Source: Actinomadura violacea (GTDB lineage: Bacteria; Actinomycetota; Actinomycetes; Streptosporangiales; Streptosporangiaceae). From it: DNA of 64,000 nt. A program made the position numbers and the translations under genes. Of the stretch, positions 1-64,000 are shown in pieces; positions within the stretch are counted from its first letter, which is position 1; every line of letters starts with the position of its first letter. The notes under the pieces are model-generated. The model saw nothing but the letters and a program-made list of their open reading frames with translations, had not been told where the DNA came from and did not search any database. The stretch lies in the NCBI RefSeq assembly GCF_017573465.1, contig NZ_JAGEPF010000037.1:1-64000 (forward strand), given 5' to 3'.

Positions 1-287
1 CCGGCCCCCGCGCGCTGACCTTCGCCGACGCGGTCGCCGAGATCGGCCGCGCCGCCGGCCGCGAGATCACCTACATCCAGGTCGGCGCCGAAGACTACGC
101 GGCGGCGCTGCGCGAGCACGGCCTGCCAGGCGAGGTGGTCGGCCTGCTGACCTACCTGTTCACCACGGTGCTGGACGGCCGCAACGCCGAACCCGCCGAC
201 GGCGTCCACCGCGCTCTGGGCCGCGAGGCCCGCGACTTCGCCCTCTACGCCCGCGAGACCGCCGCCACCGGCATCTGGAACGCCTGA
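1..287 (+). CDS. NmrA-like NAD(P)-binding protein, C-terminal part
   Basis: This is the 3' end of a gene that starts before the window. The visible 94 residues read GPRALTFADAVAEIGRAAGR and so on, ending in GIWNA and a TGA at 285-287. The 'LTFADAVAEIGRAAGREITYIQV' style of sequence is typical of the C-terminal substrate region of NmrA-type atypical short-chain dehydrogenases, in which a sugar- or quinone-like ligand and NAD(P)H are bound. The Rossmann GxxGxxG motif would lie outside the window, so the reaction cannot be named. The next gene follows after about 30 nt on the same strand and may be co-transcribed. Confidence 0.7.
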   Translation, partial: GPRALTFADAVAEIGRAAGREITYIQVGAEDYAAALREHGLPGEVVGLLTYLFTTVLDGRNAEPADGVHRALGREARDFALYARETAATGIWNA

Positions 288-317
288 ACCTCTTCGGGAA
301 GACGATTGGACGAGCAC

Positions 318-821
318 ATGAAATTCTCTATCGCGGCCGCGTCCGCCACCCTTTCGATCATCATGGCCGCCGGCATGGCCGGGACGTTCTTCGGGTTCTC
401 CACCGGGGTGATGCCGGGCCTGAACGGCGCCCGGCCGGCCTCGGCGATCGATGCCATGCAGACCATCAACCAGCGCATCCAGAACCCGCTGTTCGTCGGC
501 ATGTTCATGCTGCTGCCCGTGCTCGCCGCCATCACCGGCGTGCTGCTGATGACCATGCACCACAAAGCCGCCGGAATCCTGTTCCTGGCCGCCGCCGCGG
601 TCTACGTGCTCGGCGCGCTGTTCCCCAGCTTCGCGGTGAACATCCCGATGAACAACGACCTGGACGCCGTCCACATCCCCAAGAACGCCGCCGAGGCCGC
701 CAAGATCTGGTCGGACTACTCCGGCCGCTGGACCGCCTGGAACACCGTCCGCGCCGTGTTCTCCTGGATCAGCCTGCTCGCGATGGGCGCCGGCGCCTAC
801 CTGTGGGGCAAGACCAGCTGA
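318..821 (+). CDS. DUF1772-type membrane protein (anthrone oxygenase-like family)
   Basis: A 167-residue protein with four hydrophobic segments (about residues 5-28, 60-80, 86-106 and 140-160), the architecture of DUF1772/anthrone-oxygenase-like proteins. Family members include fungal anthrone oxygenases, but most bacterial ones have no known reaction. I chose the ATG at 318; an in-frame TTG at 306 is possible, and neither has a clear Shine-Dalgarno sequence. The gene follows an NmrA-like reductase by about 30 nt, so a small redox operon is plausible. The membrane topology is seen; an enzymatic role is only inferred from the family. Confidence 0.7.
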   Translation: MKFSIAAASATLSIIMAAGMAGTFFGFSTGVMPGLNGARPASAIDAMQTINQRIQNPLFVGMFMLLPVLAAITGVLLMTMHHKAAGILFLAAAAVYVLGALFPSFAVNIPMNNDLDAVHIPKNAAEAAKIWSDYSGRWTAWNTVRAVFSWISLLAMGAGAYLWGKTS

Positions 822-843
822 CCACCGCACCCCGCCCGACCCA

Positions 844-874
844 CGGCCCGCGCTCACCTGCCGAGCGCGGGCCG
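844..874. terminator. bidirectional terminator hairpin
   Basis: An 11-bp inverted repeat, CGGCCCGCGCT (844-854) and AGCGCGGGCCG (864-874), with a 9-nt loop, lies between the convergent genes ending at 821 and 930. There is no T tract, as is usual for actinobacterial terminators. Confidence 0.6.
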
Positions 875-929
875 CGCCCGTTGTCCGCCCGTCCGGTCAC
901 CGCGGCGCGGTGAGAGGAGCGCGAGCCGG

Positions 930-1379
930 TCATGCGGGGCGGGGGCGGGTCCAGAGGAGGGTCACGGCGGCGAGTCCCGCTAGGCAGGGGGCCATGCCGA
1001 GCCAGCCGAGGGCGGGTGCCAGGCCGGTCTGGCCGGAGGTGTCCTTGGTGAGCAGGGCGATCAGGCCCGTGCACAGGCCGAGCACGAACATGGCGGTCGC
1101 GGTGGGGCGGGCCCATCGCCTGCCCGCCTTGACGGCCCGGATCGTCGCGAGCCAGGCGACGGCGCCGAGCGCTCCGATGACCGCCAGCAGGATCAGGTAG
1201 GTGGTGACGGCAGTGTCGATCCGCGCCTCGGTGTAGGTGGGATAGCCGGCCCGAATGTGGTCGGCGAGCAGGTGCGTGGTGGCGCGGTCGACGAACGGGT
1301 AGACGGCCGCCATGACGGTCAGGACGAGCCCGACGGCCATCGTCGCCAGGACCGCGCCGCGTCGCCGTTCGGTGGTCAT
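930..1379 (-). CDS. four-helix membrane protein of unknown function
   Basis: A 149-residue protein with four predicted membrane segments (about residues 9-30, 57-80, 92-112 and 122-143). No catalytic motif is visible. Its ATG overlaps the stop codon of the upstream serine hydrolase gene by 4 nt (ATGA at 1376-1379), so the two are translationally coupled and probably co-regulated by the divergent TetR protein. I do not recognise the family beyond 'small integral membrane protein'; a role in transport or in anchoring the hydrolase would be guesswork. Confidence 0.75.
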   Translation of the reverse strand: MTTERRRGAVLATMAVGLVLTVMAAVYPFVDRATTHLLADHIRAGYPTYTEARIDTAVTTYLILLAVIGALGAVAWLATIRAVKAGRRWARPTATAMFVLGLCTGLIALLTKDTSGQTGLAPALGWLGMAPCLAGLAAVTLLWTRPRPA

Positions 1380-2512
1380 TGCGGCGCTCCCGTCTTGAGG
1401 TCCATCGCCGCCTGGTAGAGGGCCTTGAGCGCGTCGTCGATGGGGTGGGGCTGCGGTTTGCCCGTGGCGTCGAGGGTGTGCCACCTCTGCAGGTTCACCG
1501 CGACCGCCATCTGCCGCTTGCCGTCCGCGCGGATCATGGCGAGGGCGCCGGCGCCCCAGGCCGAGCCGCCGTGCCCCCAGAAGCCGTCCGGGTCCGCGGG
1601 CTCCATCGGGTACAGGCCGAGGCCGTAGTCGATCGTCTTGCGCTCCTGGGAGATGACCGGGACGGTGCGCCGCATCTGCTCCAGCGACGACCGGCTCACG
1701 ATCTCGCCGGCGAGCAGCAGGCCGAAGAAGCGGTTGAGGTCCGCGACGGTCGACACCAGCGAGGCCGCGGGCGTCACCCAGGACATGTCGAAGACGCTGT
1801 AGTCGCGCGGCGGGTCGATCATGCCGAACCACGACTCGTACATCCGCGAGTGCGGCCCGTCGATGCGCGGTTCGGCAGGGAGTTCGGTGTCGCGGAGCCC
1901 GGCGCGCTCGATGACGTTCCGGGTGATGCACTTCTCGGCCGTCATGCCGGTGATGTGCTCCAGGAGTTCGCCCAGGAGCAGGTAGTTGGTGTTGGAGTAC
2001 ACCCCCGGTGTGGCGCCGGGCGGGCCGGAGGCGGGTGCGCCGACGCCCATCTCGATCAGTTCGCGGCGGTGGAACGTCGTGAACCGGTGGTCGTCCAGGC
2101 TCTGCGGCCCGGTGGCGGCCGGTACGGGGAACCCCTTGAGGGAGGGGTAGGCGTAGGGCAGGTACTCCGCGAGGCCGCTGGTGTGGTTGATGAGCATCCG
2201 GACGGTGATGGCGTCGCCGCGCTCGCCGGGGACGAGGTCCGGGAGGTAGCGGCCGATCGGCGTGTCGAGGCCGATCCGTCCGGCTTCGACCTGCTGCAGG
2301 ACCGCGGCGGCGGTGAAGGTCTTGGTGATGCTGCCGACCCGGTGCCGCATGCCGGTGGTCATCGGGCGGCCGCTGGCGACGTCGGCGACCCCGGCGGCGC
2401 CGCGCCAGATCTGGTCGCCGTCGCGCACCTCGGCGATCAGGCCCGGCATTCCGGCGCGGTGGACGTTCTCCAGGGCGGCGTCCAGCTCCGCCGTGTCCAA
2501 CGGCTTCTCCAT
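1376..2512 (-). CDS. serine hydrolase of the beta-lactamase/D-Ala-D-Ala carboxypeptidase family
   Basis: A 378-residue penicillin-binding-protein-like serine hydrolase (class C beta-lactamase fold; the family includes carboxypeptidases, esterases and amidases). The three active-site motifs are present: S61-I-T-K64 (nucleophile serine and lysine), Y172-S-N174, and H314-G-G316 in place of the KTG box. No signal peptide is seen, so it is probably cytoplasmic or released unconventionally, which favours esterase/amidase over cell-wall function. The gene is divergent from a TetR regulator across an intergenic region with two inverted repeats and is coupled to a downstream membrane protein gene. The substrate is unknown. 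Confidence 0.88.
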   Translation of the reverse strand: MEKPLDTAELDAALENVHRAGMPGLIAEVRDGDQIWRGAAGVADVASGRPMTTGMRHRVGSITKTFTAAAVLQQVEAGRIGLDTPIGRYLPDLVPGERGDAITVRMLINHTSGLAEYLPYAYPSLKGFPVPAATGPQSLDDHRFTTFHRRELIEMGVGAPASGPPGATPGVYSNTNYLLLGELLEHITGMTAEKCITRNVIERAGLRDTELPAEPRIDGPHSRMYESWFGMIDPPRDYSVFDMSWVTPAASLVSTVADLNRFFGLLLAGEIVSRSSLEQMRRTVPVISQERKTIDYGLGLYPMEPADPDGFWGHGGSAWGAGALAMIRADGKRQMAVAVNLQRWHTLDATGKPQPHPIDDALKALYQAAMDLKTGAPQ

Positions 2513-2536
2513 GCGTGCGTCCTCTCAGATCTCGTA

Positions 2537-2586
2537 AACCTACGCTGTAGGTTGCGATCGAACAGTAAGTTCTACGGCGTAGGTTT
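2537..2586. promoter_or_regulatory. paired TetR operators between serine hydrolase and tetR
   Basis: A perfect inverted repeat AACCTAC-GCT-GTAGGTT (2537-2553) is followed 25 bp on by a second copy sharing the core CTAC-GGC-GTAG and right arm GTAGGTTT (2567-2586). Both lie in the divergent promoter region. By analogy with other TetR pairs, the repressor encoded at 2607 most likely binds here and controls both directions. Confidence 0.75.
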
Positions 2587-2606
2587 GGCAAGGAGGAGGA
2601 ACAGAC

Positions 2607-3242
2607 GTGACCGGACGCACACGGGGCACCTCGGCGGGGCTCGACCGGGCGCGCATCGCGGCCGCCGCCGTCGCGCTCGTCGACCGCGACGGCCTGGACC
2701 GCTTCGGGGTGCGGCGGCTCGCCGACGACCTCGGCGTCGACCCGATGTCGATCTACCACCACATCAAGGGCAAGGCGGCGCTGCTGGACGCGGTCTCCGA
2801 GGCGGTGATCGCCGAGATGGCGGCCGGCGCGGAGGAGGTGACCGGCGGCTGGGAGCAGGTCGCCCGCCGGACGGCGCACGACTACCGGCGGATGGCCTAC
2901 CGGCATCCCCGCGTGTTCCCGCTGCTGGCCCTGCGCCCGCAGGGCTCGCCGGTGGCGCTGGCCGCGCTGGAGCGCCTGGTCGCCGCGATGCGCGACGCCG
3001 GACTGCCCGACCGGGTGACCGCGGACGCGCCGATGGCGCTGTTCGCCTTCCTCAACGGCTACCTGCTGGCGGTCCTCAGCGGCGACCCCGCCGGACCCGC
3101 GATCGACGCCGCCGACCACCCGGTGATGGCCGCCCTCGCGCCGCTGCAGGCCGACTTCGGGTCCCCGGCGGAGTTCGACCGCCTGCTCGACACCGTGCTG
3201 AGCGGGATCCGCGACCGGGCCGAACGGCACGAAGCCCGCTGA
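2607..3242 (+). CDS. TetR family repressor
   Basis: A 211-residue TetR-type regulator. The N-terminal helix-turn-helix covers roughly residues 12-58 and ends in the recognition region 'VDPMSIYHHIKGKAALLDAV'; the C-terminal domain resembles the TetR_C_1 (tetracycline-repressor-like) class. The GTG start at 2607 is preceded by a strong ribosome site (GGAGGAGGA). Divergent orientation to the serine hydrolase gene and the two palindromes between them make autorepression plus repression of the hydrolase/membrane protein pair the simplest model. The ligand is unknown. Confidence 0.9.
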   Translation: MTGRTRGTSAGLDRARIAAAAVALVDRDGLDRFGVRRLADDLGVDPMSIYHHIKGKAALLDAVSEAVIAEMAAGAEEVTGGWEQVARRTAHDYRRMAYRHPRVFPLLALRPQGSPVALAALERLVAAMRDAGLPDRVTADAPMALFAFLNGYLLAVLSGDPAGPAIDAADHPVMAALAPLQADFGSPAEFDRLLDTVLSGIRDRAERHEAR

Positions 3243-3256
3243 GGCCCGACCGCCCG

Positions 3257-4174
3257 TCAGGTCGCGCGGAAGGTGCGGCGGTAGGTGTCGGGCGGGACGC
3301 CGACGGTGCGGTTGAAGTGGCGGCGCAGGGTGGTGGCGGTGCCCATGCCGGTGGCCGCGGCGATGGCGTCGATGCCGTCGTCGGTGGTCTCCAGCAGTTC
3401 CTGGGCGTGCCGGATCCGCTGGGACAGCAGCCATTGCAGCGGGGTCGTGCCGGTCACCGACCGGAAGTGGCGGCCGAGGTTGCGGGGGCTCATCCGCGCC
3501 TGGCGGGCCAGGTCGTCCACGGTCAGCGGGCGGTCCAGCCGTTCGACCGCCCAGCGCAGGAGCCCGGCGATCGGATGGTCGGACGGGGCGGGGACGGGGG
3601 CGGTGACGAACTGGGCCTGGCCGCCGTCCCGGTGCGGCGCGACGACGAGCCGGCGGGCGACGGCGTTCGCGACGGCGGAGCCGTGGTCGAGGCGGACGAG
3701 ATGCAGGCACAGGTCCACGGCGGCGGCCTTGCCGGCGGAGGTGAGGACGCGGCCGTTGTCCACGTAGAGGACGTCCGGGTCCACGTTCACCAGCGGGTGG
3801 CGGTCGGCCAGGGCATCGGCGTGGATCCAGTGGGTGGTGGCGCGTTCGCCGTCCAGCAGGCCGGCGGCGGCCAGGACGAACGCGCCGGTGCAGAGGGAGG
3901 CGACGCGCGCGCCCGCCTCGTACGCGGCGCGCACCGCGTCGACCAGGTCGTCGGGGGGATCGATGTCGACGTCCCAGCCCGGGACGATCACGGTGCCGGC
4001 GTCCCGCAGCCGGTCGAGGCCGTGGTCGGGTTCGAGCAGGAACCGGCCCACGCGGACGGGGCCCGGGCCGCAGACGGTGAGGTCGTAGCCGGGGGCGGCG
4101 TCGAAGATCTCGTGCGCCAGCGACAGCTCGAAGTGCAGCATCCCGTCGGTGACGGCCAGCGCGACCGTGTCCAT
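3257..4174 (-). CDS. GlxA-like transcriptional regulator (DJ-1/PfpI + AraC HTH)
   Basis: A 305-residue regulator with an N-terminal DJ-1/PfpI-like amidase-fold domain (about residues 4-165, including the ASLCTGAFVLAAAGLLDG nucleophile-elbow-like stretch with the expected cysteine) and a C-terminal AraC-type double helix-turn-helix (about 205-300, 'RMSPRNLGRHFRSVTG' and 'GMGTATTLRRHFNRTVGV'). I chose the ATG at 4174 because the longer frame upstream lacks family similarity. Such GlxA/FtrA-like regulators often control amine or peptide-derived metabolism, and the PfpI domain is thought to sense a ligand rather than act as an enzyme. The gene is divergent from a reductase gene at 4274. Confidence 0.9.
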   Translation of the reverse strand: MDTVALAVTDGMLHFELSLAHEIFDAAPGYDLTVCGPGPVRVGRFLLEPDHGLDRLRDAGTVIVPGWDVDIDPPDDLVDAVRAAYEAGARVASLCTGAFVLAAAGLLDGERATTHWIHADALADRHPLVNVDPDVLYVDNGRVLTSAGKAAAVDLCLHLVRLDHGSAVANAVARRLVVAPHRDGGQAQFVTAPVPAPSDHPIAGLLRWAVERLDRPLTVDDLARQARMSPRNLGRHFRSVTGTTPLQWLLSQRIRHAQELLETTDDGIDAIAAATGMGTATTLRRHFNRTVGVPPDTYRRTFRAT

Positions 4175-4273
4175 GGCCGGAATTGTATGGATGATGGCGT
4201 TCCGGACGCTCGTGCGGAGCGCCCGCCGTCGCCAGGATGTTCGCGACGGCGGGTTCGAGCACGGGAGAAGCGC

Positions 4274-5311
4274 ATGGCCAGGGTGGTTGTGTTCGGGGCG
4301 TACGGGCACACGGGGCGGTTCGTGGTGGCGGGGCTGCGGGAGCGCGGGTTCGTTCCGGTCCTGTCCGGGCGCGACGCGGGCAAGCTGGACGCGATGGCGC
4401 GCGAATCGGGGCTGGAGGCGCGTCCGGCGTCGGTGGACGACCCCGCGTCACTGGATCGCGCGCTGGCCGGTGCGGCCGCCGTGGTCAACTCCGCCGGGCC
4501 GTTCGCCGCGACGGCGGCGCCCGTGGTCGAGGCGGCGCTCCGCGCCGGGATCCCGTACGTGGACGTGGCGGCCGAGATCGAGGCCAACCTCGACACGTTC
4601 GCCCGCTTCGCGGATCGGGCCCGGGCGGCGGGAGCGATGGTCGTGCCCGCGATGGCGTTCTACGGCGGCCTCGGCGACCTGCTGGTCACGGCCGCGATGG
4701 GCGACTGGACGGCGGCCGATGAGGCGCACGTCGCGTACGGGCTGAGCGGCTGGCATCCCACGCCCGGGACGCGCGCCGCGGGCGCGGTCTCGCACCGGCG
4801 CCGGGACGGCCGCCGCGTTCGCTACGCGAACGGGCGGCTGGAGTACCGCGACGACGCCCCGCCGGCGCTGAAGTGGGAGTTCCCGGAGCCGATGGGGATC
4901 CGGCCGGTCATCGGCGAGTTCACGATGGCGGACGTCGTCACCGTGCCCAGCCACCTGCCGATTCCCGAGGTGCGCACGTACATGACGGTGGAGGCGGCCA
5001 GGGACCTGTCGGATCCGGAGACGCCGGCGCCGGCCGCGTCCGACGAACTGGGCAGGTCCGACCAGACCTTCGTCGTCGACGTCGTCGTGCGCGCGGGCGG
5101 CGAGGAGCGGCGCGCCGTGGCGAGCGGCCGGGACATCTACGCCGTGACCGCGCCGCTCGTGGTGGAGGCGGTCGACCGCATCCTCACCGGGCGGACGAGG
5201 GCCGTCGGGGTCGTGTCAGCGGGCGAGGTCTTCGACGCGCCGGGCTTCCTCCGCGCGCTGTCCCCGCACATCAGCGTCCGCGGGTCAGCGCTGGGAGGCC
5301 AGGAGGCTTAG
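4274..5311 (+). CDS. saccharopine-dehydrogenase-like NAD(P)-binding reductase
   Basis: A 345-residue oxidoreductase. It opens with a Rossmann motif, 'VVVFGAYGHTGRFV' (about residues 4-17), followed by the second strand ending in SGRD, the pattern of the saccharopine dehydrogenase NADP-binding/trans-acting enoyl reductase family. The C-terminal half ('VAYGLSGWHPTPGTRAAG' onward) carries the family's substrate domain. It is divergent from the GlxA-like regulator 100 bp away and converges with a TetR gene, with a 27-nt overlap of the two 3' ends. The substrate cannot be deduced. Confidence 0.8.
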   Translation: MARVVVFGAYGHTGRFVVAGLRERGFVPVLSGRDAGKLDAMARESGLEARPASVDDPASLDRALAGAAAVVNSAGPFAATAAPVVEAALRAGIPYVDVAAEIEANLDTFARFADRARAAGAMVVPAMAFYGGLGDLLVTAAMGDWTAADEAHVAYGLSGWHPTPGTRAAGAVSHRRRDGRRVRYANGRLEYRDDAPPALKWEFPEPMGIRPVIGEFTMADVVTVPSHLPIPEVRTYMTVEAARDLSDPETPAPAASDELGRSDQTFVVDVVVRAGGEERRAVASGRDIYAVTAPLVVEAVDRILTGRTRAVGVVSAGEVFDAPGFLRALSPHISVRGSALGGQEA

Positions 5312-5914
5312 GCCGCCCGTCAGTTCGCGGAGGCAGCGCACGACCAGTTCGGCGGGGGACTCGGTGGGCTCCGTCGTCGCCCAGGCTTCCAGCGAGACGC
5401 GGATCGCGCTGGTGGCCGCGGCGGCGACGAGGCGGATCTCCAGCGGGTCGGCGTCCGGGCCGGCCAGCCGGCCGAGCACGGGGAGCAGTTTCTCCTCCGA
5501 GTCGGCGTTCACCTGGCACCAGACGGCCCGCAGGGCGGGGTCGTCCTGGGCGGCGCGCAGCAGGCCGCGCGTCCAGCGCAGCCCTTCCTCGGCCGTGCCG
5601 TCGCCCGCGGACAGGGATGCGACGGCCGCGGATTCCAGGGCCCGGGCGAGCCCCATGTCCGGGTCGGTCTCGGCGAGCAGCGCGCGCCAGCGGTCGCCGC
5701 CGGTCGACAGCAGCGGCCCGACCGCGTCCTGCTTGTTGCGGAAGTACCGGTAGAAGGTGCGCAGCGCGACGCCGGCGCGGCCGGCGATCTCCTCGGCGGT
5801 GGTGGCATCGGGGCCCTTGTCGGCGAACAGCTCCGCCGCCGCGCGGGCGATGTCGAGTTGCGTCGCGGCCTTGCGGCGCTCGGTCAGCGAGCGGGGCGTC
5901 CCGTCCTGGTCCAT
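5285..5914 (-). CDS. TetR family regulator
   Basis: A 209-residue TetR protein. The helix-turn-helix is clear (about residues 14-62: 'AELFADKGPDATTAEEIAGRAGVALRTFYRYFRNKQDAV'), and the C-terminal half is all-helical with two tryptophans in 'RWTRGLLRAAQDDPALRAVWCQV', as in the common MftR/SCO-type actinobacterial TetRs. The ATG at 5914 is chosen because the HTH begins at the normal distance. It is divergent from an SDR gene starting 135 bp away, its likely target. The intergenic region has TGACA/TGCCA-like half sites but no clear palindrome. The 3' end overlaps the convergent reductase gene by 27 nt. Confidence 0.88.
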   Translation of the reverse strand: MDQDGTPRSLTERRKAATQLDIARAAAELFADKGPDATTAEEIAGRAGVALRTFYRYFRNKQDAVGPLLSTGGDRWRALLAETDPDMGLARALESAAVASLSAGDGTAEEGLRWTRGLLRAAQDDPALRAVWCQVNADSEEKLLPVLGRLAGPDADPLEIRLVAAAATSAIRVSLEAWATTEPTESPAELVVRCLRELTGGLSLLASQR

Positions 5915-6049
5915 GGAGGGAATCCTACGTCCGGCAGGGACAGGAAGGCATGATGAGTCACACTGACAAAATGTGCCACCTTGACGTATCGTGGACATAA
6001 AGGGGCCCCGACCGGGCCCGCTCTCCACACCACGGACATGGGAGACGAC

Positions 6050-6835
6050 ATGGACCGCTACAGCGGACGTCGGGCACTCGTCACCGGCGGCGGCTCGGGC
6101 ATCGGCCAGGCCACCGTGCTGCGCATCCTCGCGGAGGGCGGCGACGTCGTCGCCGCGGACGTGAGCGAGGCGGGCCTCAAGGACACCGTCGCCAAGGCCG
6201 GCGCCGACGCCGGGCGCCTGAGCACGGTCGTCGTGGACATCTCGGACGAGGCGTCCGTGCGCGCCGCCGTCGCCGCGGCGCTGTCGACCCTCGGCGGCCT
6301 GGACGTGCTGGTCAACGCGGCCGGCATCCTGCGCTCCTCGCACACCCACGAGACGTCCCTCGCCGACTTCACCAAGGTGATCACCGTCAACCTGACCGGC
6401 ACCTTCCTGATGATCCGCGAGACGATCCCCGCGCTGCTGGAGGGGAACGCGCCGGCGGTGGTCAACTTCAGCTCGACCTCCGCGATGTTCGCGCACCCCT
6501 ACATGGCGGCCTACGCGGCGAGCAAGGGCGGCATCCAGTCGATGACGCACGCGCTGGCCTCCGAGTACGCCAAGCAGGGCATCCGGTTCACGGCCGTCCA
6601 GCCCGGCTCGATCTCGTCCGGCATGACGGACGGGTCGGGGGAGAGCCGGCAGAGCCAGGGCCCGGGCCTGCCCGAGGACGCCGACATGAGCCTGTTCATG
6701 AAGCTCGCGCCGGCGCTCGGTAAGGGGTTCGCCGGTCCGGAGGCGGTGGCGGGCGTCGTCGCGATGCTCGCGTCGGCGGACGGTGCGTTCATCACCGGGA
6801 CCGAGGTCCGCATCGACGGCGGCACCCACTTCTGA
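6050..6835 (+). CDS. short-chain dehydrogenase/reductase (classical SDR)
   Basis: A 261-residue classical SDR: cofactor motif TGGGSGIG at residues 12-19, the NAAG-type motif at about 89-92, catalytic Y155-x3-K159 (YAASK) and the C-terminal 'ITGTEVRIDGGTHF' signature of 3-oxoacyl-ACP reductase-like SDRs. The aspartate after the second strand ('VVAADVSE') favours NAD(H). The ATG at 6050 has a GGAG ribosome site 6 nt upstream, so it is preferred to earlier in-frame starts. Divergent from the TetR gene at 5914, which probably controls it. The substrate is unknown. Confidence 0.88.
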   Translation: MDRYSGRRALVTGGGSGIGQATVLRILAEGGDVVAADVSEAGLKDTVAKAGADAGRLSTVVVDISDEASVRAAVAAALSTLGGLDVLVNAAGILRSSHTHETSLADFTKVITVNLTGTFLMIRETIPALLEGNAPAVVNFSSTSAMFAHPYMAAYAASKGGIQSMTHALASEYAKQGIRFTAVQPGSISSGMTDGSGESRQSQGPGLPEDADMSLFMKLAPALGKGFAGPEAVAGVVAMLASADGAFITGTEVRIDGGTHF

Positions 6836-6837
6836 CC

Positions 6838-6863
6838 GTCCGGCCACGGGCGCGCGGCCGGAC
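6838..6863. terminator. convergent terminator hairpin
   Basis: An 8-bp inverted repeat GTCCGGCC (6838-6845)/GGCCGGAC (6856-6863) starts 3 nt after the SDR stop codon and lies just before the end of the convergent MFS gene. Confidence 0.55.
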
Positions 6864-6865
6864 CC

Positions 6866-8275
6866 TCAGCCGCGCCTCCCGTGCGGGAGGAGCAGGCCGG
6901 TCAGGGCGAGGGCCAGGGCGAGCCCGGCGGCGATGAGGAAGACCCGCTCGTAGCCGGCGGCCCTCGTCGCGCTGCCGGCGGCGGTGGTGAGCACGGCCAG
7001 GCCGACCGATCCGCCGACCTGGCTCGCGGTCTGGGCGAGGCCGCCGATGGCGCCCGCGTCGTCCTCGGGCACGCCTGCGGTCGTCGCCGCCATGAGGGTG
7101 GGGAAGGTCAGCCCGATGCCGGCCGCGATGAGGAGCGTGGGCCCGAGGACGCCGGTGAGGTAGGCGCTGCCGGCGCCGGCCTGGGAAAGCCAGCCGAAAC
7201 CCGCCACGAAGCAGGCGGCGCCGGCCGTGATCAGGGGCCGCACGCCCGCGCGCGGCAGGAGCCCGGCGGCCTGCCGCGCGGTGAGCACGAACGTCACCGC
7301 GGCGGGGGTCTGGCCGAGCCCGGCCTGGAGCGCGCCGTAGCCGAGGACGTCCTGCAGGAACAGCGCGGTGAAGTACCACATCGCGATGGCGATCCCGCCG
7401 AAGATCAGCAGCATGCCGTTGCCGGCGGCCACGCCGCGGACGCGCAGCAGCCGGAGCGGCATCGTCGGCCGGGCGGCGAACTGCGCCTCCACCAGGACGA
7501 AGGCGGCGAGCAGGAGCACGCCGCCGGCGGCCGGCCCGAGGACCTGCGGGGACGTCCAGCCGTGGTCGGTGCCCTGCATGACCCCGTAGATCAGCGCGGC
7601 CAGGCCGGCGGTCCCGGTGGCGGCGCCGGCGAGGTCGAGCGGCTCCCGGCGGCCGGTGCGCGCGCCGGGCAGCGCCACCAGCGCGACCCCGACCAGCACG
7701 GCGCCGATCGGCACGTTGATCAGGAACACCCAACGCCAGGACAGGCCGGAGGTGAGGGCGCCGCCCGCGACGGCTCCGGCGGTGCCGCCGACGCCGCCGG
7801 CGGCGGACCAGGCGCCGAACGCGCGGGCGCGCTCGCGGCCCGCGGCGAAGCCGGTGTTGATCACGGCCAGCGTGGCGGGGGCCAGCAGGGCGGCGCCCAT
7901 GCCCTGCGCGACGCGGGCCGCGACGAGGACCGCGGGGACCGTCGCCAGGCCGCCGGCCAGGCTCGACGCGGAGAACAGCACCAGCCCGGTGGCCAGCGTC
8001 CGGCGGTGCCCGTACAGGTCGGCGGCGCGCCCGCCGAGCAGCATGAACCCGGCGAAGGCGAGCAGGTAGCCGTTCACCACCCAGGCCAGGCCGGCGGGCG
8101 GGAAGCCGAGGTCCCGGTCGACCGACGGCAGGGCGACGTTCACGATGGACGAGTCCAGGATCACCATGAACTGGCCGGCGCACGCCAGCGCCAGGACGAG
8201 CCAGGCGGGTCTGGTGCCGGCGGGCGCCGGGGTGCCGGTCGTGCCGTCGCGGGCGACGGCGCTCTTCGCGGTCAT
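6866..8275 (-). CDS. MFS multidrug exporter, DHA2 (EmrB/QacA-like)
   Basis: A 469-residue integral membrane transporter with 12-14 hydrophobic helices. The DHA2 signatures are present: 'LDSSIVNVALPSVDRDLGF' in helix 1 (motif D1), 'GRAADLYGHRRTL' in the loop between helices 2 and 3 (motif A), and 'AARVAQGMGAALLAPATLAVI' (motif B). Such pumps export hydrophobic or cationic drugs using proton antiport. It is divergent from a MarR repressor, and the intergenic region contains three repressor half-palindromes, the usual layout of a ligand-inducible efflux system. The substrate is unknown. Confidence 0.9.
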   Translation of the reverse strand: MTAKSAVARDGTTGTPAPAGTRPAWLVLALACAGQFMVILDSSIVNVALPSVDRDLGFPPAGLAWVVNGYLLAFAGFMLLGGRAADLYGHRRTLATGLVLFSASSLAGGLATVPAVLVAARVAQGMGAALLAPATLAVINTGFAAGRERARAFGAWSAAGGVGGTAGAVAGGALTSGLSWRWVFLINVPIGAVLVGVALVALPGARTGRREPLDLAGAATGTAGLAALIYGVMQGTDHGWTSPQVLGPAAGGVLLLAAFVLVEAQFAARPTMPLRLLRVRGVAAGNGMLLIFGGIAIAMWYFTALFLQDVLGYGALQAGLGQTPAAVTFVLTARQAAGLLPRAGVRPLITAGAACFVAGFGWLSQAGAGSAYLTGVLGPTLLIAAGIGLTFPTLMAATTAGVPEDDAGAIGGLAQTASQVGGSVGLAVLTTAAGSATRAAGYERVFLIAAGLALALALTGLLLPHGRRG

Positions 8276-8295
8276 GCGGGCTCCTCGACTAGGAT

Positions 8296-8344
8296 TTAGT
8301 TATGCGGATAACGTTATTCGCATAATAGTTATCCGCATAACTAA
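8296..8344. promoter_or_regulatory. triple MarR operator
   Basis: A 17-bp inverted repeat, TTAGTTATGCGGATAAC at 8296-8312 and its exact reverse complement at 8328-8344, encloses a third copy of the core. The three 12-bp cores are TTATGCGGATAA (8300-8311), TTATTCGCATAA (8314-8325) and TTATCCGCATAA (8329-8340), spaced 14 and 15 bp apart. This AT-rich block lies in the divergent mfs/marR promoter region and is very likely the MarR binding array. Confidence 0.85.
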
Positions 8345-8361
8345 CCTGTCAAGGAGCGCCC

Positions 8362-8811
8362 GTGGACTTCGACCGAGCCGACGCCCTCAACCAGGCCATC
8401 CGCCTGCTGAGCCTGCGCCACCGGGCCCGGACCGCCGAACTCCTGGCCCCGCTCGGCCTGCATCCCGGCCAGGAGGCGCTGCTGCTCGAACTCGCCCGCA
8501 CCGGCCCGATGATCCAGGCCGGGCTCAGCGAGGCGCTCGGCGTCGAGCGGCCCAGCATCACGCTCATGGCCCGCAAGCTCGAAGCCGCCGGACACGTCAG
8601 CCGCACGCCCGCGCCGGACGACCAGCGCGCCACCGTCGTCGAGCTCACCGACGCCGGCCGGGCCCTGGCCGACCGGGTCAAGGAGCTGTGGTGCGCCCTG
8701 GCGGAGGAGACCGTGGCCGGCCTGCCCGCCGCGACGGTGGACGGACTGCCCGCCCTCCTCGGCGCCCTGACCGGCAACGTCGACGCCAAGCGCCGCCGCG
8801 CCGGAGGGTGA
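8362..8811 (+). CDS. MarR family repressor
   Basis: A 149-residue MarR-type winged-helix regulator: '[55 protein letters not shown]' (about residues 52-108) is the recognition helix, wing and following helix of the family. The GTG start at 8362 has AAGGAG 5 nt upstream. It most likely represses its own gene and the divergent MFS exporter through the triple operator at 8296-8344. The stop codon abuts the stop of the convergent multicopper oxidase gene. Confidence 0.92.
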   Translation: MDFDRADALNQAIRLLSLRHRARTAELLAPLGLHPGQEALLLELARTGPMIQAGLSEALGVERPSITLMARKLEAAGHVSRTPAPDDQRATVVELTDAGRALADRVKELWCALAEETVAGLPAATVDGLPALLGALTGNVDAKRRRAGG

Positions 8812-10431
8812 TCAGACGACCTCGAGGTTCGCCATCATCCCCATGTCCTCGTGCTCGGCGTTGTGGCAGTGGAAGAGGTACCGGCCGCGGTATCCGTCGA
8901 AGCGGGTGATGATCTCCACCGCCTCGCCGGGGCGCAGCGACACGGTGTCCTTGAGGCCCGCGTCGTGCGGCAGCGGCGGCCCGCCGTCGCGCGACAGCAC
9001 CCGGAAGCCGACCAGGTGCAGGTGGACGGGGTGGTGGACGTCGGCGACCAGCCGCCACACCTCCACGTCGCCGAGCCGGACGGTGACGTCGGTGCGCGCC
9101 GGGTCGAACGCCCTGCCGCCGATCAGCCAGCCGTGGCCGCCGTCCATCCGGCCGGCGCGGAACGAGAAGTCGCGCACCCGGACGGCCTCGGACCGGCGCC
9201 ACACCGGCACGTCGGACGACAGCACGCGCGGGACGCGGCTGCCGTCCCGCGCCTTGCGCGCGACGCGGAACGCCATCACGTCGCGGGTGCGGCCGGAGCC
9301 GAGCCGGTTGACGACCCGGACCCGGCCGCCGACCGGCACGCGCGCGAAGTCGATGACCAGGTCGTAGCGCTCGGCCGGCGCGATCGGCAGCGACCGGTGG
9401 ACGACCGGCGCCGCGAGCAGCCCCTGGTCGGCGCCGACCTGGACGAGGTCGAGCCGGCGCCCGTCGTCGGTGACCGCTTCGAGGTCGTAGTGCCGGGCGT
9501 TCGAGGCGTTCAGGACGCGCAGCCGGTACCGGGCGGCGTCGACCTCGTGCACGGGCCACGGCGCGCCGTTGACCAGGATCACGTCGCCGAGGACGCCCGC
9601 GAGGTAGGGCTCCTGGACGCCGGGCCGCTCGCGCAGGGAGGGGTCGAGGGCCGGGTAGCGCAGGCGGCCGCCGGCGCCGAACGCCCGGTCGGTGATCATG
9701 AGGGGCAGCTCGCGGTCCCCTGCGGGCAGGCCGAGCGCGTCCTCGGCGTCGTCGCGGACGATGTGCAGGCCGGCGAGGCCCCGCCAGATCGCGGGGGCGG
9801 TGAAGTCCATCCGGTGGTCGTGGTACCAGAGCAGCGTCGGCCGCTGGTCCAGGGGGAACGTGTAGTCGCGCACGAGCCTGGTCTCGGCGGCCCTCGGGTC
9901 GTGCATCGAGGGCATCCCGCTCATGTGCATGCCGTGGGCGCCGCCAGGCCATGCTTTCGGCAGGACGAGGTCGGTCGGGTAGCCGTCGGACGCCGCCGGG
10001 GTCCGCCCGCCGTGCAGGTGGACGACGGTCGGGACCGGCAGCTCGTTGCGGTGCCGCACGGTGACGGGCCGCCCGCGGCGCGACTCGATCGTCGGGCCCG
10101 GGAAGGTGCCGTCGTACGTCCACAGCGGCGTCCGCGTACCGGGCAGGATCTCCGCGGTCGTCTCGCGCTGGGTGATCTCGTACCGGTCGATGCCGCCCGC
10201 CGTGCCGACCGGCTTCAGGACGGACGGGACCGGCAGCGGCACCTGGAACGGGGGCGGCAGCGGCACCTCGCTGCGCAGCGCGGCGCCGGTGCGGGGCGGC
10301 CGGCGGGCGAGGGCGTGCGCGGTCGTGAGGCCGGTGAACGCCACCAGCCCGAGCGCTCCGCCGGCGCTCAGGACGTGGCGTCTGGCCAGGTCGCGGGCGC
10401 GGGCGGGCCGGTCGTCGGCGTGTTCACTCAT
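8812..10431 (-). CDS. multicopper oxidase (bilirubin oxidase/CotA-like), Tat-exported
   Basis: A 539-residue three-domain multicopper oxidase. All four copper ligand motifs are present: H138-L-H140, H204-D-H206, H467-PVHLH and H521-C-H523-x3-H527-x4-M532, giving the type 1 and the trinuclear copper sites. The N-terminus has a twin-arginine-like signal (ARRHVLSAGGALGLVAF, about residues 16-33) but no obvious cleavage site, so it is exported folded and perhaps anchored. It oxidises phenols, bilirubin-like compounds or metal ions and reduces O2 to water. It is translationally coupled to the upstream membrane protein gene (8-nt overlap). Confidence 0.93.
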   Translation of the reverse strand: MSEHADDRPARARDLARRHVLSAGGALGLVAFTGLTTAHALARRPPRTGAALRSEVPLPPPFQVPLPVPSVLKPVGTAGGIDRYEITQRETTAEILPGTRTPLWTYDGTFPGPTIESRRGRPVTVRHRNELPVPTVVHLHGGRTPAASDGYPTDLVLPKAWPGGAHGMHMSGMPSMHDPRAAETRLVRDYTFPLDQRPTLLWYHDHRMDFTAPAIWRGLAGLHIVRDDAEDALGLPAGDRELPLMITDRAFGAGGRLRYPALDPSLRERPGVQEPYLAGVLGDVILVNGAPWPVHEVDAARYRLRVLNASNARHYDLEAVTDDGRRLDLVQVGADQGLLAAPVVHRSLPIAPAERYDLVIDFARVPVGGRVRVVNRLGSGRTRDVMAFRVARKARDGSRVPRVLSSDVPVWRRSEAVRVRDFSFRAGRMDGGHGWLIGGRAFDPARTDVTVRLGDVEVWRLVADVHHPVHLHLVGFRVLSRDGGPPLPHDAGLKDTVSLRPGEAVEIITRFDGYRGRYLFHCHNAEHEDMGMMANLEVV

Positions 10432-10912
10432 CGTCGTCCTCCTGCCGCTCCGGGGCCGCCGCCGCGGGCCGCGGGGTCTCCGGTCGCCGTTCGAGGGGGC
10501 GGCGCCATACGCCGACGAACTGCACGGCGAGCGCGGCGATGGTCGCCACGCCCAGCGGCAGGTGCAGCCACAGCGCGCCGTCCATCCCGGCGAAGTACTG
10601 GACGGTCTCCGCCGCGACCAGCGCGAGCGTGCCGAGGAACGGCCCGGGCCGGCGCAGCCGGACCCAGACCGCGATGGCCACGATCAGCTGGACGTAGCCG
10701 ATGGACGTGGTGATGTTCGCGCCGGCCAGGTGCAGGCGCAGCCCGTCGTAGTCGCCGCTCAGGAACACGCCGGCGAACACCGGCTGCCCGGAGATCGCGA
10801 CGACGTGCGCGCTGACGACGGCCCGGAGGACCCAGGCGGAGGGTCTCGTCCGGGGCGCGGCATCGGGCCGGGCCGGCGGCGCGGGGCGGATCTCGTCGGC
10901 CGCGGTGGCCAT
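10424..10912 (-). CDS. four-helix membrane protein coupled to the multicopper oxidase
   Basis: A 162-residue protein with four hydrophobic segments (about residues 27-50, 60-82, 88-105 and 112-135) and charged tails, the last ending in EDDDE. The ATG at 10912 is preceded by GAGGAGG; longer frames lack it. The stop codon lies inside the start of the multicopper oxidase gene (8-nt overlap), so the two proteins are made together. A role in anchoring the oxidase or passing electrons is possible, but no haem-binding histidine pairs or cysteines are visible to support it. Confidence 0.8.
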   Translation of the reverse strand: MATAADEIRPAPPARPDAAPRTRPSAWVLRAVVSAHVVAISGQPVFAGVFLSGDYDGLRLHLAGANITTSIGYVQLIVAIAVWVRLRRPGPFLGTLALVAAETVQYFAGMDGALWLHLPLGVATIAALAVQFVGVWRRPLERRPETPRPAAAAPERQEDDDE

Positions 10913-10957
10913 GGGGCGGCCCTCCTCGTTCTCTCTCGGTTCGGCGGGCATCACGAC

Positions 10958-11004
10958 GCTATGACGGGAGAGTTATCCTGTCTAAGATCAATATTGCTAT
11001 GACG
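10958..11004. promoter_or_regulatory. candidate LysR binding region
   Basis: The divergent region between the membrane protein gene and lysR has two direct copies of GCTATGACG (10958-10966 and 10996-11004) around an AT-rich core with the palindrome CAATATTG (10989-10996). LysR proteins typically bind such AT-rich sites upstream of their own gene and a divergent target. Confidence 0.5.
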
Positions 11005-11028
11005 TTATGATTCGCGAGGCATGGGCCG

Positions 11029-11925
11029 ATGGACCTGAACATGCTCAGGCAGTTCCTCGTGGTGGCGCGGCTGGAGCACCTCAGCCGCGCGGCCGACGAG
11101 CTGCGCATTGCCCAGCCGTCGCTGAGCCGCACCATCGCGCGGCTGGAGGGCGAGCTCGGCACGCCGCTGTTCGACCGGGCCGGGCGGCTCCGGCTGAACG
11201 ACACCGGGCGGCTGTTCCGCGAGCACGTCGAACGCGGCCTCGGCGAGCTGGAAGCGGGCCGTCGGGCCGTCGCGGAGGCCGCCGGCGAGGGATTCGGCAC
11301 CGTCCGGCTGGCGTCGGAGACCTTCCTCACCTTCACCGGGCCGCTCGCGGCCTACAAACGGGCGCATCCCGATGTCGAGGTCGAGCTGCACCAGAGGCCC
11401 GCCGCGGACATGGCCCGCAGCCTGCACGCCCAGGAGGTCGACCTCTGCGTCGCCTCGCAGCCGATCCCGGCCGACGGCCTGGAGTCGGCCGAGCTGCTCG
11501 ACGAGGAGGTGTGGCTGGCCACGCCCCTCGACCATCCGCTGGCGGGCCGCACCTCGGTGAGCGTCGACGAGCTGGCCGGCCGGCCGTTCATCGCCGCCCA
11601 CCGGGGGCACTGGCAGCGCCGGCTCATCGACCGGCTGTTCGCCGCGCGCGGCCTCGTCCCGAAGATCGTCTGCGAGGGCGACGAGGTGGGCGCCATCGCC
11701 GAGCTGATCATCGCGGGGCTCGGCATCAGCCTCGTCCCGGCCCTCGCCCGCGCCTCGGCCTCGATGGCCCCCGTCTCGTGGATCACCGTCGACAGCCCCG
11801 ACTGCCGCCGCACGCTCACCCTGTACTGGGGCGCGGGCCGCCGGCTCTCGCCCGCCGCCCGCCTGATGCACACCGCGATCCGCGACTGGGACTGGCCGGG
11901 CGGTGCACCGCGGGAGCGTCGCTGA
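11029..11925 (+). CDS. LysR family transcriptional regulator
   Basis: A 298-residue LysR regulator: the winged helix-turn-helix occupies residues 1-60 ('MLRQFLVVARLEHLSRAADELRIAQPSLSRTIARLEGELGTPLFDR'), followed by a periplasmic-binding-protein-like effector domain (about 88-290) with 'LVPALARAS' near its second lobe. It is divergent from the multicopper oxidase operon, which it may control, and sits upstream of an amidohydrolase gene that has its own GntR operator. The effector is unknown. Confidence 0.92.
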   Translation: MDLNMLRQFLVVARLEHLSRAADELRIAQPSLSRTIARLEGELGTPLFDRAGRLRLNDTGRLFREHVERGLGELEAGRRAVAEAAGEGFGTVRLASETFLTFTGPLAAYKRAHPDVEVELHQRPAADMARSLHAQEVDLCVASQPIPADGLESAELLDEEVWLATPLDHPLAGRTSVSVDELAGRPFIAAHRGHWQRRLIDRLFAARGLVPKIVCEGDEVGAIAELIIAGLGISLVPALARASASMAPVSWITVDSPDCRRTLTLYWGAGRRLSPAARLMHTAIRDWDWPGGAPRERR

Positions 11926-11948
11926 CCGGCACGCCCGCCCGGGGCGTT

Positions 11949-11958
11949 TGGTATACCA
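11949..11958. promoter_or_regulatory. GntR operator overlapping the amidohydrolase promoter
   Basis: The palindrome TGGTATACCA (11949-11958), in the context TTTGGTATACCATT, matches the two sites beside the GntR gene at 15.16 kb. It ends only 6 bp before the ATG at 11965 and overlaps a -10-like TACCAT (11954-11959), so repressor bound here would block a leaderless promoter directly. Confidence 0.75.
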
Positions 11959-11964
11959 TTCGGT

Positions 11965-13158
11965 ATGACTGTTGCGATCGTGCGGAATGTGCGCCCCTGG
12001 GGCGGCGCGGCCGCGGACGTCATCATCGACGGCACGCGGATCCGGGAGGTGCGCCCCGCCTCGCCCGCCGAGCCGGGGACCGGCGGCGAGAGCGTCGACG
12101 GGCGCGGGCTCCTGGCGCTGCCGGGGTTCGTCAACGCCCACGCGCATGTGGACAAGAGCTGGTGGGGCCTGCCGTGGGTGCCGTACGGCGGCGAGCCGAC
12201 CACGCGGGGACGGATCGCCCACGAGCGGGCCGAGCGGGGACGGCTCCGGCTGCCGAGCGCCGACGGCGCCACCGCGGTGCTGCGCGAGTTCCTCCGGCAC
12301 GGCACGACGGCGACGCGCACGCACGTGGACGTCGACCTCGGCGTCGGCCTGCGCGGCATCGAGGCGGTGCGCGAGGCCGCGGACCGCCTCGGCGGCGCCG
12401 TCGACGTGGAGATCGTGGCGTTCCCGCAGGACGGCGTGATGCGCCGTCCGGGCGTGCTCGACCTGCTGGACGCGGCGGCGGCCGCCGGCGCGGCGGGCAT
12501 CGGCGGCATCGACCCGGCCGGCATCGACCGCGACCCGGTCGCGCAGCTCGACGGCCTGTTCGCGATCGCCGAGCGCCGCGGCGTCGGGCTCGACATCCAC
12601 CTGCACGACAGGGGAGAGCTCGGCGCGTTCCAGTTCGAGCTCATCATCGACCGGACGCTGCGCGCGGGCCTGCAAGGGCGGGTGACGATCTCGCACGGGT
12701 TCGCGCTCGGGGAGCTGCCCGAGCCGCGGCGGCTCGAACTGCTCGACCGGTTCGCCGAGGCCGGGATCTCGTGGGCGACGGTCGCGCCGCCCGCGACGGC
12801 CCCGCTGCCGTGGCGGGAGATGGCGGCCCGCGGCATCGGGATCGGGCTCGGCACCGACGGCATCCGCGACCTGTGGTCGCCGTTCGGCGACGGCGACATG
12901 CTCGGCATCGCGCTCGGCTTCGCGCGCCTGCACGGGGCGCGCACCGACGAGGACCTGACGGCCGCGGTCGCGCTGGCGTCCTCGCAGGCGAGCCCGTTCG
13001 TCCACCGCGACCTGCACGATCTGGCCACCGGCGCCCCAGCCGACCTGGTGCTCATCGACGCGGAGAACGTCCCCGACGCGCTCGTGCGCGCGCCCCGGCG
13101 CGCGCTCGTGATCGCGGGCGGCCGGGTCGTCGCCCGCGACGGGGACGTCCTGCTTTGA
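11965..13158 (+). CDS. amidohydrolase (cytosine deaminase-like)
   Basis: A 397-residue metal-dependent amidohydrolase. The metal-site motifs are in order: N-terminal HAHVDK (H59, H61), HLHD mid-protein, SHG ('ISHGFAL') and 'GTDGIRDLW' carrying the catalytic aspartate; this set and the 'HVDK' lysine are typical of the cytosine deaminase/N-isopropylammelide hydrolase branch. It probably deaminates or hydrolyses a cyclic amide in the cytoplasm. No Shine-Dalgarno site precedes the ATG, consistent with a leaderless transcript. It is coupled to an MFS gene through a TTGA overlap and carries a GntR operator, so uptake or efflux and breakdown of one substrate are probably co-regulated. Confidence 0.88.
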   Translation: MTVAIVRNVRPWGGAAADVIIDGTRIREVRPASPAEPGTGGESVDGRGLLALPGFVNAHAHVDKSWWGLPWVPYGGEPTTRGRIAHERAERGRLRLPSADGATAVLREFLRHGTTATRTHVDVDLGVGLRGIEAVREAADRLGGAVDVEIVAFPQDGVMRRPGVLDLLDAAAAAGAAGIGGIDPAGIDRDPVAQLDGLFAIAERRGVGLDIHLHDRGELGAFQFELIIDRTLRAGLQGRVTISHGFALGELPEPRRLELLDRFAEAGISWATVAPPATAPLPWREMAARGIGIGLGTDGIRDLWSPFGDGDMLGIALGFARLHGARTDEDLTAAVALASSQASPFVHRDLHDLATGAPADLVLIDAENVPDALVRAPRRALVIAGGRVVARDGDVLL

Positions 13159-14432
13159 CCTCGGCTCCCCCGGCGGCGCCGGCGGGGGCGGCCGGCGGCG
13201 GGCCGGGCCTGCGCGCCGCGCTGGCCTCCCTGCGGGGCAACCGGCCGTTCCGGCGGCTGTGGCTGTCCAACGTGTTCTTCTTCGGCGGCGTGTGGACGCA
13301 GTCGCTGGTGCTCGGATGGCTGGCGTTCGAGGCGACGCACTCGGAGTTCCTCGTCGCGGTGTTCACCGCGGCCCGGCTCGCGCCGATGTTCCTCGGCCCG
13401 GTGGCGGGCGCGTTCGCCGACCGGCACAACCGGGTGCGGCTGCTGATCGTCGCCTGCGGGTGGGCCACCGGCGCGCTCGCCGTGGTGGCGTCGCTGGCGA
13501 CGGCGGGCCTGCTGCCGTACTGGGGCGTCGTCGCGGGCGGGCTCGCCATCGGGTTCGCCCAGTCGCCGTCGCAGCCGGCCCGCGCCTCGCTGGTCCTGGA
13601 GCTGGTCGGCCGGGAGAACCTGTCCACCGCCAACGCGCTGAACTCCATGGCGATGAACATGACGCAGGTGATCGGCCCCGGGCTCGGCGGCGCGCTGATC
13701 GCGGCGATCGGCGCGCCGGCCGCGCTGTGGGTGTCGACGGCCTGGTACGGCGTCTCGCTCCTGCTGCTCCTGCCCCTGCGCGGCTACGGGACGGTCGTGC
13801 GGGACGGGGCGCAGTCGGTGTCGGCGATGGTCGCGGGCGGGTTCCGGAGCATCGGACGCAACCGGCTCGCGGTGGCGGTGCTGCTGGTGACGCTCGCGGC
13901 GAACACGCTGCTGTGGCCGGTGTACCAGTCGTTCATGCCGGTGTTCGCCGACGAGTCGCTGGGGCTGGACGCCGCGGGCCTCGGCGCGCTCCTGACCTGC
14001 TGCGGCGTCGGCGGCCTGGTCGGTTCGCTGGTCATCGCGGGCCTGGGCGACTTCCGGTGCAAGGGCGGCGTGTTCGTCGTCGGCACGGCGGTCTGGGCCG
14101 GGTTCTGGGCGCTGTTCGCGCTGTCGCGCTCGGTGCCGCTGTCGCTGGTCCTGATGGGGTTGATCGGGCTGAGCAGCGCGGCGTTCGGGGTGCTGCAGAC
14201 GACGCTGCTGCTGATGACGACCGAGCCGTCCGTGCACGGCCGGGCGCTGGGACTGCAGGAACTCGCCATCGGCATCATGCCGGTCGCGACGCTCGTGCTC
14301 GGTGCGATCGCGGAGCGGGCGGGGGTGGCGCGGACCGTCTTCGGCGCCGCGCTGATCCTCATCGCCGCGCTGGCGGTGCTCGCGGCGCGCGTCCCGGCGC
14401 TGCTGGCCTTCAGCGGCCGGAAGCCCGGCTGA
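13155..14432 (+). CDS. MFS transporter coupled to the amidohydrolase
   Basis: A 425-residue major facilitator with about 12 membrane helices of the enterobactin-exporter-like (MFS_3) type: 'RRLWLSNVFFFGGVWTQSLVLGWLAFEATHS' in helix 1, 'AGAFADRHNRVRLL' as motif A, and 'SPSQPARASLVLELVG' before helix 5. The start is a TTG at 13155 that overlaps the amidohydrolase stop codon (TTGA), giving translational coupling; no better start exists before the first helix. It converges on the GntR gene. It likely moves the amidohydrolase substrate or product. Confidence 0.87.
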   Translation: MTSAPPAAPAGAAGGGPGLRAALASLRGNRPFRRLWLSNVFFFGGVWTQSLVLGWLAFEATHSEFLVAVFTAARLAPMFLGPVAGAFADRHNRVRLLIVACGWATGALAVVASLATAGLLPYWGVVAGGLAIGFAQSPSQPARASLVLELVGRENLSTANALNSMAMNMTQVIGPGLGGALIAAIGAPAALWVSTAWYGVSLLLLLPLRGYGTVVRDGAQSVSAMVAGGFRSIGRNRLAVAVLLVTLAANTLLWPVYQSFMPVFADESLGLDAAGLGALLTCCGVGGLVGSLVIAGLGDFRCKGGVFVVGTAVWAGFWALFALSRSVPLSLVLMGLIGLSSAAFGVLQTTLLLMTTEPSVHGRALGLQELAIGIMPVATLVLGAIAERAGVARTVFGAALILIAALAVLAARVPALLAFSGRKPG

Positions 14433-14440
14433 CCTGGGGC

Positions 14441-15136
14441 TCAGCCCGCGTCGTCACGGGCGGCGCGGGCCTCGTCGTGCAGGCGGCGACCGTCGTGCAG
14501 GCGGCGTCCGGTCTCCAGGTGGCGCAGCGCCAGCTCCTCGACCTCGGCGGTGTCGCGCCGCGCGAGCGCCTCGTACAGCCGCTCGTGCTCCTCGGCGACG
14601 CGCAGCAGGTCGTCGTGCTGCCCGAGCAGCCAGCGCATGCGGCTGCGCAGGACGAGCTCCAGCTCGTCGAGCAGCTGGTTGCCCGCCAGTTCGGTGACGC
14701 ACTCGTGGAAGTCGGCGGCGGCGCGGCGCGCGGCCACGGCCTCGCCGGAACGGGCGGCGGCCAGCTCGGCGTCCAGCGCGGCGCGCAACCGCGCCAGCCC
14801 GGGACGGGTGTGGCGCTGCGCCGCCAGCTTGAACGTCAGCACCTCCAGCGCCGACCGCACCTCGTTGAGGTCGGCGATGTCGCTCGGCGTGAACTCGCGG
14901 ACGACCGCCCACGTGCGCGGGCGCAGCGTGACGAGCCCTTCGGAGACGAGCGTCTTCAGCGCGTCGCGCACCGGCACCCGGCTCACCCCGAGCTCGGCCG
15001 CGAGATCGCGCTCGACGAGCCGGCTGCCCGGCGGGCGGACGCCGTCGAGGATGTCGTCGCGGATCAGCCGGGCCACCCGCGCCGATTCGGCCTCGCCACC
15101 GCCCTGCGCGCCGGCCCGCGCGCCGTCCTCGGGCAC
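14441..15136 (-). CDS. GntR family regulator, FadR/FCD subfamily
   Basis: A 231-residue regulator with an N-terminal winged helix (about residues 18-80: 'IRDDILDGVRPPGSRLVERDLAAELGVSRVPVRDALKTLVSEGLVTLRPR') and an all-helical FCD ligand domain (about 90-215) that binds a metal plus a small carboxylate or amide. The GTG start at 15136 is preceded by AGGAGGA. Two TGGTATnCCA palindromes lie just upstream and a third in front of the amidohydrolase-MFS operon it converges with, which defines a local regulon. The ligand is probably the amidohydrolase substrate. Confidence 0.92.
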   Translation of the reverse strand: MPEDGARAGAQGGGEAESARVARLIRDDILDGVRPPGSRLVERDLAAELGVSRVPVRDALKTLVSEGLVTLRPRTWAVVREFTPSDIADLNEVRSALEVLTFKLAAQRHTRPGLARLRAALDAELAAARSGEAVAARRAAADFHECVTELAGNQLLDELELVLRSRMRWLLGQHDDLLRVAEEHERLYEALARRDTAEVEELALRHLETGRRLHDGRRLHDEARAARDDAG

Positions 15137-15154
15137 GAAATCCTCCTCAGCGGC

Positions 15155-15187
15155 GTTTGGTATACCAAACGGGATTTTGGTATCCCA
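15155..15187. promoter_or_regulatory. paired GntR operators
   Basis: A perfect 16-bp palindrome GTTTGGTATACCAAAC (15155-15170) is followed by TGGTATCCCA (15178-15187). Both match the operator at 11949. They lie between gntR (start 15136) and the ankyrin lipoprotein gene (start 15218) and probably mediate autorepression and control of the divergent gene. Confidence 0.85.
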
Positions 15188-15217
15188 TTCTATCCGTCAG
15201 CGAAGAACGGAGCCGTT

Positions 15218-15997
15218 GTGGCAGACCGTATCCCGCCGCGCCGGACGCCGCGGCCCAGGTCCAGGAGAGGCTTCATCATGATCACCGCCGGGCTCCTCGC
15301 GGGCGTCGCGGCGATGTCGGCGTCCTGCTCGGCCTCAGAGCCCGCCTCGGCGGAGGGCGGGCCGTCGCGTTCCGCGTCGGCGCCCGCACGCACGACCGGC
15401 ACACATGCGGACGCGACCGCGAAGCTCGCCGCCGCCGTCGCGCGCGGCGACACCTCCGCCGCGGCCGCGGCCGTGAAGGCGGGCGCGGACCTGGAGGTGC
15501 GGGACGGCGACGGCCGTACGCCCCTGGTCGCCGCCACCAAGGCGCGCAAGACGGACATGGCCCGTCTGCTCCTCGACGCCGGAGCCGACCCCAACGCCAA
15601 GGACGGCATCCAGGACTCCGCGTTCCTCTACGCCGGCGCAGAGGGCCTCAACGACATCCTCCGGCTGACCCTCGCGCACGGCGCGGACGTGAAGAGCACC
15701 AACCGCTACGGCGGGACGGCGCTCATCCCCGCCGGCGAGCACGCGCACGTCGAGACCGTCCGGATCCTGCTGAAGGCCGGCGTGCCCGTGAACCACGTCA
15801 ACGATCTCTCCTGGACCGCCCTGCACGAGGCCATCGTCCTGGGGAACGGGGACCGGGACCACGTGACGGTGGTCGGGCTGCTCCTGGCCGCGGGCGCCGA
15901 CCCGTCGATCCGCGACGGGCAGGGCGTCCTGCCCCGCGACCTGGCGGCCCAGCGCGGCTACCAGGACATCGTCAAGGCGATCGACCAGGCGTCCTGA
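15218..15997 (+). CDS. ankyrin-repeat lipoprotein
   Basis: A 259-residue exported protein. The N-terminus has arginines followed by a hydrophobic stretch and a cysteine (about residues 16-38, 'RRGFIMITAGLLAGVAAMSASC'-like; lipobox ending in S-A-S-C), then a Ser/Pro/Thr linker and four to five ankyrin repeats (about 60-255: 'GRTPLVAATKARKTDMARLLLDAGADPNAKD' pattern repeated). Ankyrin repeats mediate protein-protein contact, so it likely acts at the outer face of the membrane. The GTG start at 15218 is preceded by ACGGAG. The divergent gntR operators lie within its promoter region, so it may belong to that regulon. Confidence 0.85.
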   Translation: MADRIPPRRTPRPRSRRGFIMITAGLLAGVAAMSASCSASEPASAEGGPSRSASAPARTTGTHADATAKLAAAVARGDTSAAAAAVKAGADLEVRDGDGRTPLVAATKARKTDMARLLLDAGADPNAKDGIQDSAFLYAGAEGLNDILRLTLAHGADVKSTNRYGGTALIPAGEHAHVETVRILLKAGVPVNHVNDLSWTALHEAIVLGNGDRDHVTVVGLLLAAGADPSIRDGQGVLPRDLAAQRGYQDIVKAIDQAS

Positions 15998-16017
15998 GGC
16001 GCCCAGGGCGCGGGGCG

Positions 16018-16248
16018 TCACCGGGCCGCGCGGCGGCGCAGCGCGGCGTAGGTCCGCAGGATCGCGGGGACGAGCGCGTACACGACGGTGGGCACGACGA
16101 CGCCGGTCACCACGAGCGTCCGGACGGGCAGCGACAGCGAGCCCAGCAGGGGGCCCAGCAGGATCTGCGTGGCCATGATCATGACGTAGACGGCCAGCCA
16201 GGTGAACGCGGCGCGCAGGTGGACCGAGGGCAGTGCGGACGGGGTCAT
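16018..16248 (-). CDS. small two-helix membrane protein (DUF2798-like)
   Basis: A 76-residue protein with two hydrophobic helices (about residues 13-37 and 43-65) and an Arg-rich tail. The layout 'AAFTWLAVYVMIMATQILLGPLLG...LPVRTLVVTGVVVPTVVYALVPAILR' resembles DUF2798-like small membrane proteins, often found next to TetR regulators. The ATG at 16248 has GAGGAG upstream. It is divergent from a TetR gene, and the two repressor-type palindromes between them probably control it. Confidence 0.75.
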   Translation of the reverse strand: MTPSALPSVHLRAAFTWLAVYVMIMATQILLGPLLGSLSLPVRTLVVTGVVVPTVVYALVPAILRTYAALRRRAAR

Positions 16249-16270
16249 GACGTCTCCTCGCGGTTCGGCG

Positions 16271-16332
16271 AAACTCCAACTCGTGAGTTGGAGTTTGCCA
16301 CATCCGCGGCCGGATTCCAACCCATCAGTTGG
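16271..16332. promoter_or_regulatory. paired TetR operators (CCAAC-N6-GTTGG)
   Basis: A 26-bp palindrome with 12-bp arms AAACTCCAACTC/GAGTTGGAGTTT and a 2-nt centre spans 16271-16296. A second element keeps the CCAAC-N6-GTTGG core at 16317-16332. Both lie between the small membrane protein gene and tetR. Confidence 0.85.
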
Positions 16333-16354
16333 ATTTCCGCCGTATGCTCGGGTC

Positions 16355-16948
16355 ATGGCATGGGACACCGAGAGGACAAGGCGGCTCATCCTCGACGCCG
16401 CGGTCGGCGAGTACGCCGCCCACGGGCCCGAGGCGGCCCGCATGGACCGCATCGCCGCGACCGCCGGGGTGAACAAGGAGCGGATCTACTCCTACTTCGG
16501 CAACAAGCGGCAGCTGTTCGCGATCGTGCTGACCGCCGAGCTGGAGCGCCTCGCCGAAGCCGTCCCGCTGGACGAGCAGGTCGCCTCCGACCTGGGCGAG
16601 TACGCCGGACGCGTGTTCGACTACCACCGCGCGCACCCGCACTTCGTCCGGCTGCTGCACTGGGAGGGCCTCCACACCGCCGAAGGCGAGCCCGTCGCGG
16701 CCGAGGCCGAGCGGACCGCGCACTACGCCGAGAAGATCGCCGCCCTGACCGCGGCGCAGGCGGCCGGGAACCTGGACGTCCGGCTCGCCCCCCAGGAGCT
16801 GCTGTACGCCGTCATCGTCCTGGCCGGCTGGTGGTTCGCCACCCCCCAGCTGCGCCGCATGCTGATGCCCGCCCTCAACGACGACCCGGACGGCCAGCGC
16901 GCCGCGCTCGTCCGCCTCGTCCGCGTCCTCGGGGACCCGGCGCAGTGA
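16355..16948 (+). CDS. TetR family regulator
   Basis: A 197-residue TetR protein with a clear helix-turn-helix (about residues 8-55: 'EYAAHGPEAARMDRIAATAGVNKERIYSYFGNKRQLFAIV'). The C-terminal domain contains 'HWEGLH' and 'VLAGWWFATPQLRRM', as in the TetR_C_35-like class. A -10-like TATGCT (16343-16348) ends 6 nt before the ATG and no Shine-Dalgarno site is present, suggesting a leaderless transcript. The two CCAAC-N6-GTTGG palindromes just upstream are its likely operators. It is coupled to a GNAT gene through a GTGA overlap. Confidence 0.9.
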   Translation: MAWDTERTRRLILDAAVGEYAAHGPEAARMDRIAATAGVNKERIYSYFGNKRQLFAIVLTAELERLAEAVPLDEQVASDLGEYAGRVFDYHRAHPHFVRLLHWEGLHTAEGEPVAAEAERTAHYAEKIAALTAAQAAGNLDVRLAPQELLYAVIVLAGWWFATPQLRRMLMPALNDDPDGQRAALVRLVRVLGDPAQ

Positions 16949-17361
16949 CCGCCGGACAGATCACCTACGCCTGGCGCGACCCGATCACCGACGCCGAGAT
17001 GGTCGACCTCGTCCGGTCGCACGGCGGGGACGCCGTCGCCGGCTGGTGGGACAGGATCCACCGGCACAGCCTCGGCTGGGTGAGCGCCCGCGACGCCGCC
17101 GGGACCCTCGTCGGATTCGTGAACGTGGCGTGGGACGGCGGCGACCACGCCTTCCTGATCGACACCAAGACGCGCGGCTCGTACCAGCACCGCGGCATCG
17201 GCACGGCGGTCGTCCGGCTGGCGGCGGAGCACGCGCGGGCGGCGGGCTGCGAATGGCTCCATGTCGACTTCGAGCCGCACCTGCGGCGGTTCTACTTCGA
17301 CGCCTGCGGCTTCCGTCCCACGGAGGCCGGGCTGGTCCATCTCCCTTCCGCGAGCGGCTAG
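16945..17361 (+). CDS. GNAT family N-acetyltransferase
   Basis: A 138-residue GCN5-like acetyltransferase. The acetyl-CoA pyrophosphate-binding motif is 'HRGIGTAVVRLAAEHARAAG' (about residues 88-107, the Q/RxxGxG/A box), followed by 'LHVDFEPHLRRFYFDACGFRPTEAGLVHL', the usual strand 5/helix 4 region. It acetylates an amine of a small molecule or protein. The GTG start at 16945 overlaps the TetR stop (GTGA), so the TetR-GNAT pair forms an operon, perhaps a resistance module against a compound sensed by the TetR. Confidence 0.87.
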   Translation: MTAGQITYAWRDPITDAEMVDLVRSHGGDAVAGWWDRIHRHSLGWVSARDAAGTLVGFVNVAWDGGDHAFLIDTKTRGSYQHRGIGTAVVRLAAEHARAAGCEWLHVDFEPHLRRFYFDACGFRPTEAGLVHLPSASG

Positions 17362-17388
17362 ACCTGCGCGGTCGCGAGCCCGGCGTCC

Positions 17389-17593
17389 TATGGCGACGTC
17401 ACCGCGGTTCAGCGACGACTTCGTCCTCACGCAGGCGTCGCTCTACTGGTTCACGCGCACGATCTCGACGTTGTTCCGTCCGTACGACGAGTACGCCGCG
17501 GGGCTGACGCAGAGGGTGGAGCGCGTGGACGTCCCGACGGCCGTCGCGCTGTTCCCCGCCGACCTCACGGACTTCCTCCGGCCCTGCCGCTGA
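17389..17593 (+). pseudogene. epoxide hydrolase fragment, frameshifted
   Basis: A remnant of an alpha/beta-hydrolase epoxide hydrolase. The stretch 'DDFVLTQASLYWFTRTIST' and 'YAAGLTQRVERVDVPTAVAL' followed by FPADL is the lid/pre-catalytic-His segment of actinobacterial epoxide hydrolases. The preceding YGDVT reads in another frame (17389-17403), so one frameshift lies near 17401-17408. The nucleophile domain upstream and the catalytic-histidine end downstream are missing; the reading frame stops soon after FPADLT. It overlaps the 3' end of the convergent gene ending at 17565. The identity rests on recalled family sequence and is an inference. Confidence 0.65.
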
Positions 17594-18449
17594 ACGCGAG
17601 CGCCCGCGCGGGGTTGGTCTCGAAGATCGCGGTGGCGACGCCCCGGCCGAGCTGGGCCTCCACGCGGGGGCGGAGGACGCGGAGCAGGTGCGGCATGCCG
17701 GGGGTGTCGGGCGTCGTGGTGTCGCCGCCCATGAGGACACGGTCGGTGTGCCCGGCCTCGGCGAGGGCCGCCAGGACGTCGAACAGGCGCCAGTCGGTGG
17801 CGTGGTGCGCGCGGGACGGGCCGTCGAAGCACAGGTAGGCGCCCGCTTCGGCGGCCCGGCGGTGGATCCAGGGGTCGGGCGAGCGGTTGAGGTGGCTGAG
17901 GATCACCCGGTCCGGCGGGACGCCGAGGGACCCGCAGAGCAGGTCGAGGACGTCGAGGGCCGCGGTGCCCTCCTCCAGGTGGACGCCGATGGGGGCGCCC
18001 GTGGCGTTGGACGCCTCGGCGGCGGCGGCCATGGTGTGCCGGGCGTGCTCGTCGAGGCCGTGGAAGCCGCCCGCCACCTTGATCATCCCAGCGGGCCCGT
18101 CGGTGAGCTCGCGGTGGAAGAGCGCGGCGAGGCCGGGGCGGATCCGGGCGAGGAGGCCGGGGTCGTAGTGGACGGCCTGGTGGAGGCCCGTCGCGGCGAT
18201 GATGTGGACGCCGGTGGCGGCGGACAGTTCGGCCAGTTCCTTCGTGCGGCGGCCGAGGCCGTAGGGGGTCCAGTGGGCGATGGTCCGGCCGCCGAGGCCG
18301 GCGAAGGCCCGGAGGCGGGCGGCGGCGTGCGCCGGGTCGTCGAGTTCCCGGCCCGGCAGCCGCGGTGTGCGGAGGAACAGGTGGTCGTGGGCGTCGCAGA
18401 CACCCAGGTCGGCGGAGGCGACGTCGCCGAGGACGGTCCGGACCCTCAC
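17565..18449 (-). CDS. phosphotriesterase-like amidohydrolase
   Basis: A 294-residue TIM-barrel hydrolase of the phosphotriesterase/lactonase family. All expected metal ligands are visible: H21-D-H23, K124 (usually carbamylated) in MIKVAG, H157 in IGVHLEE, H186 in LSHLNR and D243 in MGGDTTTP. Members hydrolyse lactones, phosphotriesters or sugar lactones with a binuclear metal centre. It is coupled to a carboxymuconolactone-decarboxylase-like gene (ATGA at 18446-18449), and the pair faces a CGNR regulator over duplicate operators, which suggests breakdown of a lactone or aromatic ring-cleavage product. The exact substrate is unknown. Confidence 0.87.
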   Translation of the reverse strand: MRVRTVLGDVASADLGVCDAHDHLFLRTPRLPGRELDDPAHAAARLRAFAGLGGRTIAHWTPYGLGRRTKELAELSAATGVHIIAATGLHQAVHYDPGLLARIRPGLAALFHRELTDGPAGMIKVAGGFHGLDEHARHTMAAAAEASNATGAPIGVHLEEGTAALDVLDLLCGSLGVPPDRVILSHLNRSPDPWIHRRAAEAGAYLCFDGPSRAHHATDWRLFDVLAALAEAGHTDRVLMGGDTTTPDTPGMPHLLRVLRPRVEAQLGRGVATAIFETNPARALAFSGRAGGSP

Positions 18450-18835
18450 CGGGCTTCGGCCAGGGCCGCGGCGGCGACGCGCAGTCCGGCGAGCGCCTTC
18501 GGAACGCCGACGTACGGCGCGAGGTGGACGAACGTCTCGATGATCTCCTCGCGGGTCATGCCGAGCCGCACGCAGGTCCGGACGTGCCCGGTGAGCTGCG
18601 GGTCGACGCCGCCGAGCGTGGTGAGCGCGGCGAGGTTGAGCAGCTGGCGGTCGCGCAGGGACAGGCCGGGGCGCTGGTAGGTGCCGCCGAACAGGCTGGT
18701 GACGACCCAGTCGGCGAAGCCCGGCGCGAGGTCCTCCAGCGCGGGGAACGTGGCCTGCCGGGTGGTCTCGTCCTGCAGGACGTCCAGCAGGCGGTGGCCT
18801 TCGGCACGGTCGAGGGTGGCTTCGGTGAGGTCCAC
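18446..18835 (-). CDS. carboxymuconolactone decarboxylase family protein
   Basis: A 129-residue single-domain CMD protein: 'LSLRDRQLLNLAALTTLGGVDPQLTGHVRTCVRLGMTREEIIETFVHLAPYVGVPKAL' (about residues 57-115) is the gamma-carboxymuconolactone decarboxylase core, with the conserved GH-histidine. The Cys-x2-Cys of the peroxidase-type AhpD branch is absent, so decarboxylase or isomerase-like chemistry is more likely than thiol peroxidase activity. First gene of a two-gene operon with the phosphotriesterase-like hydrolase; the first of two GTAACG operators starts 11 bp upstream of its ATG. Confidence 0.9.
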   Translation of the reverse strand: MDLTEATLDRAEGHRLLDVLQDETTRQATFPALEDLAPGFADWVVTSLFGGTYQRPGLSLRDRQLLNLAALTTLGGVDPQLTGHVRTCVRLGMTREEIIETFVHLAPYVGVPKALAGLRVAAAALAEAR

Positions 18836-18845
18836 GGGCGCTCCT

Positions 18846-18893
18846 TGTAACGGGTCAGGCGTTACACGCTAGCGTAACGGGCAGGGCGTTACA
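18846..18893. promoter_or_regulatory. tandem 21-bp operators between CMD operon and CGNR regulator
   Basis: Two direct copies of an inverted repeat: TGTAACG-GGTCAGG-CGTTACA (18846-18866) and CGTAACG-GGCAGGG-CGTTACA (18873-18893), 27 bp apart. The second overlaps a -10-like TACAAT (18890-18895). They are the probable binding sites of the CGNR protein encoded from 18902. Confidence 0.82.
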
Positions 18894-18901
18894 ATCGGGC
18901 C

Positions 18902-19468
18902 ATGGCAACGAACGATCCGGCGGCGTTCCGGCTCGACTGCGGCGCGACCTGGCTGAACCTGCTGGCCACGAAGGGCCGGGCGTTCGGCGCGCGGCCGGTC
19001 GAGCGGATCCCCGACGTACCGCGGTTCGCGCGCTGGCTCGAGGCCTGCGAGCTGGCCCCGGTCCGCCCCGTGGGGCCCGCCGAGCTCGAACGGGCCCGGT
19101 GGCTGCGCGAGGTGCTGCGCCCGATCGCGCTGGCGACCGTCGACGGCGAGGCCCCGGCCGGCGGCGACGTCCAGGAGCTCGCCGGCTTCCTGGCGGCGGC
19201 CGCGGACCCCGTCGTCCTCGCCGTGGACGGACGCCTCGTCCGGGCCGCCCCGGACGACGGCGGCGCCGCGCTCGGCCGGATCGCGCGCCAGGCCGCCGAC
19301 CAGCTGACCGGTCCCGAGCGGGCCTTCCTGAAGGTCTGCCCCGAGGACGACTGCCGCGGCGTGTTCGCCGATCCCGCGGACCGGCGCCGCTGGTGCCCGT
19401 CGCCCGCGTGCGCCAGCCGCGGGCGCGTCCGTGCGCTGCGGGCGCGCCGGGGCGCGGAAGGCGGATAG
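18902..19468 (+). CDS. CGNR zinc-finger regulator (ABATE domain)
   Basis: A 188-residue protein with an N-terminal ABATE-like domain (about residues 8-135, beginning 'FRLDCGATWLNLLAT') and a C-terminal CGNR-type zinc finger (about 140-180, 'CPEDDCRGVFADPADRRRWC' then PSPACASRGRVRA). The classic CGNR tetrad reads C-A-S-R here and four Zn-ligand cysteines are kept. These are putative stress-related transcription factors. A -10-like TACAAT ends 6 nt before the ATG, so the mRNA is probably leaderless. The divergent operon and two inverted-repeat operators suggest it controls the CMD/phosphotriesterase genes and itself. Confidence 0.88.
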   Translation: MATNDPAAFRLDCGATWLNLLATKGRAFGARPVERIPDVPRFARWLEACELAPVRPVGPAELERARWLREVLRPIALATVDGEAPAGGDVQELAGFLAAAADPVVLAVDGRLVRAAPDDGGAALGRIARQAADQLTGPERAFLKVCPEDDCRGVFADPADRRRWCPSPACASRGRVRALRARRGAEGG

Positions 19469-19555
19469 CCGCGGGTGCAACCGGGGCCCGCGGGGCGGGG
19501 TTCATGGGGGCGTTGCACGCCGTGGCGGCGTGCGCGCTCACGAAAGGGGAACCCC

Positions 19556-20362
19556 ATGGACCTGCAGCTCAGCGGACGGGTGGCGGTCGTCACCGGCGCC
19601 TCCAAGGGCATCGGGCTGGCGGTCGTGCGGACGCTGCTGGACGAGGGCGCCCGCGTGGTCGCCGTGTCCCGCAAGCCCGGGCCGGAGCTCGACGCGCTCG
19701 CCGGGCCGAACCTGGTGCACGTCGCCGCCGACCTGATGGACCCGGCCGCGCCGGGCCTCGCCGTCGAGCAGGCCGTCGAGGCGTTCGGGCGGCTGGACAT
19801 CCTGGTCAACAACGCGGGCGGCCCGCCGCCCGGCGCGGTGATGCCCCGGTTCGGGTTCGGGTCGCTGACGGACGGCGACTGGGCGGACACGTTCGAGTTC
19901 AACGTGATCGCGGTGGTCCGGGCCGTCCGGGCGGCGATCCCGCACCTGCTGGAGAGCGACGCGGCGGCGGTCGTCAACGTGTCGTCGGTGAACGGGCGCC
20001 GCCCGGGGCCGATGAACTTCGACTACAACGCGGCGAAGGCGGCGCTGACCAACCTGGCGAAGGGCCTGTCGGAGGAGTTCGGGCCGCAGGGGATCCGGGT
20101 GAACACGGTGTCGCCCGGCCCGGTCCGGACGGCGTGGTGGACCGAGGAGGGCGGCGCGGCGGACGTCATCGCGCAGGCCACCGGCTCGGACCGGGACGCG
20201 GTCCTGAACGGCGGCGCCGCGCAGATGATGAGCCTGACCACCGGCCGGATGGCCGAGCCGCAGGAGGTCGCGGACGCGGTGGCGCTGCTGGCCTCGCCGC
20301 GGTCCGCGAGCACGACGGGCGCGGAGGTCGTGGTCGACTCGGGCTTCCTCAAGGAACTCTGA
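19556..20362 (+). CDS. short-chain dehydrogenase/reductase
   Basis: A 268-residue classical SDR: TGASKGIG at residues 13-20, NNAG at about 85-88, catalytic Y157-x3-K161 (YNAAK) and a serine in NVSS (about 141-144). The arginine in 'VAVSRKPG' after the second strand favours NADP(H). The C-terminus ('STTGAEVVVDSGFLKEL') matches the FabG-like branch. The ATG at 19556 has AAAGGGGA upstream, so it is preferred over earlier in-frame starts. A BBE-type flavoenzyme follows on the same strand 108 bp later, probably from its own promoter. Confidence 0.88.
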   Translation: MDLQLSGRVAVVTGASKGIGLAVVRTLLDEGARVVAVSRKPGPELDALAGPNLVHVAADLMDPAAPGLAVEQAVEAFGRLDILVNNAGGPPPGAVMPRFGFGSLTDGDWADTFEFNVIAVVRAVRAAIPHLLESDAAAVVNVSSVNGRRPGPMNFDYNAAKAALTNLAKGLSEEFGPQGIRVNTVSPGPVRTAWWTEEGGAADVIAQATGSDRDAVLNGGAAQMMSLTTGRMAEPQEVADAVALLASPRSASTTGAEVVVDSGFLKEL

Positions 20363-20470
20363 GCCATAAGCAATCCTGCTTGAGTTCATAAGATCCATCT
20401 CTTTGACGTATGGACAGCCGGTGACCAGGATGGGTGGTGAGCGAACGGCGAAGACGCGAAGGGGGCCACG

Positions 20471-21820
20471 ATGAGCGCGTACGGGACGGTACGGGGAGCG
20501 GTGTTCGAGCCGGGCGACGACGGCTACGACGCGGAGCGGACCGGCTTCCAGACCGCGAGCCCGCACCGTCCCGCGGTGATCGTCGTGGCCGAGGACGTCG
20601 AGGACGTGCGCGCCGCCGTCGAGCACGCCGCCGCGCACGGCCTGCCCGTCGCCGTGCAGAACACCGGCCACGGGCTCCCGCTCCCCGCCGACGGCGGGCT
20701 GCTGATCGCCACCCGGAAGACGACCGGCGTGGAGATCGACCCGGAGGCGCGGACGGCCCGGATCGAGGCCGGCGTCCGGTGGGCGCAGGTCGTCGCGGCG
20801 GCCGCGCCGCACGGGCTCGCGCCGCTGAGCGGGTCGTCGCCCGGCGTCGGCGCGGTGTCCTACACGCTCGGCGGCGGCGTCGGCCTGATGTCGCGGCGGT
20901 ACGGGTTCGCGGCGGACCACGTCCGGTCGATCGACGTGGTCACCGCGGACGCGGAGCTCCGGCACGTCACACCGGACACCGACCCGGACCTGTTCTGGGC
21001 GCTGCTCGGCGGCCGCGCCAACTTCGGCGTGGTCACGGGCCTGGAGATCGGCCTGCTGCCGGTCGCGCGGCTGTTCGGCGGCGGCCTGTACTTCGACGCC
21101 GGCCTGATCCCCGCGGTGATGGACGCCTGGCGGGAGTGGACGCGGACCGTCCCGGACGAGATGACGTCGTCCGTCGCGCTGATGCCGGTGCCGGACGTCC
21201 CGGTCTTCCCGGAACCGCTGCGCGGCCGCCATATCGCCCACATCCGGATCGCCTACACCGGCGACGCCGCGGACGGCGAGCACCTCATCGCGCCGCTGCG
21301 CGCGATCGGACCGCGCCTCATCGACACGGTCGGCGAGATGCCGTACACCGACTCCGGGCTGATCCACAACGAGCCGCCCGTCCCGATGGCGTACCGGGCG
21401 ACGAACGCCGCGGTCGACGAGCCGGCCGGCGACCTCGTCCGCGACCTGCTCGCCCTCGCCGGCCCGGGTGCGCCCGACCGGACGATCGTGGAGATCCGGC
21501 ACCTCGGCGGGGCGATGGCGAAGCCGCCGGCCGTCCCGAACGCGGTCGGCAACCGCGACGCCGGGTACCTGGTCGGCCTGCTGTCCAAGCTCGGCCCTGA
21601 CGCCGATCCCGTCGTCGACGCGCTGCACGGCCGGTTCGGCGGGCTGCTCGCCGGGCGGTCGCGCGGGCAGGTGCTGAACTTCCTGTTCGGCGGCAACGCG
21701 ACGCCCGACCAGGTCCGCGCCGCCTACGAGCCGGAGACCTACCGGCGGCTCGCCGGGCTGAAGGCCCGGTACGACCCGGCGAACCTGTTCCGGCTGAACC
21801 ACAACATCCCGCCCGCCTGA
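20471..21820 (+). CDS. FAD-binding oxidoreductase, BBE-like (PCMH fold)
   Basis: A 449-residue flavoprotein with a PCMH-type FAD-binding domain (about residues 30-205) and a C-terminal berberine-bridge-enzyme domain ending 'YDPANLFRLNHNIPPA'. H67 in 'QNTGHG' is positioned for the 8-alpha-histidyl FAD bond; the cysteine that would make the second covalent link is not seen, so the flavin is probably held by one bond. Such enzymes oxidise alcohols, sugars or alkaloid-like substrates with O2. A ribosome site (AAGGGGG) lies just upstream. No signal peptide is present. Confidence 0.9.
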   Translation: MSAYGTVRGAVFEPGDDGYDAERTGFQTASPHRPAVIVVAEDVEDVRAAVEHAAAHGLPVAVQNTGHGLPLPADGGLLIATRKTTGVEIDPEARTARIEAGVRWAQVVAAAAPHGLAPLSGSSPGVGAVSYTLGGGVGLMSRRYGFAADHVRSIDVVTADAELRHVTPDTDPDLFWALLGGRANFGVVTGLEIGLLPVARLFGGGLYFDAGLIPAVMDAWREWTRTVPDEMTSSVALMPVPDVPVFPEPLRGRHIAHIRIAYTGDAADGEHLIAPLRAIGPRLIDTVGEMPYTDSGLIHNEPPVPMAYRATNAAVDEPAGDLVRDLLALAGPGAPDRTIVEIRHLGGAMAKPPAVPNAVGNRDAGYLVGLLSKLGPDADPVVDALHGRFGGLLAGRSRGQVLNFLFGGNATPDQVRAAYEPETYRRLAGLKARYDPANLFRLNHNIPPA

Positions 21821-21874
21821 GACGCGAGGCCCCGCACGGCGGACGCGCCCTCCGGGCCCTCACGCCCCGCGCCT

Positions 21875-21896
21875 CCGTTCCGGGCAGCCGGAACGG
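21875..21896. terminator. convergent terminator hairpin
   Basis: A 9-bp stem CCGTTCCGG (21875-21883)/CCGGAACGG (21888-21896) with a GCAG loop lies between the convergent flavoenzyme and FMN-reductase genes. Confidence 0.6.
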
Positions 21897-21911
21897 GGGT
21901 TCCCGGGCGCA

Positions 21912-22484
21912 TCAGCCGTCGTAGGGACGGACGGAGCGGGCGTCGCGCAGCGCGTGCCCCCACCAGGCGAGCTGATCGAGCATGCCCTTCGCCGCCGTGC
22001 CCGCACCGTCCGCGTCGACGGGCCGGCCGTCCGCGCCGAACCCGTTCCACGGAGCGTGGAAGCTGACGGTGTCGCGCATCGTGACGGCGTGCAGCTCGGC
22101 GAAGACGCCGCGCAGGTGCTCGACGGAGCGCAGCCCGCCCGAAACCCCGCCATAGGACACGAACGCGACCGGCTTGGCGCGCCACTCGTGGAAGTGGGTG
22201 TCGATCAGGTTCTTCAGCGTGCCGGGGAAGCTGTGGTTGTACTCGCAGGCCACGACCACGAACGCGTCGGCCGCCTGGAGCTTGCGGGTGGTCTCGTCGA
22301 AACCGTCGGGCGCGGGTGCGCCGAGCCGGCTCGGCGGCGGCGCGTCCGCCACGTCCACCAGGTCGAGGACGAGGTCGTCCCGCTGCGCGGCCTGCTCGGC
22401 GAACCAGGCGGTGACGGTCGGGCCGAAGCGTCCCTCGCGGGTGCTGGCGGTGATGACGGCGACGCGGAGCGGTGTGTTTTCCAT
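21912..22484 (-). CDS. NADPH-dependent FMN reductase-like oxidoreductase
   Basis: A 190-residue flavodoxin-fold protein. It starts 'LRVAVITASTREGRFGPTVTAWF' (FMN phosphate loop, about residues 6-28) and contains 'ACEYNHSFPGTLKNLIDTHFHEW' and 'FVSYGGVSGGLRSVEHL', the dimer and flavin contacts of the NADPH-dependent FMN reductase/azoreductase-like family (the usual motif is PEYNxSxPGxLKNxID). It probably reduces FMN, quinones or azo compounds. The gene stands alone between a convergent flavoenzyme gene and an ATP-grasp gene on the same strand 40 bp upstream-side. Confidence 0.88.
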   Translation of the reverse strand: MENTPLRVAVITASTREGRFGPTVTAWFAEQAAQRDDLVLDLVDVADAPPPSRLGAPAPDGFDETTRKLQAADAFVVVACEYNHSFPGTLKNLIDTHFHEWRAKPVAFVSYGGVSGGLRSVEHLRGVFAELHAVTMRDTVSFHAPWNGFGADGRPVDADGAGTAAKGMLDQLAWWGHALRDARSVRPYDG

Positions 22485-22524
22485 GGCCTCGACGTTAGGA
22501 ACGGGCCAACGTGCCGGGCATCTG

Positions 22525-23352
22525 TCAGCCGACTGGTCGGCCGTCCGGGTCGCCGTCCAGGTCGCCGTCCGGGTCGCCGTCCAGGTCGAGGGGCGCGGTC
22601 GTCCAGGCGCGGTCGGACGGCGCGGGCGCGCACGCGCGGGCCAGGACGCGCAGGACGGCCGCCGGGTCGCAGCCGTAGAGGCCCGCGCCCCAGGCGGCGT
22701 TCGCCTCGACGACGGCCCAGCCGCGGCCCTTCACCAGGCCGACGTCCACGACGATCGCGGGCGCGAGGGGCACCTCGGCGAGGAGCGCGCCGGCGTACTC
22801 GCGGGCCTCCGCGTCCCACGGCGCCTCCCAGCGGCCGTCCCCGGTGAGCGCCAGCTCGCCGTCGCGCAGGTAGGGCGACATCGCGACGACCTCGCCGTCC
22901 AGCACGTGGCAGCGGTACTCGACCTCCCACTCGACCGGTTCGCCGACGAGGACGGGGGTGTCGCCGGGGACGGCGTCAGGCAGGTCGGCGGGCGAGCCGT
23001 AGACGCGGCCCTCGAAGCCCTTGCGGCCGTCCGCCGGCTTGACGAAGGCCGGCCGGCGGGCGAGCGACTCGCGAACCTCCACCAATGTCGACATATCCAC
23101 TTTTCTGTGGAGGTGCCGTTCCGGCAGGTTCGGCAGCCAGCCCGGCGGCGCGTCGATCAGCCCGACCCCGAGCTGCGCCGCGATGACCTCGACGAACGTC
23201 GCCTCCCCGTAGAGCGCCACGTCCCGCCCGCGCAGCCGCGCCGGAGCCCGCCAGCCGCCCAGCCGCTCCGCCCGCCACCCGGCCCGCCCGGCGGCGAGGC
23301 GCAGCACCTTCGAGTCCTCGGAGTAGCGGGGCGACAGCACGAGCGTCGGCAT
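22525..23352 (-). CDS. ATP-grasp domain protein (DUF4343-like)
   Basis: A 275-residue protein resembling the ATP-grasp R2K/DUF4343 families: 'RPAFVKPADGRKGFEGRVYG' (about residues 104-123) supplies the ATP-binding lysine, and 'APAIVVDVGLVKGRGWAVVEANAAWGAGLYGCDP' near residue 210-245 gives the acidic/Asn metal-binding end. Such proteins ligate a carboxylate to an amine using ATP; no partner is encoded beside it. The ATG at 23352 has GGAGGT upstream. The C-terminal tail is a DLDGDPDG-type acidic repeat encoded by a 12-bp tandem repeat. Function unknown. Confidence 0.75.
   Translation of the reverse strand: MPTLVLSPRYSEDSKVLRLAAGRAGWRAERLGGWRAPARLRGRDVALYGEATFVEVIAAQLGVGLIDAPPGWLPNLPERHLHRKVDMSTLVEVRESLARRPAFVKPADGRKGFEGRVYGSPADLPDAVPGDTPVLVGEPVEWEVEYRCHVLDGEVVAMSPYLRDGELALTGDGRWEAPWDAEAREYAGALLAEVPLAPAIVVDVGLVKGRGWAVVEANAAWGAGLYGCDPAAVLRVLARACAPAPSDRAWTTAPLDLDGDPDGDLDGDPDGRPVG
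22543..22590. repeat. 12-bp tandem repeat, in frame
   Basis: Four copies of GTCC(G/A)GGTCGCC-like 12-bp units (22543-22590) encode the acidic Asp-Gly-Asp/Pro tail of the ATP-grasp protein. Copy number may vary between strains by slippage. Confidence 0.8.
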
Positions 23353-23456
23353 AACGGACCTCCACGTCCGACCGGGGACCGTCAAAGGATGCCGCCATCC
23401 ATGAGCCCGCGTCATCCGGATATGGAGTGACAATGACCCGCCGGACGGGGCGCGGG

Positions 23457-23915
23457 TCAGGCCAGGTGGTGGTGGCCGCAGGGGATGTGGGAGCCGGCGG
23501 GCGCGCGGAACTCCGCCCATACCGCCGTGCCGCCGAGCGCGCTATGCGAGCCCCATGCGGTGGACAGGGCGTCGACCAGCCACAGCCCGCGGCCGTCCTC
23601 GTCGCACGGGTCGGCGCGCACGCACGGCGCACCGGCGGTACCGCCGTCGTCCAGGACGGTGACGCGCAGCATCCCCTCAGCCGCGCTGACGATGACCGTC
23701 ACCCGCCCGCCCAGGCCGGACGCCGTGTGCTCGCACGCGTTCGCGACCAGCTCGTCCACGCACAGGGCGATGTCGGCGAGGGCCTCGGCGTCGATGTACG
23801 GGGCGACGCGGCGGACGAACGCGCGCGCCTCCGGAGCGGACCGGGCGACCCCGGGCAGGCTGGTCGTGCCGAGGAGTCTCATGGGACCGCGTGTCCGGAC
23901 AGTACCCCGTGCCAT
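23457..23915 (-). CDS. RsbW-like ATP-binding protein (HATPase_c_2)
   Basis: A 152-residue GHKL ATPase of the anti-sigma/serine-kinase type: N box 'CVDELVANACEHT' (about residues 60-72), G1 box 'VTVLDDGG' (about 91-98) and G2 box 'DEDGRGLWLVDALSTAWG' (about 111-128). These small proteins phosphorylate STAS anti-anti-sigma factors or act directly as anti-sigma factors in actinobacteria. The ATG at 23915 has a GAGGGAG site. No partner sits beside it; a STAS gene is present at 55.9 kb but a link is not shown. Confidence 0.87.
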   Translation of the reverse strand: MARGTVRTRGPMRLLGTTSLPGVARSAPEARAFVRRVAPYIDAEALADIALCVDELVANACEHTASGLGGRVTVIVSAAEGMLRVTVLDDGGTAGAPCVRADPCDEDGRGLWLVDALSTAWGSHSALGGTAVWAEFRAPAGSHIPCGHHHLA

Positions 23916-24117
23916 CGAATCGCTCCCTCGGGTGAGTGCTCTCGCCAGCATGGGTCCGCGGATCCGGCCGCACAATCGCCTCCGATGACAAGCCGGGTGC
24001 CGCGCATTCGCGGTTTCCGCAGATGCGCCGCGCGGACATGCGACGATGCGTGCCGGTCCCGACGCGCAGAGTGACGAGCGGGTTGCCGTCGCGTCCGGGC
24101 ACCGGGAGGATCGCGGG

Positions 24118-24522
24118 GTGAACGAACTCGAAGAGGGAACGCGGCTCGAACTGGACTTCGGCAAGCTCCGCGCGGTCGCGGCGACCGGCTCGGAGGTCGT
24201 GCCGGTGGTGCTGCAGGACGCCGCGAGCAAGGACGTCCTGTTCATCGGCTACGCCAACGAGCAGGCGCTGAAGGCGACGCTGGAGGAGCGGATCGCCGTG
24301 CTGTGGTCGACGTCGCGCAACGAGCTGTGGCGCAAGGGCGCCTCGTCCGGCGACGTGCTGGAGCTGGTCGAGGTCCGCGTGAACTGCGAGCAGAACTCGC
24401 TGCTGTACCTGGTCAACCGGACGACCGGCGGCGCCTGCCACACCAAGACGGCCTCAGGCGAGGCGCGTCCGACCTGCTACTACCGGACGATCGCCGGCGA
24501 GGGCGCCCTCCGCCACGACTGA
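24118..24522 (+). CDS. HisI-like protein (phosphoribosyl-AMP cyclohydrolase family) with altered metal motif
   Basis: A 134-residue protein of the HisI fold: 'LFIGYANEQALKATLEERIAVLWSTSRNELWRKGASSGDVLELVEVRVNC' (residues 41-90) and 'GGACHTK...CYYR' (105-123). The three zinc cysteines are kept (C90, C107, C120). The acidic D-C-D-x-D motif that binds Mg in true HisI is replaced by N89-C-E91-Q-N93, so histidine biosynthetic activity is doubtful. No other his genes are nearby. The GTG start has a GGGAGGA site. It may be a paralogue with another hydrolase or binding role. Confidence 0.8.
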   Translation: MNELEEGTRLELDFGKLRAVAATGSEVVPVVLQDAASKDVLFIGYANEQALKATLEERIAVLWSTSRNELWRKGASSGDVLELVEVRVNCEQNSLLYLVNRTTGGACHTKTASGEARPTCYYRTIAGEGALRHD

Positions 24523-24534
24523 CGGGCGGCCCGC

Positions 24535-25293
24535 TCAGCGCCCGCCGGAGCGGCGTCCCGCGTCCCTGCCCTGCGGCGCGGTGCCGCCCTTCGGCTTGGC
24601 GCCGTTGGGCTTGCCGGCGTCCGGCTTGCCGCCGTTCGCGTTCCCGCCGTCCGGCTTGGTGACGTTCGGGGCCTTGAAGTTGAACTCGCCGTGCCCGCCG
24701 TCCTTGTGGGTCTGGGCGCTGTCGTCGTGCTGGTCGCCGCGGTCCGGATGGGCCTTCTTGCCCTTCTGGGGGTTGCCCTTGTCCAGGCCGGGCGGGTGCG
24801 CCTTGCCGTGCTTGCGCCTCCCCTCAGGGGACTTGGACGGCGTCGGGCGCTGCACCGGGGACGTGTGCGGGACGGGGGACGACGGCGGCGGGGCCGGCCG
24901 GTGCTCGCGGTGCGAGGTCTTGCCCGGCGAGCGGTGGTGGTGCGACGACGACGGCGAGGGCGACCGCCCGGGCAGGTGCCCGGTGCTCGCCGCGACCGCG
25001 ACGCCGCCGCCGAACGCGGCGAGCGTCACCGCGACCACGGCGACCTTGACCGTCGCGTAGCGGGGCAGCGCGGCCCAGCGCGACCGGCGCGGGGCGGGCC
25101 GCGCCTGGACGGCCCGGAACGCGGCGGCCGCGGCGTCCTCGCCGTGCAGCTCGCCCGGGCGCGCCGGGCCGGCCGCGGCCGACAGCAGCGCGCGCAGCGC
25201 GTCGTGGCCGTCCCCGGGGGCGGCCGGAGCCCCGCCGAGCAGCCGCTCGGCGGTGCGCTGGTCGAGCCGTCCGGCTCGCTGGTGGTCGCTCAT
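24535..25293 (-). CDS. single-pass membrane protein, putative anti-sigma factor
   Basis: A 252-residue protein: an N-terminal cytoplasmic part (about 1-80) beginning 'DQRTAERLLGGAPAAPGDGHDALRALLSAAAG', one membrane helix (about 82-102), then a long extracellular low-complexity region rich in Ser/Pro/His/Lys with KPDGG/KPDAG/KPNGA/KPKGG repeats near the end. Its ATG overlaps the stop of an ECF sigma gene (25290-25293), the classic layout of a sigma/anti-sigma pair. No zinc (ZAS) H-x3-C-x2-C motif is present, so it is not a redox-sensing type. The role is inferred from gene order and topology. Confidence 0.78.
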   Translation of the reverse strand: MSDHQRAGRLDQRTAERLLGGAPAAPGDGHDALRALLSAAAGPARPGELHGEDAAAAAFRAVQARPAPRRSRWAALPRYATVKVAVVAVTLAAFGGGVAVAASTGHLPGRSPSPSSSHHHRSPGKTSHREHRPAPPPSSPVPHTSPVQRPTPSKSPEGRRKHGKAHPPGLDKGNPQKGKKAHPDRGDQHDDSAQTHKDGGHGEFNFKAPNVTKPDGGNANGGKPDAGKPNGAKPKGGTAPQGRDAGRRSGGR

Positions 25294-25979
25294 CTCACCC
25301 CTTCAGCGCCCGGCCCGCCGCTTTTGTCACTCCCGGCGGCGGGCAGCGAACCGGCCGGCGACGCGGAAGCGGCCTCGGCGGCGCCCGCCTGCGGCCCCGC
25401 CGCGGGCCCCGCGAGCCGCTCGGTGAGCCGGCGAAGTCCCCGGTGGGCGGCGGTGCGGACGGCGCCGGGCCGCTTGCCGAGCACCTCGCCCGCCGACCTC
25501 GCGTCCAGCCCCACCACCACGCGCAGCAGCACCGCCTCGGCCTGGTCGCGCGGCAGCCCGGCGATCAGCCGCAGCGCGTCCTCGGTGGCGATGCCGTCGA
25601 GGGCGAGCGTCTCGGTGTCGGCCGGCGCGGCGAGCGTGAGCAGCTCCTCGGGGGGCGCGTCGGCGGCCGGGCGGCGGGACCGGCGGCGCAGGTGGTCCAG
25701 CGCGCGGTGCCGGGTGATCGTGGCGGTCCAGCCGCGGAACCCGTCGATGTCGCCGCGGAAGGCGGGCAGGTCACGGGCGATCTGCAGCCACGCCTCGGAC
25801 GTGACGTCCTCGGCGTCCGCGCCGACGAGCGCGCCCGCGAACCGGATCAGCCGCGGCTGCACGTCGCGGTAGAGGACGCGGAAGGACTCCTCGTCGCCCT
25901 CCTGGGCCGCGCGAAGAGCGCGGTCGAGGTCGTCCCCGCCGCTCGCGCTCTCCCGCCGCACTCGTGCCATCTGCGTCAT
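25290..25979 (-). CDS. ECF RNA polymerase sigma factor
   Basis: A 229-residue ECF sigma factor. Region 2 (about residues 15-90) includes 'DAEDVTSEAWLQIARDLPAFRGDIDGFRGWTATITRHRALDHLRRRSRR'; region 4 (about 130-185) includes 'LPRDQAEAVLLRVVVGLDARSAGEVLGKRPGAVRTAAHRGLRRLTERL'. The start is uncertain: ATGs at 25979 and 25970 fit, and no Shine-Dalgarno site precedes either. It is coupled to the membrane anti-sigma candidate and is divergent from the MatA/MatB-like operon at 26088, so it may control extracellular matrix synthesis. Confidence 0.9.
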   Translation of the reverse strand: MTQMARVRRESASGGDDLDRALRAAQEGDEESFRVLYRDVQPRLIRFAGALVGADAEDVTSEAWLQIARDLPAFRGDIDGFRGWTATITRHRALDHLRRRSRRPAADAPPEELLTLAAPADTETLALDGIATEDALRLIAGLPRDQAEAVLLRVVVGLDARSAGEVLGKRPGAVRTAAHRGLRRLTERLAGPAAGPQAGAAEAASASPAGSLPAAGSDKSGGPGAEGVR

Positions 25980-26030
25980 TGTGCAGGCATTTCGCGTGTG
26001 GTGTGACATGTCCTCGCCGCTCGGCGCTGA

Positions 26031-26043
26031 CCGTTCTGAACGG
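26031..26043. promoter_or_regulatory. palindrome between ECF sigma and mat-like operon
   Basis: CCGTTC-T-GAACGG, a perfect 13-bp palindrome, lies in the 108-bp divergent promoter region. It may be an operator or part of an ECF promoter; no standard -35/-10 pair with correct spacing could be fitted. Confidence 0.4.
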
Positions 26044-26087
26044 CCGCGCCGCCCGAGCGCGCGGAGTTCGTCTCCTGATGCGAAGTG

Positions 26088-26708
26088 ATGGACGCGATGA
26101 TCCGCGATTTGCCTGCACACCGGCACGGTCCGGACGAGGGGCCCGGCGCCGCACCGGGCCACGCCGTACCGGGCCACGCCGGGCCTGCGGCGCACGCCCC
26201 GTCCCCGGACGAGATCGGCTCCGCCGCGCTCGCTGAGGCCGGCGTGCCCGGCGGGGCGCCGGTGTTCGTGGACATGACCGGGCGGCGGCACCGGCTGGCC
26301 CGGCGGATCGGCCTGGCGGCGGGCGCGCTGCTCGTGGTCTTCCTCGGCGCGCTGGGCGTCGGGGCGGCGACGGGCGCCGCGGTGCCGGGAACGCCATGGA
26401 ACGCTCCGTCCACGCACCCTCGTGTGGGCGGGCACCAGCCGGCCGGCGCGCGCGCTGGGAAGGCGGGTCCGGAGGGTGAGCGCCGTAGCGAGGCGCCCAG
26501 CCGGAGTCCTCGCACCGCCCCGTCGGGGACGTCGCCCAAGGTGCCCTCCGCGTCGTCGAAGCCGGCGTCGACGGCGGCCCCCGCGACGCCTGCGCCGTCC
26601 GCCTCGACCGCGCCCGGCGCCGCACCGACGACGGCCGCGACCACGAGCCGTCCGGGCAACTCCCACGCGAGCCCGCCCGCCTGGGGGCACACGAAGAAGC
26701 CGGCCTGA
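26088..26708 (+). CDS. single-pass membrane protein, MatA-like
   Basis: A 206-residue protein with a 70-residue cytoplasmic N-terminus, one membrane helix (about residues 73-95, 'IGLAAGALLVVFLGALGVGAATG') and a Ser/Thr/Pro/Ala-rich extracellular tail. It lies 2 nt upstream of the deacetylase-glycosyltransferase gene. In Streptomyces the matAB pair has the same plan, a small membrane protein followed by a bifunctional synthase, so I call it MatA-like from position and topology, not from sequence motifs. The start is uncertain (GTG 26085, ATG 26088 or ATG 26097). Confidence 0.7.
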   Translation: MDAMIRDLPAHRHGPDEGPGAAPGHAVPGHAGPAAHAPSPDEIGSAALAEAGVPGGAPVFVDMTGRRHRLARRIGLAAGALLVVFLGALGVGAATGAAVPGTPWNAPSTHPRVGGHQPAGARAGKAGPEGERRSEAPSRSPRTAPSGTSPKVPSASSKPASTAAPATPAPSASTAPGAAPTTAATTSRPGNSHASPPAWGHTKKPA

Positions 26709-26710
26709 GG

Positions 26711-28837
26711 ATGCGGCGAGGCGAACCGCGGGGCCACTGGATCCTGCTGCTGCTCGGCGGCCTGGCCCTGACCGTCCTGCTGCTGCTGGACGGCTACGCG
26801 CACGGCGCGGTCGGCGAGGCGCCGCGCAAGGACCCGGCGCACCCCGTCCCCGCGCCGTCCCAGATCACCTCCGGCGGCCCGGTGCTCAACCTGGCGGGCG
26901 GGACACCGCACTCGCTGCGCACCCCGGCCAAGACGATCGCGCTGACCTTCGACGACGGCCCCGACCCTAAATGGACGCCGCGGATCCTCGACGTGCTGCG
27001 CCGGCACGGCGCGCACGGCACGTTCTTCGCGGTCGGCGCGCACATCGCCGAGAACCCGGGCCTGACCCGCCGCATCCTGCGCGAGGGCAACGAGATCGGC
27101 TCGCACACCTACACGCACGTCGACCTCGCCACCGCCCCGGCCTGGCGCGCGCGCCTGGAGCTCGACCTCACGCAGCGGGCGCTGGCGGGCGCGGCGGGCG
27201 TCCACACCCGGCTGATGCGGATGCCGTACTCGTCGGTCCCGGACGGCCTGACCGCGCCGGAATGGCGGGCGGCCGAGCGGGCGGGCAAGGACGGGTACGT
27301 CGTCGTCCTCACCGACCGCGACACCGAGGACTGGCAGCGGCCCGGCACCGAGAAGATCGTCGAGACCGCGCTCGCGGCCGAGCGGCGCGGCCAGGGCGCC
27401 GTCGTCATGCTGCACGACGCGGGCGGCGACCGGGCCGAGACCGTCGCGGCCGTCGAGCAGATCATCGACCGGCTCCAGCCGCGCGGCTACCGCTTCACCA
27501 CGCTGTCGCAGGCGATGCGGATGCCCGCCGCCGACATCGCCGTCCCGGGCCGGGAGAAGGCGATCGGCTGGACGCTGGTCGCCGCGCAGCGGACCGCGTC
27601 CTCGCTCACCGGCTGGCTGGGCGTGCTGTTCGGCGCGGCCGGGGTGCTGTACGTGCTGAGGCTCGTGCTGCTGCTTTTCTTCGCGCACGTGCACGTCCGG
27701 CGGGTCCGGCGGCCACCGGACCGCCCGGTGCCGCCCGGGCCGTACCCGGACCTCTCCGTCATCGTCCCCGCCTACAACGAGGAGGCCGGGATCGCGGCGA
27801 CGGTCCGCTCGCTGCTCGACACCGACTATCCGGGCGCGTTCGAGGTGATCGTGGTGGACGACGGGTCCGCCGACCGCACCGCCGCGATCGTCGAGGGGCT
27901 CGCGCTGCCGGGCGTCCGGCTGCTGCGCAAGCCCAACGGCGGCAAGCCGAGCGCCCTGAACGCGGGCGCGGCCGCGGCGCGCACCGAGATCCTCGTGCTG
28001 GTGGACGGCGACACCGTGTTCCAGCGCGACACCCTCCGGCACCTCGTCGCGCCGCTCGCCGACCCGCGGGTCGGGGCGGTGAGCGGTAACACCAAGGTCG
28101 CCAACCGGGGCGGGCTCCTCGGCCGCTGGCAGCACATCGAGTACGTGATCGGCTTCAACCTCGACCGCCGGATGTTCGACGTGCTGCAGTGCATGCCGAC
28201 CGTCCCGGGCGCGATCGGCGCGTTCCGCCGCCCGGTGCTGGCGCGGGTCGGCGGCGTGCCCTCCGACACCCTCGCCGAGGACACCGACCTCACCATGGTG
28301 ATCTGCCGCTCCGGCCACCGCGTCGTCTACGAGGAGAAGGCGATCGCCTGGACGGAGGCGCCGTCGTCGCTGCGGCAGCTGTGGCGGCAGCGGTACCGCT
28401 GGTGCTACGGGACGATGCAGGCGATGTGGAAGCACCGCCGGTCGCTGATCGAGGGCGGCGCGTCCGGCCGGTTCGGCCGCCGCTGCCTCACCTACCTGGC
28501 GGTTTTCCAGGTGCTGCTGCCGCTGTTCGCGCCCGCCGTCGACCTGTTCGCGCTGTTCGGCCTGATCTTCCTGAACCCGCTGGAGCCGATCCTGCTGTGG
28601 GCCGGGTTCACGGCCGCGCAGACCGCCGCGGGCGCGTACGCGCTGTGGCTGGACGGCGAGCGCATCCGCCCGCTGTGGGCGCTGCCGCTCCAGCAGTTCG
28701 TATACCGGCAGCTCATGTACCTGGTCGTCGTCCAGTCGGTGGTCACGGCGCTGCTGGGGTCCCGGCTCGGCTGGCACACGATCCGCCGCACCGGCACGTT
28801 CTCCGACGTCCCTCCGCAGCCCGCGTCCACCGGCTGA
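26711..28837 (+). CDS. matB: bifunctional polysaccharide deacetylase/GT2 synthase, MatB-like
   Basis: A 708-residue membrane enzyme. After one N-terminal helix (11-27) comes an extracellular NodB deacetylase domain: TFDDGPDP at 79-86, metal ligands H132 and H136 in SHTYTHVD, RMPYSS at 170-175 and LHDAG at 234-238. A helix (about 300-325) leads to a cytoplasmic GT2 domain: SVIVPAYNEE (349-358), VVDDGS (381-386), VDGD (431-434), EDTD (523-526) and QRYRW (560-564), then three to four helices. The order matches MatB of Streptomyces, which makes a PNAG-like extracellular glycan that glues hyphae. The fusion corresponds to PgaB plus PgaC functions. It is divergent from an ECF sigma/anti-sigma pair. 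Confidence 0.85.
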   Translation: MRRGEPRGHWILLLLGGLALTVLLLLDGYAHGAVGEAPRKDPAHPVPAPSQITSGGPVLNLAGGTPHSLRTPAKTIALTFDDGPDPKWTPRILDVLRRHGAHGTFFAVGAHIAENPGLTRRILREGNEIGSHTYTHVDLATAPAWRARLELDLTQRALAGAAGVHTRLMRMPYSSVPDGLTAPEWRAAERAGKDGYVVVLTDRDTEDWQRPGTEKIVETALAAERRGQGAVVMLHDAGGDRAETVAAVEQIIDRLQPRGYRFTTLSQAMRMPAADIAVPGREKAIGWTLVAAQRTASSLTGWLGVLFGAAGVLYVLRLVLLLFFAHVHVRRVRRPPDRPVPPGPYPDLSVIVPAYNEEAGIAATVRSLLDTDYPGAFEVIVVDDGSADRTAAIVEGLALPGVRLLRKPNGGKPSALNAGAAAARTEILVLVDGDTVFQRDTLRHLVAPLADPRVGAVSGNTKVANRGGLLGRWQHIEYVIGFNLDRRMFDVLQCMPTVPGAIGAFRRPVLARVGGVPSDTLAEDTDLTMVICRSGHRVVYEEKAIAWTEAPSSLRQLWRQRYRWCYGTMQAMWKHRRSLIEGGASGRFGRRCLTYLAVFQVLLPLFAPAVDLFALFGLIFLNPLEPILLWAGFTAAQTAAGAYALWLDGERIRPLWALPLQQFVYRQLMYLVVVQSVVTALLGSRLGWHTIRRTGTFSDVPPQPASTG

Positions 28838-28895
28838 CGGATCTCGGCCGCCGGGCGGGAACAATCCCGGGGGTCCCATCGGTTACACAAGACAG

Positions 28896-28997
28896 CCGGT
28901 GTGCCTGGTGTCCCCGGGCCTCACCTATAGCCTTCACGGAATACCGTTCGGCTGGAGCCGTGTTGAGCCTTTCGCCGAGAGGCGACCCGCACACCGG
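28896..28997 (+). ncRNA. candidate structured RNA upstream of tenA
   Basis: A 266-nt gap between the MatB-like gene and tenA folds into a multibranched structure by eye. P1 is a 9-bp closing stem (28896-28904 with 28989-28997). P2 is GGC-bulge-TCA with TGA-GCC (28917-28923 with 28964-28969). Inside P2 are hairpins ACGG-AATA-CCGT (28936-28947) and CGGC-TGGA-GCCG (28949-28960). P5 is TCGCC-GAGA-GGCGA (28972-28985). A 16-bp terminator-like hairpin follows at 29005. It lacks the TPP riboswitch consensus. An unrecognised riboswitch or small RNA is possible; the strand is assigned because the hairpin follows the structure. Confidence 0.5.
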
Positions 28998-29004
28998 TGC
29001 TTGA

Positions 29005-29044
29005 CCAGGGCCCCGCCGGGCCGCAAGACCCGGCGGGGCCCTGG
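29005..29044. terminator. strong GC hairpin before tenA
   Basis: A perfect 16-bp stem, CCAGGGCCCCGCCGGG (29005-29020) and CCCGGCGGGGCCCTGG (29029-29044), with an 8-nt loop. It may end MatB-like or ncRNA transcription, or act as an attenuator for tenA 59 nt downstream. There is no long T tract. Confidence 0.7.
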
Positions 29045-29103
29045 TCTGTCCGGGGAGGGGCGTCCGGGATGGTCGTGTCCGGGGAAATGCCAGACTTGCC
29101 AGC

Positions 29104-29712
29104 ATGAGTCTCGCCGCCCGCCTGGAGGACCTCGGCCGCCCGCTGGTCGAGGAGCAGCTGAAGCACCCCACCGTCGCCGGCATCGCCCGCGGCGACCTCG
29201 ACGAGGCGGTCTTCCGCTCCTGGCTCGAACAGGACTACCTCTTCCTGCACGACTACGTCCGGGTGTTCTCCCGGCTCGCCTGGCAGGCCCCGTCCGCGCA
29301 CCTCGGCGACCTCGTCGACCTGGCGCACGCGACGTACCACGACGAGCTGGACCTGCACCGGTCGCTGTCCGCGGAGTTCGGCGCCGACCTCGACGGCGCC
29401 CGCAAGGGCCCGCCCTGCGCCGCCTACACGGCGTTCCTGCTGGACAGCGCCGCCTCCTACGGCGACGGCCTCGCCGCCCTGTACCCGTGCATGTGGGGCT
29501 ACTCGACGCTCGGCACCCGGCTCGCCGAGGACCCGCCGGCGGAGCCGCGCTACCGCCGCTGGGTCGACACCTACGCCGACCCCGGCTTCGCCGAGCTGAC
29601 CGGCCGCATCGCCCAGATGATCGACGAGTCCGGCGCCGACCCCGCCCGCGCGGAACACCTGTTCCTTGAGGGCATGCGCCACGAACTCGCCTTCTGGGAC
29701 GTCCCGCTCTAG
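29104..29712 (+). CDS. tenA: TenA family protein (thiaminase II/aminopyrimidine aminohydrolase)
   Basis: A 202-residue all-helical TenA protein: 'EEQLKHPTVAGIARGDLDEAVFRSWLEQDYLFLHDYVRVF' (residues 16-55), 'TYHDELDLH' (78-85), the active-site cysteine C129 in 'YPCMWGYSTLG', and a C-terminal glutamate in 'FLEGMRHELAFWD'. TenA of the Cys type hydrolyses aminopyrimidine from degraded thiamine to HMP for thiamine salvage. A -10-like CAGACT ends 7 nt before the ATG, so the mRNA may be leaderless unless transcription starts further up through the structured element at 28.9 kb. It converges with copA. Confidence 0.92.
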   Translation: MSLAARLEDLGRPLVEEQLKHPTVAGIARGDLDEAVFRSWLEQDYLFLHDYVRVFSRLAWQAPSAHLGDLVDLAHATYHDELDLHRSLSAEFGADLDGARKGPPCAAYTAFLLDSAASYGDGLAALYPCMWGYSTLGTRLAEDPPAEPRYRRWVDTYADPGFAELTGRIAQMIDESGADPARAEHLFLEGMRHELAFWDVPL

Positions 29713-29727
29713 CCCGCCCGCGCGGGG

Positions 29728-29741
29728 GTTTCACATGAAAC
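29728..29741. other. parS-like centromere site
   Basis: GTTTCACATGAAAC matches the ParB-binding consensus GTTTCACGTGAAAC at 13 of 14 positions, the one change being in the centre. It lies between the convergent tenA and copA genes, as many actinobacterial parS sites do. parS sites gather near the chromosome origin. Confidence 0.7.
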
Positions 29742-29742
29742 A

Positions 29743-29783
29743 GCGAGCGCCGCGGCCCCGGAGTGCGGGACCGCGGCGCTCGC
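29743..29783. terminator. bidirectional terminator between tenA and copA
   Basis: A 13-bp stem GCGAGCGCCGCGG (29743-29755)/CCGCGGCGCTCGC (29771-29783) immediately follows the parS-like site in the convergent intergenic region. Confidence 0.7.
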
Positions 29784-29793
29784 CGCCCGTGTG

Positions 29794-32115
29794 TCAACGC
29801 GGGGCCGGGACCTCCGGACGGGCCGGGGCCGCGGCCGCCGGCGCCGGCGCGGTGTCGCCGTTCAGCGCCTTGAACCGGCGGAGCCGCAGGCTGTTACTGA
29901 CCACGAAGACCGACGAGAACGCCATCGCGCCGCCCGCGATCATCGGGTTGAGCAGCCCGGTCGCCGCCAGCGGCAGCGCCGCCACGTTGTAGGCGAACGC
30001 CCAGAACAGGTTGCCCTTGATCGTGCGGAGCGTGCGCCGCGACAGCCGGATCGCGTCCGCCGCGGCCCGCAGGTCGCCGCGGACCAGGGTCAGGTCGGAC
30101 GCCTCGATCGCCACGTCCGTGCCGGTGCCCATCGCCAGGCCGAGGTCGGCCTGGGCGAGCGCGGCGGCGTCGTTGACGCCGTCGCCGACCATCGCGACCG
30201 TCCGCCCCTCGCCCTGGAGCCGCTTGACGACGTCCACCTTGTCCTGCGGCAGGACCTCGGCGATGACCTCGTCGATCCCGACCGCGTCGGCGACCGTGCG
30301 GGCGACGGTCTCGCTGTCGCCGGTGAGCAGCACGGGCCGCAGCCCGAGCGCACGCAGCTGCCCGATCGCCTCCGCCGAGGTCGGCTTGACCTGGTCCGCG
30401 ACGGTGATCACCGCGCGGGCCTCGCCGTCCCAGCCGACCGCGACGGCGGTGCGGCCGAGCGCCTGCGCCTGCGACATCGCCCGCTCCAGCCCGGCGGTCA
30501 GGTGCTGCGACCACTCCGCCAGCAGCTGCGGCCGGCCGACCAGGACGCCGTGCCCGTCGACGATCCCCTGGACGCCCAGGCCCTCGACGTTGGCGAAGTC
30601 CTCGACCGTCCCCAGGGTCCCGGCCCGCTCGGCCGCGCCCTTGGCGATGGCCTGCGCGATCGGGTGCTCGGACGCGTTCTCCAGCGCTCCCGCCAGCCGC
30701 AGCACCTCCGCCTCGTCGACCCCGTCGGCGGTGTGCACGTCCACCAGCGCCATCCGGCCGGTGGTGACGGTGCCGGTCTTGTCCAGCACGACCGTGTCGA
30801 TCGCGCGGGTCGACTCCAGCACCTCCGGGCCCTTGATCAGGATGCCGAGCTGCGCGCCGCGCCCCGTCCCGACCATGAGGGCGGTCGGGGTGGCCAGGCC
30901 GAGCGCGCACGGGCAGGCGATGATCAGCACCGCGACCGCCGCGGTGAACGCCCCGGCCAGGCCGCCGCCCGTGCCGACCCAGAAGCCCAGCGTGGCGACG
31001 GCCAGCGCGATCACCACCGGGACGAAGATCCCGGAGATCCGGTCGGCGAGCCGCTGCACCTGCGCCTTGCCGGTCTGCGCGTCCTCCACCAGCCGCGCCA
31101 TCTGCGCGAGCTGGGTGTCGGCGCCGACCCGCGTGGCGCGGACCAGCAGCCGCCCGCCGGCGTTCACCGTCGCGCCGACCACCGCGTCGCCCGGCGCGAC
31201 CTCCACCGGGACCGACTCGCCGGTCAGCAGCGACGCGTCCACCGCCGACGACCCCTCGGTCACCACGCCGTCCGTCGCGATCTTCTCGCCCGGACGGACG
31301 ACGAACACGTCGTCCACCGCCAGCTTCTCGACCGGGATGAGCTCCTCGCGCCCGTCCCGGACGACCGACACCTCCTTGGCGCCGAGCTCCAGCAGCGCCT
31401 TCAGGGCGGCGCCCGCGCGGCGCTTGGAGCGCGCCTCGAAGTAGCGGCCCGCGAGGATGAACGCGATGACCCCGGACGCGGCCTCCAGGTAGATGTTCAT
31501 CGACCCGTCCGAGCGGGTCATGGAGAACTCGAACCCGTGCTTGAGGCCGGTCTCGCCGGCGGTGCCGAAGAACAGCGCCCACAGCGACCAGCCGAACGCG
31601 GCGAGCGTACCGACCGACACCAGGGTGTCCATCGTCGCGGCGCCGTGCCGCAGGTTCGTCCACGCGGCCTTGTGGAACGGCCAGCCCGCGTAGACGACGA
31701 CCGGCGACGCCAGCGTCAGCGACAGCCACTGCCAGTTGTCGAACTGCAGCGCCGGGACCATCGCCATCGCGATGACCGGGACCGACAGCACGACCGACAT
31801 GACCAGCCGCTGCCGCAGCGTGCGCAGCCCGTCGTCGGGCTCCTCGCCCGCGCCGCCCTCGCCGTCGCTCTTGGGCGGGGCCGGCAGCTCGGCGGTGTAG
31901 CCCGCCGCCTCCACCGTGGCGACCAGCTCCTCCGGGGACACCCCCGCCGGGAACTCGACCTTCGCCTTCTCGGTGGCGTAGTTGACCGTCGCGGTGACGC
32001 CCTCGAGCTTGTTCAGCTTGCGTTCGATGCGGTTGGCGCACGACGCGCACGTCATCCCGCCGATCGCCAGCTCGATCCGCCCGGATTCCGCTTCTGGCAC
32101 GGCGCCGGTGGTCAT
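29794..32115 (-). CDS. copA: copper-exporting P-type ATPase CopA
   Basis: A 773-residue P1B-type ATPase. An N-terminal heavy-metal-associated domain has [13 protein letters not shown] (C23-x2-C26). The CPC metal channel motif is in '[20 protein letters not shown]', the phosphorylation motif in '[16 protein letters not shown]', the nucleotide-domain His-Pro in '[12 protein letters not shown]', and the hinge in '[30 protein letters not shown]'. It pumps Cu(I) out of the cytoplasm using ATP. The ATG at 32115 has GGAGGAG upstream. It is the last gene of a copZ/His-rich protein/copA operon behind CsoR-type operators. Confidence 0.97.
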
Positions 32116-32146
32116 CGCTCCTCCTTCGCTTCGACCGTACGGGATG

Positions 32147-33082
32147 TCAGTGGGTGTGCTCGCCGTGGCCCTCGCCCTGCTCCACCGGCCCCGACGACGG
32201 CCCCGCCGTCACGGTGAACTCCGCCGTGCGGACCTTGCCGCCGTGCTGGAAGTCCAGGTAGAGCCGGTACGTCCCCGCGCTGGGGGCCTCGGCGTAGAAG
32301 GTGATGTCGGGGCCCGGCTTCGTCCTGCCGTCGCCCGGCTCCCCGTCCGGGTGGACGTGCAGGTAGGCCAGGTCGCCCTGCCGCAGCGCGACCAGGTGGC
32401 CGTAGGCCTCCAGGTACGGCTCCAGGTCCGTGACCGGCGCGCCGTCCTTGCTCACCGACAGCGTCAGCTTGCTCGACTTGCCCGGGGCCAGCGCGCCGGC
32501 CAGCCTCACCTCGTAGCCGTCGACCTTCGCGACCTGCTCGGGCCCCGGCAGCGCGACGGGCTGGTAGTCGCCGGGCGCGGTGACGTCGACGCCCAGCGTC
32601 AGCGCCTCCTTCGCCCCGTCCGGCTGGACGTCGGTGAAGAACCGGTACGCGCCCGCCTGCGGCAGCACGATCGGGACCGTCCACACGCCGCCGCCGACCT
32701 CGGTCGGGTGCAGGTGCTGGAAGCCGGACAGGTCGCGCCGCGCGATGATCAGGTGCAGCCGCTTGCCGTGCAGCGGCGTGAACCCGGTCACGGGCCTGCC
32801 GTCCGGGCCGTCGATGGTGAACCGGAAGTCGGTCCGCTCGCCGGGCCGGACCGTCGCCGTCCGCGGGTGCAGGGTGTAGCCGTCCTGGCTGACCTGCAGC
32901 CCGCCGGGGAGCGCCGGGCCCGCCGCCGTCCCGCCGTGGGATCCGTGCGCGCCGTGCCCGCCGCCGTGCCCGCCGTCGTCGGCCTTGCCGACCGGCCCGG
33001 TCACGGTGCCGACGACGGCGGCTCCGCCGAAGACGACGGCCAGCGCCGCCACGTAGGCGCTCAGCTTGGTCGCGTTGTTCAT
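32147..33082 (-). CDS. exported His-rich copper-operon protein with duplicated domain
   Basis: A 311-residue protein with an N-terminal hydrophobic anchor or signal (about residues 8-30), a His/Gly-rich linker (about 36-52) and a His-rich end (GHGEHTH). Two related beta-rich halves follow: one with '[17 protein letters not shown]' and '[13 protein letters not shown]', the other with '[17 protein letters not shown]' and '[13 protein letters not shown]'. The H-L-H/H-V-H motifs and its place between copZ and copA suggest copper binding outside the membrane. I recognise it only as an actinobacterial copper-operon protein without an assigned function. Confidence 0.82.
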
Positions 33083-33130
33083 GGTCCTTCACTCCACTCG
33101 TCTGGGGCCCTGGTCCTCAGGGCGCAGGCG

Positions 33131-33337
33131 TCATGCCTGCAGGGCGTATCCCGCCTCCTCGACGGCGCCCTTGATCAGGGCGTCGTCGACGGGGGCCTCG
33201 CTGGTGACGGTCACCCGTCCGGTCGGCAGGTCGACGGCGACGGCGGTGACGCCGGCGACCTGCTCGACCTCCTCGGTGACGGAGGCGACGCAGTGGCCGC
33301 AGGTCATCCCGGTGACGGTGTAGGTGGCGGTGCTCAT
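33131..33337 (-). CDS. copZ: CopZ-like copper chaperone
   Basis: A 68-residue heavy-metal-associated domain protein: 'YTVTGMTCGHCVASVTEEVEQVAGVTAVAVDL' holds the Cu(I)-binding C-x2-C (residues 13 and 16). It carries Cu(I) to CopA in the cytoplasm. The ATG at 33337 has GGGAGGA upstream; a longer frame to 33415 would run through the CsoR operator and is rejected. First gene of the copper operon. Confidence 0.92.
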   Translation of the reverse strand: MSTATYTVTGMTCGHCVASVTEEVEQVAGVTAVAVDLPTGRVTVTSEAPVDDALIKGAVEEAGYALQA

Positions 33338-33357
33338 CTCTCGTCCTCCCTCATTAG

Positions 33358-33435
33358 TACCCCCTGGGGGTATCTCTGTGGCCTCATCGTGCCACAACCC
33401 GAACACCTCGCACAACCGGTACCCCCTAGGGGTTA
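33358..33435. promoter_or_regulatory. two CsoR-type copper operators
   Basis: TACCCCC-T-GGGGGTA (33358-33372) and TACCCCCTAGGGGTTA (33420-33435) match the G/C-rich palindromes bound by the Cu(I)-sensing repressor CsoR. They sit upstream of copZ. No csoR gene is in the window. Confidence 0.85.
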
Positions 33436-33763
33436 TTTCGAGATCCGGGTCACAGCCGGTCGCACGGAGTTATCCACACCCTGTTCAGCGGTCCACATGG
33501 CCCGCCGCACGGCGATTTGTCGATATTCGTCGAGGTATTCACCCCGGGGCGCCCCGCCCGCGCGCCGACTCTCGCGTCATGCACAAGGTTTTCCACAAGC
33601 TTCCCCAGCCCTGTGGACAGCTCTGGGGTGTCGCCGGACGCGGGGCGCCGCCCCCTCGATGTTCTCGCGATCCGCGCCCGTCGGGGGGCCCGTTGCGCAG
33701 GTCCGCCGCACCGCTGCCGGAGCGTTTACCTTGGAGGGGTCACGGCCGGCGAGTGGAGGTCCG
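33436..33763. other. gene-free stretch with DnaA-box-like cluster
   Basis: No gene is seen here. It holds TTATCCACA (33470-33478, a perfect DnaA box), TTTTCCACA (33589-33597), CTGTCCACA on the reverse strand (33612-33620) and the weaker CGGTCCACA (33489-33497). The region is less GC-rich than its surroundings. It also contains the promoter of the Fpg/Nei gene. Confidence 0.5.
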
Positions 33764-34627
33764 ATGCCCGAGTTGCCCGAGGTGGAGGCGCTGACGGCGT
33801 TCCTGCGCGAACGCGTCGTCGGCCATGCCGTCGCCCGCGTCGACGTCCTCGCGATCTCCGCGCTCAAGACCTACGACCCGCCGGTCACCGCACTGGCCGG
33901 CCTGACCGTCACCGGCGCGTCCCGGCACGGCAAGTTCCTCGACCTGGACGTCGACGGCATCCACCTGGTGATCCACCTGGCCCGCGCCGGCTGGCTCCGC
34001 TGGCGCGACGAGATCCCGTCCCGGCCCGCCCGCCCCGGCGGCAAGAACCCGCTCGCCCTCCGCGTCCACCTCGACGACGGCTCCGGCTTCGACCTCACCG
34101 AGGCCGGGACGAAGAAGGGCCTCGCGGTCTACGTCGTCCGCGACCCGGACCAGGTGCCCGGCGTCGCCTCCCTCGGCCCCGACCCCCTCGACGAGTCGTT
34201 CACCACCGACCGGCTCCGCGAGATCGTCGCGGGCAAGCGCACGCAGATCAAGGGCCTGCTCCGCGACCAGAGCGTCGTCGCCGGCATCGGCAACGCCTAC
34301 TCCGACGAGGTCCTGCACGCGGCCAAGATGTCCCCCTTCAAGATCGCCGCCACCCTCACCGACGACGACGTCGTCACCCTCCACTCGTCGATCGTCACCA
34401 CTCTCCGCGACGCCGTCGACCGCTCCCGCGGCCTGGAGGCCCAGGACCTCAAGGGCGAGAAGAAGACCGGCCTCCGCGTCCACGGCCGCAAGGGCCAGGA
34501 ATGCCCGGTCTGCGGCGACACGATCCGCGAGGTCTCCTTCGCCGACTCCGCCCTCCAGTACTGCCCCACCTGCCAGACCGCCGGCAAGCCCCTCGCCGAC
34601 CGCCGCATGTCCCGCCTCCTCAAATAG
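33764..34627 (+). CDS. Fpg/Nei family DNA glycosylase/AP lyase
   Basis: A 287-residue base-excision repair enzyme. The mature N-terminus PELPEVE supplies the catalytic Pro and Glu; the H2TH region includes 'QIKGLLRDQSVVAGIGNAYSDEVLHAAKMSPF' (about residues 165-195), and the C-terminal zinc finger is C247-x2-C250-x16-C267-x2-C270. The lysine-rich C-terminal part and lack of a clear Fpg 8-oxoG loop leave open whether it is Fpg or Nei-like. It removes oxidised bases and nicks the DNA. The ATG has GGAGG upstream. Confidence 0.93.
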   Translation: MPELPEVEALTAFLRERVVGHAVARVDVLAISALKTYDPPVTALAGLTVTGASRHGKFLDLDVDGIHLVIHLARAGWLRWRDEIPSRPARPGGKNPLALRVHLDDGSGFDLTEAGTKKGLAVYVVRDPDQVPGVASLGPDPLDESFTTDRLREIVAGKRTQIKGLLRDQSVVAGIGNAYSDEVLHAAKMSPFKIAATLTDDDVVTLHSSIVTTLRDAVDRSRGLEAQDLKGEKKTGLRVHGRKGQECPVCGDTIREVSFADSALQYCPTCQTAGKPLADRRMSRLLK

Positions 34628-34696
34628 CCAAGGCCAGCGGGAGTTCGCGCAGGCCGCGCACGTCAACCCACCCAGCAGGCTGCAAAGATGACAGGC

Positions 34697-35008
34697 GTGG
34701 CGATGGCGAAGAAAGGATCACGACGGATCACCGTCGCCGGGCTCGAATTCAGGTGGAAGGTCCGTGGCAGGCCCACCTACGACCAGGCGCTCGGCTGGAC
34801 TCCGCTGACCTTCGCCGCGGAACGGGCCGCAGAGCCAGGGGCGCTGCTGGTGGTCTCCATGCGGTGCGCCCACCCGAGCAACTGGTTGGGGCTGCCCGCG
34901 ACGCCGGTCCTGCCTCGCACGGTCGCCGCGGCGATCAACACCGCCCTCCAACGAGGCTGGCAGCCCTCACAGCCAGGCCCCCCGTTCGTCCTGGACGACC
35001 TTCACTGA
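34697..35008 (+). CDS. small conserved-looking protein of unknown function
   Basis: A 103-residue basic protein with no membrane segment. It begins 'KKGSRRITVAGLEFRWKVRGRP' and has 'RCAHPSNWLGLPATPVLPRTVAAAINTALQRGWQP', a pattern I associate with uncharacterised actinobacterial proteins. The GTG at 34697 lies 7 nt after a -10-like AAAGAT, favouring a leaderless start; an ATG at 34688 and one at 34703 are alternatives. Its 3' end overlaps the convergent gene by 7 nt. Function unknown. Confidence 0.65.
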   Translation: MAMAKKGSRRITVAGLEFRWKVRGRPTYDQALGWTPLTFAAERAAEPGALLVVSMRCAHPSNWLGLPATPVLPRTVAAAINTALQRGWQPSQPGPPFVLDDLH

Positions 35009-35535
35009 CCGGGCGCCGCCGGCTGGACGTCGACCACGATCAGTTTGTCGTCGAGGTAGCGGTCGAGGTTCGGGTTGTGCCAGCGCTCGTCCGGCCTGAT
35101 CTGGTGGAACCGGAAGGTCGCGTTGGTCTCGTTGGCGCCCAGGATGCAGCGGACCGCGGCGGGCGGGTCGAGCGCGCGGACGAGCCGCGCGAACTCCAGG
35201 GCGAACGCGACGCCCTGCTGGAGCAGCATCCGCTGGCCGTCCTCGGAGATGGCGGGGACGCCGTCGGTGACGTCGACCGCCACGTCGACGGAGTCCTCCA
35301 GATGGAACGAGGTGTCGGCGCACTCCCACGCCGTGAGGTCTGGGAAGATCCCCGGCGCGCCCGCCGCGTTCGCGATCGAGTCCGCCCAGGTCAGGATGCG
35401 TCCGCGGCGGGTGATGCCGGTGCGGATCCGGTCCTGGAGCCCGGTGGCGAGGCCGCCCGGCGGCTCGGCGGCCGCCGAGCCCTGCAGCAGGTCGAGGGCG
35501 GCGTCGTTCATCTGCAGCGAGAGCACGCCGCCCAT
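35002..35535 (-). CDS. hypothetical protein
   Basis: A 177-residue soluble acidic protein without recognisable motif, signal peptide or membrane helix. Segments 'SFHLEDSVDVAVDVTDG' and 'EFARLVRALDPPAAVRCILGANETNATFRFHQIRPDERW' look like a folded alpha/beta domain. The ATG at 35535 shares the palindrome CCATGG with the start codon of the gene on the other strand, so the two starts overlap back to back. The 3' end overlaps the neighbouring small gene by 7 nt. Confidence 0.6.
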   Translation of the reverse strand: MGGVLSLQMNDAALDLLQGSAAAEPPGGLATGLQDRIRTGITRRGRILTWADSIANAAGAPGIFPDLTAWECADTSFHLEDSVDVAVDVTDGVPAISEDGQRMLLQQGVAFALEFARLVRALDPPAAVRCILGANETNATFRFHQIRPDERWHNPNLDRYLDDKLIVVDVQPAAPGQ

Positions 35536-36170
35536 GGTGGCAGCCCGCCGCCAACGGACGCGGCCCCGGAGTCTTGCGCCGCCCGACGTCTACGAGGCGA
35601 TCCTGCGCGCCTTGAACGTCCCCGACCAGGAGTTGCGGGCCTGGGCGGATGCGTGGGACAGGCTCGACGAGGCGCGTCGCCCCGTCCCGAGCCTCCGTCC
35701 GCCCGCAGAGCAGCCCGTGGTCGCGGAACCTGCGGCTCTGGCGCCCGTACCGGCGTCCCCGCTCGCTCCTCTGGATGCCTCGACCGCGCCACACGTGCCG
35801 GGGAGGGCGCGGTGGCGGGGTGCGCTGGGCGGCGGGTGGGGGGTGCTTGTGGTGATCGCGCTGCTTGCGGTGATGGTGCTGGTCTACGCCGCCCGCGAGT
35901 CAGGCCGGCCGGCGCCGAAGGCCGCCCCGGGGGGATGCGTCTATGTCCCGGTGGGGGCGCCCGTGCGGGTCCATCCGCTTCCCGGCTTCGACACCGGCGT
36001 CCGGTTCGAGTCGATCAACGACGTCCGGCAGCCGGTCACCGGGGCGTGCGTGCCCGTCCACGCCGTCACCGGCACGGACACGTGCGGGATCGGCGCGGCC
36101 AGGATCGACACCTGAATCCGGGTGCCCGGGCTGGATCTTCGAGCCCTGCCTCCGGCCGCGCCCGTGACCG
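35534..36170 (+). pseudogene. truncated and frameshifted membrane protein with HTH remnant
   Basis: The open frame from the ATG at 35534 to 36115 (193 residues) has 'RSLAPPDVYEAILRALNVPDQELRAWADAWDRLDEARR', like the last helices of a helix-turn-helix domain, then a Pro-rich linker, one membrane helix (about residues 98-118) and a Cys-containing extracellular domain. The first HTH half is missing. Just past the stop, another frame continues 'SGCPGWIFEPCLRPRP' to a stop at 36167, as expected for an SH3-like C-terminal end; a frameshift near 36110 would join them. It is probably a decayed gene, though a short functional form cannot be excluded. Confidence 0.5.
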
Positions 36171-36186
36171 CACAGGCGCGGACGGG

Positions 36187-36648
36187 TCAGCGGACCTTGG
36201 GGACGGCGCCGAAGACGGGGGCGATCGCGGTCCAGCGGTGGAGCTGGCAGCCGTCGTTGCGCTTGAAGGTGGTGTCGACGGGCTTGCCCTGCCAGGTGCC
36301 CTTCACCGTGGCGACCTCGGGGCCGCCGTAGATGTCGGTGCACATCCGGTCCTTGGGGACGGGTGCGAAGGGGTCCTTGGCCTTGGTGAGGGCGGCGCAG
36401 GCGTCGGCGGCCTTCGGGTGGTCGCCGCCAGCGGGGTCGCAGGTCAGCGTGTAGGTCTTGGCGGGGGCCTGGGCCGAGGCCCGGATCCGGATGGTGAGGT
36501 CGTCGGCCGGGGATCCGGAAGGACGGACCGTGGCGGTGCCCGAAGGGCCCTCGGCGGGAAGGGTCTTGGCGTGTTCGTCGCCGCAGGCGGCCAGAGACAG
36601 GACCGTGGCGAGCCCGGGCGCGGCGAGGATGAGCGTCCGATACCGCAT
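36187..36648 (-). CDS. SSI-like (subtilisin-inhibitor family) lipoprotein
   Basis: A 153-residue lipoprotein: signal peptide with lipobox LAAC (about residues 19-22), a Ser/Pro/Thr linker and a domain resembling Streptomyces subtilisin inhibitor: 'YTLTCDPAGGDHPKAADACAAL' and 'DRMCTDIYGGPEVATVKGTWQGKPV', with four cysteines spaced as in SSI (C..C pairs). SSI proteins inhibit extracellular serine proteases; the reactive-site loop here (around 'PKDRMCTDI') keeps the basic residues. The ATG at 36648 puts the signal peptide at the N-terminus. It is divergent from a rhodanese gene. Confidence 0.82.
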   Translation of the reverse strand: MRYRTLILAAPGLATVLSLAACGDEHAKTLPAEGPSGTATVRPSGSPADDLTIRIRASAQAPAKTYTLTCDPAGGDHPKAADACAALTKAKDPFAPVPKDRMCTDIYGGPEVATVKGTWQGKPVDTTFKRNDGCQLHRWTAIAPVFGAVPKVR

Positions 36649-36694
36649 GCGTGATTCGACGCAGGGGGGCATCGCGCGGTTCCATGGGGGTGTG

Positions 36695-37030
36695 ATGATT
36701 TTCGGGGACGAGGTTCCGGCGGTGGTCGCCGCCGACGTTCCGCAGGGCGGCTACCTGCTGGACGTGCGCGAACAGGACGAGTGGGACGCGGGGCACGCGC
36801 CGGAGGCCGTCCACATTCCGATGGGGCAGCTGGGCGACCGGGCCGGGGAGGTCCCGCGGGACCGGGAGATCTTCGTCATCTGCCGGTCGGGGGCGCGGTC
36901 GGCGCAGGTGACGGTGGCGCTGAACCAGGCGGGCTGGCTGGCGAAGAACGTGGACGGCGGGATGAAGGGCTGGGCCGAGGCGGGCCGGCCGATGGAGAAC
37001 GGCGGGGACGGCGAGCCTTACGTGGCTTAA
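36695..37030 (+). CDS. rhodanese-like sulfurtransferase domain protein
   Basis: A 111-residue single rhodanese domain. 'GGYLLDVREQDEWDAGHAPEAVHIPMGQL' (residues 18-46) is the CH2A motif, and the active-site loop is C63-R-S-G-A-R-S, with the catalytic cysteine present. It transfers sulfane sulfur to thiol or cyanide acceptors; thiamine biosynthesis also uses such proteins, and a TPP riboswitch follows 55 bp downstream, but they are separate transcripts. GTG 36692 is an alternative start. Confidence 0.9.
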   Translation: MIFGDEVPAVVAADVPQGGYLLDVREQDEWDAGHAPEAVHIPMGQLGDRAGEVPRDREIFVICRSGARSAQVTVALNQAGWLAKNVDGGMKGWAEAGRPMENGGDGEPYVA

Positions 37031-37083
37031 CCGTTTGCGCCCTTTGTGGGGGTTGCGGGCGGTTGTACGATCGGTGCCGACCG

Positions 37084-37181
37084 ATACCCGCGGGAGCTCG
37101 GGCCATAAGCCGGGCTGAGAGGGCGGCCTTCAGGGCGCCGCCGACCGCATGAACCTGTCCGGGTAATGCCGGCGTAGGGAG
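37084..37181 (+). ncRNA. TPP (thi-box) riboswitch
   Basis: The leader shows the conserved thi-box elements in order: GCGGGAGCTCG, GGGCTGAGAGGG (37113-37122 region), then GACCGCATGAACCTG, GGGTAATGCCGGCGTAGGGAG. Thiamine pyrophosphate binding folds it and hides AGGGAG (37176-37181), the ribosome site of the permease gene, so control is probably at translation. It shows the downstream permease imports thiamine or a precursor. Confidence 0.96.
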
Positions 37182-37189
37182 TGTGGCCC

Positions 37190-38557
37190 GTGGCGTCCGA
37201 CGTCGAGAAGACCCTTGCGGACGAGCGTCCGCGGAACGAGGTCCCGTACACGCTGGACGAGCCGGCGCCGAAGGTGCTGGGCTTCTGGGACCAGAGCGCG
37301 TTCTGGGCGAACCTCGGGGTGAGCCTGCTGGCGTTCTCCGGCGCGTACACCGTGCTCGCGCCGGACGCGGACGGGAAGCCGACGCTGGCGATCGCGGCGG
37401 GGATCGTCGCGATGATCGTCGGGACGGTGCTGGGCGGGCTGATGCTGGGCCTGGCCGCGGCGCCCGGCGCGAAGACGGGCCAGCCGGCGATGGTGCTGCT
37501 CAGGGGCCTGTTCGGGGCGCGGTTGTCGTACGTCCCGACGGTGCTGAACATCGCGCAGCTGATCGGCTGGGGGACGTTCGAGCTGATCGTGATCGCGGAC
37601 GCGGCGCGGGAGCTGTGGGACGGGGTGCCGCGCTGGGGGTACGTGGTCGCGGCCGGGGCGATCACGACGGTGCTGACGATCTGGCCGCTCGGGTCGGTGC
37701 GGCTGCTGCGCCGGTACGTGACGGTCGCGGTGATCGTGGCGCTGGTGTACTTCTACGTCCAGCTGGTGCGGCAGCCGCTGCCGGATCTGAACCACGGGTC
37801 GTGGGGCGGGTTCTGGGTCGGCGCGGACGCGGCGCTGGCGGTGTCGATCTCGTGGGTGCCGGTGGCGGCCGACTACACGCGGCACGCGAAGAGCGCCCGG
37901 GGGGCTTTCGGGGCGGCGTCCGTCGGGTATTCGGTCACCCAGATCATCGCGTACGTGCTGGGGCTGCTGGCGCTGGCGCTCGTCGGCGGCGACACCGACC
38001 GGGTGTTCGACCCGTTCCTGCACGTCGCGCTGGGTGCGGTGTTCTTCGCGGTGTTCGTGCTGCGGGAGGCGGACCAGTCGTTCGCGAACGTGTACTCCAC
38101 CGCGGTGTCGATCCAGAACCTGGTGCCGCGCGCGGACCGGCGCGTCCTGTCGGTGGCGCTGGGCGTGGGGATCACGGTGCTGGCGCTGGCGCTGGACATC
38201 AACGACTACGCCGGTTTCCTGTCACTGATCGGGTCGGTGTTCGTGCCGATGCTGGGCGTCCTCGCGGCGGACTTCTTCCTCGGCCGGGGGCGCGCGGGCT
38301 GGGATGCGAGCCGTACGGCGCCGTCGCGGTGGAGCATGATCGCGGCGTGGGCGGTCGGCTTCGCCGCCTACCAGCTGATCAACCCCGGCACGGTGCGCCG
38401 GTGGGCGGACGTGTGGCGGCACGTGCAGGACGCGCTGCACTTCACGCCGCAGAGCTGGATGAGCGCGTCGCTGCTGTCGTTCCTGGTCGCGGGGGCCGCG
38501 ACGCTGCTGATCGGCTGGGCGGGCGCCGCCCGCGGCCGCGGTATTACCCGGCGGTAG
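37190..38557 (+). CDS. cytX: NCS1-family permease, CytX-like HMP/thiamine-precursor transporter
   Basis: A 455-residue permease with about 12 membrane helices of the nucleobase-cation symporter family (NCS1, cytosine permease-like): 'GFWDQSAFWANLGVSLLAFSGAYTVLAP' in helix 1 and 'AVSISWVPVAADYTRHAKSARGA' in the middle. The TPP riboswitch directly upstream identifies it as the CytX type, thought to import hydroxymethylpyrimidine. The GTG at 37190 is 8 nt from the riboswitch-controlled AGGGAG and is preferred to the GTG at 37181, which overlaps that site. With tenA at 29.1 kb it suggests thiamine-precursor salvage. Confidence 0.92.
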   Translation: MASDVEKTLADERPRNEVPYTLDEPAPKVLGFWDQSAFWANLGVSLLAFSGAYTVLAPDADGKPTLAIAAGIVAMIVGTVLGGLMLGLAAAPGAKTGQPAMVLLRGLFGARLSYVPTVLNIAQLIGWGTFELIVIADAARELWDGVPRWGYVVAAGAITTVLTIWPLGSVRLLRRYVTVAVIVALVYFYVQLVRQPLPDLNHGSWGGFWVGADAALAVSISWVPVAADYTRHAKSARGAFGAASVGYSVTQIIAYVLGLLALALVGGDTDRVFDPFLHVALGAVFFAVFVLREADQSFANVYSTAVSIQNLVPRADRRVLSVALGVGITVLALALDINDYAGFLSLIGSVFVPMLGVLAADFFLGRGRAGWDASRTAPSRWSMIAAWAVGFAAYQLINPGTVRRWADVWRHVQDALHFTPQSWMSASLLSFLVAGAATLLIGWAGAARGRGITRR

Positions 38558-38732
38558 GGTTGCCGGAGCCGCGCGCCGACGGATGCGCCGCGCCCGCCGG
38601 AAAGGCATCGTGCACATGGGCGATCCCGAGGCCCTCAGGCCGCTGAAGTGGCGTTCCTCCGTTCGCCGGGGACGTCTGGTGGGAACTTTTCGGCGCCGAT
38701 CGCCCGGCGCCGTGCCGGGGTCCGGTGGCACG

Positions 38733-40604
38733 ATGACAGACGTGCAGCACGTCCACGACCCGATCGCGCGCGCCGTCATCGAGAGCGCCGCCGACGCGAT
38801 CGTGGCCGTCGACCAGAAGCACCGCGTCACCGTGTGGAACCCGGCCGCCGAGCGGATGTTCGGATGGAGCGCCGCGGAGATGGTCGGGCGCGTCCCGCCG
38901 ATCGTCCCGGATGAGCTGAAGGCCGAGCACAACGCGGTGCAGGAGCGGCTGCTCACCCGGCGCGCCGGGGAGGGCGAGAGCGGGCAGATCTCGATCGCGA
39001 CCCGCCGGTTCCACCGGGACGGCCGGCTGATCGACGTGCGGATCGACACGAGCCTGCTGAAGGACCCGGCGGGCACGCCGCTCGGCTGGGTGGGGGTGTA
39101 CCACCCGGCGGAGGACGACGAGATCGTCCAGCACCACATGACGGAGCGGGCGCGGCTCGTGCGGCGGCTGAACGACATCGTCGCCGACCTGAACGCCGAG
39201 CTGGACCTGGCCGTGGTGCTCGACCGGATCACGACCGCGCTGATCGAGCTGACCGGCGCGGACGCGGGCGGCTTCGTCCGCATCGAGGGCGAGCGGCTGC
39301 GGCTGGTCAGCACGTCGGGGCTGCCGGAGCACCTGCGCGGCCGGACCGCGGAGCTGCGGCCGAGCCTGGTCGGGGAGCTGCTGCGGTCCGGCAAGACGGT
39401 GAAGCTCGCGACGGGCGAGCAGCGGCTCGGCGACCTGATCTGGTCCGAGCTGCCGGGCCTGCACACCGTCGCGCTCGGCCTGTCCTACCTGCAGAACCGC
39501 CCGTACGGGGCGCTGTACGCGCTGTTCTCCGGACGCAAGATCGGGCACACCGAGCTGGAGCTGCTGGAGCTGCTCGCCGGGCACGCGGGCGTCGCGGTCG
39601 GCAACGCCGTCGCCTACGCGGAGGTCGTCCGGCAGCGGGCGCACGAGCGCGCGGTGATCGACTCCAGCGCGGACGGCATCGCGGTGCTCGACCACGACCT
39701 CGTCGTCCGGCAGTGGAACCCGGCCGCGCACACCCTCACCGGCATCCCGCCGGAGGACGCGATCGGGCGGCCGCTGCCGTTCGCCATGCCCGCGCTCGGC
39801 GAGATGCTGACGTTCCCGCTGGAGTCCGGGGTGTGGCTGAACGTGCTGGCCGCCGAGATCGAGGAGACCGGCGAGCTGGTCGTCGACTTCCGCGACGTGA
39901 CGGAGGCGAAGGCGCTGGAGGAGGCCAAGGACCTGTTCCTCGCCACCACCAGCCACGAGCTGCGCACCCCGATCACGGTCGTGCAGGGGTTCGCGTCCAC
40001 GCTGGTCAACCGGTGGGACGAGCTGGCCGACCTGGACCGCCGCGCCGCCGTCGCGACGATCGCCGAGCGCGCCCAGTCGCTCGGCCGGCTGGTGGAGCAC
40101 CTGCTGCTCGGCTCCCGCGCGGGCGCCGACGAGCTGACCGTGACGATCGAGCCGTTCGACCTGGCCAGGGTGCTGGAGGGCGTCGTCGCGGGGTTCCGTT
40201 CGCTGTCGCCGCTGCACCAGGTGGAGCTGGAGATCGAGCCGGAGCTGCCGCAATGCCGGGGCGACGCGATGGCGACCGACATCGTGCTCGGGCAGCTGCT
40301 GGAGAACGCGTTCAAGTACAGCCCGGACGGCGGGACGGTCCGGGTGCACGCGAAGTCCGGCGCGTCCGGGATCGCGGTGACGGTCGAGGACGAGGGGATC
40401 GGCATCCGGCCCGGCGACCACGAGCGGATCTTCGAGCGGTTCGTGCAGGGCGAGGCGGGGGACCGGCGCCGGTTCGGCGGGATCGGCCTCGGGCTCTACA
40501 TCGTGAAGCGGCTGACGGAGGCGCAGGGCGGGGCGATCTCGGCGCATCCGGGCAAGGCCGGCCGGCCGGGCACCCGCATGCGGCTGGTGCTGCCGGCCGA
40601 ATGA
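38733..40604 (+). CDS. cytoplasmic sensor histidine kinase (PAS-GAF-PAS)
   Basis: A 623-residue soluble kinase: PAS domain (about 10-125), GAF domain (about 155-300), second PAS (about 305-395), then a dimerisation/phosphoacceptor region with H408 in 'TSHELRTPITVVQGF' and a HATPase_c domain (N box 'LGQLLENAFKYSPDGG', G1 'VEDEGIGI', G2 'GGIGLGLYIVKR'). There are no membrane helices, so it senses a cytoplasmic signal. No response regulator is adjacent. A -10-like CACGAT (38729-38734) lies 7 nt before an in-frame GTG at 38742, so a leaderless start there is an alternative to ATG 38733. Confidence 0.93.
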   Translation: MTDVQHVHDPIARAVIESAADAIVAVDQKHRVTVWNPAAERMFGWSAAEMVGRVPPIVPDELKAEHNAVQERLLTRRAGEGESGQISIATRRFHRDGRLIDVRIDTSLLKDPAGTPLGWVGVYHPAEDDEIVQHHMTERARLVRRLNDIVADLNAELDLAVVLDRITTALIELTGADAGGFVRIEGERLRLVSTSGLPEHLRGRTAELRPSLVGELLRSGKTVKLATGEQRLGDLIWSELPGLHTVALGLSYLQNRPYGALYALFSGRKIGHTELELLELLAGHAGVAVGNAVAYAEVVRQRAHERAVIDSSADGIAVLDHDLVVRQWNPAAHTLTGIPPEDAIGRPLPFAMPALGEMLTFPLESGVWLNVLAAEIEETGELVVDFRDVTEAKALEEAKDLFLATTSHELRTPITVVQGFASTLVNRWDELADLDRRAAVATIAERAQSLGRLVEHLLLGSRAGADELTVTIEPFDLARVLEGVVAGFRSLSPLHQVELEIEPELPQCRGDAMATDIVLGQLLENAFKYSPDGGTVRVHAKSGASGIAVTVEDEGIGIRPGDHERIFERFVQGEAGDRRRFGGIGLGLYIVKRLTEAQGGAISAHPGKAGRPGTRMRLVLPAE

Positions 40605-41001
40605 CCGCCCGGTCGGTCACTTACCGTGAGGACAGCGGTCCGGATGCGGCCGGGTGAGTCCGATGTGGCACCCGGTTTGCGCGGTCTCGACTGGTGGCAG
40701 TGTTGCCCCGTGCGGGAAAGTACGGTGGCCACCGGGTGTGACGGACGAAACGCGCGCGCGAGGAGTAACCCGTCCGCCGGCTGGATAGATCCAGGGGTGG
40801 TCGCCGGTCGTGACGGGATCACCGCCGGCACCGGACGTCGACACCGCGGACGGGGGTGATCACCGTGACCGGAGGGCCGGTGACTCGTTGTGCAGGTGGC
40901 AAACTGAATCGCTCAGGTTTCCGGCCCATGTCATCAGGGCATTTCGGTCGTACCGGAAGAGCGGTGACGGGACTCGTCCGAGACAGCGGAACCACGGGGA
41001 G
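40605..41001. other. 397-nt region without a convincing gene
   Basis: Open frames exist on both strands, but none shows a family signature, ribosome site or natural composition. A 6-bp hairpin TGACCG/CGGTCA (40604-40621 region) may end the histidine kinase transcript. The rest probably holds the regulated promoter of the RsbW-like gene at 41002. Confidence 0.4.
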
Positions 41002-41547
41002 GTGAGGGCGTCGAGCGTCGTACTGCTGCCACACGCGCCGTCCAGCGTCGCGGTCGCCCGCAAGCGCCTCAGCTCGGAGCTGGCCGCCTCGGGGGTCTAC
41101 GAGTCCATCGTGGACGACGCCAGCGTGATCGTCAGCGAGCTGATCAGCAACGCCCTGCGGCACGCCAGGCCGCTGCCCTCCGGGCAGGTCAAGGTCTGCT
41201 GGCTCTGCCGGGGCGACGTCCTGGAACTGGAGGTCAGCGACGGGGGCGCGATGACCGAGCCGCGGCGCGGCCCGGGCACGCTGTCCTCGCTCGGCGGGCG
41301 CGGCCTCGGCATCGTCGAGGCCCTCTCGGAGGGCTGGGGCGTCCGGCACGATGACGGCGCCACCACCGTGTGGGCCGTGCTGCGCACCCGCCACTCGTCC
41401 GGCGGCGACGAGGCGGTCTCGCCGGCGCACTCCAACGGCGTCGTGCCCGACCTCGCCGACTTCCCGGACCTGCTGGACGAACCGGAGGACGACCTCTACG
41501 ACGGAACGAGGAATGGAGTGGCCCCAAGTAGGGCATACCCCGCCTAG
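41002..41547 (+). CDS. RsbW-like ATP-binding protein (HATPase_c_2)
   Basis: A 181-residue GHKL ATPase: N box 'ASVIVSELISNALRHARP' (about residues 37-54), G1 'LEVSDGGAM' (about 79-87), G2 'SLGGRGLGIVEALSEGWGV' (about 98-116). An acidic C-terminal tail follows (about 140-181: 'DLADFPDLLDEPEDDLYDG'). Likely an anti-sigma or serine kinase regulator. The GTG at 41002 is chosen because homologues begin near here; GGGGAG directly abuts it, an unusually short spacing. Confidence 0.85.
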   Translation: MRASSVVLLPHAPSSVAVARKRLSSELAASGVYESIVDDASVIVSELISNALRHARPLPSGQVKVCWLCRGDVLELEVSDGGAMTEPRRGPGTLSSLGGRGLGIVEALSEGWGVRHDDGATTVWAVLRTRHSSGGDEAVSPAHSNGVVPDLADFPDLLDEPEDDLYDGTRNGVAPSRAYPA

Positions 41548-41583
41548 AAGGACCACGCGCGCACCTTGTATGGTCCTCAACAA

Positions 41584-41663
41584 GCTCGGGCGCTGTCGTG
41601 CCCCCGTCGACACCGCCCGAGCGCCAACGTGAGAAGGGCCCCGGCATCGCGCCGGGGCCCTTC
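41584..41663. terminator. two hairpins between convergent genes
   Basis: GCTCGGGCG (41584-41592)/CGCCCGAGC (41614-41622) forms a 9-bp stem. Further on, GAAGGGCCCCGGC (41633-41645)/GCCGGGGCCCTTC (41651-41663) forms a 13-bp stem with a 5-nt loop, a strong bidirectional terminator for the RsbW-like and arginine deiminase genes. Confidence 0.75.
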
Positions 41664-41702
41664 GCGTTCCGTCTCCGCAGCTCAGCGCCGCTGAGCCGCA
41701 GG

Positions 41703-42926
41703 TCAGGGGGCGTCGCGCAGGATCGGGCAGGACATGCAGCGCGGGCCGCCGCGCCCCGTCCCGAGCTCGCTGCCGGTGATCCGGATGACCTCGATCCCCG
41801 ACGCCTCCAGTTGCGCGTTCGTCTCGATGTTGCGCTCGTAGGCAACGCACAGCCGGGGCGCGACGGCGAGGGTGTTGTTCCCGTCGTCCCACTGCTCGCG
41901 CTCGGCGGTCACCGGGTCGAGGCCCGTGTCGATCACCTTGAGCCGGTCCAGGCCCATCGCGTCCGCCGCCGCCTCCAGGAACGGGCGCGGCCCGGCGACC
42001 CGCAGGCCGCCGTCGTCCAGCGTCACCGTGTACGCGGTCAGCGAGTGCGCGACCGGCGGGTACATGACCACGGTGTCGACGTCGACCATCGTGCACACCG
42101 TGTCCAGGTGCATGGTCGCCCGCTCCTGCGCGACCGGCACCGCCAGCACCGTGTGCGCGAGCCCCGCCCCGATCACCTGCCGGGCCAGCCGCTCCACGCC
42201 CGCCGGGGTCGTCCGCTCGCCCGTCCCGACCGCGACCACGCCCGGGCTGAGCAACAGCACGTCGCCGCCCTCCAGGTGCTCCAGCCCCGGCGAGTACACC
42301 GGCTCCACCCCGTCGAAGCGCGGATGGTGCGCGTAGATCAGCCCGGTGAGCTGCGACTCCCGGCGCCGCGCGTCCGTCGCCAGGCTCGTCACCGCCACCC
42401 GGTCGCCGATCCAGACGCTGCTGTCGCGGGTGAACAGCAGGCTCGGCAGCGGATCCACGATGAAGTCGAGCCGGTCCATCAGCCGGTACACCAGGCCGTG
42501 CCCCGACTTCAGCTCCTCGTGCGCCAGGCCCGCGACCAGCGTCTGCGCCAGGTCCTCGGGGTCGAGGTCGCGCAGGTACCCCTCGACGACGCGGCGCAGC
42601 TGGTCGCCGAGCCGCAGGTCGACGATCGCGTCGGCGATCGCCTGCTCGCGCGCCCCCTCGTACTCCAGCGCGTCCTGCAGCAGCTCGGTGACGTACAGCA
42701 CCTCGACGCCGCGCTCCCGCAGCGCCTCGGCGAACGCGTCGTGCTCCTCCTGCGCGCGGCCCACCCACGGGATCGCGTCGAACAGCAGCTTGTCGCTGTT
42801 GCGCGGCGTCAGCCGCTTCAGTTCCGCGCCCGGACGGTGCAGCAGGACCGTCCGCAGCCGCCCGACCTCGCTGGTCACCCGGTGCTCGTGCGCGGCCGGC
42901 GCCGCCGTCCCCGTTGTCTGCGTCAC
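41703..42926 (-). CDS. arcA: arginine deiminase
   Basis: A 407-residue amidinotransferase-fold enzyme that converts arginine to citrulline and ammonia. The catalytic cysteine C397 is in 'GRGGPRCMS', the His/Asp region in '[21 protein letters not shown]', and '[15 protein letters not shown]' plus '[17 protein letters not shown]' are typical of ArcA. The GTG start at 42926 begins the conserved N-terminus ('[25 protein letters not shown]'). No arcB, arcC or antiporter gene is adjacent, so it is not a complete fermentative ADI pathway here; arginine supply control or acid stress is possible. Confidence 0.95.
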
Positions 42927-42991
42927 ACCAGAAGTCTAGGTCGGCACATTACGCCGGAGCCGACGGGCCGTTCCTGTGCCACGATCCGAGG

Positions 42992-44296
42992 GTGATACGG
43001 GGGCTTCCGCTGCATTTGACCGCGGCAACACTGCTGCGGGTGTCCGCCGAGGGCGTCGCGACGGCGCTCGTCCTCACCGTCCAGGCCCGCACGGGGCACG
43101 CCGCCACCGCCGGCTACCTGCAGACCGCGATGACGCTGCCGTACGTGATCAGCGGCCCGGTGATCGGGAACGCGCTGGACCGGCTGCCGCGGCCGCGCCG
43201 CCTCGCCGTCCCGCTGGCCCTCGCCTACGCCGCCGCGACCGGGCTGCTGCTGGCGATGGCGGGCGGGTCGCCGCTGGTCCTGGCGCTGTCGGTCGCCGCG
43301 GTGATCGGCTGCACCGAGCCGATCGTCGTGGCGCTGACCGGCCTGCTCCCGCGCTTCGTGCCCGCGGACCGGCTGTCGCGCGCGTACGGGCTGGAGGCGT
43401 CCAGCTACAACGTCGCCGCGATCGTCGGGCCGGGCCTCGCCGCGGGCGTCGCCTCGTTCGCGGGCGGGATGTACGCGGGGACGGCCGTCGTCGCGTGCGC
43501 CGTCGTCGGGCTCTTCGTCCTGCCGCTGCTGCCGTTCGCGGGCCCGGACGCCGAGCCCGCCCCGTCCGCCGAGCCCGCTTCGCCGGCGCAGGAACCCGCG
43601 CCCGCGGCCCGCTCCGCGGTGGCCGCGGAGGCGGGACGGGTCGCCGAGACCGGCAAGGGCGCGCTCGCCGAGCGGGACATCGGCGAGGTCACCGAGGACA
43701 CCCGGGCCGGCCTCGGCGACGTGATCCTCGGCGGGCTGCTCGTGCTCGCGCGCGGGCGGGTGCTGCGCGCGGTGACTGTGGCGACGACGCTCGCGTGGCT
43801 CGGGTTCGGCGGGGTCGTGGTGACGGCGGTGCTGCTCGCCCAGCACGTCGGCGCCCCGGCCAGCGCGGGCGGGCGGCTGCTGGTGGCGATGGCCGTCGGG
43901 TCGCTGCTCGGGTCGCTGGCGTCGAGCCGCTGGCTGACGCCCCGGCACGCCGAACCCGTGCTGGTCGGCGGGCTCGTCGCGTTCGGCGCCGCGCTCGCGT
44001 CGCTGGCGGCGGCACCGTCGGCGGGGTGGGCGATGGCCGCGTTCTGCGCGGCGGGGCTCGCCGAGGGCCCGGTGTTCGCCGCGACGCTGATGCTGCGCCA
44101 GCGCGAGTCGCCGCCGGACCGGCTCGGCCAGGTCAACACCACCGGCGGCAGCCTCAAGATCGGCGCGTCCGCGCTGGGCGCGGCGCTCACCGCCGCGTGC
44201 GCGGACGCGGTCGGCCCGGTCGGCATCGTGCTGGCGATCGCCGGGCTGCAGTTCGCGGGCGCCGGGGCCGGCTGGTTCCTGCTCCGTCCTCGATGA
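42992..44296 (+). CDS. MFS transporter
   Basis: A 434-residue membrane protein with about 12 helices and a long cytoplasmic loop between helices 6 and 7 (about residues 185-245), rich in Ala/Glu/Pro. 'GLEASSYNVAAIVGPGLAAGVASFAGG' and 'GQVNTTGGSLKIGASALGAALTAACAD' are MFS-type helices. The GTG at 42992 lies 6 nt after a -10-like CACGAT and has no separate Shine-Dalgarno site, so a leaderless transcript is likely. The substrate is unknown. It is divergent from arcA across 65 bp, which may point to co-regulation. Confidence 0.85.
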   Translation: MIRGLPLHLTAATLLRVSAEGVATALVLTVQARTGHAATAGYLQTAMTLPYVISGPVIGNALDRLPRPRRLAVPLALAYAAATGLLLAMAGGSPLVLALSVAAVIGCTEPIVVALTGLLPRFVPADRLSRAYGLEASSYNVAAIVGPGLAAGVASFAGGMYAGTAVVACAVVGLFVLPLLPFAGPDAEPAPSAEPASPAQEPAPAARSAVAAEAGRVAETGKGALAERDIGEVTEDTRAGLGDVILGGLLVLARGRVLRAVTVATTLAWLGFGGVVVTAVLLAQHVGAPASAGGRLLVAMAVGSLLGSLASSRWLTPRHAEPVLVGGLVAFGAALASLAAAPSAGWAMAAFCAAGLAEGPVFAATLMLRQRESPPDRLGQVNTTGGSLKIGASALGAALTAACADAVGPVGIVLAIAGLQFAGAGAGWFLLRPR

Positions 44297-44347
44297 CCTC
44301 GTCATATTCCTTGACGGTTATATTCCTGGTGAGGCATATTGAACGAC

Positions 44348-44674
44348 ATGGCAACCGCGGTCTGGCACGCGCTCGCCGACCCCGGCCGGCGGGCCATCCT
44401 CGACCGGCTGCTGCACGGCCCGCGCCCGGTCGGCGACCTGGCCCGCGAATGCGGCCTCAGCCAGCCCGGCACGTCCAAGCACCTGCGCGTGCTGCGCGAG
44501 GCCGGGCTGGTCGACGTCGAGCGGGACGCGCAGCGCCGGCTGTACGCGATCCGGCCCGCCCCGATGGCGGAACTGGACGCCTGGCTCACGCCGTACCGGC
44601 GGTTGTGGAACGCGAGCCTGGACGCGCTGGGCGACCGGCTGGACGCCCGCGCCACCGAGGAGGACGAACCATGA
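44348..44674 (+). CDS. ArsR family winged-helix regulator
   Basis: A 108-residue ArsR/SmtB-type regulator: 'HALADPGRRAILDRLLHGPRPVGDLARECGLSQPGTSKHLRVLREAGLVDVERDAQRRLYAI' (residues 6-67). No cysteine metal site is visible, as in the AHSA1-linked subfamily. TTGACG (44311-44316) and CATATT (44335-44340) with an 18-bp spacer make a good promoter, and the ATG lies 7 nt beyond, so translation is probably leaderless; a TTG at 44339 is an alternative. It overlaps the SRPBCC gene by ATGA, the usual ArsR-SRPBCC pair. Confidence 0.9.
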   Translation: MATAVWHALADPGRRAILDRLLHGPRPVGDLARECGLSQPGTSKHLRVLREAGLVDVERDAQRRLYAIRPAPMAELDAWLTPYRRLWNASLDALGDRLDARATEEDEP

Positions 44675-45192
44675 TCATCAACGATCCCGGCAGCTACCTC
44701 GAGGTCGGCGGGCGCCCGGCCGTCCGCTTCGAGCGGATCTACGAGCATCCGGTGGAACGGGTCTGGCGGCTGGTCAGCGACCCCGCCGAGCTGGCGGGCT
44801 GGTTCCCGTCCCCGAAGATCACCATCGAGCCCGCCGCGGGCGGCGCGATCACCTTCGCCGGCGACCCCGTGATGCCCGAGGCGACGTCCGCCGGCCGCGT
44901 CCTCGCCTACGACCCGCCGCGCCGGTTCGCCTTCAGCTGGGGCGGCGACGAACTGCACTTCGACCTCGAACCGCTGGACGGCGGCCGGACCAGGTTCGTC
45001 CTCACCAACGTGCTCGAGGCCCGCGACACGGCGGCCCGCAACGCGGCCGGCTGGGACGTCTGCCTTGCCGCGCTCGACGCCCTCGCCGAGGACCGCGCCG
45101 CCGAGCAGCCCGCCTGGAAGGCCAAGTACGACGCCTACGTCGCCGCGGGCCTGCCGTCCGGCGCCCCGATCCCCGGCCAGGGCGGCGCCTAG
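44671..45192 (+). CDS. SRPBCC (AHSA1-like) domain protein
   Basis: A 173-residue START/SRPBCC-fold protein: 'AVRFERIYEHPVERVWRLVSDPAELAGWFPSPKITIEPAAGG' (about residues 15-56) and 'FAFSWGGDELHFDLEPLDGGRTRFVLTNVL' are the typical Activator-of-Hsp90-homologue-1-like segments forming a hydrophobic pocket. Its ligand is unknown. The ATG overlaps the ArsR stop (ATGA), and its stop overlaps the convergent reductase gene by 4 nt. ArsR-AHSA1 pairs are common in actinobacteria and are presumed to be autoregulated. Confidence 0.92.
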   Translation: MIINDPGSYLEVGGRPAVRFERIYEHPVERVWRLVSDPAELAGWFPSPKITIEPAAGGAITFAGDPVMPEATSAGRVLAYDPPRRFAFSWGGDELHFDLEPLDGGRTRFVLTNVLEARDTAARNAAGWDVCLAALDALAEDRAAEQPAWKAKYDAYVAAGLPSGAPIPGQGGA

Positions 45193-45758
45193 GACTCCCG
45201 GACGGCCTCGTAGGTGAGGAGCGGCAGGCCGTCGCCGACCATGCGGGTGCTCACCAGCCGCATCGGCTTCTTGCCGACCGTCCCGCCGAAGAGCCGCTCG
45301 CCGGCCCCGAGGACGAACGGGAAGACCAGCAGCCGCAGCTCGTCGGCGAGGTCGTGCTCGATCAGCGCGTGCACGAGCCGGCCGCTGGCGTAGACGACGA
45401 TGTCCCCGTCCACCTTCTCCTTCAGCGTCGAGATCGCGTGGACGGGGTCACCGCCGATGACCGCGGTGTTCTCCCAGGCGAGGTCCTCCAGGGTCGAGGA
45501 CACGACGTGCTTGGGCAGGTCGCGCAGCCGGTCCGCCCACGCGCCGCTCCGCGACGGCCAGCCCTGCGCGACGAAGTACTCGTAGCTGCGCCGTCCCATG
45601 AGCAGCGCCTCGGCGCCCATCGCCTCCTCCGCCTCGGCCTGCGCCCACGCGGCGCGGTCCTCGTCCCGCATCCAGGCGAACCAGCCGTCCGCCCCTTCGT
45701 CCCCGAGCTCGATGACCCCGTCGAGCGAGATGTTCTCGCTGATGACGATCCTTCCCAT
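45189..45758 (-). CDS. dihydrofolate reductase/RibD C-terminal-domain family protein
   Basis: A 189-residue DHFR-fold reductase of the RibD_C type: 'IVISENISLDGVIE' (residues 4-17), 'LLMGRRSYEYF' (about 53-63), 'HVVSSTLEDLAWENTAVIGGD' and 'IVVYASGRLVHALIEHDLADELRLLVFPFVLGAGERLFGG' (about 119-160), the usual NADPH-binding segments. These stand-alone proteins are of uncertain substrate and are not true folate enzymes. The ATG at 45758 has AGAAGGA upstream. It is divergent from a sigma factor gene, a layout common for this family. Confidence 0.9.
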   Translation of the reverse strand: MGRIVISENISLDGVIELGDEGADGWFAWMRDEDRAAWAQAEAEEAMGAEALLMGRRSYEYFVAQGWPSRSGAWADRLRDLPKHVVSSTLEDLAWENTAVIGGDPVHAISTLKEKVDGDIVVYASGRLVHALIEHDLADELRLLVFPFVLGAGERLFGGTVGKKPMRLVSTRMVGDGLPLLTYEAVRES

Positions 45759-45909
45759 GGTCCTTCTCCCATCGGTGTCGTGGCTTTCACCCATGGAGAT
45801 GCCGCGGCGCCGGAAAAAGGGGCGGCCGCCGAGCGCCCCCTTCAGGCCGCGGCCGGCGTCCGTACAGGATGGGAAGCGAACGGACGAGCGGGAGAGGCGG
45901 CGAACGCGG

Positions 45910-46929
45910 ATGGCGACCGACCTGATCACGAGGGCGAGGGCCGGGGACGGCGAGGCGTTCCGCGAACTGACCGAGCCGCACCGCAGGGAGCTGCAGGTGC
46001 ACTGCTACCGGATGCTCGGGTCGTTCCAGGACGCCGAGGACGCCCTCCAGGACGCCCTCCTCGACGCCTGGCGCGGGCTCCCCGGGTTCGACGGCCGCGC
46101 CTCGGTCCGCACCTGGCTCTACCGGATCGCCACGAACCGGTGCCTGAGCACCCTCCGGTCGGCCGCCCGGCGCCCGGCCAAGGCCTGGGACATCCCGGGC
46201 GTCGAGCCGCCCGAACCGACCCGGCTCGGCGAGATCGTGTGGCTGGAGCCGTTCCCCGACGCGCTGCTCGACGGCGCGCCCCCGGTGCCGCTCGGCCCCG
46301 AGGCCCGCTACGAGCGGACCGAGTCCGTCTCGCTGGCCTTCGTGACCGCGCTCCAGGCCCTGCCGCCCCGCCAGCTCGCCGTCCTCGTCCTGCGCGACGT
46401 CCTCGGATTCCACGCCGACGAGGTCGCCGGGATGCTGGACACGACCGTCGACTCGGTCAAGAGCGCCCTCAAGCGGGCGCGCGCCGGCCTGCGGGACCGG
46501 CGGCCCGCGCTCACCGCCGCCGAACCGCCGCCCGCCCCCGGCTCGCCCGCCGAGAACGCCGTCGTGGCGGACTTCGTCCGCGCCTGGGAGGCCGCCGACA
46601 TCGGCGCGCTGGTGGCGCTGCTGACCGACGACGCGTTCGTGTCGATGCCGCCGCTGCCCTTCGAGTACGAGGGCCGGGACGTCGTGGCGGGCTTCTGCGC
46701 CGGGCTGTTCGACGCGGGCCGCAGGTTCGAGCTCGTGCCGACCCGCGCCAACGGACAGCCGGCGTTCGGCAGCTACCTGCGCTCTCCGACCGGGGCCCGG
46801 CACGGGACCGGCCTGTACGTCCTCACCCTCGCGGGCGCCCGGATCCGCGCCATGACCCGCTTCGAGAACGGCGTGCTCCCCTCGTTCGGCCTGCCGCGCT
46901 CGCTCCCCGCCCGTCGGCCCCGCGAGTAG
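45910..46929 (+). CDS. ECF sigma factor with C-terminal SnoaL-like domain (SigJ/SigG type)
   Basis: A 339-residue sigma factor: region 2 (about residues 8-75, 'YRMLGSFQDAEDALQDALLDAWRGLPGFDGRASVRTWLYRIATNRCLSTLRS'), region 4 (about 140-195, 'LPPRQLAVLVLRDVLGFHADEVAGMLDTTVDSVKSALKRARAGL') and a C-terminal SnoaL/NTF2-like domain (about 215-325). In the SigG/ECF41-like groups this fused domain modulates activity in place of a separate anti-sigma factor. The frame fits ATG 45910. The divergent RibD-like gene may be its target. Redox or stress control is possible but not shown. Confidence 0.93.
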   Translation: MATDLITRARAGDGEAFRELTEPHRRELQVHCYRMLGSFQDAEDALQDALLDAWRGLPGFDGRASVRTWLYRIATNRCLSTLRSAARRPAKAWDIPGVEPPEPTRLGEIVWLEPFPDALLDGAPPVPLGPEARYERTESVSLAFVTALQALPPRQLAVLVLRDVLGFHADEVAGMLDTTVDSVKSALKRARAGLRDRRPALTAAEPPPAPGSPAENAVVADFVRAWEAADIGALVALLTDDAFVSMPPLPFEYEGRDVVAGFCAGLFDAGRRFELVPTRANGQPAFGSYLRSPTGARHGTGLYVLTLAGARIRAMTRFENGVLPSFGLPRSLPARRPRE

Positions 46930-46940
46930 CCGCGCCCGGC

Positions 46941-47825
46941 TCAGCGCGACGCCGGCGCGGCCCGGGGAGCGAGCAGGGCGCGGCGGTCCGCCCAGGCGGT
47001 GAGCGAGGCGGCGATGACGTCCGGACGGTCCTCCGGGGCGTGGTGGCCGGACGGGCCGCCGTGCTCGATCTCCAGGTTCGCGATGTTCTCCGCGCACCAC
47101 CCGGCCACCTCGGGGGTGATCGCCAGCGTCGGGGACGAGTCGAACGTGATCAGCAGCTTCGGGACGTCGTCGCTGGTGGCGAGCCATTCGTCGTAGGCCT
47201 CGACCCGCGCGACCACGTCGGCGGGCTCGCCCTCGACCGGCATCGACCGCGCCCACTGCAGGATCGGGCGGCGGCTCTCCGGCGTGGGGTACGGCTCCAG
47301 GTAGGCCCGGATCTCGTCGTCGGCGAGCGGGGCCAGGACGCCGCCGGTGAACGCCGTCCTCACGAAGAAGTCCGTTCCGAGCACCAGCTCCTCGCCCTCG
47401 GGTCCGCGGATCTTCGCGGTGCGGGCGCGCGGTGCCTCGCCCAGCTCGTCCCAGGTCATGGGCTTGACGATCGTCTCGAAGAAGGCGACGCCGCGCACCC
47501 GTCCGGGATGCCGCGCGGCCCGGTCGAACGCCAGCGCGCCGCCCCAGTCATGGCCGACCAGCACGACGTCGTCCAGGCCCAGCGCGTCGAACCAGGCGTC
47601 CAGGTAGCGGGCGTGGTCGTCGAACCGGTAGGGCACGTCGGGCTTGCCCGAGCGGCCCATCCCGATGAGGTCGGGAGCGAGCAGCCGCCCGCCCCCGCCC
47701 ATCGCGGGCAGCACCTGCCGCCACAGGCGCGACGAGCCGGGATTCCCGTGCAGGAACACGACGGGCGCCCCGTCCCCGACCTCCTCGTAGTACATCGTCG
47801 ACCCGAGCACATCGACCACCGGCAT
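46941..47825 (-). CDS. haloalkane dehalogenase-like alpha/beta hydrolase
   Basis: A 294-residue alpha/beta hydrolase: oxyanion motif HGNPGSS (residues 26-32), nucleophile elbow with D93 in 'LVGHDWGGALAF', and a histidine in 'HHAPEDRP' near residue 266. An aspartate nucleophile in GHDWGG together with N28 and W94 is the haloalkane dehalogenase signature, so hydrolytic dehalogenation is plausible. Epoxide hydrolases share the Asp, but the HGNP and W pattern favours dehalogenase. The operators upstream (47844-47899) suggest repression by an unlinked regulator. Confidence 0.88.
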   Translation of the reverse strand: MPVVDVLGSTMYYEEVGDGAPVVFLHGNPGSSRLWRQVLPAMGGGGRLLAPDLIGMGRSGKPDVPYRFDDHARYLDAWFDALGLDDVVLVGHDWGGALAFDRAARHPGRVRGVAFFETIVKPMTWDELGEAPRARTAKIRGPEGEELVLGTDFFVRTAFTGGVLAPLADDEIRAYLEPYPTPESRRPILQWARSMPVEGEPADVVARVEAYDEWLATSDDVPKLLITFDSSPTLAITPEVAGWCAENIANLEIEHGGPSGHHAPEDRPDVIAASLTAWADRRALLAPRAAPASR

Positions 47826-47843
47826 GGCGTCCTCCTCATTTCA

Positions 47844-47899
47844 TTGGCATAACCAACGTTGGTCATGCCAACAAAGTACAGCGTTGGTTATGCCAACGC
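47844..47899. promoter_or_regulatory. triple operator upstream of dehalogenase-like gene
   Basis: Three copies of a 13-bp element: TTGGCATAACCAA (47844-47856), TTGGTCATGCCAA (47859-47871) and TTGGTTATGCCAA (47884-47896). The first two form a 28-bp near-perfect palindrome; the third sits in a larger one with GCGTTGG/CCAACGC arms (47881-47899). They resemble TetR or MarR sites, but the regulator is not encoded next to them. Confidence 0.75.
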
Positions 47900-48214
47900 A
47901 ATGCCGTCAGAGGCGTGAGCGCGGCGCGGAAAATCGGTCGACTTCGGCTGATGTGCTCCGTACTGTGCGGAGCATGTTCTTCGCGGCCGGCACCCGGACG
48001 CTCGCAGGCGACAGCCTGCTGAGCGCGGTGCCGGCTGCCTTCCTTTCGGCAGCGGCAGCAGCGACCGTCGACGACGGCGTCCGACGCTGACCCCTCTCCG
48101 TCCTGCCTCCGGAGAACCAGCGGAGGGGGGTGGTCCAGGCGAACGCGGCAGGCCCGGCATGGGCCCGTGCCACGCGGGTTCTCACGTTCGGATCATCGTG
48201 AGGACGGCAAGATC
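47900..48214. other. region without a gene upstream of tuf
   Basis: No convincing CDS. A 38-codon frame from ATG 47974 lacks support. Two hairpins, GCAGGC-GACA-GCCTGC (48004-48019) and GCTGCC-TTCCTTTC-GGCAGC (48034-48053), may be leader structures or part of the EF-Tu paralogue promoter region. Confidence 0.4.
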
Positions 48215-49399
48215 ATGGCGAAGAAGTTGTACGAGCGGGACAAGCCGCACCTGAACATCGGCACGATGGGGCACGTCGACCACGGCAAGACGACCCTCAC
48301 CGCGGCGATCACCAAGGTGCTGGCCGAGCGCGGGCTGGCGTCCGCCGTGCCGTTCGAGGGCATCGACCGCGCCCCCGAGGAGCGCGACCGCGGCATCACC
48401 ATCAACATCGCGCACGTCCAGTACTCCACCGCGACCAGGCATTACGCGCACATCGACATGCCCGGCCACGCCGACTTCGTGAAGAACATGATCACGGGGG
48501 CGGCGCAGGTGGACGGGGCGGTCCTCGTCGTCTCGGCGCAGGACGGCGCGATGCCGCAGACGCGGGAGCACATCGTGCTGGCGCACCAGGTCGGCGTGCG
48601 GCACGTCGTCGTCGCGCTGAACAAGGCCGACATGGTCGAGGACACCGAGCTGCTCGACCTCGTCGAGCTGGAGGTGCGCGAGCTGCTCGGCGAGTACGGG
48701 TTCCCCGGCGACGAGGTGCCGGTGGTGCGGGTGTCCGGGCTGAAGGCCCTGGAGGGCGACCCGTACTGGACGGCCCGGATCGGCGACCTGCTCGACGCGA
48801 TCGACGCGTACGTGCCGGTACCGGACCGGGTGCTCGACAAGCCGTTCCTCATGCCGGTGGAGGGCGTGCTCACCATCACCGGGCGCGGCACGGTCGTGAC
48901 CGGCGTGGTGGCGCAGGGCTCGGTCCGGGTCGGGGACGCGGTGGAGGTCGTCGGGCTCGGCGAGTCGTTCGGCACGGTCGCGACGGGGCTGGAGACGTTC
49001 GGCCAGTCGATGGACCACGCCGAGGCGGGCGACAACACCGCGGTGCTGCTGCGCGGCGTGCGGCGCGACCAGGTGCGGCGCGGCCAGGTGGTCGCGGCGC
49101 CGGGCGCGATCCGCCCGCACACCCGGTTCCGGGCGCGGGTCCGGGTGCTGACGGCGGCGGAGGGCGGCCGGAGCGGGCCGTTCTTCCACGGGTACCGGCC
49201 GCAGTTCCACTTCCGCACGACGGACGTGGTCGGCGGCGTGGACCTCGGCGGTGAGGGCGGCATGGCGATGCCGGGCGACTCCGTCGAGATGGCCGTCGAG
49301 CTCGGCCGGCCCGTCGCGATGAGCGAGGGGCTCGGGTTCGCGATCCGGGAGGGCGGCCGGACGGTCGGCGCCGGGACGGTCGTGGAGCTGCTCGGCTAG
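48215..49399 (+). CDS. tuf: divergent elongation factor Tu paralogue
   Basis: A 394-residue EF-Tu. G1 is GHVDHGKT (residues 19-26), switch I has '[20 protein letters not shown]', G3 is D81-M-P-G-H85 and G4 is NKAD (136-139). Domains 2 and 3 are full length and the C-terminus '[20 protein letters not shown]' is normal. Compared with housekeeping EF-Tu it is divergent: switch residues EERDR, Met in DMPGH instead of the usual Cys, and 'MGHVDHG'. No rpsL-rpsG-fusA genes are adjacent. Like tuf3 of Streptomyces it may be stress-induced or give antibiotic-tolerant translation. The ATG lacks an obvious strong Shine-Dalgarno site; GAGGAC precedes by 11 nt. Confidence 0.93.
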
Positions 49400-49408
49400 G
49401 GCGGCGGA

Positions 49409-49454
49409 GGAGGGGTCCGGCGGGCCGGTGACGGCCCGCCGGGCCCCTCCTTTT
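49409..49454 (+). terminator. intrinsic terminator of tuf
   Basis: A 19-bp stem (49409-49427 with 49432-49450) closed by a GTGA loop, one G-T pair, followed by TTTTG. One of the clearest rho-independent terminators of the window. Confidence 0.9.
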
Positions 49455-49610
49455 GTCGACTTGTCGTTTCTTGATCACGTCCTTGCTTCGGGGCGTCCGG
49501 AATTGCGGCCCGAAGCGTGACCGGACGATCGCGAATCGCTGGCGGACAAGATCGCGATGTGGTGGGATCTCTCCCAACAACCCCGCTGATTTCCCCCTGA
49601 TGGAGAACGT

Positions 49611-50513
49611 GTGCGAGCCCCCCGCGCTCTGATTCCCCTGCTCTCGGTCTGCGGAGCCGCCGCCGTCGTCACGGCCGCGGGCGTCGGCGCCGATATCGAC
49701 GGACTTCCGGGCGGCGGCCCGGCGCACGCGGACGGCGCCGTCCGCAAGCCGCCCCCCAAAGCGACGGTCACCGCGCTGACCTGGAACGTCTGCGGCACCG
49801 CGGAGCCCGGCTGCCCGCTCGGCGCCCGTCCCGCGGAGCTCGCCAAGCGGGTCGCCGACCAGCTGCACACCACCGAGGTCGGCGGGCGCAAGGTCCGCGC
49901 GAACGCCGCGTTCCTCCAGGAGATCTGCTCGGGGCAGGTGGAGGCGCTGAAGAAGGCGTCCTGGTTCGCGTCGTGGAGCTGGGAGTTCGCCGCGTACCCG
50001 GACGGCCGGGCCTGCGCCGGCAACCAGGGGAGGCCCGGTGTCGCGATCGGCGCGCGCGCGGCGCTGACCGGTGCGCGCCCGACGCGGCTGCCGTCGCCGT
50101 CCGGGAACCGGCGCGTCGCCCTGTGCGGTGAGGCCGCGGCGTGGCGGACGCGCCTGTGCGTCACGCAGTTCAGCTCGCCCGCCGAGGACCCGCAGGGCGA
50201 ATGGCGCCGCAAGCAGGCCCGCGCCTACGCCGACCTTGCGGGCACGGGCACGCGCGTCATCGCGGGCGGCGACCTCGCGGCGACGCCGGAGAACGCGGCG
50301 CTCGACCCGCTGTACCGCGCCTACGCCGAGTGCGACCAGTCCGGGACGGCGCGCACCGGCGGGAAGACCCTCCAGGACTGGAAGGGCACCGCCCTGGAGA
50401 AGGACGACTACCTGTTCATCACCAAGTCCGCCACGGCCTCCTGCTCCGTTCCGGCGAGCGCCACCAAGGCGTCGGATCACCGCCCCCTCTCGGCGGTGAT
50501 CCGCTTCCGCTAG
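49611..50513 (+). CDS. secreted endonuclease/exonuclease/phosphatase family protein
   Basis: A 300-residue exported protein with a signal peptide (about residues 1-41, ending near PAHA) and an EEP fold: 'LTWNVCG' (about 57-63), 'AFLQEIC' (about 100-106, metal-binding Glu), 'VIAGGDLAAT' (about 216-225) and the catalytic 'SDHRPLSAV' (about 288-296). The family includes nucleases, phosphatases and sphingomyelinases; the exact substrate is not clear. The GTG at 49611 has GGAG upstream. It converges with the acyl-CoA ligase gene, overlapping it by 4 nt. Confidence 0.88.
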   Translation: MRAPRALIPLLSVCGAAAVVTAAGVGADIDGLPGGGPAHADGAVRKPPPKATVTALTWNVCGTAEPGCPLGARPAELAKRVADQLHTTEVGGRKVRANAAFLQEICSGQVEALKKASWFASWSWEFAAYPDGRACAGNQGRPGVAIGARAALTGARPTRLPSPSGNRRVALCGEAAAWRTRLCVTQFSSPAEDPQGEWRRKQARAYADLAGTGTRVIAGGDLAATPENAALDPLYRAYAECDQSGTARTGGKTLQDWKGTALEKDDYLFITKSATASCSVPASATKASDHRPLSAVIRFR

Positions 50514-52066
50514 TGGACGCCGCGGTCGCGGCCCTGCCAGTAGGGGGCGCGTAGCTCCCGCTTGAGGATCTTGCCGGTGGGGTTGCGGGGGATCGCGTCG
50601 CGGCGCTCGGCCGACGTCGGGCACTTGAAGTGCGCGAGGCGCTCGCGGCAGTGGTCGATGAGGTCCTGCTCGGGGACGTCCTCGGACAGCACCACCAGGG
50701 CCTTCGGCGTCTCGCCCCACCGCTCGTCGGGCACCCCGACGACCGCGCAGTCGGTCACCGCGGGGTGCCCCATCAGGCAGTTCTCGATCTCCGCGGGGTA
50801 GATGTTCTCCCCGCCGGAGATGATCATGTCCTTGACGCGGTCGTGGATGTAGAGGTAGCCGTCCTCGTCGAGGTAGCCCGCGTCGCCCGTGCGGAACCAG
50901 TTGTCCTCCGACAGCGCGGACGCGGTCGCCTCCGCCATCCCCCAGTAGCCCTTCATGTTCTGCGCGGTGCGGCAGACGATCTCGCCGACCTGCCCGGGCG
51001 GCAGGTCCTCGCCCGTCGCCGGGTCGACGATCCGCAGCTCGCAGCCCGCGTTCGGCAGACCCGCGCTGCGCAGCCGGCGCGCGTCCGGACCGTCCGGGTC
51101 GTGGTCCTCGGCGGGCAGCATCGTGATCGCGCCGGTGACCTCCGTCAGCCCGTACACCTGCATGAAGTCGGTGCCCGGCAGCATCGCCATCGCGCCGCGC
51201 AGCACGTCCTCGCTGATCGGCGACGCCCCGTAGAGCATCAGCTTCAGGCTGGACAGGTCGCACGCCGTCACCTCGGGGATCAGCGGCATGAACTGCAGCA
51301 GCACCGGGACGAGGAAGATGTGCGTGACGCGGTGCCGCTCGATCGCCCGCGCGATCTCGGTCGGGTCGGGCTCCCGGCTGATCACGCCGGTGATGCCGTT
51401 GTAGACGACCGAGACCGTCAGCACGTTGCCCGCGACGTGGTACATCGGCATCGCGACCATCAGCACGGTGGAGTCGTCGACGTCCCACGCGTCGTTGGTG
51501 ACCTCGAGCGCGGCGCGGAAGTTGTCGTGGGTGAGCATCACGCCCTTGGGAAGGCCCGTGGTGCCCGACGAGTAGAGCTGCACGAACACGTCCGATGTCG
51601 CGCCCTCGTACGCGGGCGGCTCCGCGCCGGCGGCGCCCGTCCAGGCGGCGTAGTCGAGGTGGGCGTGCCCCTCGCCGCCGATGACCACGGTGTGCGTGGT
51701 GTGCTCGAGCTTCCCGGCGATCGCGTCCAGCACCGGGACGAACTCGGGCCCGACGATGAACACCTTCGCCGCCGCGTTGTTGACGATGTAGGCGACCTCG
51801 TCGGGCGCGAGCCGGTAGTTCACGGGAACCTGGACGGCCCCGATCCGCGCCGCGCCGAACAGCTGCTCGGCGTACTCCAGCGAGTTCTTGTCGAGGATCG
51901 CGACGCGGTCGCCGCGGCCGACCCCGGCGGCGGCGAGCGCGGCGGCGGCCCGGTCGGCGCGCCGGTCGAACTCGCGGTAGGTGAGGCTCGTGTCGCCCGC
52001 GACGTAGGCGACGCGGTCCGGCTGCGCCAGCGCCCGCTCGCGCAGCATGTCCGTCAGACCGGGCAC
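50510..52066 (-). CDS. long-chain fatty acid-CoA ligase-like AMP-binding enzyme
   Basis: A 518-residue adenylate-forming ligase. The P-loop is YSSGTTGLPKG (165-175), the A5 motif 'MQVYGLTEVTG' (about 302-312), A7 'WFRTGDAGYLDEDGYLYIHDR' (about 400-420), and the C-terminal catalytic lysine is in 'PTGKILKREL'. It activates a carboxylate with ATP and transfers it to CoA; the chain-length preference is unknown. The GTG start at 52066 follows a 16-bp inverted repeat that overlaps the ribosome site (GAAGGGA). It converges with the EEP gene. Confidence 0.93.
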   Translation of the reverse strand: MPGLTDMLRERALAQPDRVAYVAGDTSLTYREFDRRADRAAAALAAAGVGRGDRVAILDKNSLEYAEQLFGAARIGAVQVPVNYRLAPDEVAYIVNNAAAKVFIVGPEFVPVLDAIAGKLEHTTHTVVIGGEGHAHLDYAAWTGAAGAEPPAYEGATSDVFVQLYSSGTTGLPKGVMLTHDNFRAALEVTNDAWDVDDSTVLMVAMPMYHVAGNVLTVSVVYNGITGVISREPDPTEIARAIERHRVTHIFLVPVLLQFMPLIPEVTACDLSSLKLMLYGASPISEDVLRGAMAMLPGTDFMQVYGLTEVTGAITMLPAEDHDPDGPDARRLRSAGLPNAGCELRIVDPATGEDLPPGQVGEIVCRTAQNMKGYWGMAEATASALSEDNWFRTGDAGYLDEDGYLYIHDRVKDMIISGGENIYPAEIENCLMGHPAVTDCAVVGVPDERWGETPKALVVLSEDVPEQDLIDHCRERLAHFKCPTSAERRDAIPRNPTGKILKRELRAPYWQGRDRGVH

Positions 52067-52075
52067 GGTAGGTCC

Positions 52076-52126
52076 CTTCGCCGATGACCGCCTGGTTGTC
52101 CCGGCATCATGCGGTCATCGGCGAAG
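52076..52126 (-). promoter_or_regulatory. 16-bp inverted repeat upstream of acyl-CoA ligase
   Basis: CTTCGCCGATGACCGC (52076-52091) and its perfect complement (52111-52126) surround a 19-nt loop. In the mRNA of the ligase gene, the inner arm ends in GAAG, part of the GAAGGGA ribosome site about 10 nt from GTG 52066, so the hairpin would hide it. It could also be a dyad operator or a terminator for the small gene upstream (52146-52316). Confidence 0.7.
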
Positions 52127-52145
52127 CCCCGGCAAGAGGGGCGCG

Positions 52146-52316
52146 CTACCTGCTTCGGGCCATCTTGGACACGAGGGTCACCGCGAGGACGACGATGACC
52201 GCGACGAACCCGATGAAGAAGAAGAACTTCAGCATCGAGATGATCGCGCCGATCACCGTCATCAGCAGCCAGATCGCGAGGACCACGCCGACAATGGTCA
52301 GGATTGTCTTACCCAT
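52146..52316 (-). CDS. 56-residue two-helix membrane protein
   Basis: A small ORF of 56 residues, MGKTILTIVGVVLAIWLLMT at the start, with two hydrophobic helices (about 4-27 and 31-50, including FFFFIGFVAVIVVLAV) and a basic end 'SKMARSR'. I recognise similar tiny proteins in other actinomycetes, of unknown function. It lies between two genes on the same strand. A G-rich purine stretch GAGGGG is just before the ATG. Confidence 0.75.
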   Translation of the reverse strand: MGKTILTIVGVVLAIWLLMTVIGAIISMLKFFFFIGFVAVIVVLAVTLVSKMARSR

Positions 52317-52402
52317 GCCCCTCACCGTATGCGGTCATGGCGGGCGAGGCATCACCCTTCAGTACGAAGAGGTCCCTGGTACTTCCGGACGTCTCATGGG
52401 GG

Positions 52403-53137
52403 TCAACCCTGAGGTCCGCCCAGGGATCCACCCGGAGTGACGTCGGGGGGCGGCGGCGCGTTGTAGGGCTGCCCGGTGGGCGGCGGAGGCTGGCTGCCTG
52501 GGGGAGGGCTGCCCGGCGGCGGCGCGAAGGCGGGCTGGCCGGCGGGCGCACCGTAGGGCTGTCCGGGCGGCGGCATGGGCGGCCGGCCCGGGTAGGGCAT
52601 CCCCGGCTGTCCGGGCTGCCCCGGCTGCGGCTGGCCGTATCCGGCCGGTTGCGGACCCGTCCACGCGGGCGGCCGCTGCTGCGCCGGCCCGAACCCGCCG
52701 CTCAGCGCGACCCGCAGCGCGGCGAGCCCGCCGGCGATCAGCACGGCCAGCAGCTCGTACGCCACATACTTGTTGAACTGGAACTTGAAGATCGCCTTCC
52801 ACAGCGCGTCCGGGACCGTCTCCTGGCCGATCAGCCAGGCCAGGACGGTGCCGATGCGCCCGCCGACCTCCATCACGATGAATCCGGAGACCGCCGCGAG
52901 GATCGGCGGCACCGGCCCGCGCGGGCGGCACAGCATCAGCCCGAGCGCGGTGACGAGCCCGCCGAGCGCACAGATGAGCAGGAAGAACCCGGTCGAGGCG
53001 CGGAAGCTCAGCAGCTCCGGGGACGGGTAGGCGCGGAAGGTCGTGAGGACGGTGACGACCCCGGTGGCGACCGCGCCGCCGACCAGGACCATCGCTATCG
53101 CGCCGCCCATGGGGGTCGGAGGACGAGACTGGGACAT
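52403..53137 (-). CDS. membrane protein with Pro/Gly-rich C-terminal tail
   Basis: A 244-residue protein: four hydrophobic segments (about residues 10-33, 48-68, 78-98 and 120-142), then a 100-residue cytoplasmic or extracellular tail rich in Pro, Gly and Gln ('GYGQPQPGQPGQPGMPYPGRPPMPP' style). The pattern is common in actinobacterial membrane proteins and gives no function. It lies on the reverse strand, divergent from the two-component operon at 53315. Confidence 0.78.
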   Translation of the reverse strand: MSQSRPPTPMGGAIAMVLVGGAVATGVVTVLTTFRAYPSPELLSFRASTGFFLLICALGGLVTALGLMLCRPRGPVPPILAAVSGFIVMEVGGRIGTVLAWLIGQETVPDALWKAIFKFQFNKYVAYELLAVLIAGGLAALRVALSGGFGPAQQRPPAWTGPQPAGYGQPQPGQPGQPGMPYPGRPPMPPPGQPYGAPAGQPAFAPPPGSPPPGSQPPPPTGQPYNAPPPPDVTPGGSLGGPQG

Positions 53138-53261
53138 TCGCCCATTAAAGCGGTCATCGTTCGCGGACGCAGGTCGATCCTCCGCGCGGAGCCCGATCCC
53201 TTACGGAGTGATGACGGAAGGGGCGGAACCGGCGCGCGCGCACGTAGCGTGAACGGATGCG

Positions 53262-53297
53262 AAGCCCCCTGGCGAGCCCAAGCCCCCTGGCGAGCCC
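53262..53297. repeat. 18-bp tandem repeat in the promoter region of the response regulator
   Basis: AAGCCCCCTGGCGAGCCC occurs twice in tandem (53262-53279 and 53280-53297), ending 17 bp before the ATG at 53315. It may be a duplicated control element or a replication slippage duplication. Confidence 0.7.
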
Positions 53298-53314
53298 ATG
53301 GCCGCGGTGAACCG

Positions 53315-54034
53315 ATGAAGGACCACGCCGGACGGGTGCTGGTCGTCGACGACGACCCGACCGTCGCGGAGGTCGTCGCCCGCTACCTCGCGCGCGACGG
53401 CCACGACGTGGAATGCGTCGCCGACGGCCCCGCCGCGCTGCGCCGGGCCCAGGACGACCCGCCCGACCTGGTCGTCCTCGACCTGATGCTGCCCGGTATG
53501 GACGGCCTGGAGGTGTGCCGGCGGCTGCGCGAGACCTCGGCCGTCCCGGTCGTCATGCTGACCGCGCTCGGCGCGGAGCAGGACCGGCTCGTCGGCCTGG
53601 AGACCGGCGCGGACGACTACGTGACCAAGCCGTTCAGTCCTCGGGAGCTGGCGCTGCGCGTCCGGTCGGTGCTGCGGCGCGCGCGCGGAGCGCTCGTCCC
53701 GGCCGTCCCGGCGGGCCCGCTGCGCGACGGCGGCCTGGTCGTCGACGTCGGCGCGCACGAGGCGGGCCTGCACGGCGCGCCGCTCGCGCTCACCTCCCGC
53801 GAGTTCGACCTGCTGGCGTTCCTGATGCGCCACCCGCGCCGCGCGTTCACCCGCGACGAGCTGCTGGAACGCGTCTGGGACTGGTCGTTCGGGGACTCCT
53901 CGACGGTCACGGTGCACGTCCGCCGGCTGCGCGAGAAGATCGAGGACGACCCGACGGCGCCGCGCCGGATCGTCACGGTGTGGGGCGTCGGCTACCGCTA
54001 CGAGCCCGCCGCCCCCGGGGAGGCGGACCGGTGA
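53315..54034 (+). CDS. OmpR/PhoB-type response regulator
   Basis: A 239-residue regulator: receiver domain (about residues 8-120) with the acidic pair in 'LVVDDD', phosphoacceptor Asp in 'DLVVLDLMLPGMDGLEV' (about residue 56), Thr/Lys in 'VMLTA...DDYVTKPFSPREL', and a C-terminal winged helix (about 145-230) with 'LTSREFDLLAFLMRHPRRAFTRDELLERVW' and 'VTVHVRRLREKIE'. It overlaps the kinase gene by GTGA. A cell-envelope or stress target is usual for this class but not shown here. Confidence 0.95.
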   Translation: MKDHAGRVLVVDDDPTVAEVVARYLARDGHDVECVADGPAALRRAQDDPPDLVVLDLMLPGMDGLEVCRRLRETSAVPVVMLTALGAEQDRLVGLETGADDYVTKPFSPRELALRVRSVLRRARGALVPAVPAGPLRDGGLVVDVGAHEAGLHGAPLALTSREFDLLAFLMRHPRRAFTRDELLERVWDWSFGDSSTVTVHVRRLREKIEDDPTAPRRIVTVWGVGYRYEPAAPGEADR

Positions 54035-55146
54035 TCCCCTTCGCCGACCTGCTGTGGGTGGTCTTCTACGCGGCGCTCGCCGCGCTGGTGGTCGCGGCGG
54101 CCGCGCTCGGCCTGCTGCGGCTGCTGCGCGCCCGCTCGGTGGCCGTCCAGCTGGCGGTCGTCGCCGCCGCGACCGTGCTCGCGACGGTCTCCGGGATCCT
54201 CGTGATCTCGTACCTGATGCTGATCAACGACCATGACCGGTCGGTCGTGCTGGCGGTCGCGGTGTCCGCCGGGCTGGTCGCGGCGGCGGTGTCGGTGCTG
54301 CTCGGACGGCGCCTCGTCGCCGCGAACCGGGTGCTGGTCGAGGCCGTCCGCGCGGACCGGTTCCGGCCCCCGGCGGCGCCGCTGCCCGCCGAGCTGGCGG
54401 AGCTGTCGCGGGAACTGGAGGCCGCCTACGACCGGCTCGCCGCGGCGCACGAGCGGGAGCAGGCGCTGGAGGCGAGCCGCCGCGAGCTGGTCGCCTGGGT
54501 CAGCCACGACCTGCGCACCCCGCTCGCCGGGCTGCGCGCGATGGCGGAGGCGCTGGAGGACGGCGTCGTCGCCGACGGCCCCACCGTCCGCCGCTACCAC
54601 GGGCGCATCCGCGTGGAGGTCGAGCGGCTCGCCGAGATGGTGGACGACCTGTTCGAGCTGTCGCGCATCCACGCGGGCGCGCTGCGGCTGTCGCGCGAAC
54701 GCGTCGGGCTCGCCGACCTGGTCGCGGAGGCGGTCGCGGGCGCCGAGGCGCTCGCCCAGGCCAAGGGCGTGCGGATCAGCGGGGACGTCCGCGCGGGGCT
54801 GCCCGTCCACGTGGACGCGGGCGAGCTCGGGCGGGCGCTGCGCAACCTGGTGGTGAACGCGATCCGGCACACCCCGGGCGACGGCGCCGTCGAGATCACC
54901 GGGGAGGTCAGCGGCGGCGAGGTCCGGGTGACGGTGGCGGACGCCTGCGGCGGCATCCCGGAGGCCGACCTGCCGCGCGTGTTCGACGTGGCGTTCCGCG
55001 GCGAGGCGGCCCGCACGCCGGGCGGCGGCGCGGGCCTCGGCCTGGCGATCGCGCGCGGCATCGTCGAGGCCCACGCGGGCGAGATCGGCGTCGCGAACGC
55101 GGGCCCCGGCTGCCGCTTCGAGGTCCGCCTCCCTCTGCTCGCCTGA
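54031..55146 (+). CDS. membrane sensor histidine kinase (HATPase/HisKA)
   Basis: A 371-residue kinase with two to three N-terminal membrane helices (about residues 5-30, 38-60 and 70-88), HisKA with 'VAWVSHDLRTPLAGLRAMAEAL' (about 150-171, H156 region) and HATPase with 'ALRNLVVNAIRHTPGDGA' and 'GGAGLGLAIARGIVEAHAGEIG'. It lacks a large extracytoplasmic loop, so it may sense within the membrane. The GTG at 54031 overlaps the response regulator stop (GTGA), forming a two-component operon. Confidence 0.93.
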   Translation: MIPFADLLWVVFYAALAALVVAAAALGLLRLLRARSVAVQLAVVAAATVLATVSGILVISYLMLINDHDRSVVLAVAVSAGLVAAAVSVLLGRRLVAANRVLVEAVRADRFRPPAAPLPAELAELSRELEAAYDRLAAAHEREQALEASRRELVAWVSHDLRTPLAGLRAMAEALEDGVVADGPTVRRYHGRIRVEVERLAEMVDDLFELSRIHAGALRLSRERVGLADLVAEAVAGAEALAQAKGVRISGDVRAGLPVHVDAGELGRALRNLVVNAIRHTPGDGAVEITGEVSGGEVRVTVADACGGIPEADLPRVFDVAFRGEAARTPGGGAGLGLAIARGIVEAHAGEIGVANAGPGCRFEVRLPLLA

Positions 55147-55236
55147 CCGGCGCCCGGCGCGGAGCGGAAGGCGTTGGTCAGGCTGCTCTTGCCGGGGGTG
55201 TGGGGCCCCGCAAAGGCACTGGCTGCCGCCTGAGGG

Positions 55237-55605
55237 CTAGTCGAGGGTGTCGTCCATGGCGCGGAAGGTGGGGCAGGGCCAGCGCCACATGCAGGCGCGG
55301 CAGCGGCGGATGGGGCTGTCGGGGTCGCTGGTGATGCCGCCGGCCTCCTGCGGCCGGTGCAGGTCGAGGATGCGGGCGCCGAGCTCGGCGAGCGCGATGA
55401 CCTCGTCCCGGGCGCCGGCGAGGAACGCCAGGTCCTCGCGGGTGAGCCGGGCTTTGACCGGGACGAAGCCGTCCCGGTTCACCAGCCGGGACAGGTACTG
55501 CGTGGACGTCCGCCACGAGGTGGACTTCGCGGAGCGCGCGCGGATCGCGTCCAGGCGCTCGCGCAGCCGCGTGTGCCGCGGGTCGGTCAGTCGGTCGGCC
55601 TTCAC
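55237..55605 (-). CDS. conserved-looking protein with C-terminal Cys cluster
   Basis: A 122-residue protein: 'RLTDPRHTRLRERLDAIRARSAKSTSWRTSTQYLSRLVNRDGFVPVKARLTREDLAFLAGARDEVI' then C102-R-A-C105-M-W-R-W-P-C111-P-T-F at the end. The three cysteines (plus a nearby His earlier, 'LDLHRP') could bind Zn or an iron-sulfur cluster. I associate the family with uncharacterised actinobacterial proteins. The GTG at 55605 is preceded by GGGGG; a TTG at 55623 is an alternative. Confidence 0.7.
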   Translation of the reverse strand: MKADRLTDPRHTRLRERLDAIRARSAKSTSWRTSTQYLSRLVNRDGFVPVKARLTREDLAFLAGARDEVIALAELGARILDLHRPQEAGGITSDPDSPIRRCRACMWRWPCPTFRAMDDTLD

Positions 55606-55882
55606 GTGCCGCGCACCCCCCAATGCCGCTGTTGCACGGGGTCAGCCTTCCCTACTCGGGACGTCCGCGAAGGGCGAACGAGGGAGTTCCCGTACGGCGG
55701 CCCCAAGGGGGTCGAGGGCGGGGCGCGGCGCCCGCCCGAACCCGAAACCGTGACATCACGGTGTGTAGTTCCCAAAGCGTATGGGTGTCGCGGAACGGCG
55801 CCGCGCCACGGACACGCCCGCGCCACACGCGACTTGGCGAACTGTCTGGCTCATGGCCCGGAGTCGAGATAGTGTGCCGGAC
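55606..55882. other. intergenic region with short dyad
   Basis: No gene is seen. A hairpin ACCGTG-ACAT-CACGGT (55747-55762) and a -10-like TAGTGT (55870-55875), 7 nt before the GTG of the STAS gene, are the only marks. Confidence 0.45.
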
Positions 55883-56215
55883 GTGGAGCTAAATGTCTCG
55901 ACCGCGTCTCAGGGAGGTCACGCCGTCGTCACAGCGACCGGCGAGCTGGACCTGTACACCGCGCCCAGGCTGCAGGCCGCCCTCGCGGGGCTGCTGCGCG
56001 GCCCCGTCGACCGGATCGTGGTCGACCTCGCCGGCGTCGAGTTCTGCGACTCGACCGGCATGAACGTGCTGCTGTCGGCGATGAAGCGGATCAAGGAGCA
56101 GGGCGGCTCGCTGGAGCTGGCCGCGCCGCGCCCGGCCGTGAAGCGGATTCTGCAGGTCACCGGGCTCGACACCGTGTTCACCGTGACCGACGACGCGGCG
56201 CCCGCGCTGGACTGA
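55883..56215 (+). CDS. STAS-domain anti-anti-sigma factor
   Basis: A 110-residue STAS protein: 'HAVVTATGELDLYTAPRLQAALAGLLRGPVDRIVVDLAGVEFCDSTGMNVLLSAMKRIKEQGGSLELAAPRPAVKRIL'. The phosphorylatable serine is in F-C-D-S-T-G (about residue 55). When unphosphorylated it binds RsbW-like kinases and frees sigma factors; two such kinases are in this window. The GTG at 55883 lies 7 nt after TAGTGT, favouring a leaderless start; ATG 55853 and GTG 55874 are alternatives. Confidence 0.9.
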   Translation: MELNVSTASQGGHAVVTATGELDLYTAPRLQAALAGLLRGPVDRIVVDLAGVEFCDSTGMNVLLSAMKRIKEQGGSLELAAPRPAVKRILQVTGLDTVFTVTDDAAPALD

Positions 56216-56287
56216 TCGGCCGCCGGTCGTCCCGCCGTCGCCGGTCGTTCACGGTGGCATGCCCGCGCGCCGACTACGATCGCGGAT

Positions 56288-57034
56288 ATGCAGGAGGCGG
56301 ATACGCAGGGTGTAGCGGTGATCATCCCGGCCAAGGACGAGGCCGACCGCATCGCGGCCACCGTCAAGGCCGCGCAGGAGCTTCCCGGGGCCGACCTGAT
56401 CGTCGTCGTCGACGACGGCTCGTCCGACCGCACCGGGCCGGTGGCCGCGCAGGCGGGGGCCCGGGTGGTGCGGCACGCCCGCAACCGGGGCAAGGGCGCC
56501 GCGATGGAGACCGGGGCCGAGGCCGTCCGGCTGCTGGACGAGGGCCGCGACGGGCCCCGCCACCTGCTGTTCCTGGACGCCGACCTGGCCGGGACGGCGG
56601 CGGACGCGGCGCCGCTGGTCGCGCCGGTGCTGGCCGGCGAGGCCGACATGACGATCGCGGCGTTCTCCTCGACGGTGAAGCTCGGCGGGCACGGGTTCGT
56701 CGTGCGGCTGTCCCGGGACGGGATCCGCCGCGCCACCGGCTGGGAGGCGACGCAGCCGCTGAACGGGCAGCGCTGCCTGACCCGCGCCGCGTTCGACGCC
56801 GCGCTCCCGCTCGCCGCCGGGTTCGGCGTGGAGACCGGGCTCACCATCGACCTGCTGCGCAAGGGGTTCCGGGTGGCGGAGGTGGAGGTGCCGCTCGCGC
56901 ACCGCGCGACCGGCACCGACTGGCGCGCGCAGCTGCACCGGGGCCGGCAGTTCCGCGACGTGGCCAGGGCGCTGGCCGTGCGGGAGCCGGTCGTGGCCGA
57001 GCGGCTCGCCCGCCTGCGCGGCCGCCGCCGGTGA
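56288..57034 (+). CDS. family 2 glycosyltransferase (DPM/GpgS-like)
   Basis: A 248-residue cytoplasmic GT-A enzyme: 'VIIPAKDEADRIAATVKAA' (about residues 11-29), 'VVVDDGSSDRT' (about 38-48), and the DxD motif in 'LLFLDADLAGT' (about 92-102). No membrane anchor follows. Similar enzymes make polyprenyl-phosphate sugars or glucosyl-glycerate. A -10-like TACGAT (56275-56280) ends 7 nt before the ATG and no Shine-Dalgarno is seen, so the transcript is probably leaderless. It is coupled by GTGA to a membrane glycosyltransferase, so it may supply that enzyme with its lipid-linked sugar donor. Confidence 0.9.
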   Translation: MQEADTQGVAVIIPAKDEADRIAATVKAAQELPGADLIVVVDDGSSDRTGPVAAQAGARVVRHARNRGKGAAMETGAEAVRLLDEGRDGPRHLLFLDADLAGTAADAAPLVAPVLAGEADMTIAAFSSTVKLGGHGFVVRLSRDGIRRATGWEATQPLNGQRCLTRAAFDAALPLAAGFGVETGLTIDLLRKGFRVAEVEVPLAHRATGTDWRAQLHRGRQFRDVARALAVREPVVAERLARLRGRRR

Positions 57035-58623
57035 CCCGTCCCGGTCCCGCGCGGCCGGAGACCACCGGGCCGGGGACCACCGGGCGGGAGACCACCGGGC
57101 GGGGGGCCGCCGGGCCGGGGACGGCCGGGCTGTGGGCGATCGGGGTCTCGCTGTGCTGCTTCCTCGCCACCGCGCTGCTCGGGCCGTCCGCGTTCCAGCC
57201 CGCGATGGACGCGCGGTTCGGTGAGCCGCCGTACTCGCTGGACGTCCACCCGTCGCCGTACCTGGTGCTCGGGCTGGTCGTGGTGGGCGTCGTCGCGGGG
57301 TCGGCGGGCCTCGGGCTGTGCTTCCTCGCCGTCCGGCGGGGGTGGCGTGTCCGGGCGTTTCCGCTGGTCGTGGCGGGTCTGCTGACGGCGGTCGCGTTCA
57401 TGTTCATGCCGCCGGTCGGGTCGACGGACCATCTGAACTACGCCTCGTACGGGCGGATGGCGGCGACCGGCCACGACCCGTACGAGACGCGTGCCGTCGA
57501 CCTGCCGAAGGACCCGGTGGCCGGGGCGCCCGAGGAGTGGCGTTCGACGCCGTCGGTGTACGGGCCGATCGCGACGGGGGAGCAGGCCGTCGCGTCGTGG
57601 ATCGGCGGCGGCTCGGTGCGGCTGACGGTGTTCGTGCTGTCGGTGTTCAACGTCCTGGCGTTCGCGGTGACGGCGCTGATCCTCTACCGGACGTCCCGCG
57701 ACGAGGACCGGCGGCTCCGCACCGCGCTGCTGTGGACGTGCAACCCGCTGCTGCTGTTCCATCTGATCTCCGGCGCGCACAACGACGTCCTGGCGATCGC
57801 GCCGATGGTAGCCGCGCTGACCGTGTTCGACGCCTGCGTGCTGCGCGGACGGTGGCGGATGTGGGGCGGCGCGCTGGCGGCGGGCGCGCTGACCGGCGTC
57901 GGCGGGGCGATCAAGATGCCGGCGGCGCTCGCCGGCGGCGGCCCGGCGTGGGCGCTGCTCCGCGAACTGTGGAAGGGACGCCGGTGGCAGGCGGCCGGCG
58001 GGCTCGTCGCGCTCGCGGCCGGCGCCGCCGCGACGGCCGCGACCGCGTACGCGCTCGCCGGTCCGCACGCCCTCGACCAGGTGCACGAGGCGAGCAACAT
58101 GGTGTCGTTCGCCACCCCCTGGCACCTGCTCGACCGGATGCTCGGCCGCGGCTCGCAGCGCGACGTGATCAAGACCGGTTCGCTCGTGCTCGGGATCGTG
58201 CTGTTCCTGCTGCTGGCGCGCGGCCTCCCCAAGGACGACCCGCTGGCGGAGCATCCAGGGCAGATCGCCGAGCGGCGGATGGCCACGGCGGTCGTCCTGG
58301 CGTGGCTGCTCGCCGCGCCCTACGTGCTGCCCTGGTACGACGGGTTCGGCTGGGCGCTGCTGGCGCTGCTGCCGCTATCGCGCATCGACTGGATCCTGCT
58401 GGCGCACACCGCCGCGCTCAGCCTCGCCTACCTGCCCGCGCGCGCGCCGCAGCGCATCGGGATGCCCCAGGATCTGTCGTGGCTGTTCACCGTCGTCAGG
58501 CCGACGGTGATTCCGTGGACGCTGCTCGCGGTGCTCGCGGCCTTGGCTGTTCAGTGCCTGCGTCCAGGTCGATCTCCAGCGAGCGCACCCCGGCCGCCAG
58601 CATCAGCGGGGTCGCCAGGCTGA
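57031..58623 (+). CDS. multi-spanning glycosyltransferase (MptB/GT87-like)
   Basis: A 530-residue integral membrane protein with about 11-13 helices, resembling polyprenyl-phosphate-mannose-dependent alpha-mannosyltransferases: 'PPVGSTDHLNYASYGRMAATGHDPYETRAVDLPKDP' (about residues 129-164) is the conserved loop with acidic residue, followed by 'PSVYGPIATGEQAV'. The GTG at 57031 overlaps the GT2 gene stop (GTGA), so the pair is an operon. The last 128 nt overlap the 3' end of the convergent 759-residue gene, an unusually long overlap. Product: probably lipomannan-like or other envelope glycan. Confidence 0.85.
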   Translation: MTRPGPARPETTGPGTTGRETTGRGAAGPGTAGLWAIGVSLCCFLATALLGPSAFQPAMDARFGEPPYSLDVHPSPYLVLGLVVVGVVAGSAGLGLCFLAVRRGWRVRAFPLVVAGLLTAVAFMFMPPVGSTDHLNYASYGRMAATGHDPYETRAVDLPKDPVAGAPEEWRSTPSVYGPIATGEQAVASWIGGGSVRLTVFVLSVFNVLAFAVTALILYRTSRDEDRRLRTALLWTCNPLLLFHLISGAHNDVLAIAPMVAALTVFDACVLRGRWRMWGGALAAGALTGVGGAIKMPAALAGGGPAWALLRELWKGRRWQAAGGLVALAAGAAATAATAYALAGPHALDQVHEASNMVSFATPWHLLDRMLGRGSQRDVIKTGSLVLGIVLFLLLARGLPKDDPLAEHPGQIAERRMATAVVLAWLLAAPYVLPWYDGFGWALLALLPLSRIDWILLAHTAALSLAYLPARAPQRIGMPQDLSWLFTVVRPTVIPWTLLAVLAALAVQCLRPGRSPASAPRPPASAGSPG

Positions 58624-60775
58624 ACGCGACCGACAGGATCACCACGCCCGAGTCGTTCGCCAGCGTCCCGATGATGCCGACCGCGAGCGCGCAGATCAGC
58701 GCCGGGCGCATCGTCCGGCTGTGCTGATAGGCGCGGTGCAGCAGGGACACCGCCCGCCACCGCGTCGGCCGCGCCAGCACGAAGAACAGGAACACCAGCG
58801 CCGCGGCCAGCGCCAGCGTGAACGGCCAGTACCCGAGGCTGTTCAGCATCGCGTCGAACTTGCGGGTGACGACGTCCCAGGCGTTGCCGTCCATCAGGTC
58901 CTGCCAGAACCGGCCCATGTGGGTGGGGTTGGCGCTGCGCGAGTTCCACCACGAGATCGCCAGCACCAGCGCGACCCCGGCCACGCAGAACGCGCCGAGC
59001 TTCACCGGCGACACCCGCTTGCCGGTGATCATCATGCCGAGCATCGCGAACGCGGGGGTGATCGCGATGACGCCGCCGAAGTCGCTGCCCCAGGCGGGCA
59101 GGCCGTCGACCGCGACGGTGAGCAGCCCGATCGCCGCGACGATCCCCAGCGCCGCGAGCTTCGCGCGGCGGGTCGCGCCGGCGAGCCCGCCGGGGTCGGG
59201 GTCGGCGCGGTGGCGCAGCGGGTACTCGCACACCCACGCCGCCGTCAGGATCGCCGCCACCGCGAACAGCGCGAACGCCTGGTTGCCGAACCCGTAGAAG
59301 CGCCCGGCGACCAGCGCCGTGTACCCCATCAGCGTGTTGAGCTGCAGCGACGAGCCCGTCATCACGTCCAGCGCGAGGACGGCGGCGGTGACCGCGGTGA
59401 TCACCAGGCCGGGCATGAACGCCGAGCGGCGCCACGGGCCGGCGAGGGCGACGCCCGTCATCAGGCCCGCGAAGCCGAGCACCGTGCAGATCAGCACCGG
59501 GGTCGGGTGCGCGGCCCGCCACCACGGCATCAGCCCGGCCAGGAACGACGCGCCCGGCACCGCGCCGCCGAGCAGCGCGATCACCCGCGTCCCGCCCAGT
59601 ATCCGGGCCCGGGACCGCGGGTCGTTGCCGAGCCGCCGCAGCGCCAGCGCCGCGATCCCGTACAGGACGAGCTGCGTCGCGAACAGTACCCAGTAGAACG
59701 AGGTCTGGACGGCCCGGATCGCCTGCGCGGCGACGTCCTCGTCCTCCAGGGCGTCGACGCGCTTGGCCGTCGAGTCGCCGGAGTGCTCGGACCGCCACGC
59801 GGACCCGACGGCCTGCTGCGGCTCCTTGAGCCCGAGCTGCTGGAACGCCGTGGACGTCAGGTCGGTCAGCGTGACCAGGCCGTCCTGCCGGGTGGCGCTG
59901 GAGGTGAGGAGGCCGGTTCGGTAGCCGCCACCCTTGGCGACGGCGACGCGCAGGTGCGGGTTGACGCCGGTGTCGGACAGGCCCGCCACCAGGACCGTCG
60001 TCCCGGCCGGGACCTGGCTCAGCACCTGCGCGACGCGCCGGTCCGCGGCGGACGCGGCGGCGGCGCGCTTGCCGTCGGACACGGGGACCTGGTCGCCGTG
60101 CGGGTCCACACCGGCGTTGATGTAGGCGCGGAACACCTCGTCGACGTCGACCGCGGCGAGCCGGCAGCGCGCCCAGTCCGCGGGGGTCGCCTTGTCGGTG
60201 GACGGGACGTAGCGGTCGACGCGGCCGCCGCCGTCGCCGGCGGCGAACACCGCGCCGGGGCCGACGGCGAGGGTGCAGCCGCCCGCCGCGTGGACGGCGT
60301 CGCCGAGCAGGCCGATCTGCGCGTGGTAGCCGGTGCCCGCGTTGTCGCTCTTGATCGCGGGCCAGCCGGGCGCGATGGCGCCGCCGGCGGGCGGCGGGCC
60401 CGTGGGCGACGGCTGGCCGGGCAGGACGGGGGTGGGCGGCAGCGCGCAGTCGCCGTGCGCCAGCCGGGCCCGCTGGCCAGCCGACAGCGTCAGCCAGCCG
60501 TCGGTCGGGCAGGTGCTGGTCCGCGTCGTCCGGACGCTCAGCCCGGCCGCGGACCCCTCGCGGGTCAGCCTCCACAGCGCCGGGGTCGTCTTGGCGTCGA
60601 CGTCGCGCCACATCAGGCCCGGAATCCCGATGATCACGACACGGCCGCCGGGCGCCGCACCGCGGGGTGCGGACGGCCCCGTCGCCGCGCTCGCCGCCGA
60701 CGGAGCGAGCACGGCGGTCAGCAGAGTCACGACGGCGGCGACGAAAATCGCTACATTCGCCCCCCGCTGCGTCAT
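58496..60775 (-). CDS. 759-residue membrane protein with extracellular phosphodiesterase-like domain
   Basis: An N-terminal signal peptide (about 1-30) is followed by an extracellular domain (about 45-350) with 'VVIIGIPGLMWRDVDAKTTPALWRLTREGS' and 'TSTCPTDGWLTLSAGQRA', resembling alkaline phosphatase-superfamily phosphodiesterases (metal ligand/nucleophile region TCPTDGW). Then come about 10-11 membrane helices (about 362-735) with 'GRFYGFGNQAFALF', 'WGSDFGGVIAITPAF' and 'NPTHMGRFWQDLMDG'. The last part shares 128 nt with the convergent glycosyltransferase gene. It lies among glycosyltransferases, so a role in envelope polymer or phospholipid-linked glycan metabolism is plausible. Family function unknown. 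Confidence 0.8.
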   Translation of the reverse strand: MTQRGANVAIFVAAVVTLLTAVLAPSAASAATGPSAPRGAAPGGRVVIIGIPGLMWRDVDAKTTPALWRLTREGSAAGLSVRTTRTSTCPTDGWLTLSAGQRARLAHGDCALPPTPVLPGQPSPTGPPPAGGAIAPGWPAIKSDNAGTGYHAQIGLLGDAVHAAGGCTLAVGPGAVFAAGDGGGRVDRYVPSTDKATPADWARCRLAAVDVDEVFRAYINAGVDPHGDQVPVSDGKRAAAASAADRRVAQVLSQVPAGTTVLVAGLSDTGVNPHLRVAVAKGGGYRTGLLTSSATRQDGLVTLTDLTSTAFQQLGLKEPQQAVGSAWRSEHSGDSTAKRVDALEDEDVAAQAIRAVQTSFYWVLFATQLVLYGIAALALRRLGNDPRSRARILGGTRVIALLGGAVPGASFLAGLMPWWRAAHPTPVLICTVLGFAGLMTGVALAGPWRRSAFMPGLVITAVTAAVLALDVMTGSSLQLNTLMGYTALVAGRFYGFGNQAFALFAVAAILTAAWVCEYPLRHRADPDPGGLAGATRRAKLAALGIVAAIGLLTVAVDGLPAWGSDFGGVIAITPAFAMLGMMITGKRVSPVKLGAFCVAGVALVLAISWWNSRSANPTHMGRFWQDLMDGNAWDVVTRKFDAMLNSLGYWPFTLALAAALVFLFFVLARPTRWRAVSLLHRAYQHSRTMRPALICALAVGIIGTLANDSGVVILSVAFSLATPLMLAAGVRSLEIDLDAGTEQPRPRAPRAASTESPSA

Positions 60776-60938
60776 GGCGCTCAGGTTACAAGAGCTTCAC
60801 CATGGCGCGCCGGGCCTCCGGACGGCGACGGGCCGCCCGGAACGGCGGGCCCCGCAGGCCGCGCCGGGTGCATATCCTTCGGGCTGGGCACCGATCGGGC
60901 CCCGGCCCGGAGGGGCCCGATGACGCCAGGATGTGGGG

Positions 60939-62351
60939 ATGCGAGCACTCAGCGGGGGCCGCGGGACGGCCGGCCGGCGCGGCCCGGGCCGGTCGCCGCT
61001 TGACGCGCTGATCATGCTGGCCGGCGTCGCCGTCGTGGTGGCCGCCGTCACACCGATCGTCTCCCAGTGGCTGTTCAACCAGCCCGACCAGCGGCTCGTC
61101 GACCTGGAGGTCTACCGCGAGGGCGGGCTGGCGGTGCTGCGCGGCGCGTCCCTGTACGACTTCCTGACCGAGCCGCCGCAGCTGCTGCCGTTCACCTACC
61201 CGCCGTTCGCGGCGCTGCTCGCCGTCCCGTTCACGCTGATGTCGTGGCGGGCCGCGCAGTGGACGTGGACCGTGCTGATCTACGCCGCGCTCGCCGTCGC
61301 CGTCTGGTACGCGTTCCGCGACCTGATCCGCCGCACCGGCCGGTGGGCGCCGCTGACCACCGGGGTGCTGGTCGCCGCGGCGGCCTGGCTCGACCCGGAC
61401 CGCGACCAGATCCGGTTCGGGCAGGTCGGGGTGTTCCTGCTGGCGATGTGCCTGGCCGACTGCTGCACCCGCTCGCCGCGGTGGCCGCGCGGGCTGCTCG
61501 TCGGGCTGGCGCTGGCGATCAAGCTGGTGCCGGGCGTCTTCCTCGTCTACTTCCTGATCACCGGGCGACGGGACGCGTTCGTCAACGCGCTGGCCACCGC
61601 GGTGGTGGCGACGCTCGGCGCGTTCGCGGTGCTGCCGCACGACTCGGCGGGCTACTGGTTCGGCGCCCTGCTCCAGGGCGGTGACCGCACCGGCTCCGTC
61701 GCCGGGACGACCAACCAGGCGATCAACGGGATCGTCGCGCGGATCATCGACCAGGGCCCCGTCCGGACGGGGGTGTGGCTCGTCCTCGCGCTGGTCGTGG
61801 CCTATGCCGGCTTCGGGCTCGCGCGGCGGACGACCTACACCGCGGACGCCTTGGCCGGCGACCGCGTCACCGGGCGGATCGGCACCGATCACTTCGCTGG
61901 CACCGATCACTACGCCGGCACCGATCACTGCGCTGCGGCCGACCCGGCGTCCGGTCCGGGGGCCTACACCCTGCTGCTCGCCGGGGTCACGATCACCGGG
62001 CTGCTGTCCGTGCTCCTGTCCCCTGTCGGGTGGATTCACCATCTTGTGTGGATGATCCCGGCCATTGGGGCTTTGGTGGGCGATGGGCGAGACACGCGAA
62101 GATGTCTTTCCGGCCTGGCGTTCTGGATCTTCTTTCTGTTCCCGCTGCCCTGGTGGGGAGCCCATCTGTCCGGCACCGGACACCCTCCGATCGCCCGTTT
62201 CTGGGGGAGTCTGGAGCGTGATTCGTTCGGCCTCGCGGCGATCGTCGCCGTCGTCCTGCTCGGAACCTGGCTCACGAACCGCGTCACGCGCCGGACGGGT
62301 CGCGAAGATCCTTCGCAACGGCAGGTCGAGGTGGGTACGCTCGCCACGTGA
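60939..62351 (+). CDS. GT87-family (DUF2029) membrane glycosyltransferase
   Basis: A 470-residue integral membrane protein with about 11 helices. The loop 'DLEVYREGGLAVLRGASLYDFLTEPPQLLPFTYPPFAALL' (about residues 53-92) with its acidic residue and YPP motif is typical of polyprenyl-phosphate-mannose-dependent alpha-1,2-mannosyltransferases (PimE-like). A cytoplasmic or extracellular loop carries three GTDH(F/Y/C)A repeats. A -10-like CAGGAT ends 6 nt before ATG 60939, so leaderless; GTG 60933 is possible. The next gene overlaps its stop codon. Confidence 0.87.
   Translation: MRALSGGRGTAGRRGPGRSPLDALIMLAGVAVVVAAVTPIVSQWLFNQPDQRLVDLEVYREGGLAVLRGASLYDFLTEPPQLLPFTYPPFAALLAVPFTLMSWRAAQWTWTVLIYAALAVAVWYAFRDLIRRTGRWAPLTTGVLVAAAAWLDPDRDQIRFGQVGVFLLAMCLADCCTRSPRWPRGLLVGLALAIKLVPGVFLVYFLITGRRDAFVNALATAVVATLGAFAVLPHDSAGYWFGALLQGGDRTGSVAGTTNQAINGIVARIIDQGPVRTGVWLVLALVVAYAGFGLARRTTYTADALAGDRVTGRIGTDHFAGTDHYAGTDHCAAADPASGPGAYTLLLAGVTITGLLSVLLSPVGWIHHLVWMIPAIGALVGDGRDTRRCLSGLAFWIFFLFPLPWWGAHLSGTGHPPIARFWGSLERDSFGLAAIVAVVLLGTWLTNRVTRRTGREDPSQRQVEVGTLAT
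61881..61934. repeat. 18-bp tandem repeat in the GT87 gene
   Basis: Three copies of an 18-bp unit starting GGCACCGATCAC (61881-61898, 61899-61916, 61917-61934) encode GTDHFA, GTDHYA and GTDHCA in a loop of the glycosyltransferase. Confidence 0.85.
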
Positions 62352-62809
62352 TGCTTGTCGCGGTGGCCGTCGCCGGCCTGGTCGCCGGTGTGGCCGGGCT
62401 ATCCATCGCGGTGGTGGCCCACAATCGGGTGAACCAGGTCGTCGAAGAGTGCGGCGAAATGCTGAGGCGCCAACTCCAGGTCGCCTCCGGCGAGGTGGAC
62501 GAACGCGCGCTGCGCGACCTCGCCATCGTGCATTACGACGCGCTCAAGGAAATGTCGGGGCACCGGTCCTTCTCGCTCGCCGTGCTCAACGCCGTCGGTG
62601 ACGGCGTCGTGCTCAGCTCGATCAACGGGCGCACCGAGACCAGGACCTACGCCAAGGCCGTCCAGGGAGGGCATCCCGTCGAGATGCTGTCCCCCGAGGA
62701 GAACCAGGTGCTGCGCGCCGCCCGGCTGGGCAAGGGCCCCATCGTGTCGATGGACGACCCGCTGCCCGACTTCGGCGGCGGCGACCGGGCCCCGTCCGCC
62801 CGCACCTGA
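62351..62809 (+). CDS. DUF4446 family membrane-anchored protein
   Basis: A 152-residue protein with one N-terminal membrane helix (about residues 1-20) and a soluble domain: 'VDERALRDLAIVHYDALKEMSGHRSFSLAVLNAVGDGVVLSSINGRTETRTYAKAVQGG' is the DUF4446 signature. Function unknown; it is widely conserved in Gram-positive bacteria. ATG 62351 overlaps the preceding stop (TGATG); GTG 62348 is an alternative. pheA follows on the same strand. Confidence 0.92.
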   Translation: MLVAVAVAGLVAGVAGLSIAVVAHNRVNQVVEECGEMLRRQLQVASGEVDERALRDLAIVHYDALKEMSGHRSFSLAVLNAVGDGVVLSSINGRTETRTYAKAVQGGHPVEMLSPEENQVLRAARLGKGPIVSMDDPLPDFGGGDRAPSART

Positions 62810-62942
62810 GACCGCACCCGAGACGGCTCGGCACCCGGCCGAGGGCCGCCCCGCGGGGACTTTACGCGGCGCGAAGTACACTCGTCTCTTCCGGCACCGC
62901 AGAAGCACGTGCCCCGCCCAGCCGCGCCCTCGGGGGATCTTC

Positions 62943-63881
62943 GTGACCGCAGAAACCAGGCCAGAACGCTACGCCTACCTGGGGCCGCAGGGCACGTTCA
63001 CCGAGGCCGCGCTGATGTCCCTGCCGGGCGCGGCGGGCGCCGAGCAGCTCCCGCTCGCCACCGTCCCCGCCGTCCTGGACGCGCTGCGCCGCGGCGACGC
63101 CGACTCCGCCGTCGTCGCGCTGGAGAACTCCGTCGAGGGCTCCGTCCCCACCACGCTGGACGAGCTCGCCACCGGAGAGCCCCTCCGCATCGTCGCCGAG
63201 GTCCACCTGCCGGTCTCGTTCGCGCTGCTGGTGCGGCCCGGCACCGCCCTCGCCGACATCAAGACCGTCGCGTCCCACCCGATCGCGCAGCCGCAGTGCC
63301 GCCGCTGGCTCGCCGAGAACGTCCCGGACGCCGAATGGCGCGCCGCCACGTCCAACGCCGAGGCCGCCCAGCACGTCGCCGACGGCCACTATGACGCCGC
63401 GCTCGCCGGCTCGTTCGCCGCCGCCCGCTACGGCCTCGCCGTCCTCGCCGAGGACATCCACGACGTCGCCGACGCCGTCACCCGCTTCGTCCAGCTCCGC
63501 CGCCCCTGCACGCCGCCGCCCTCCACCGGCATGGACCGCACCAGCGTCGTCGCGTTCATCGGCGAGGACCACCCGGGCGCCCTGCTGGAGATCCTCACCG
63601 AGTTCTCCGTCCGCGGCATCAACCTGTCGCTGATCCAGTCCCGCCCGACCGGCGCCGGCCTCGGCTCCTACCTGTTCTGGATGGACCTCGAAGGCCACGT
63701 GGACGACGCCCGCGTCGGCGAGGCGCTGATGGGCCTGCGCCGCATCTGCGCGGACGTCCGCTTCATCGGCTCCTACCCGCGCGCCGACCGCGTCCGCCCC
63801 GAGATCCGCCGCGGCACCCACGACACCGACTTCACCGAGGCCGCCGCCTGGCTCACCACCCTGCGCACCGCCCGCCCCTGA
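62943..63881 (+). CDS. pheA: prephenate dehydratase
   Basis: A 312-residue monofunctional prephenate dehydratase for phenylalanine synthesis (prephenate to phenylpyruvate). 'YLGPQGTFTEAAL' opens the domain (residues 12-24), the catalytic T180-R-F182 is in 'DAVTRFVQL', and a C-terminal ACT domain (about 195-275) with 'GALLEILTEFSVRGINLSLIQSRPTG' binds Phe for feedback control. There is no chorismate mutase domain. The GTG at 62943 has GGGGGA upstream. In Streptomyces pheA lies near serS in the origin half, consistent with the parS-like site here. Confidence 0.97.
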   Translation: MTAETRPERYAYLGPQGTFTEAALMSLPGAAGAEQLPLATVPAVLDALRRGDADSAVVALENSVEGSVPTTLDELATGEPLRIVAEVHLPVSFALLVRPGTALADIKTVASHPIAQPQCRRWLAENVPDAEWRAATSNAEAAQHVADGHYDAALAGSFAAARYGLAVLAEDIHDVADAVTRFVQLRRPCTPPPSTGMDRTSVVAFIGEDHPGALLEILTEFSVRGINLSLIQSRPTGAGLGSYLFWMDLEGHVDDARVGEALMGLRRICADVRFIGSYPRADRVRPEIRRGTHDTDFTEAAAWLTTLRTARP

Positions 63882-64000
63882 CCCGCGGAGCCGGTGACCG
63901 AAATGTGATGATCGGGCGGTTCGGCACTGTCAACCGGTAGTGGATCTTGGACGTCTCCTGAGCGTTTCCCGAACGCCACCGGAGAGGCCCTTCCTTGCGC
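63882..64000. other. window end, no gene seen
   Basis: The last 119 nt after pheA hold no start that reads open to the edge with support. The next gene would lie outside the window. Confidence 0.4.

Follow-up and report, generated by a model that had tools for sequence, protein, structure and literature searches.

A candidate family of structured small RNAs downstream of SigR/SigH-type promoter motifs in Actinomadura violacea and related actinobacteria

The window analyzed here is a 64,000-nucleotide stretch of the Actinomadura violacea genome (contig NZ_JAGEPF010000037.1, positions 1 to 64,000, forward strand). The element under study lies between a gene at 26711-28837, which encodes a polysaccharide deacetylase/family 2 glycosyltransferase fusion, and a gene at 29104-29712 of the TENA/THI-4 family (PF03070, 91.8 bits; the thiaminase II model TIGR04306 scores 88.4, under its cut-off of 130), so that tenA does follow the RNA, as a first-pass annotation of this DNA had said. 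A TPP riboswitch (RF00059, 58 bits) at 37080-37197 is the sole Rfam match in the window, and it precedes an open reading frame that reads like a permease. The features of the RNA locus are collected in Table 1.

Table 1. Predicted features of the RNA locus and the adjacent tenA promoter region, in window coordinates.
Feature	Coordinates	Strand	Basis
SigR/SigH-type promoter: -35 GGAAC 28858-28862, 19-nt spacer, -10 GTT 28882-28884	28858-28884	+	motif kept in relatives
Stand-alone small RNA gene; transcript of about 155 nt, both ends predicted	28890-29050	+	covariance models and homologues
P1, 5' side, pairs with 28989-28997	28896-28904	+	covariation
Junction segment UCCCCGGGC, nearly invariant	28911-28919	+	alignment of 102 non-redundant sequences; pairing probabilities
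P2 arm: P2a 28930-28932 with 28965/28967/28968; P2b 28935-28939/28958-28962; P2c 28944-28946/28953-28955	28930-28968	+	
P3, GNRA-capped hairpin UCGCC-GAGA-GGCGA	28972-28985	+	sequence; alignment of relatives
P1, 3' side	28989-28997	+	covariation, including a structure-blind alignment
GC hairpin, perfect 18 bp (29003-29020/29029-29046), terminator-like, no T run	29003-29046	+	
AGACT, probable -10 box in a leaderless promoter belonging to tenA; outside the RNA	29092-29096	+	

The first-pass annotation had proposed a multibranched RNA in a 102-nt span closed by a 9-bp P1, and this helix was recovered exactly; its 5-bp P5 hairpin is also present and is called P3 here. The two 4-bp hairpins that it had drawn inside P2 (probably ACGG/CCGU and CGGC/GCCG) did not survive comparison, as the relatives keep neither of them. 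Across 113 aligned relatives P2 is a single continuous arm of nested helices, P2a (3 bp), P2b (5 bp, CACGG/CCGUG) and P2c (2-3 bp). The length of P2 varies, with a long insert at its tip in some relatives and a short arm in others. In four loci with weak scores (L066, L067, L068 and L071) a simple hairpin replaces P2, and promoter-like GGAA[T/C] boxes lie upstream.

The complete structure (P1, P2a, P2b, P2c and P3) was tested against shuffled controls using all 113 rows, the weak row L199:1130-1192 included. In this alignment, which had been fitted to a model containing most of the tested pairs and so favours them, 96.2% of 2860 cells were paired compared to 85.2% in the shuffles, and none of 500 shuffles scored as high. 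Cells changed on both sides numbered 299 (67.5 in shuffles; 0 of 500 as high), the covariation score was 0.318 (0.110 in shuffles; 0 of 500) and 15 pairs carried a double change (11.4 in shuffles; 1 of 500). When partners were slid as a control, only 28.5-42.1% of cells were paired. After removal of L199:1130-1192 and of sequences more than 95% identical, 102 of the 113 sequences were kept for further alignment. A structure-blind MAFFT alignment of these 102 contained the same base-pair exchanges, and when all their column pairs were searched openly, the eleven that scored best were eight from P1, two from P2b and one from P2c.

Changes on both sides were observed in nine of ten P1 pairs, counting one extra outer pair, and in four of the five P2b pairs, while the first P2c pair switches from C-G to U-A in 14 sequences. 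The innermost P1 pair is paired in 75 of the 108 sequences having letters there and unpaired in the other 33. By comparative sequence analysis the element is a structured RNA whose helices P1, P2b and P2c covary beyond shuffled controls, covariation being the check that the first-pass annotation had named. The structure exceeds chance: the 181-nt stretch folds at z = -4.75, a value to which the GC hairpin contributes, and the covariation of P1, P2b and P2c is much stronger evidence. When the window transcript is folded by minimum energy without constraints, P1 does not form, so this helix rests on covariation and not on energy.

The remaining parts of the core hardly change. The inner four pairs of P3 are identical in 112 or 113 of the 113 rows, its outer U-A pair is unpaired in 35 of 113, and its loop reads GAGA, GCGA or GUGA among the relatives. 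Since P2a and P3 vary so little, covariation neither proves nor disproves them; P2a, inner P3, UCCCCGGGC and CGCCGNGAGGCGAC all seem to be kept for their sequence. Pairing probabilities from folds in which P1, P2b and P3 were held, calculated for 96 of the 102 sequences, leave the CCC of UCCCCGGGC mostly unpaired and its GGG mostly paired. The strand that follows, CUCACCUAU, is also mostly unpaired in these folds, and it varies among relatives. Two other local stems were considered and discarded: a CCUGG/CCGGG stem of our first consensus is not kept by the relatives in the structure-blind alignment, and an alternative GGC/GCC stem (alignment columns 28-30/41-43) is unsupported, having a last pair that is standard in only 59% of sequences and two others that never vary.

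The first-pass annotation had named a lack of covarying pairs and a match to a known Rfam family as refuting outcomes; covarying pairs are present and no known family matches the window RNA, both of which speak for a real RNA. In Rfam 15 no family reaches the gathering threshold in the window stretch, and none fitting appears up to E 10 at 28700-29300. Seventeen loci carrying relatives, of short and long form, gave only a tRNA at gathering. A literature search by topic, locus tag and sequence letters found no description of the RNA, although single copies may be catalogued, without being assigned to a family, in the supplementary tables of Streptomyces small RNA studies.

The RNA is widespread in the class. 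A DNA search matched 40 of 59 related genomes, among them every one of the 36 from the genus Actinomadura. Covariance model R1, built from 29 sequences, had matches in 110 of 393 sampled genomes from the class; in the window's own family it matched 45 of 45 genomes, 41 of them with at least two copies. In the family f20, probably Streptomycetaceae, 22 of 43 genomes match, taking two tabulations to be the same draw. Model R2, made from the refined structure and 92 sequences, matched 108 of the 393, but missed genomes G339 and G160, whose RNA copies were among its own training rows, so strict filters lose weak copies. Weak matches, from about 1e-6 upwards and including the short forms, are uncertain, as R1 and R2 disagree on them. 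Of 346 genomes drawn from the phylum, class members among them, 16 matched, and all 16 belong to the class. A pattern scan of named genomes found at least 118 stretches, among them ones from Micromonospora, Actinoplanes, Nocardiopsis, Thermobifida fusca, Lentzea, Amycolatopsis, Geodermatophilus and Streptomyces.

Copies are also carried by 71 plasmid records (34 from Streptomyces, 19 from Rhodococcus, 15 from Prescottella and three others). The annotated neighbours of the Rhodococcus and Prescottella plasmid copies (L032, L033, L211, L212 and L213) differ from one another. Two or three adjacent copies of the RNA occur at L107, L075, L074, L113, L173 and L177, which include loci from Thermobifida fusca and Lentzea. 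The presence of copies on conjugative and mobilizable plasmids, together with these tandem arrangements, is what a mobile or selfish DNA element, such as a recombination or transfer site, would also produce. We find that reading scarcely credible. The covarying helices contain many G-U pairs, which are common in P1 and fit an RNA rather than a DNA element; a promoter motif and a terminator-like hairpin flank the RNA; and neither a blastn search of a phage collection with 28890-29000 nor an exact-pattern search of viral contigs found a copy.

For the analysis of flanking signals, 213 HMM matches in 201 of 203 loci (L066 and L067 had no HMM match) were reduced to 172 copies with full flanks and distinct cores. 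The pattern GGAA[T/C]-N15-20-GTT, sought in the upstream 65 nt plus 6 nt, is present in 144 of the 172 copies and in 0.6% of random windows from the same loci. It was likewise found in 81 of 100 loci retrieved with a pattern drawn from the RNA's 3' half, in 33 of 42 among loci L036-L085 and in 18 of 25 representatives less than 80% identical to each other. The spacer of the 144 motif copies is 18 nt in 133, 19 nt in ten and 17 nt in one. The window copy reads GGAAC-N19-GTT and the second copy in the A. violacea genome (G000:C6:235061-235188) reads GGAAT-N18-GTT. Some of the 28 copies without the pattern have near forms such as GGAAG or GGAAA with GTTG.

The -35 box is GGAAC in 102 of the 144 motif copies, and GGAAC is found at this position in many ECF promoters. 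The sections of PMC9205884 drawn on here give the SigR consensus as GGAAT-N18-19-GTT. The copies follow this SigR/SigH layout, with an 18-19 nt spacer and GTT, once GGAAC is accepted beside GGAAT, and the 102 copies that depart from the published GGAAT make it possible that another ECF sigma factor, for example a SigE-like one, reads the same RNA. We consider this rather unlikely, as both the spacer and the GTT match the SigR motif as quoted from that source, and the same layout (GGAAT-N18-GTTG) stands in front of a sigma-factor open reading frame in the A. violacea genome. This frame lies beside rsrA, identified by TIGR03988, and is read as sigR-like. The RsrA family itself is matched in 384 of the 393 genomes (310 above cut-off), so its co-occurrence with the RNA says little.

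On the downstream side, a hairpin of -25 kcal/mol or lower follows the RNA in 151 of the 172 copies; shuffles reach this in 7% of cases and random windows in 10%. The GC hairpin of the window had been described as perfect and 16 bp long; it is perfect, but extends to 18 bp. Both neighbouring genes were called in 163 of the 172 copies, using a home-made codon-usage caller whose starts can be wrong; the gene that follows shares the RNA's strand in 98 of these and lies on the opposite strand in 65. The RNA overlaps a called gene in only two of the 172. At the loci tested with Pfam outside Actinomadura, the neighbours mostly differ between lineages and include DNA ligase, DAHP synthase, aldehyde dehydrogenase, G6PD, SDR and exporter-like genes.

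A fixed same-strand position in front of the genes of one pathway is found only within Actinomadura, where a same-strand gene of tenA size lies downstream in 22 of 25 loci, so that a local effect may exist there. The first-pass annotation had offered a riboswitch or attenuator linked to thiamine salvage as one possibility. In such a cis-acting arrangement the junction would bind a thiamine-related ligand and the 18-bp hairpin would be the expression platform for tenA. The order of an aptamer-like three-way junction, a terminator-like hairpin and then tenA would suit it, as would the constancy of the tenA-size gene and a 24-member blastp cluster of downstream proteins that takes in the window's tenA. 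We set this candidate aside as very improbable because the neighbours tested elsewhere are unrelated, because 65 of 163 downstream genes face the other way, because the promoter of the RNA is of stress type, and because in 18 of 24 Actinomadura-type loci tenA has a promoter-like box of its own, AGACT, whose distance to the called ATG is 11-12 nt. Of the six loci without this box, three (L007, L009 and L029) have visibly wrong called starts, and the other three (L010, L011 and L128) have related but different boxes. The box is probably the -10 element of a leaderless tenA transcript. The TPP element at 37.1 kb, a multi-branched RNA like the one described here, is the single thiamine riboswitch detected by Rfam in the window; up to E 10, neither a TPP match nor anything else relevant appears at 28700-29300.

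The other possibility raised in the first-pass annotation, a small RNA ending in the hairpin, gains support from the RNA's own promoter motif, the terminator-like hairpin and the lack of a fixed neighbour. With its own promoter and terminator signals, an intergenic position and no single downstream gene, the RNA probably qualifies as a stand-alone small RNA. We consider it likely that 28890-29050 encodes a small non-coding RNA that is independent of its neighbours and belongs to a family not represented in Rfam 15, with a SigR/SigH-type promoter and a hairpin end. Sequence comparison shows that the fold is conserved, that a promoter motif and a terminator-like hairpin accompany it, and that the RNA is widely distributed, occurs in several copies per genome and has no fixed neighbour; transcription, induction by thiol-oxidative stress and action in trans we infer.

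As a working model, an ECF sigma factor of the SigR/SigH type would read the RNA gene from the GGAAC-N19-GTT motif, and the GC hairpin would end the transcript. A SigR-type promoter implies induction by thiol oxidation. Translation-inhibiting antibiotics are given as SigR inducers in Streptomyces in the part of PMC4921905 drawn on here, and if this holds for the present hosts such antibiotics would be expected to induce the RNA too. The RNA would fold as a P1-closed three-way junction of P1, P2 and the GNRA-capped P3, with the nearly invariant UCCCCGGGC inside. Together, the invariant junction and P3 would provide a site where a single conserved partner, a protein most likely, docks, and the stress-induced RNA would capture or guide that partner. 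Docking of this kind is the most likely mechanism in our estimate, which falls somewhat short of an even chance; the invariant helices and the GNRA loop fit a protein docking site better than they fit antisense pairing.

A trans-acting base-pairing RNA, in which the CCC and CUCACCUAU would pair with G-rich translation start regions under stress and without Hfq, comes next in our estimate, well below an even chance. It would make use of the CCC of UCCCCGGGC and the next strand, which stay mostly single-stranded in folds constrained to contain P1, P2b and P3, and C-rich loops are noted as a theme of Streptomyces small RNAs in the portion of PMC3765725 consulted. We compared the junction strand to the start regions of 294 neighbouring genes, the only genes covered by this test, for which 169 of the 172 copies had the junction motif. 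Pairing was no better than in shuffles and if anything worse, with no preference for start regions over internal regions (294 windows, p = 0.18), and the same windows gave no signal for an anti-Shine-Dalgarno role of the junction strand. No conserved long complement was seen with one 17-mer in 13 Actinomadura genomes: allowing one mismatch, the 17-nt complement of the junction had six extra sites in four of the 13 genomes and none in the other nine. Base pairing would also have to accommodate a CUCACCUAU that varies among relatives, and by itself leaves the sequence conservation of P2a and P3 unexplained.

We propose, tentatively and with less than even confidence, that this new structured RNA class serves the thiol-stress (SigR) response of actinobacteria as an RNA arm, that it occurs in all genomes sampled from the window's own family and has been spread further by plasmids, and that it works by binding a specific protein or small molecule with its three-way-junction core, not by simple antisense pairing.

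Among known systems, the RNA is provisionally filed with the sigma-factor-controlled small RNAs, its core being unlike the usual antisense type. RybB, MicA and OxyS are stress small RNAs of enterobacteria that pair by short seeds with Hfq. The window RNA resembles RybB and MicA, and OxyS by role, in being short, intergenic and equipped with a stress promoter and a terminator of its own, but differs in its invariant multi-branched core; its actinobacterial hosts are not known to carry a typical Hfq. The 6C RNA, which consists of two hairpins with C runs in the loops, and other C-rich-loop RNAs such as scr5583 are likewise small actinobacterial RNAs with a C-rich stretch, whereas the window RNA has no Rfam match to 6C. 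Ms1 and 6S-type RNAs have a different fold and again no Rfam match to the window RNA; they share a wide actinobacterial distribution with it, and Ms1, in the account drawn on here, acts through a protein, the RNA polymerase core. The SigR (SigH) regulon of actinobacteria is alike in promoter layout, GGAAT-N18-19-GTT in the sections of PMC9205884 used above, but the regulon members described in those sections, where SCO6404 has the highest expression of the SigR targets, are protein genes, and no such small RNA is named there. If SigR-type promoters precede a conserved RNA in Streptomyces, Micromonospora, Actinoplanes, Thermobifida, Nocardiopsis and Lentzea, this would open post-transcriptional control in the SigR response to test, and the strict core of the RNA offers a clear handle for partner capture.

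The second copy in the A. violacea genome (L077) has a longer P2 and lies next to a DUF3040 gene and a gene with a histidine-kinase-like ATPase domain, in which an RsbA-like anti-sigma model scores far below its cut-off. In Streptomyces and Streptomyces-like chromosomes the RNA of L061, L114, L170, L186 and L202 is in the outer part of the contig, as accessory arm genes are, with L058 as a counter-example.
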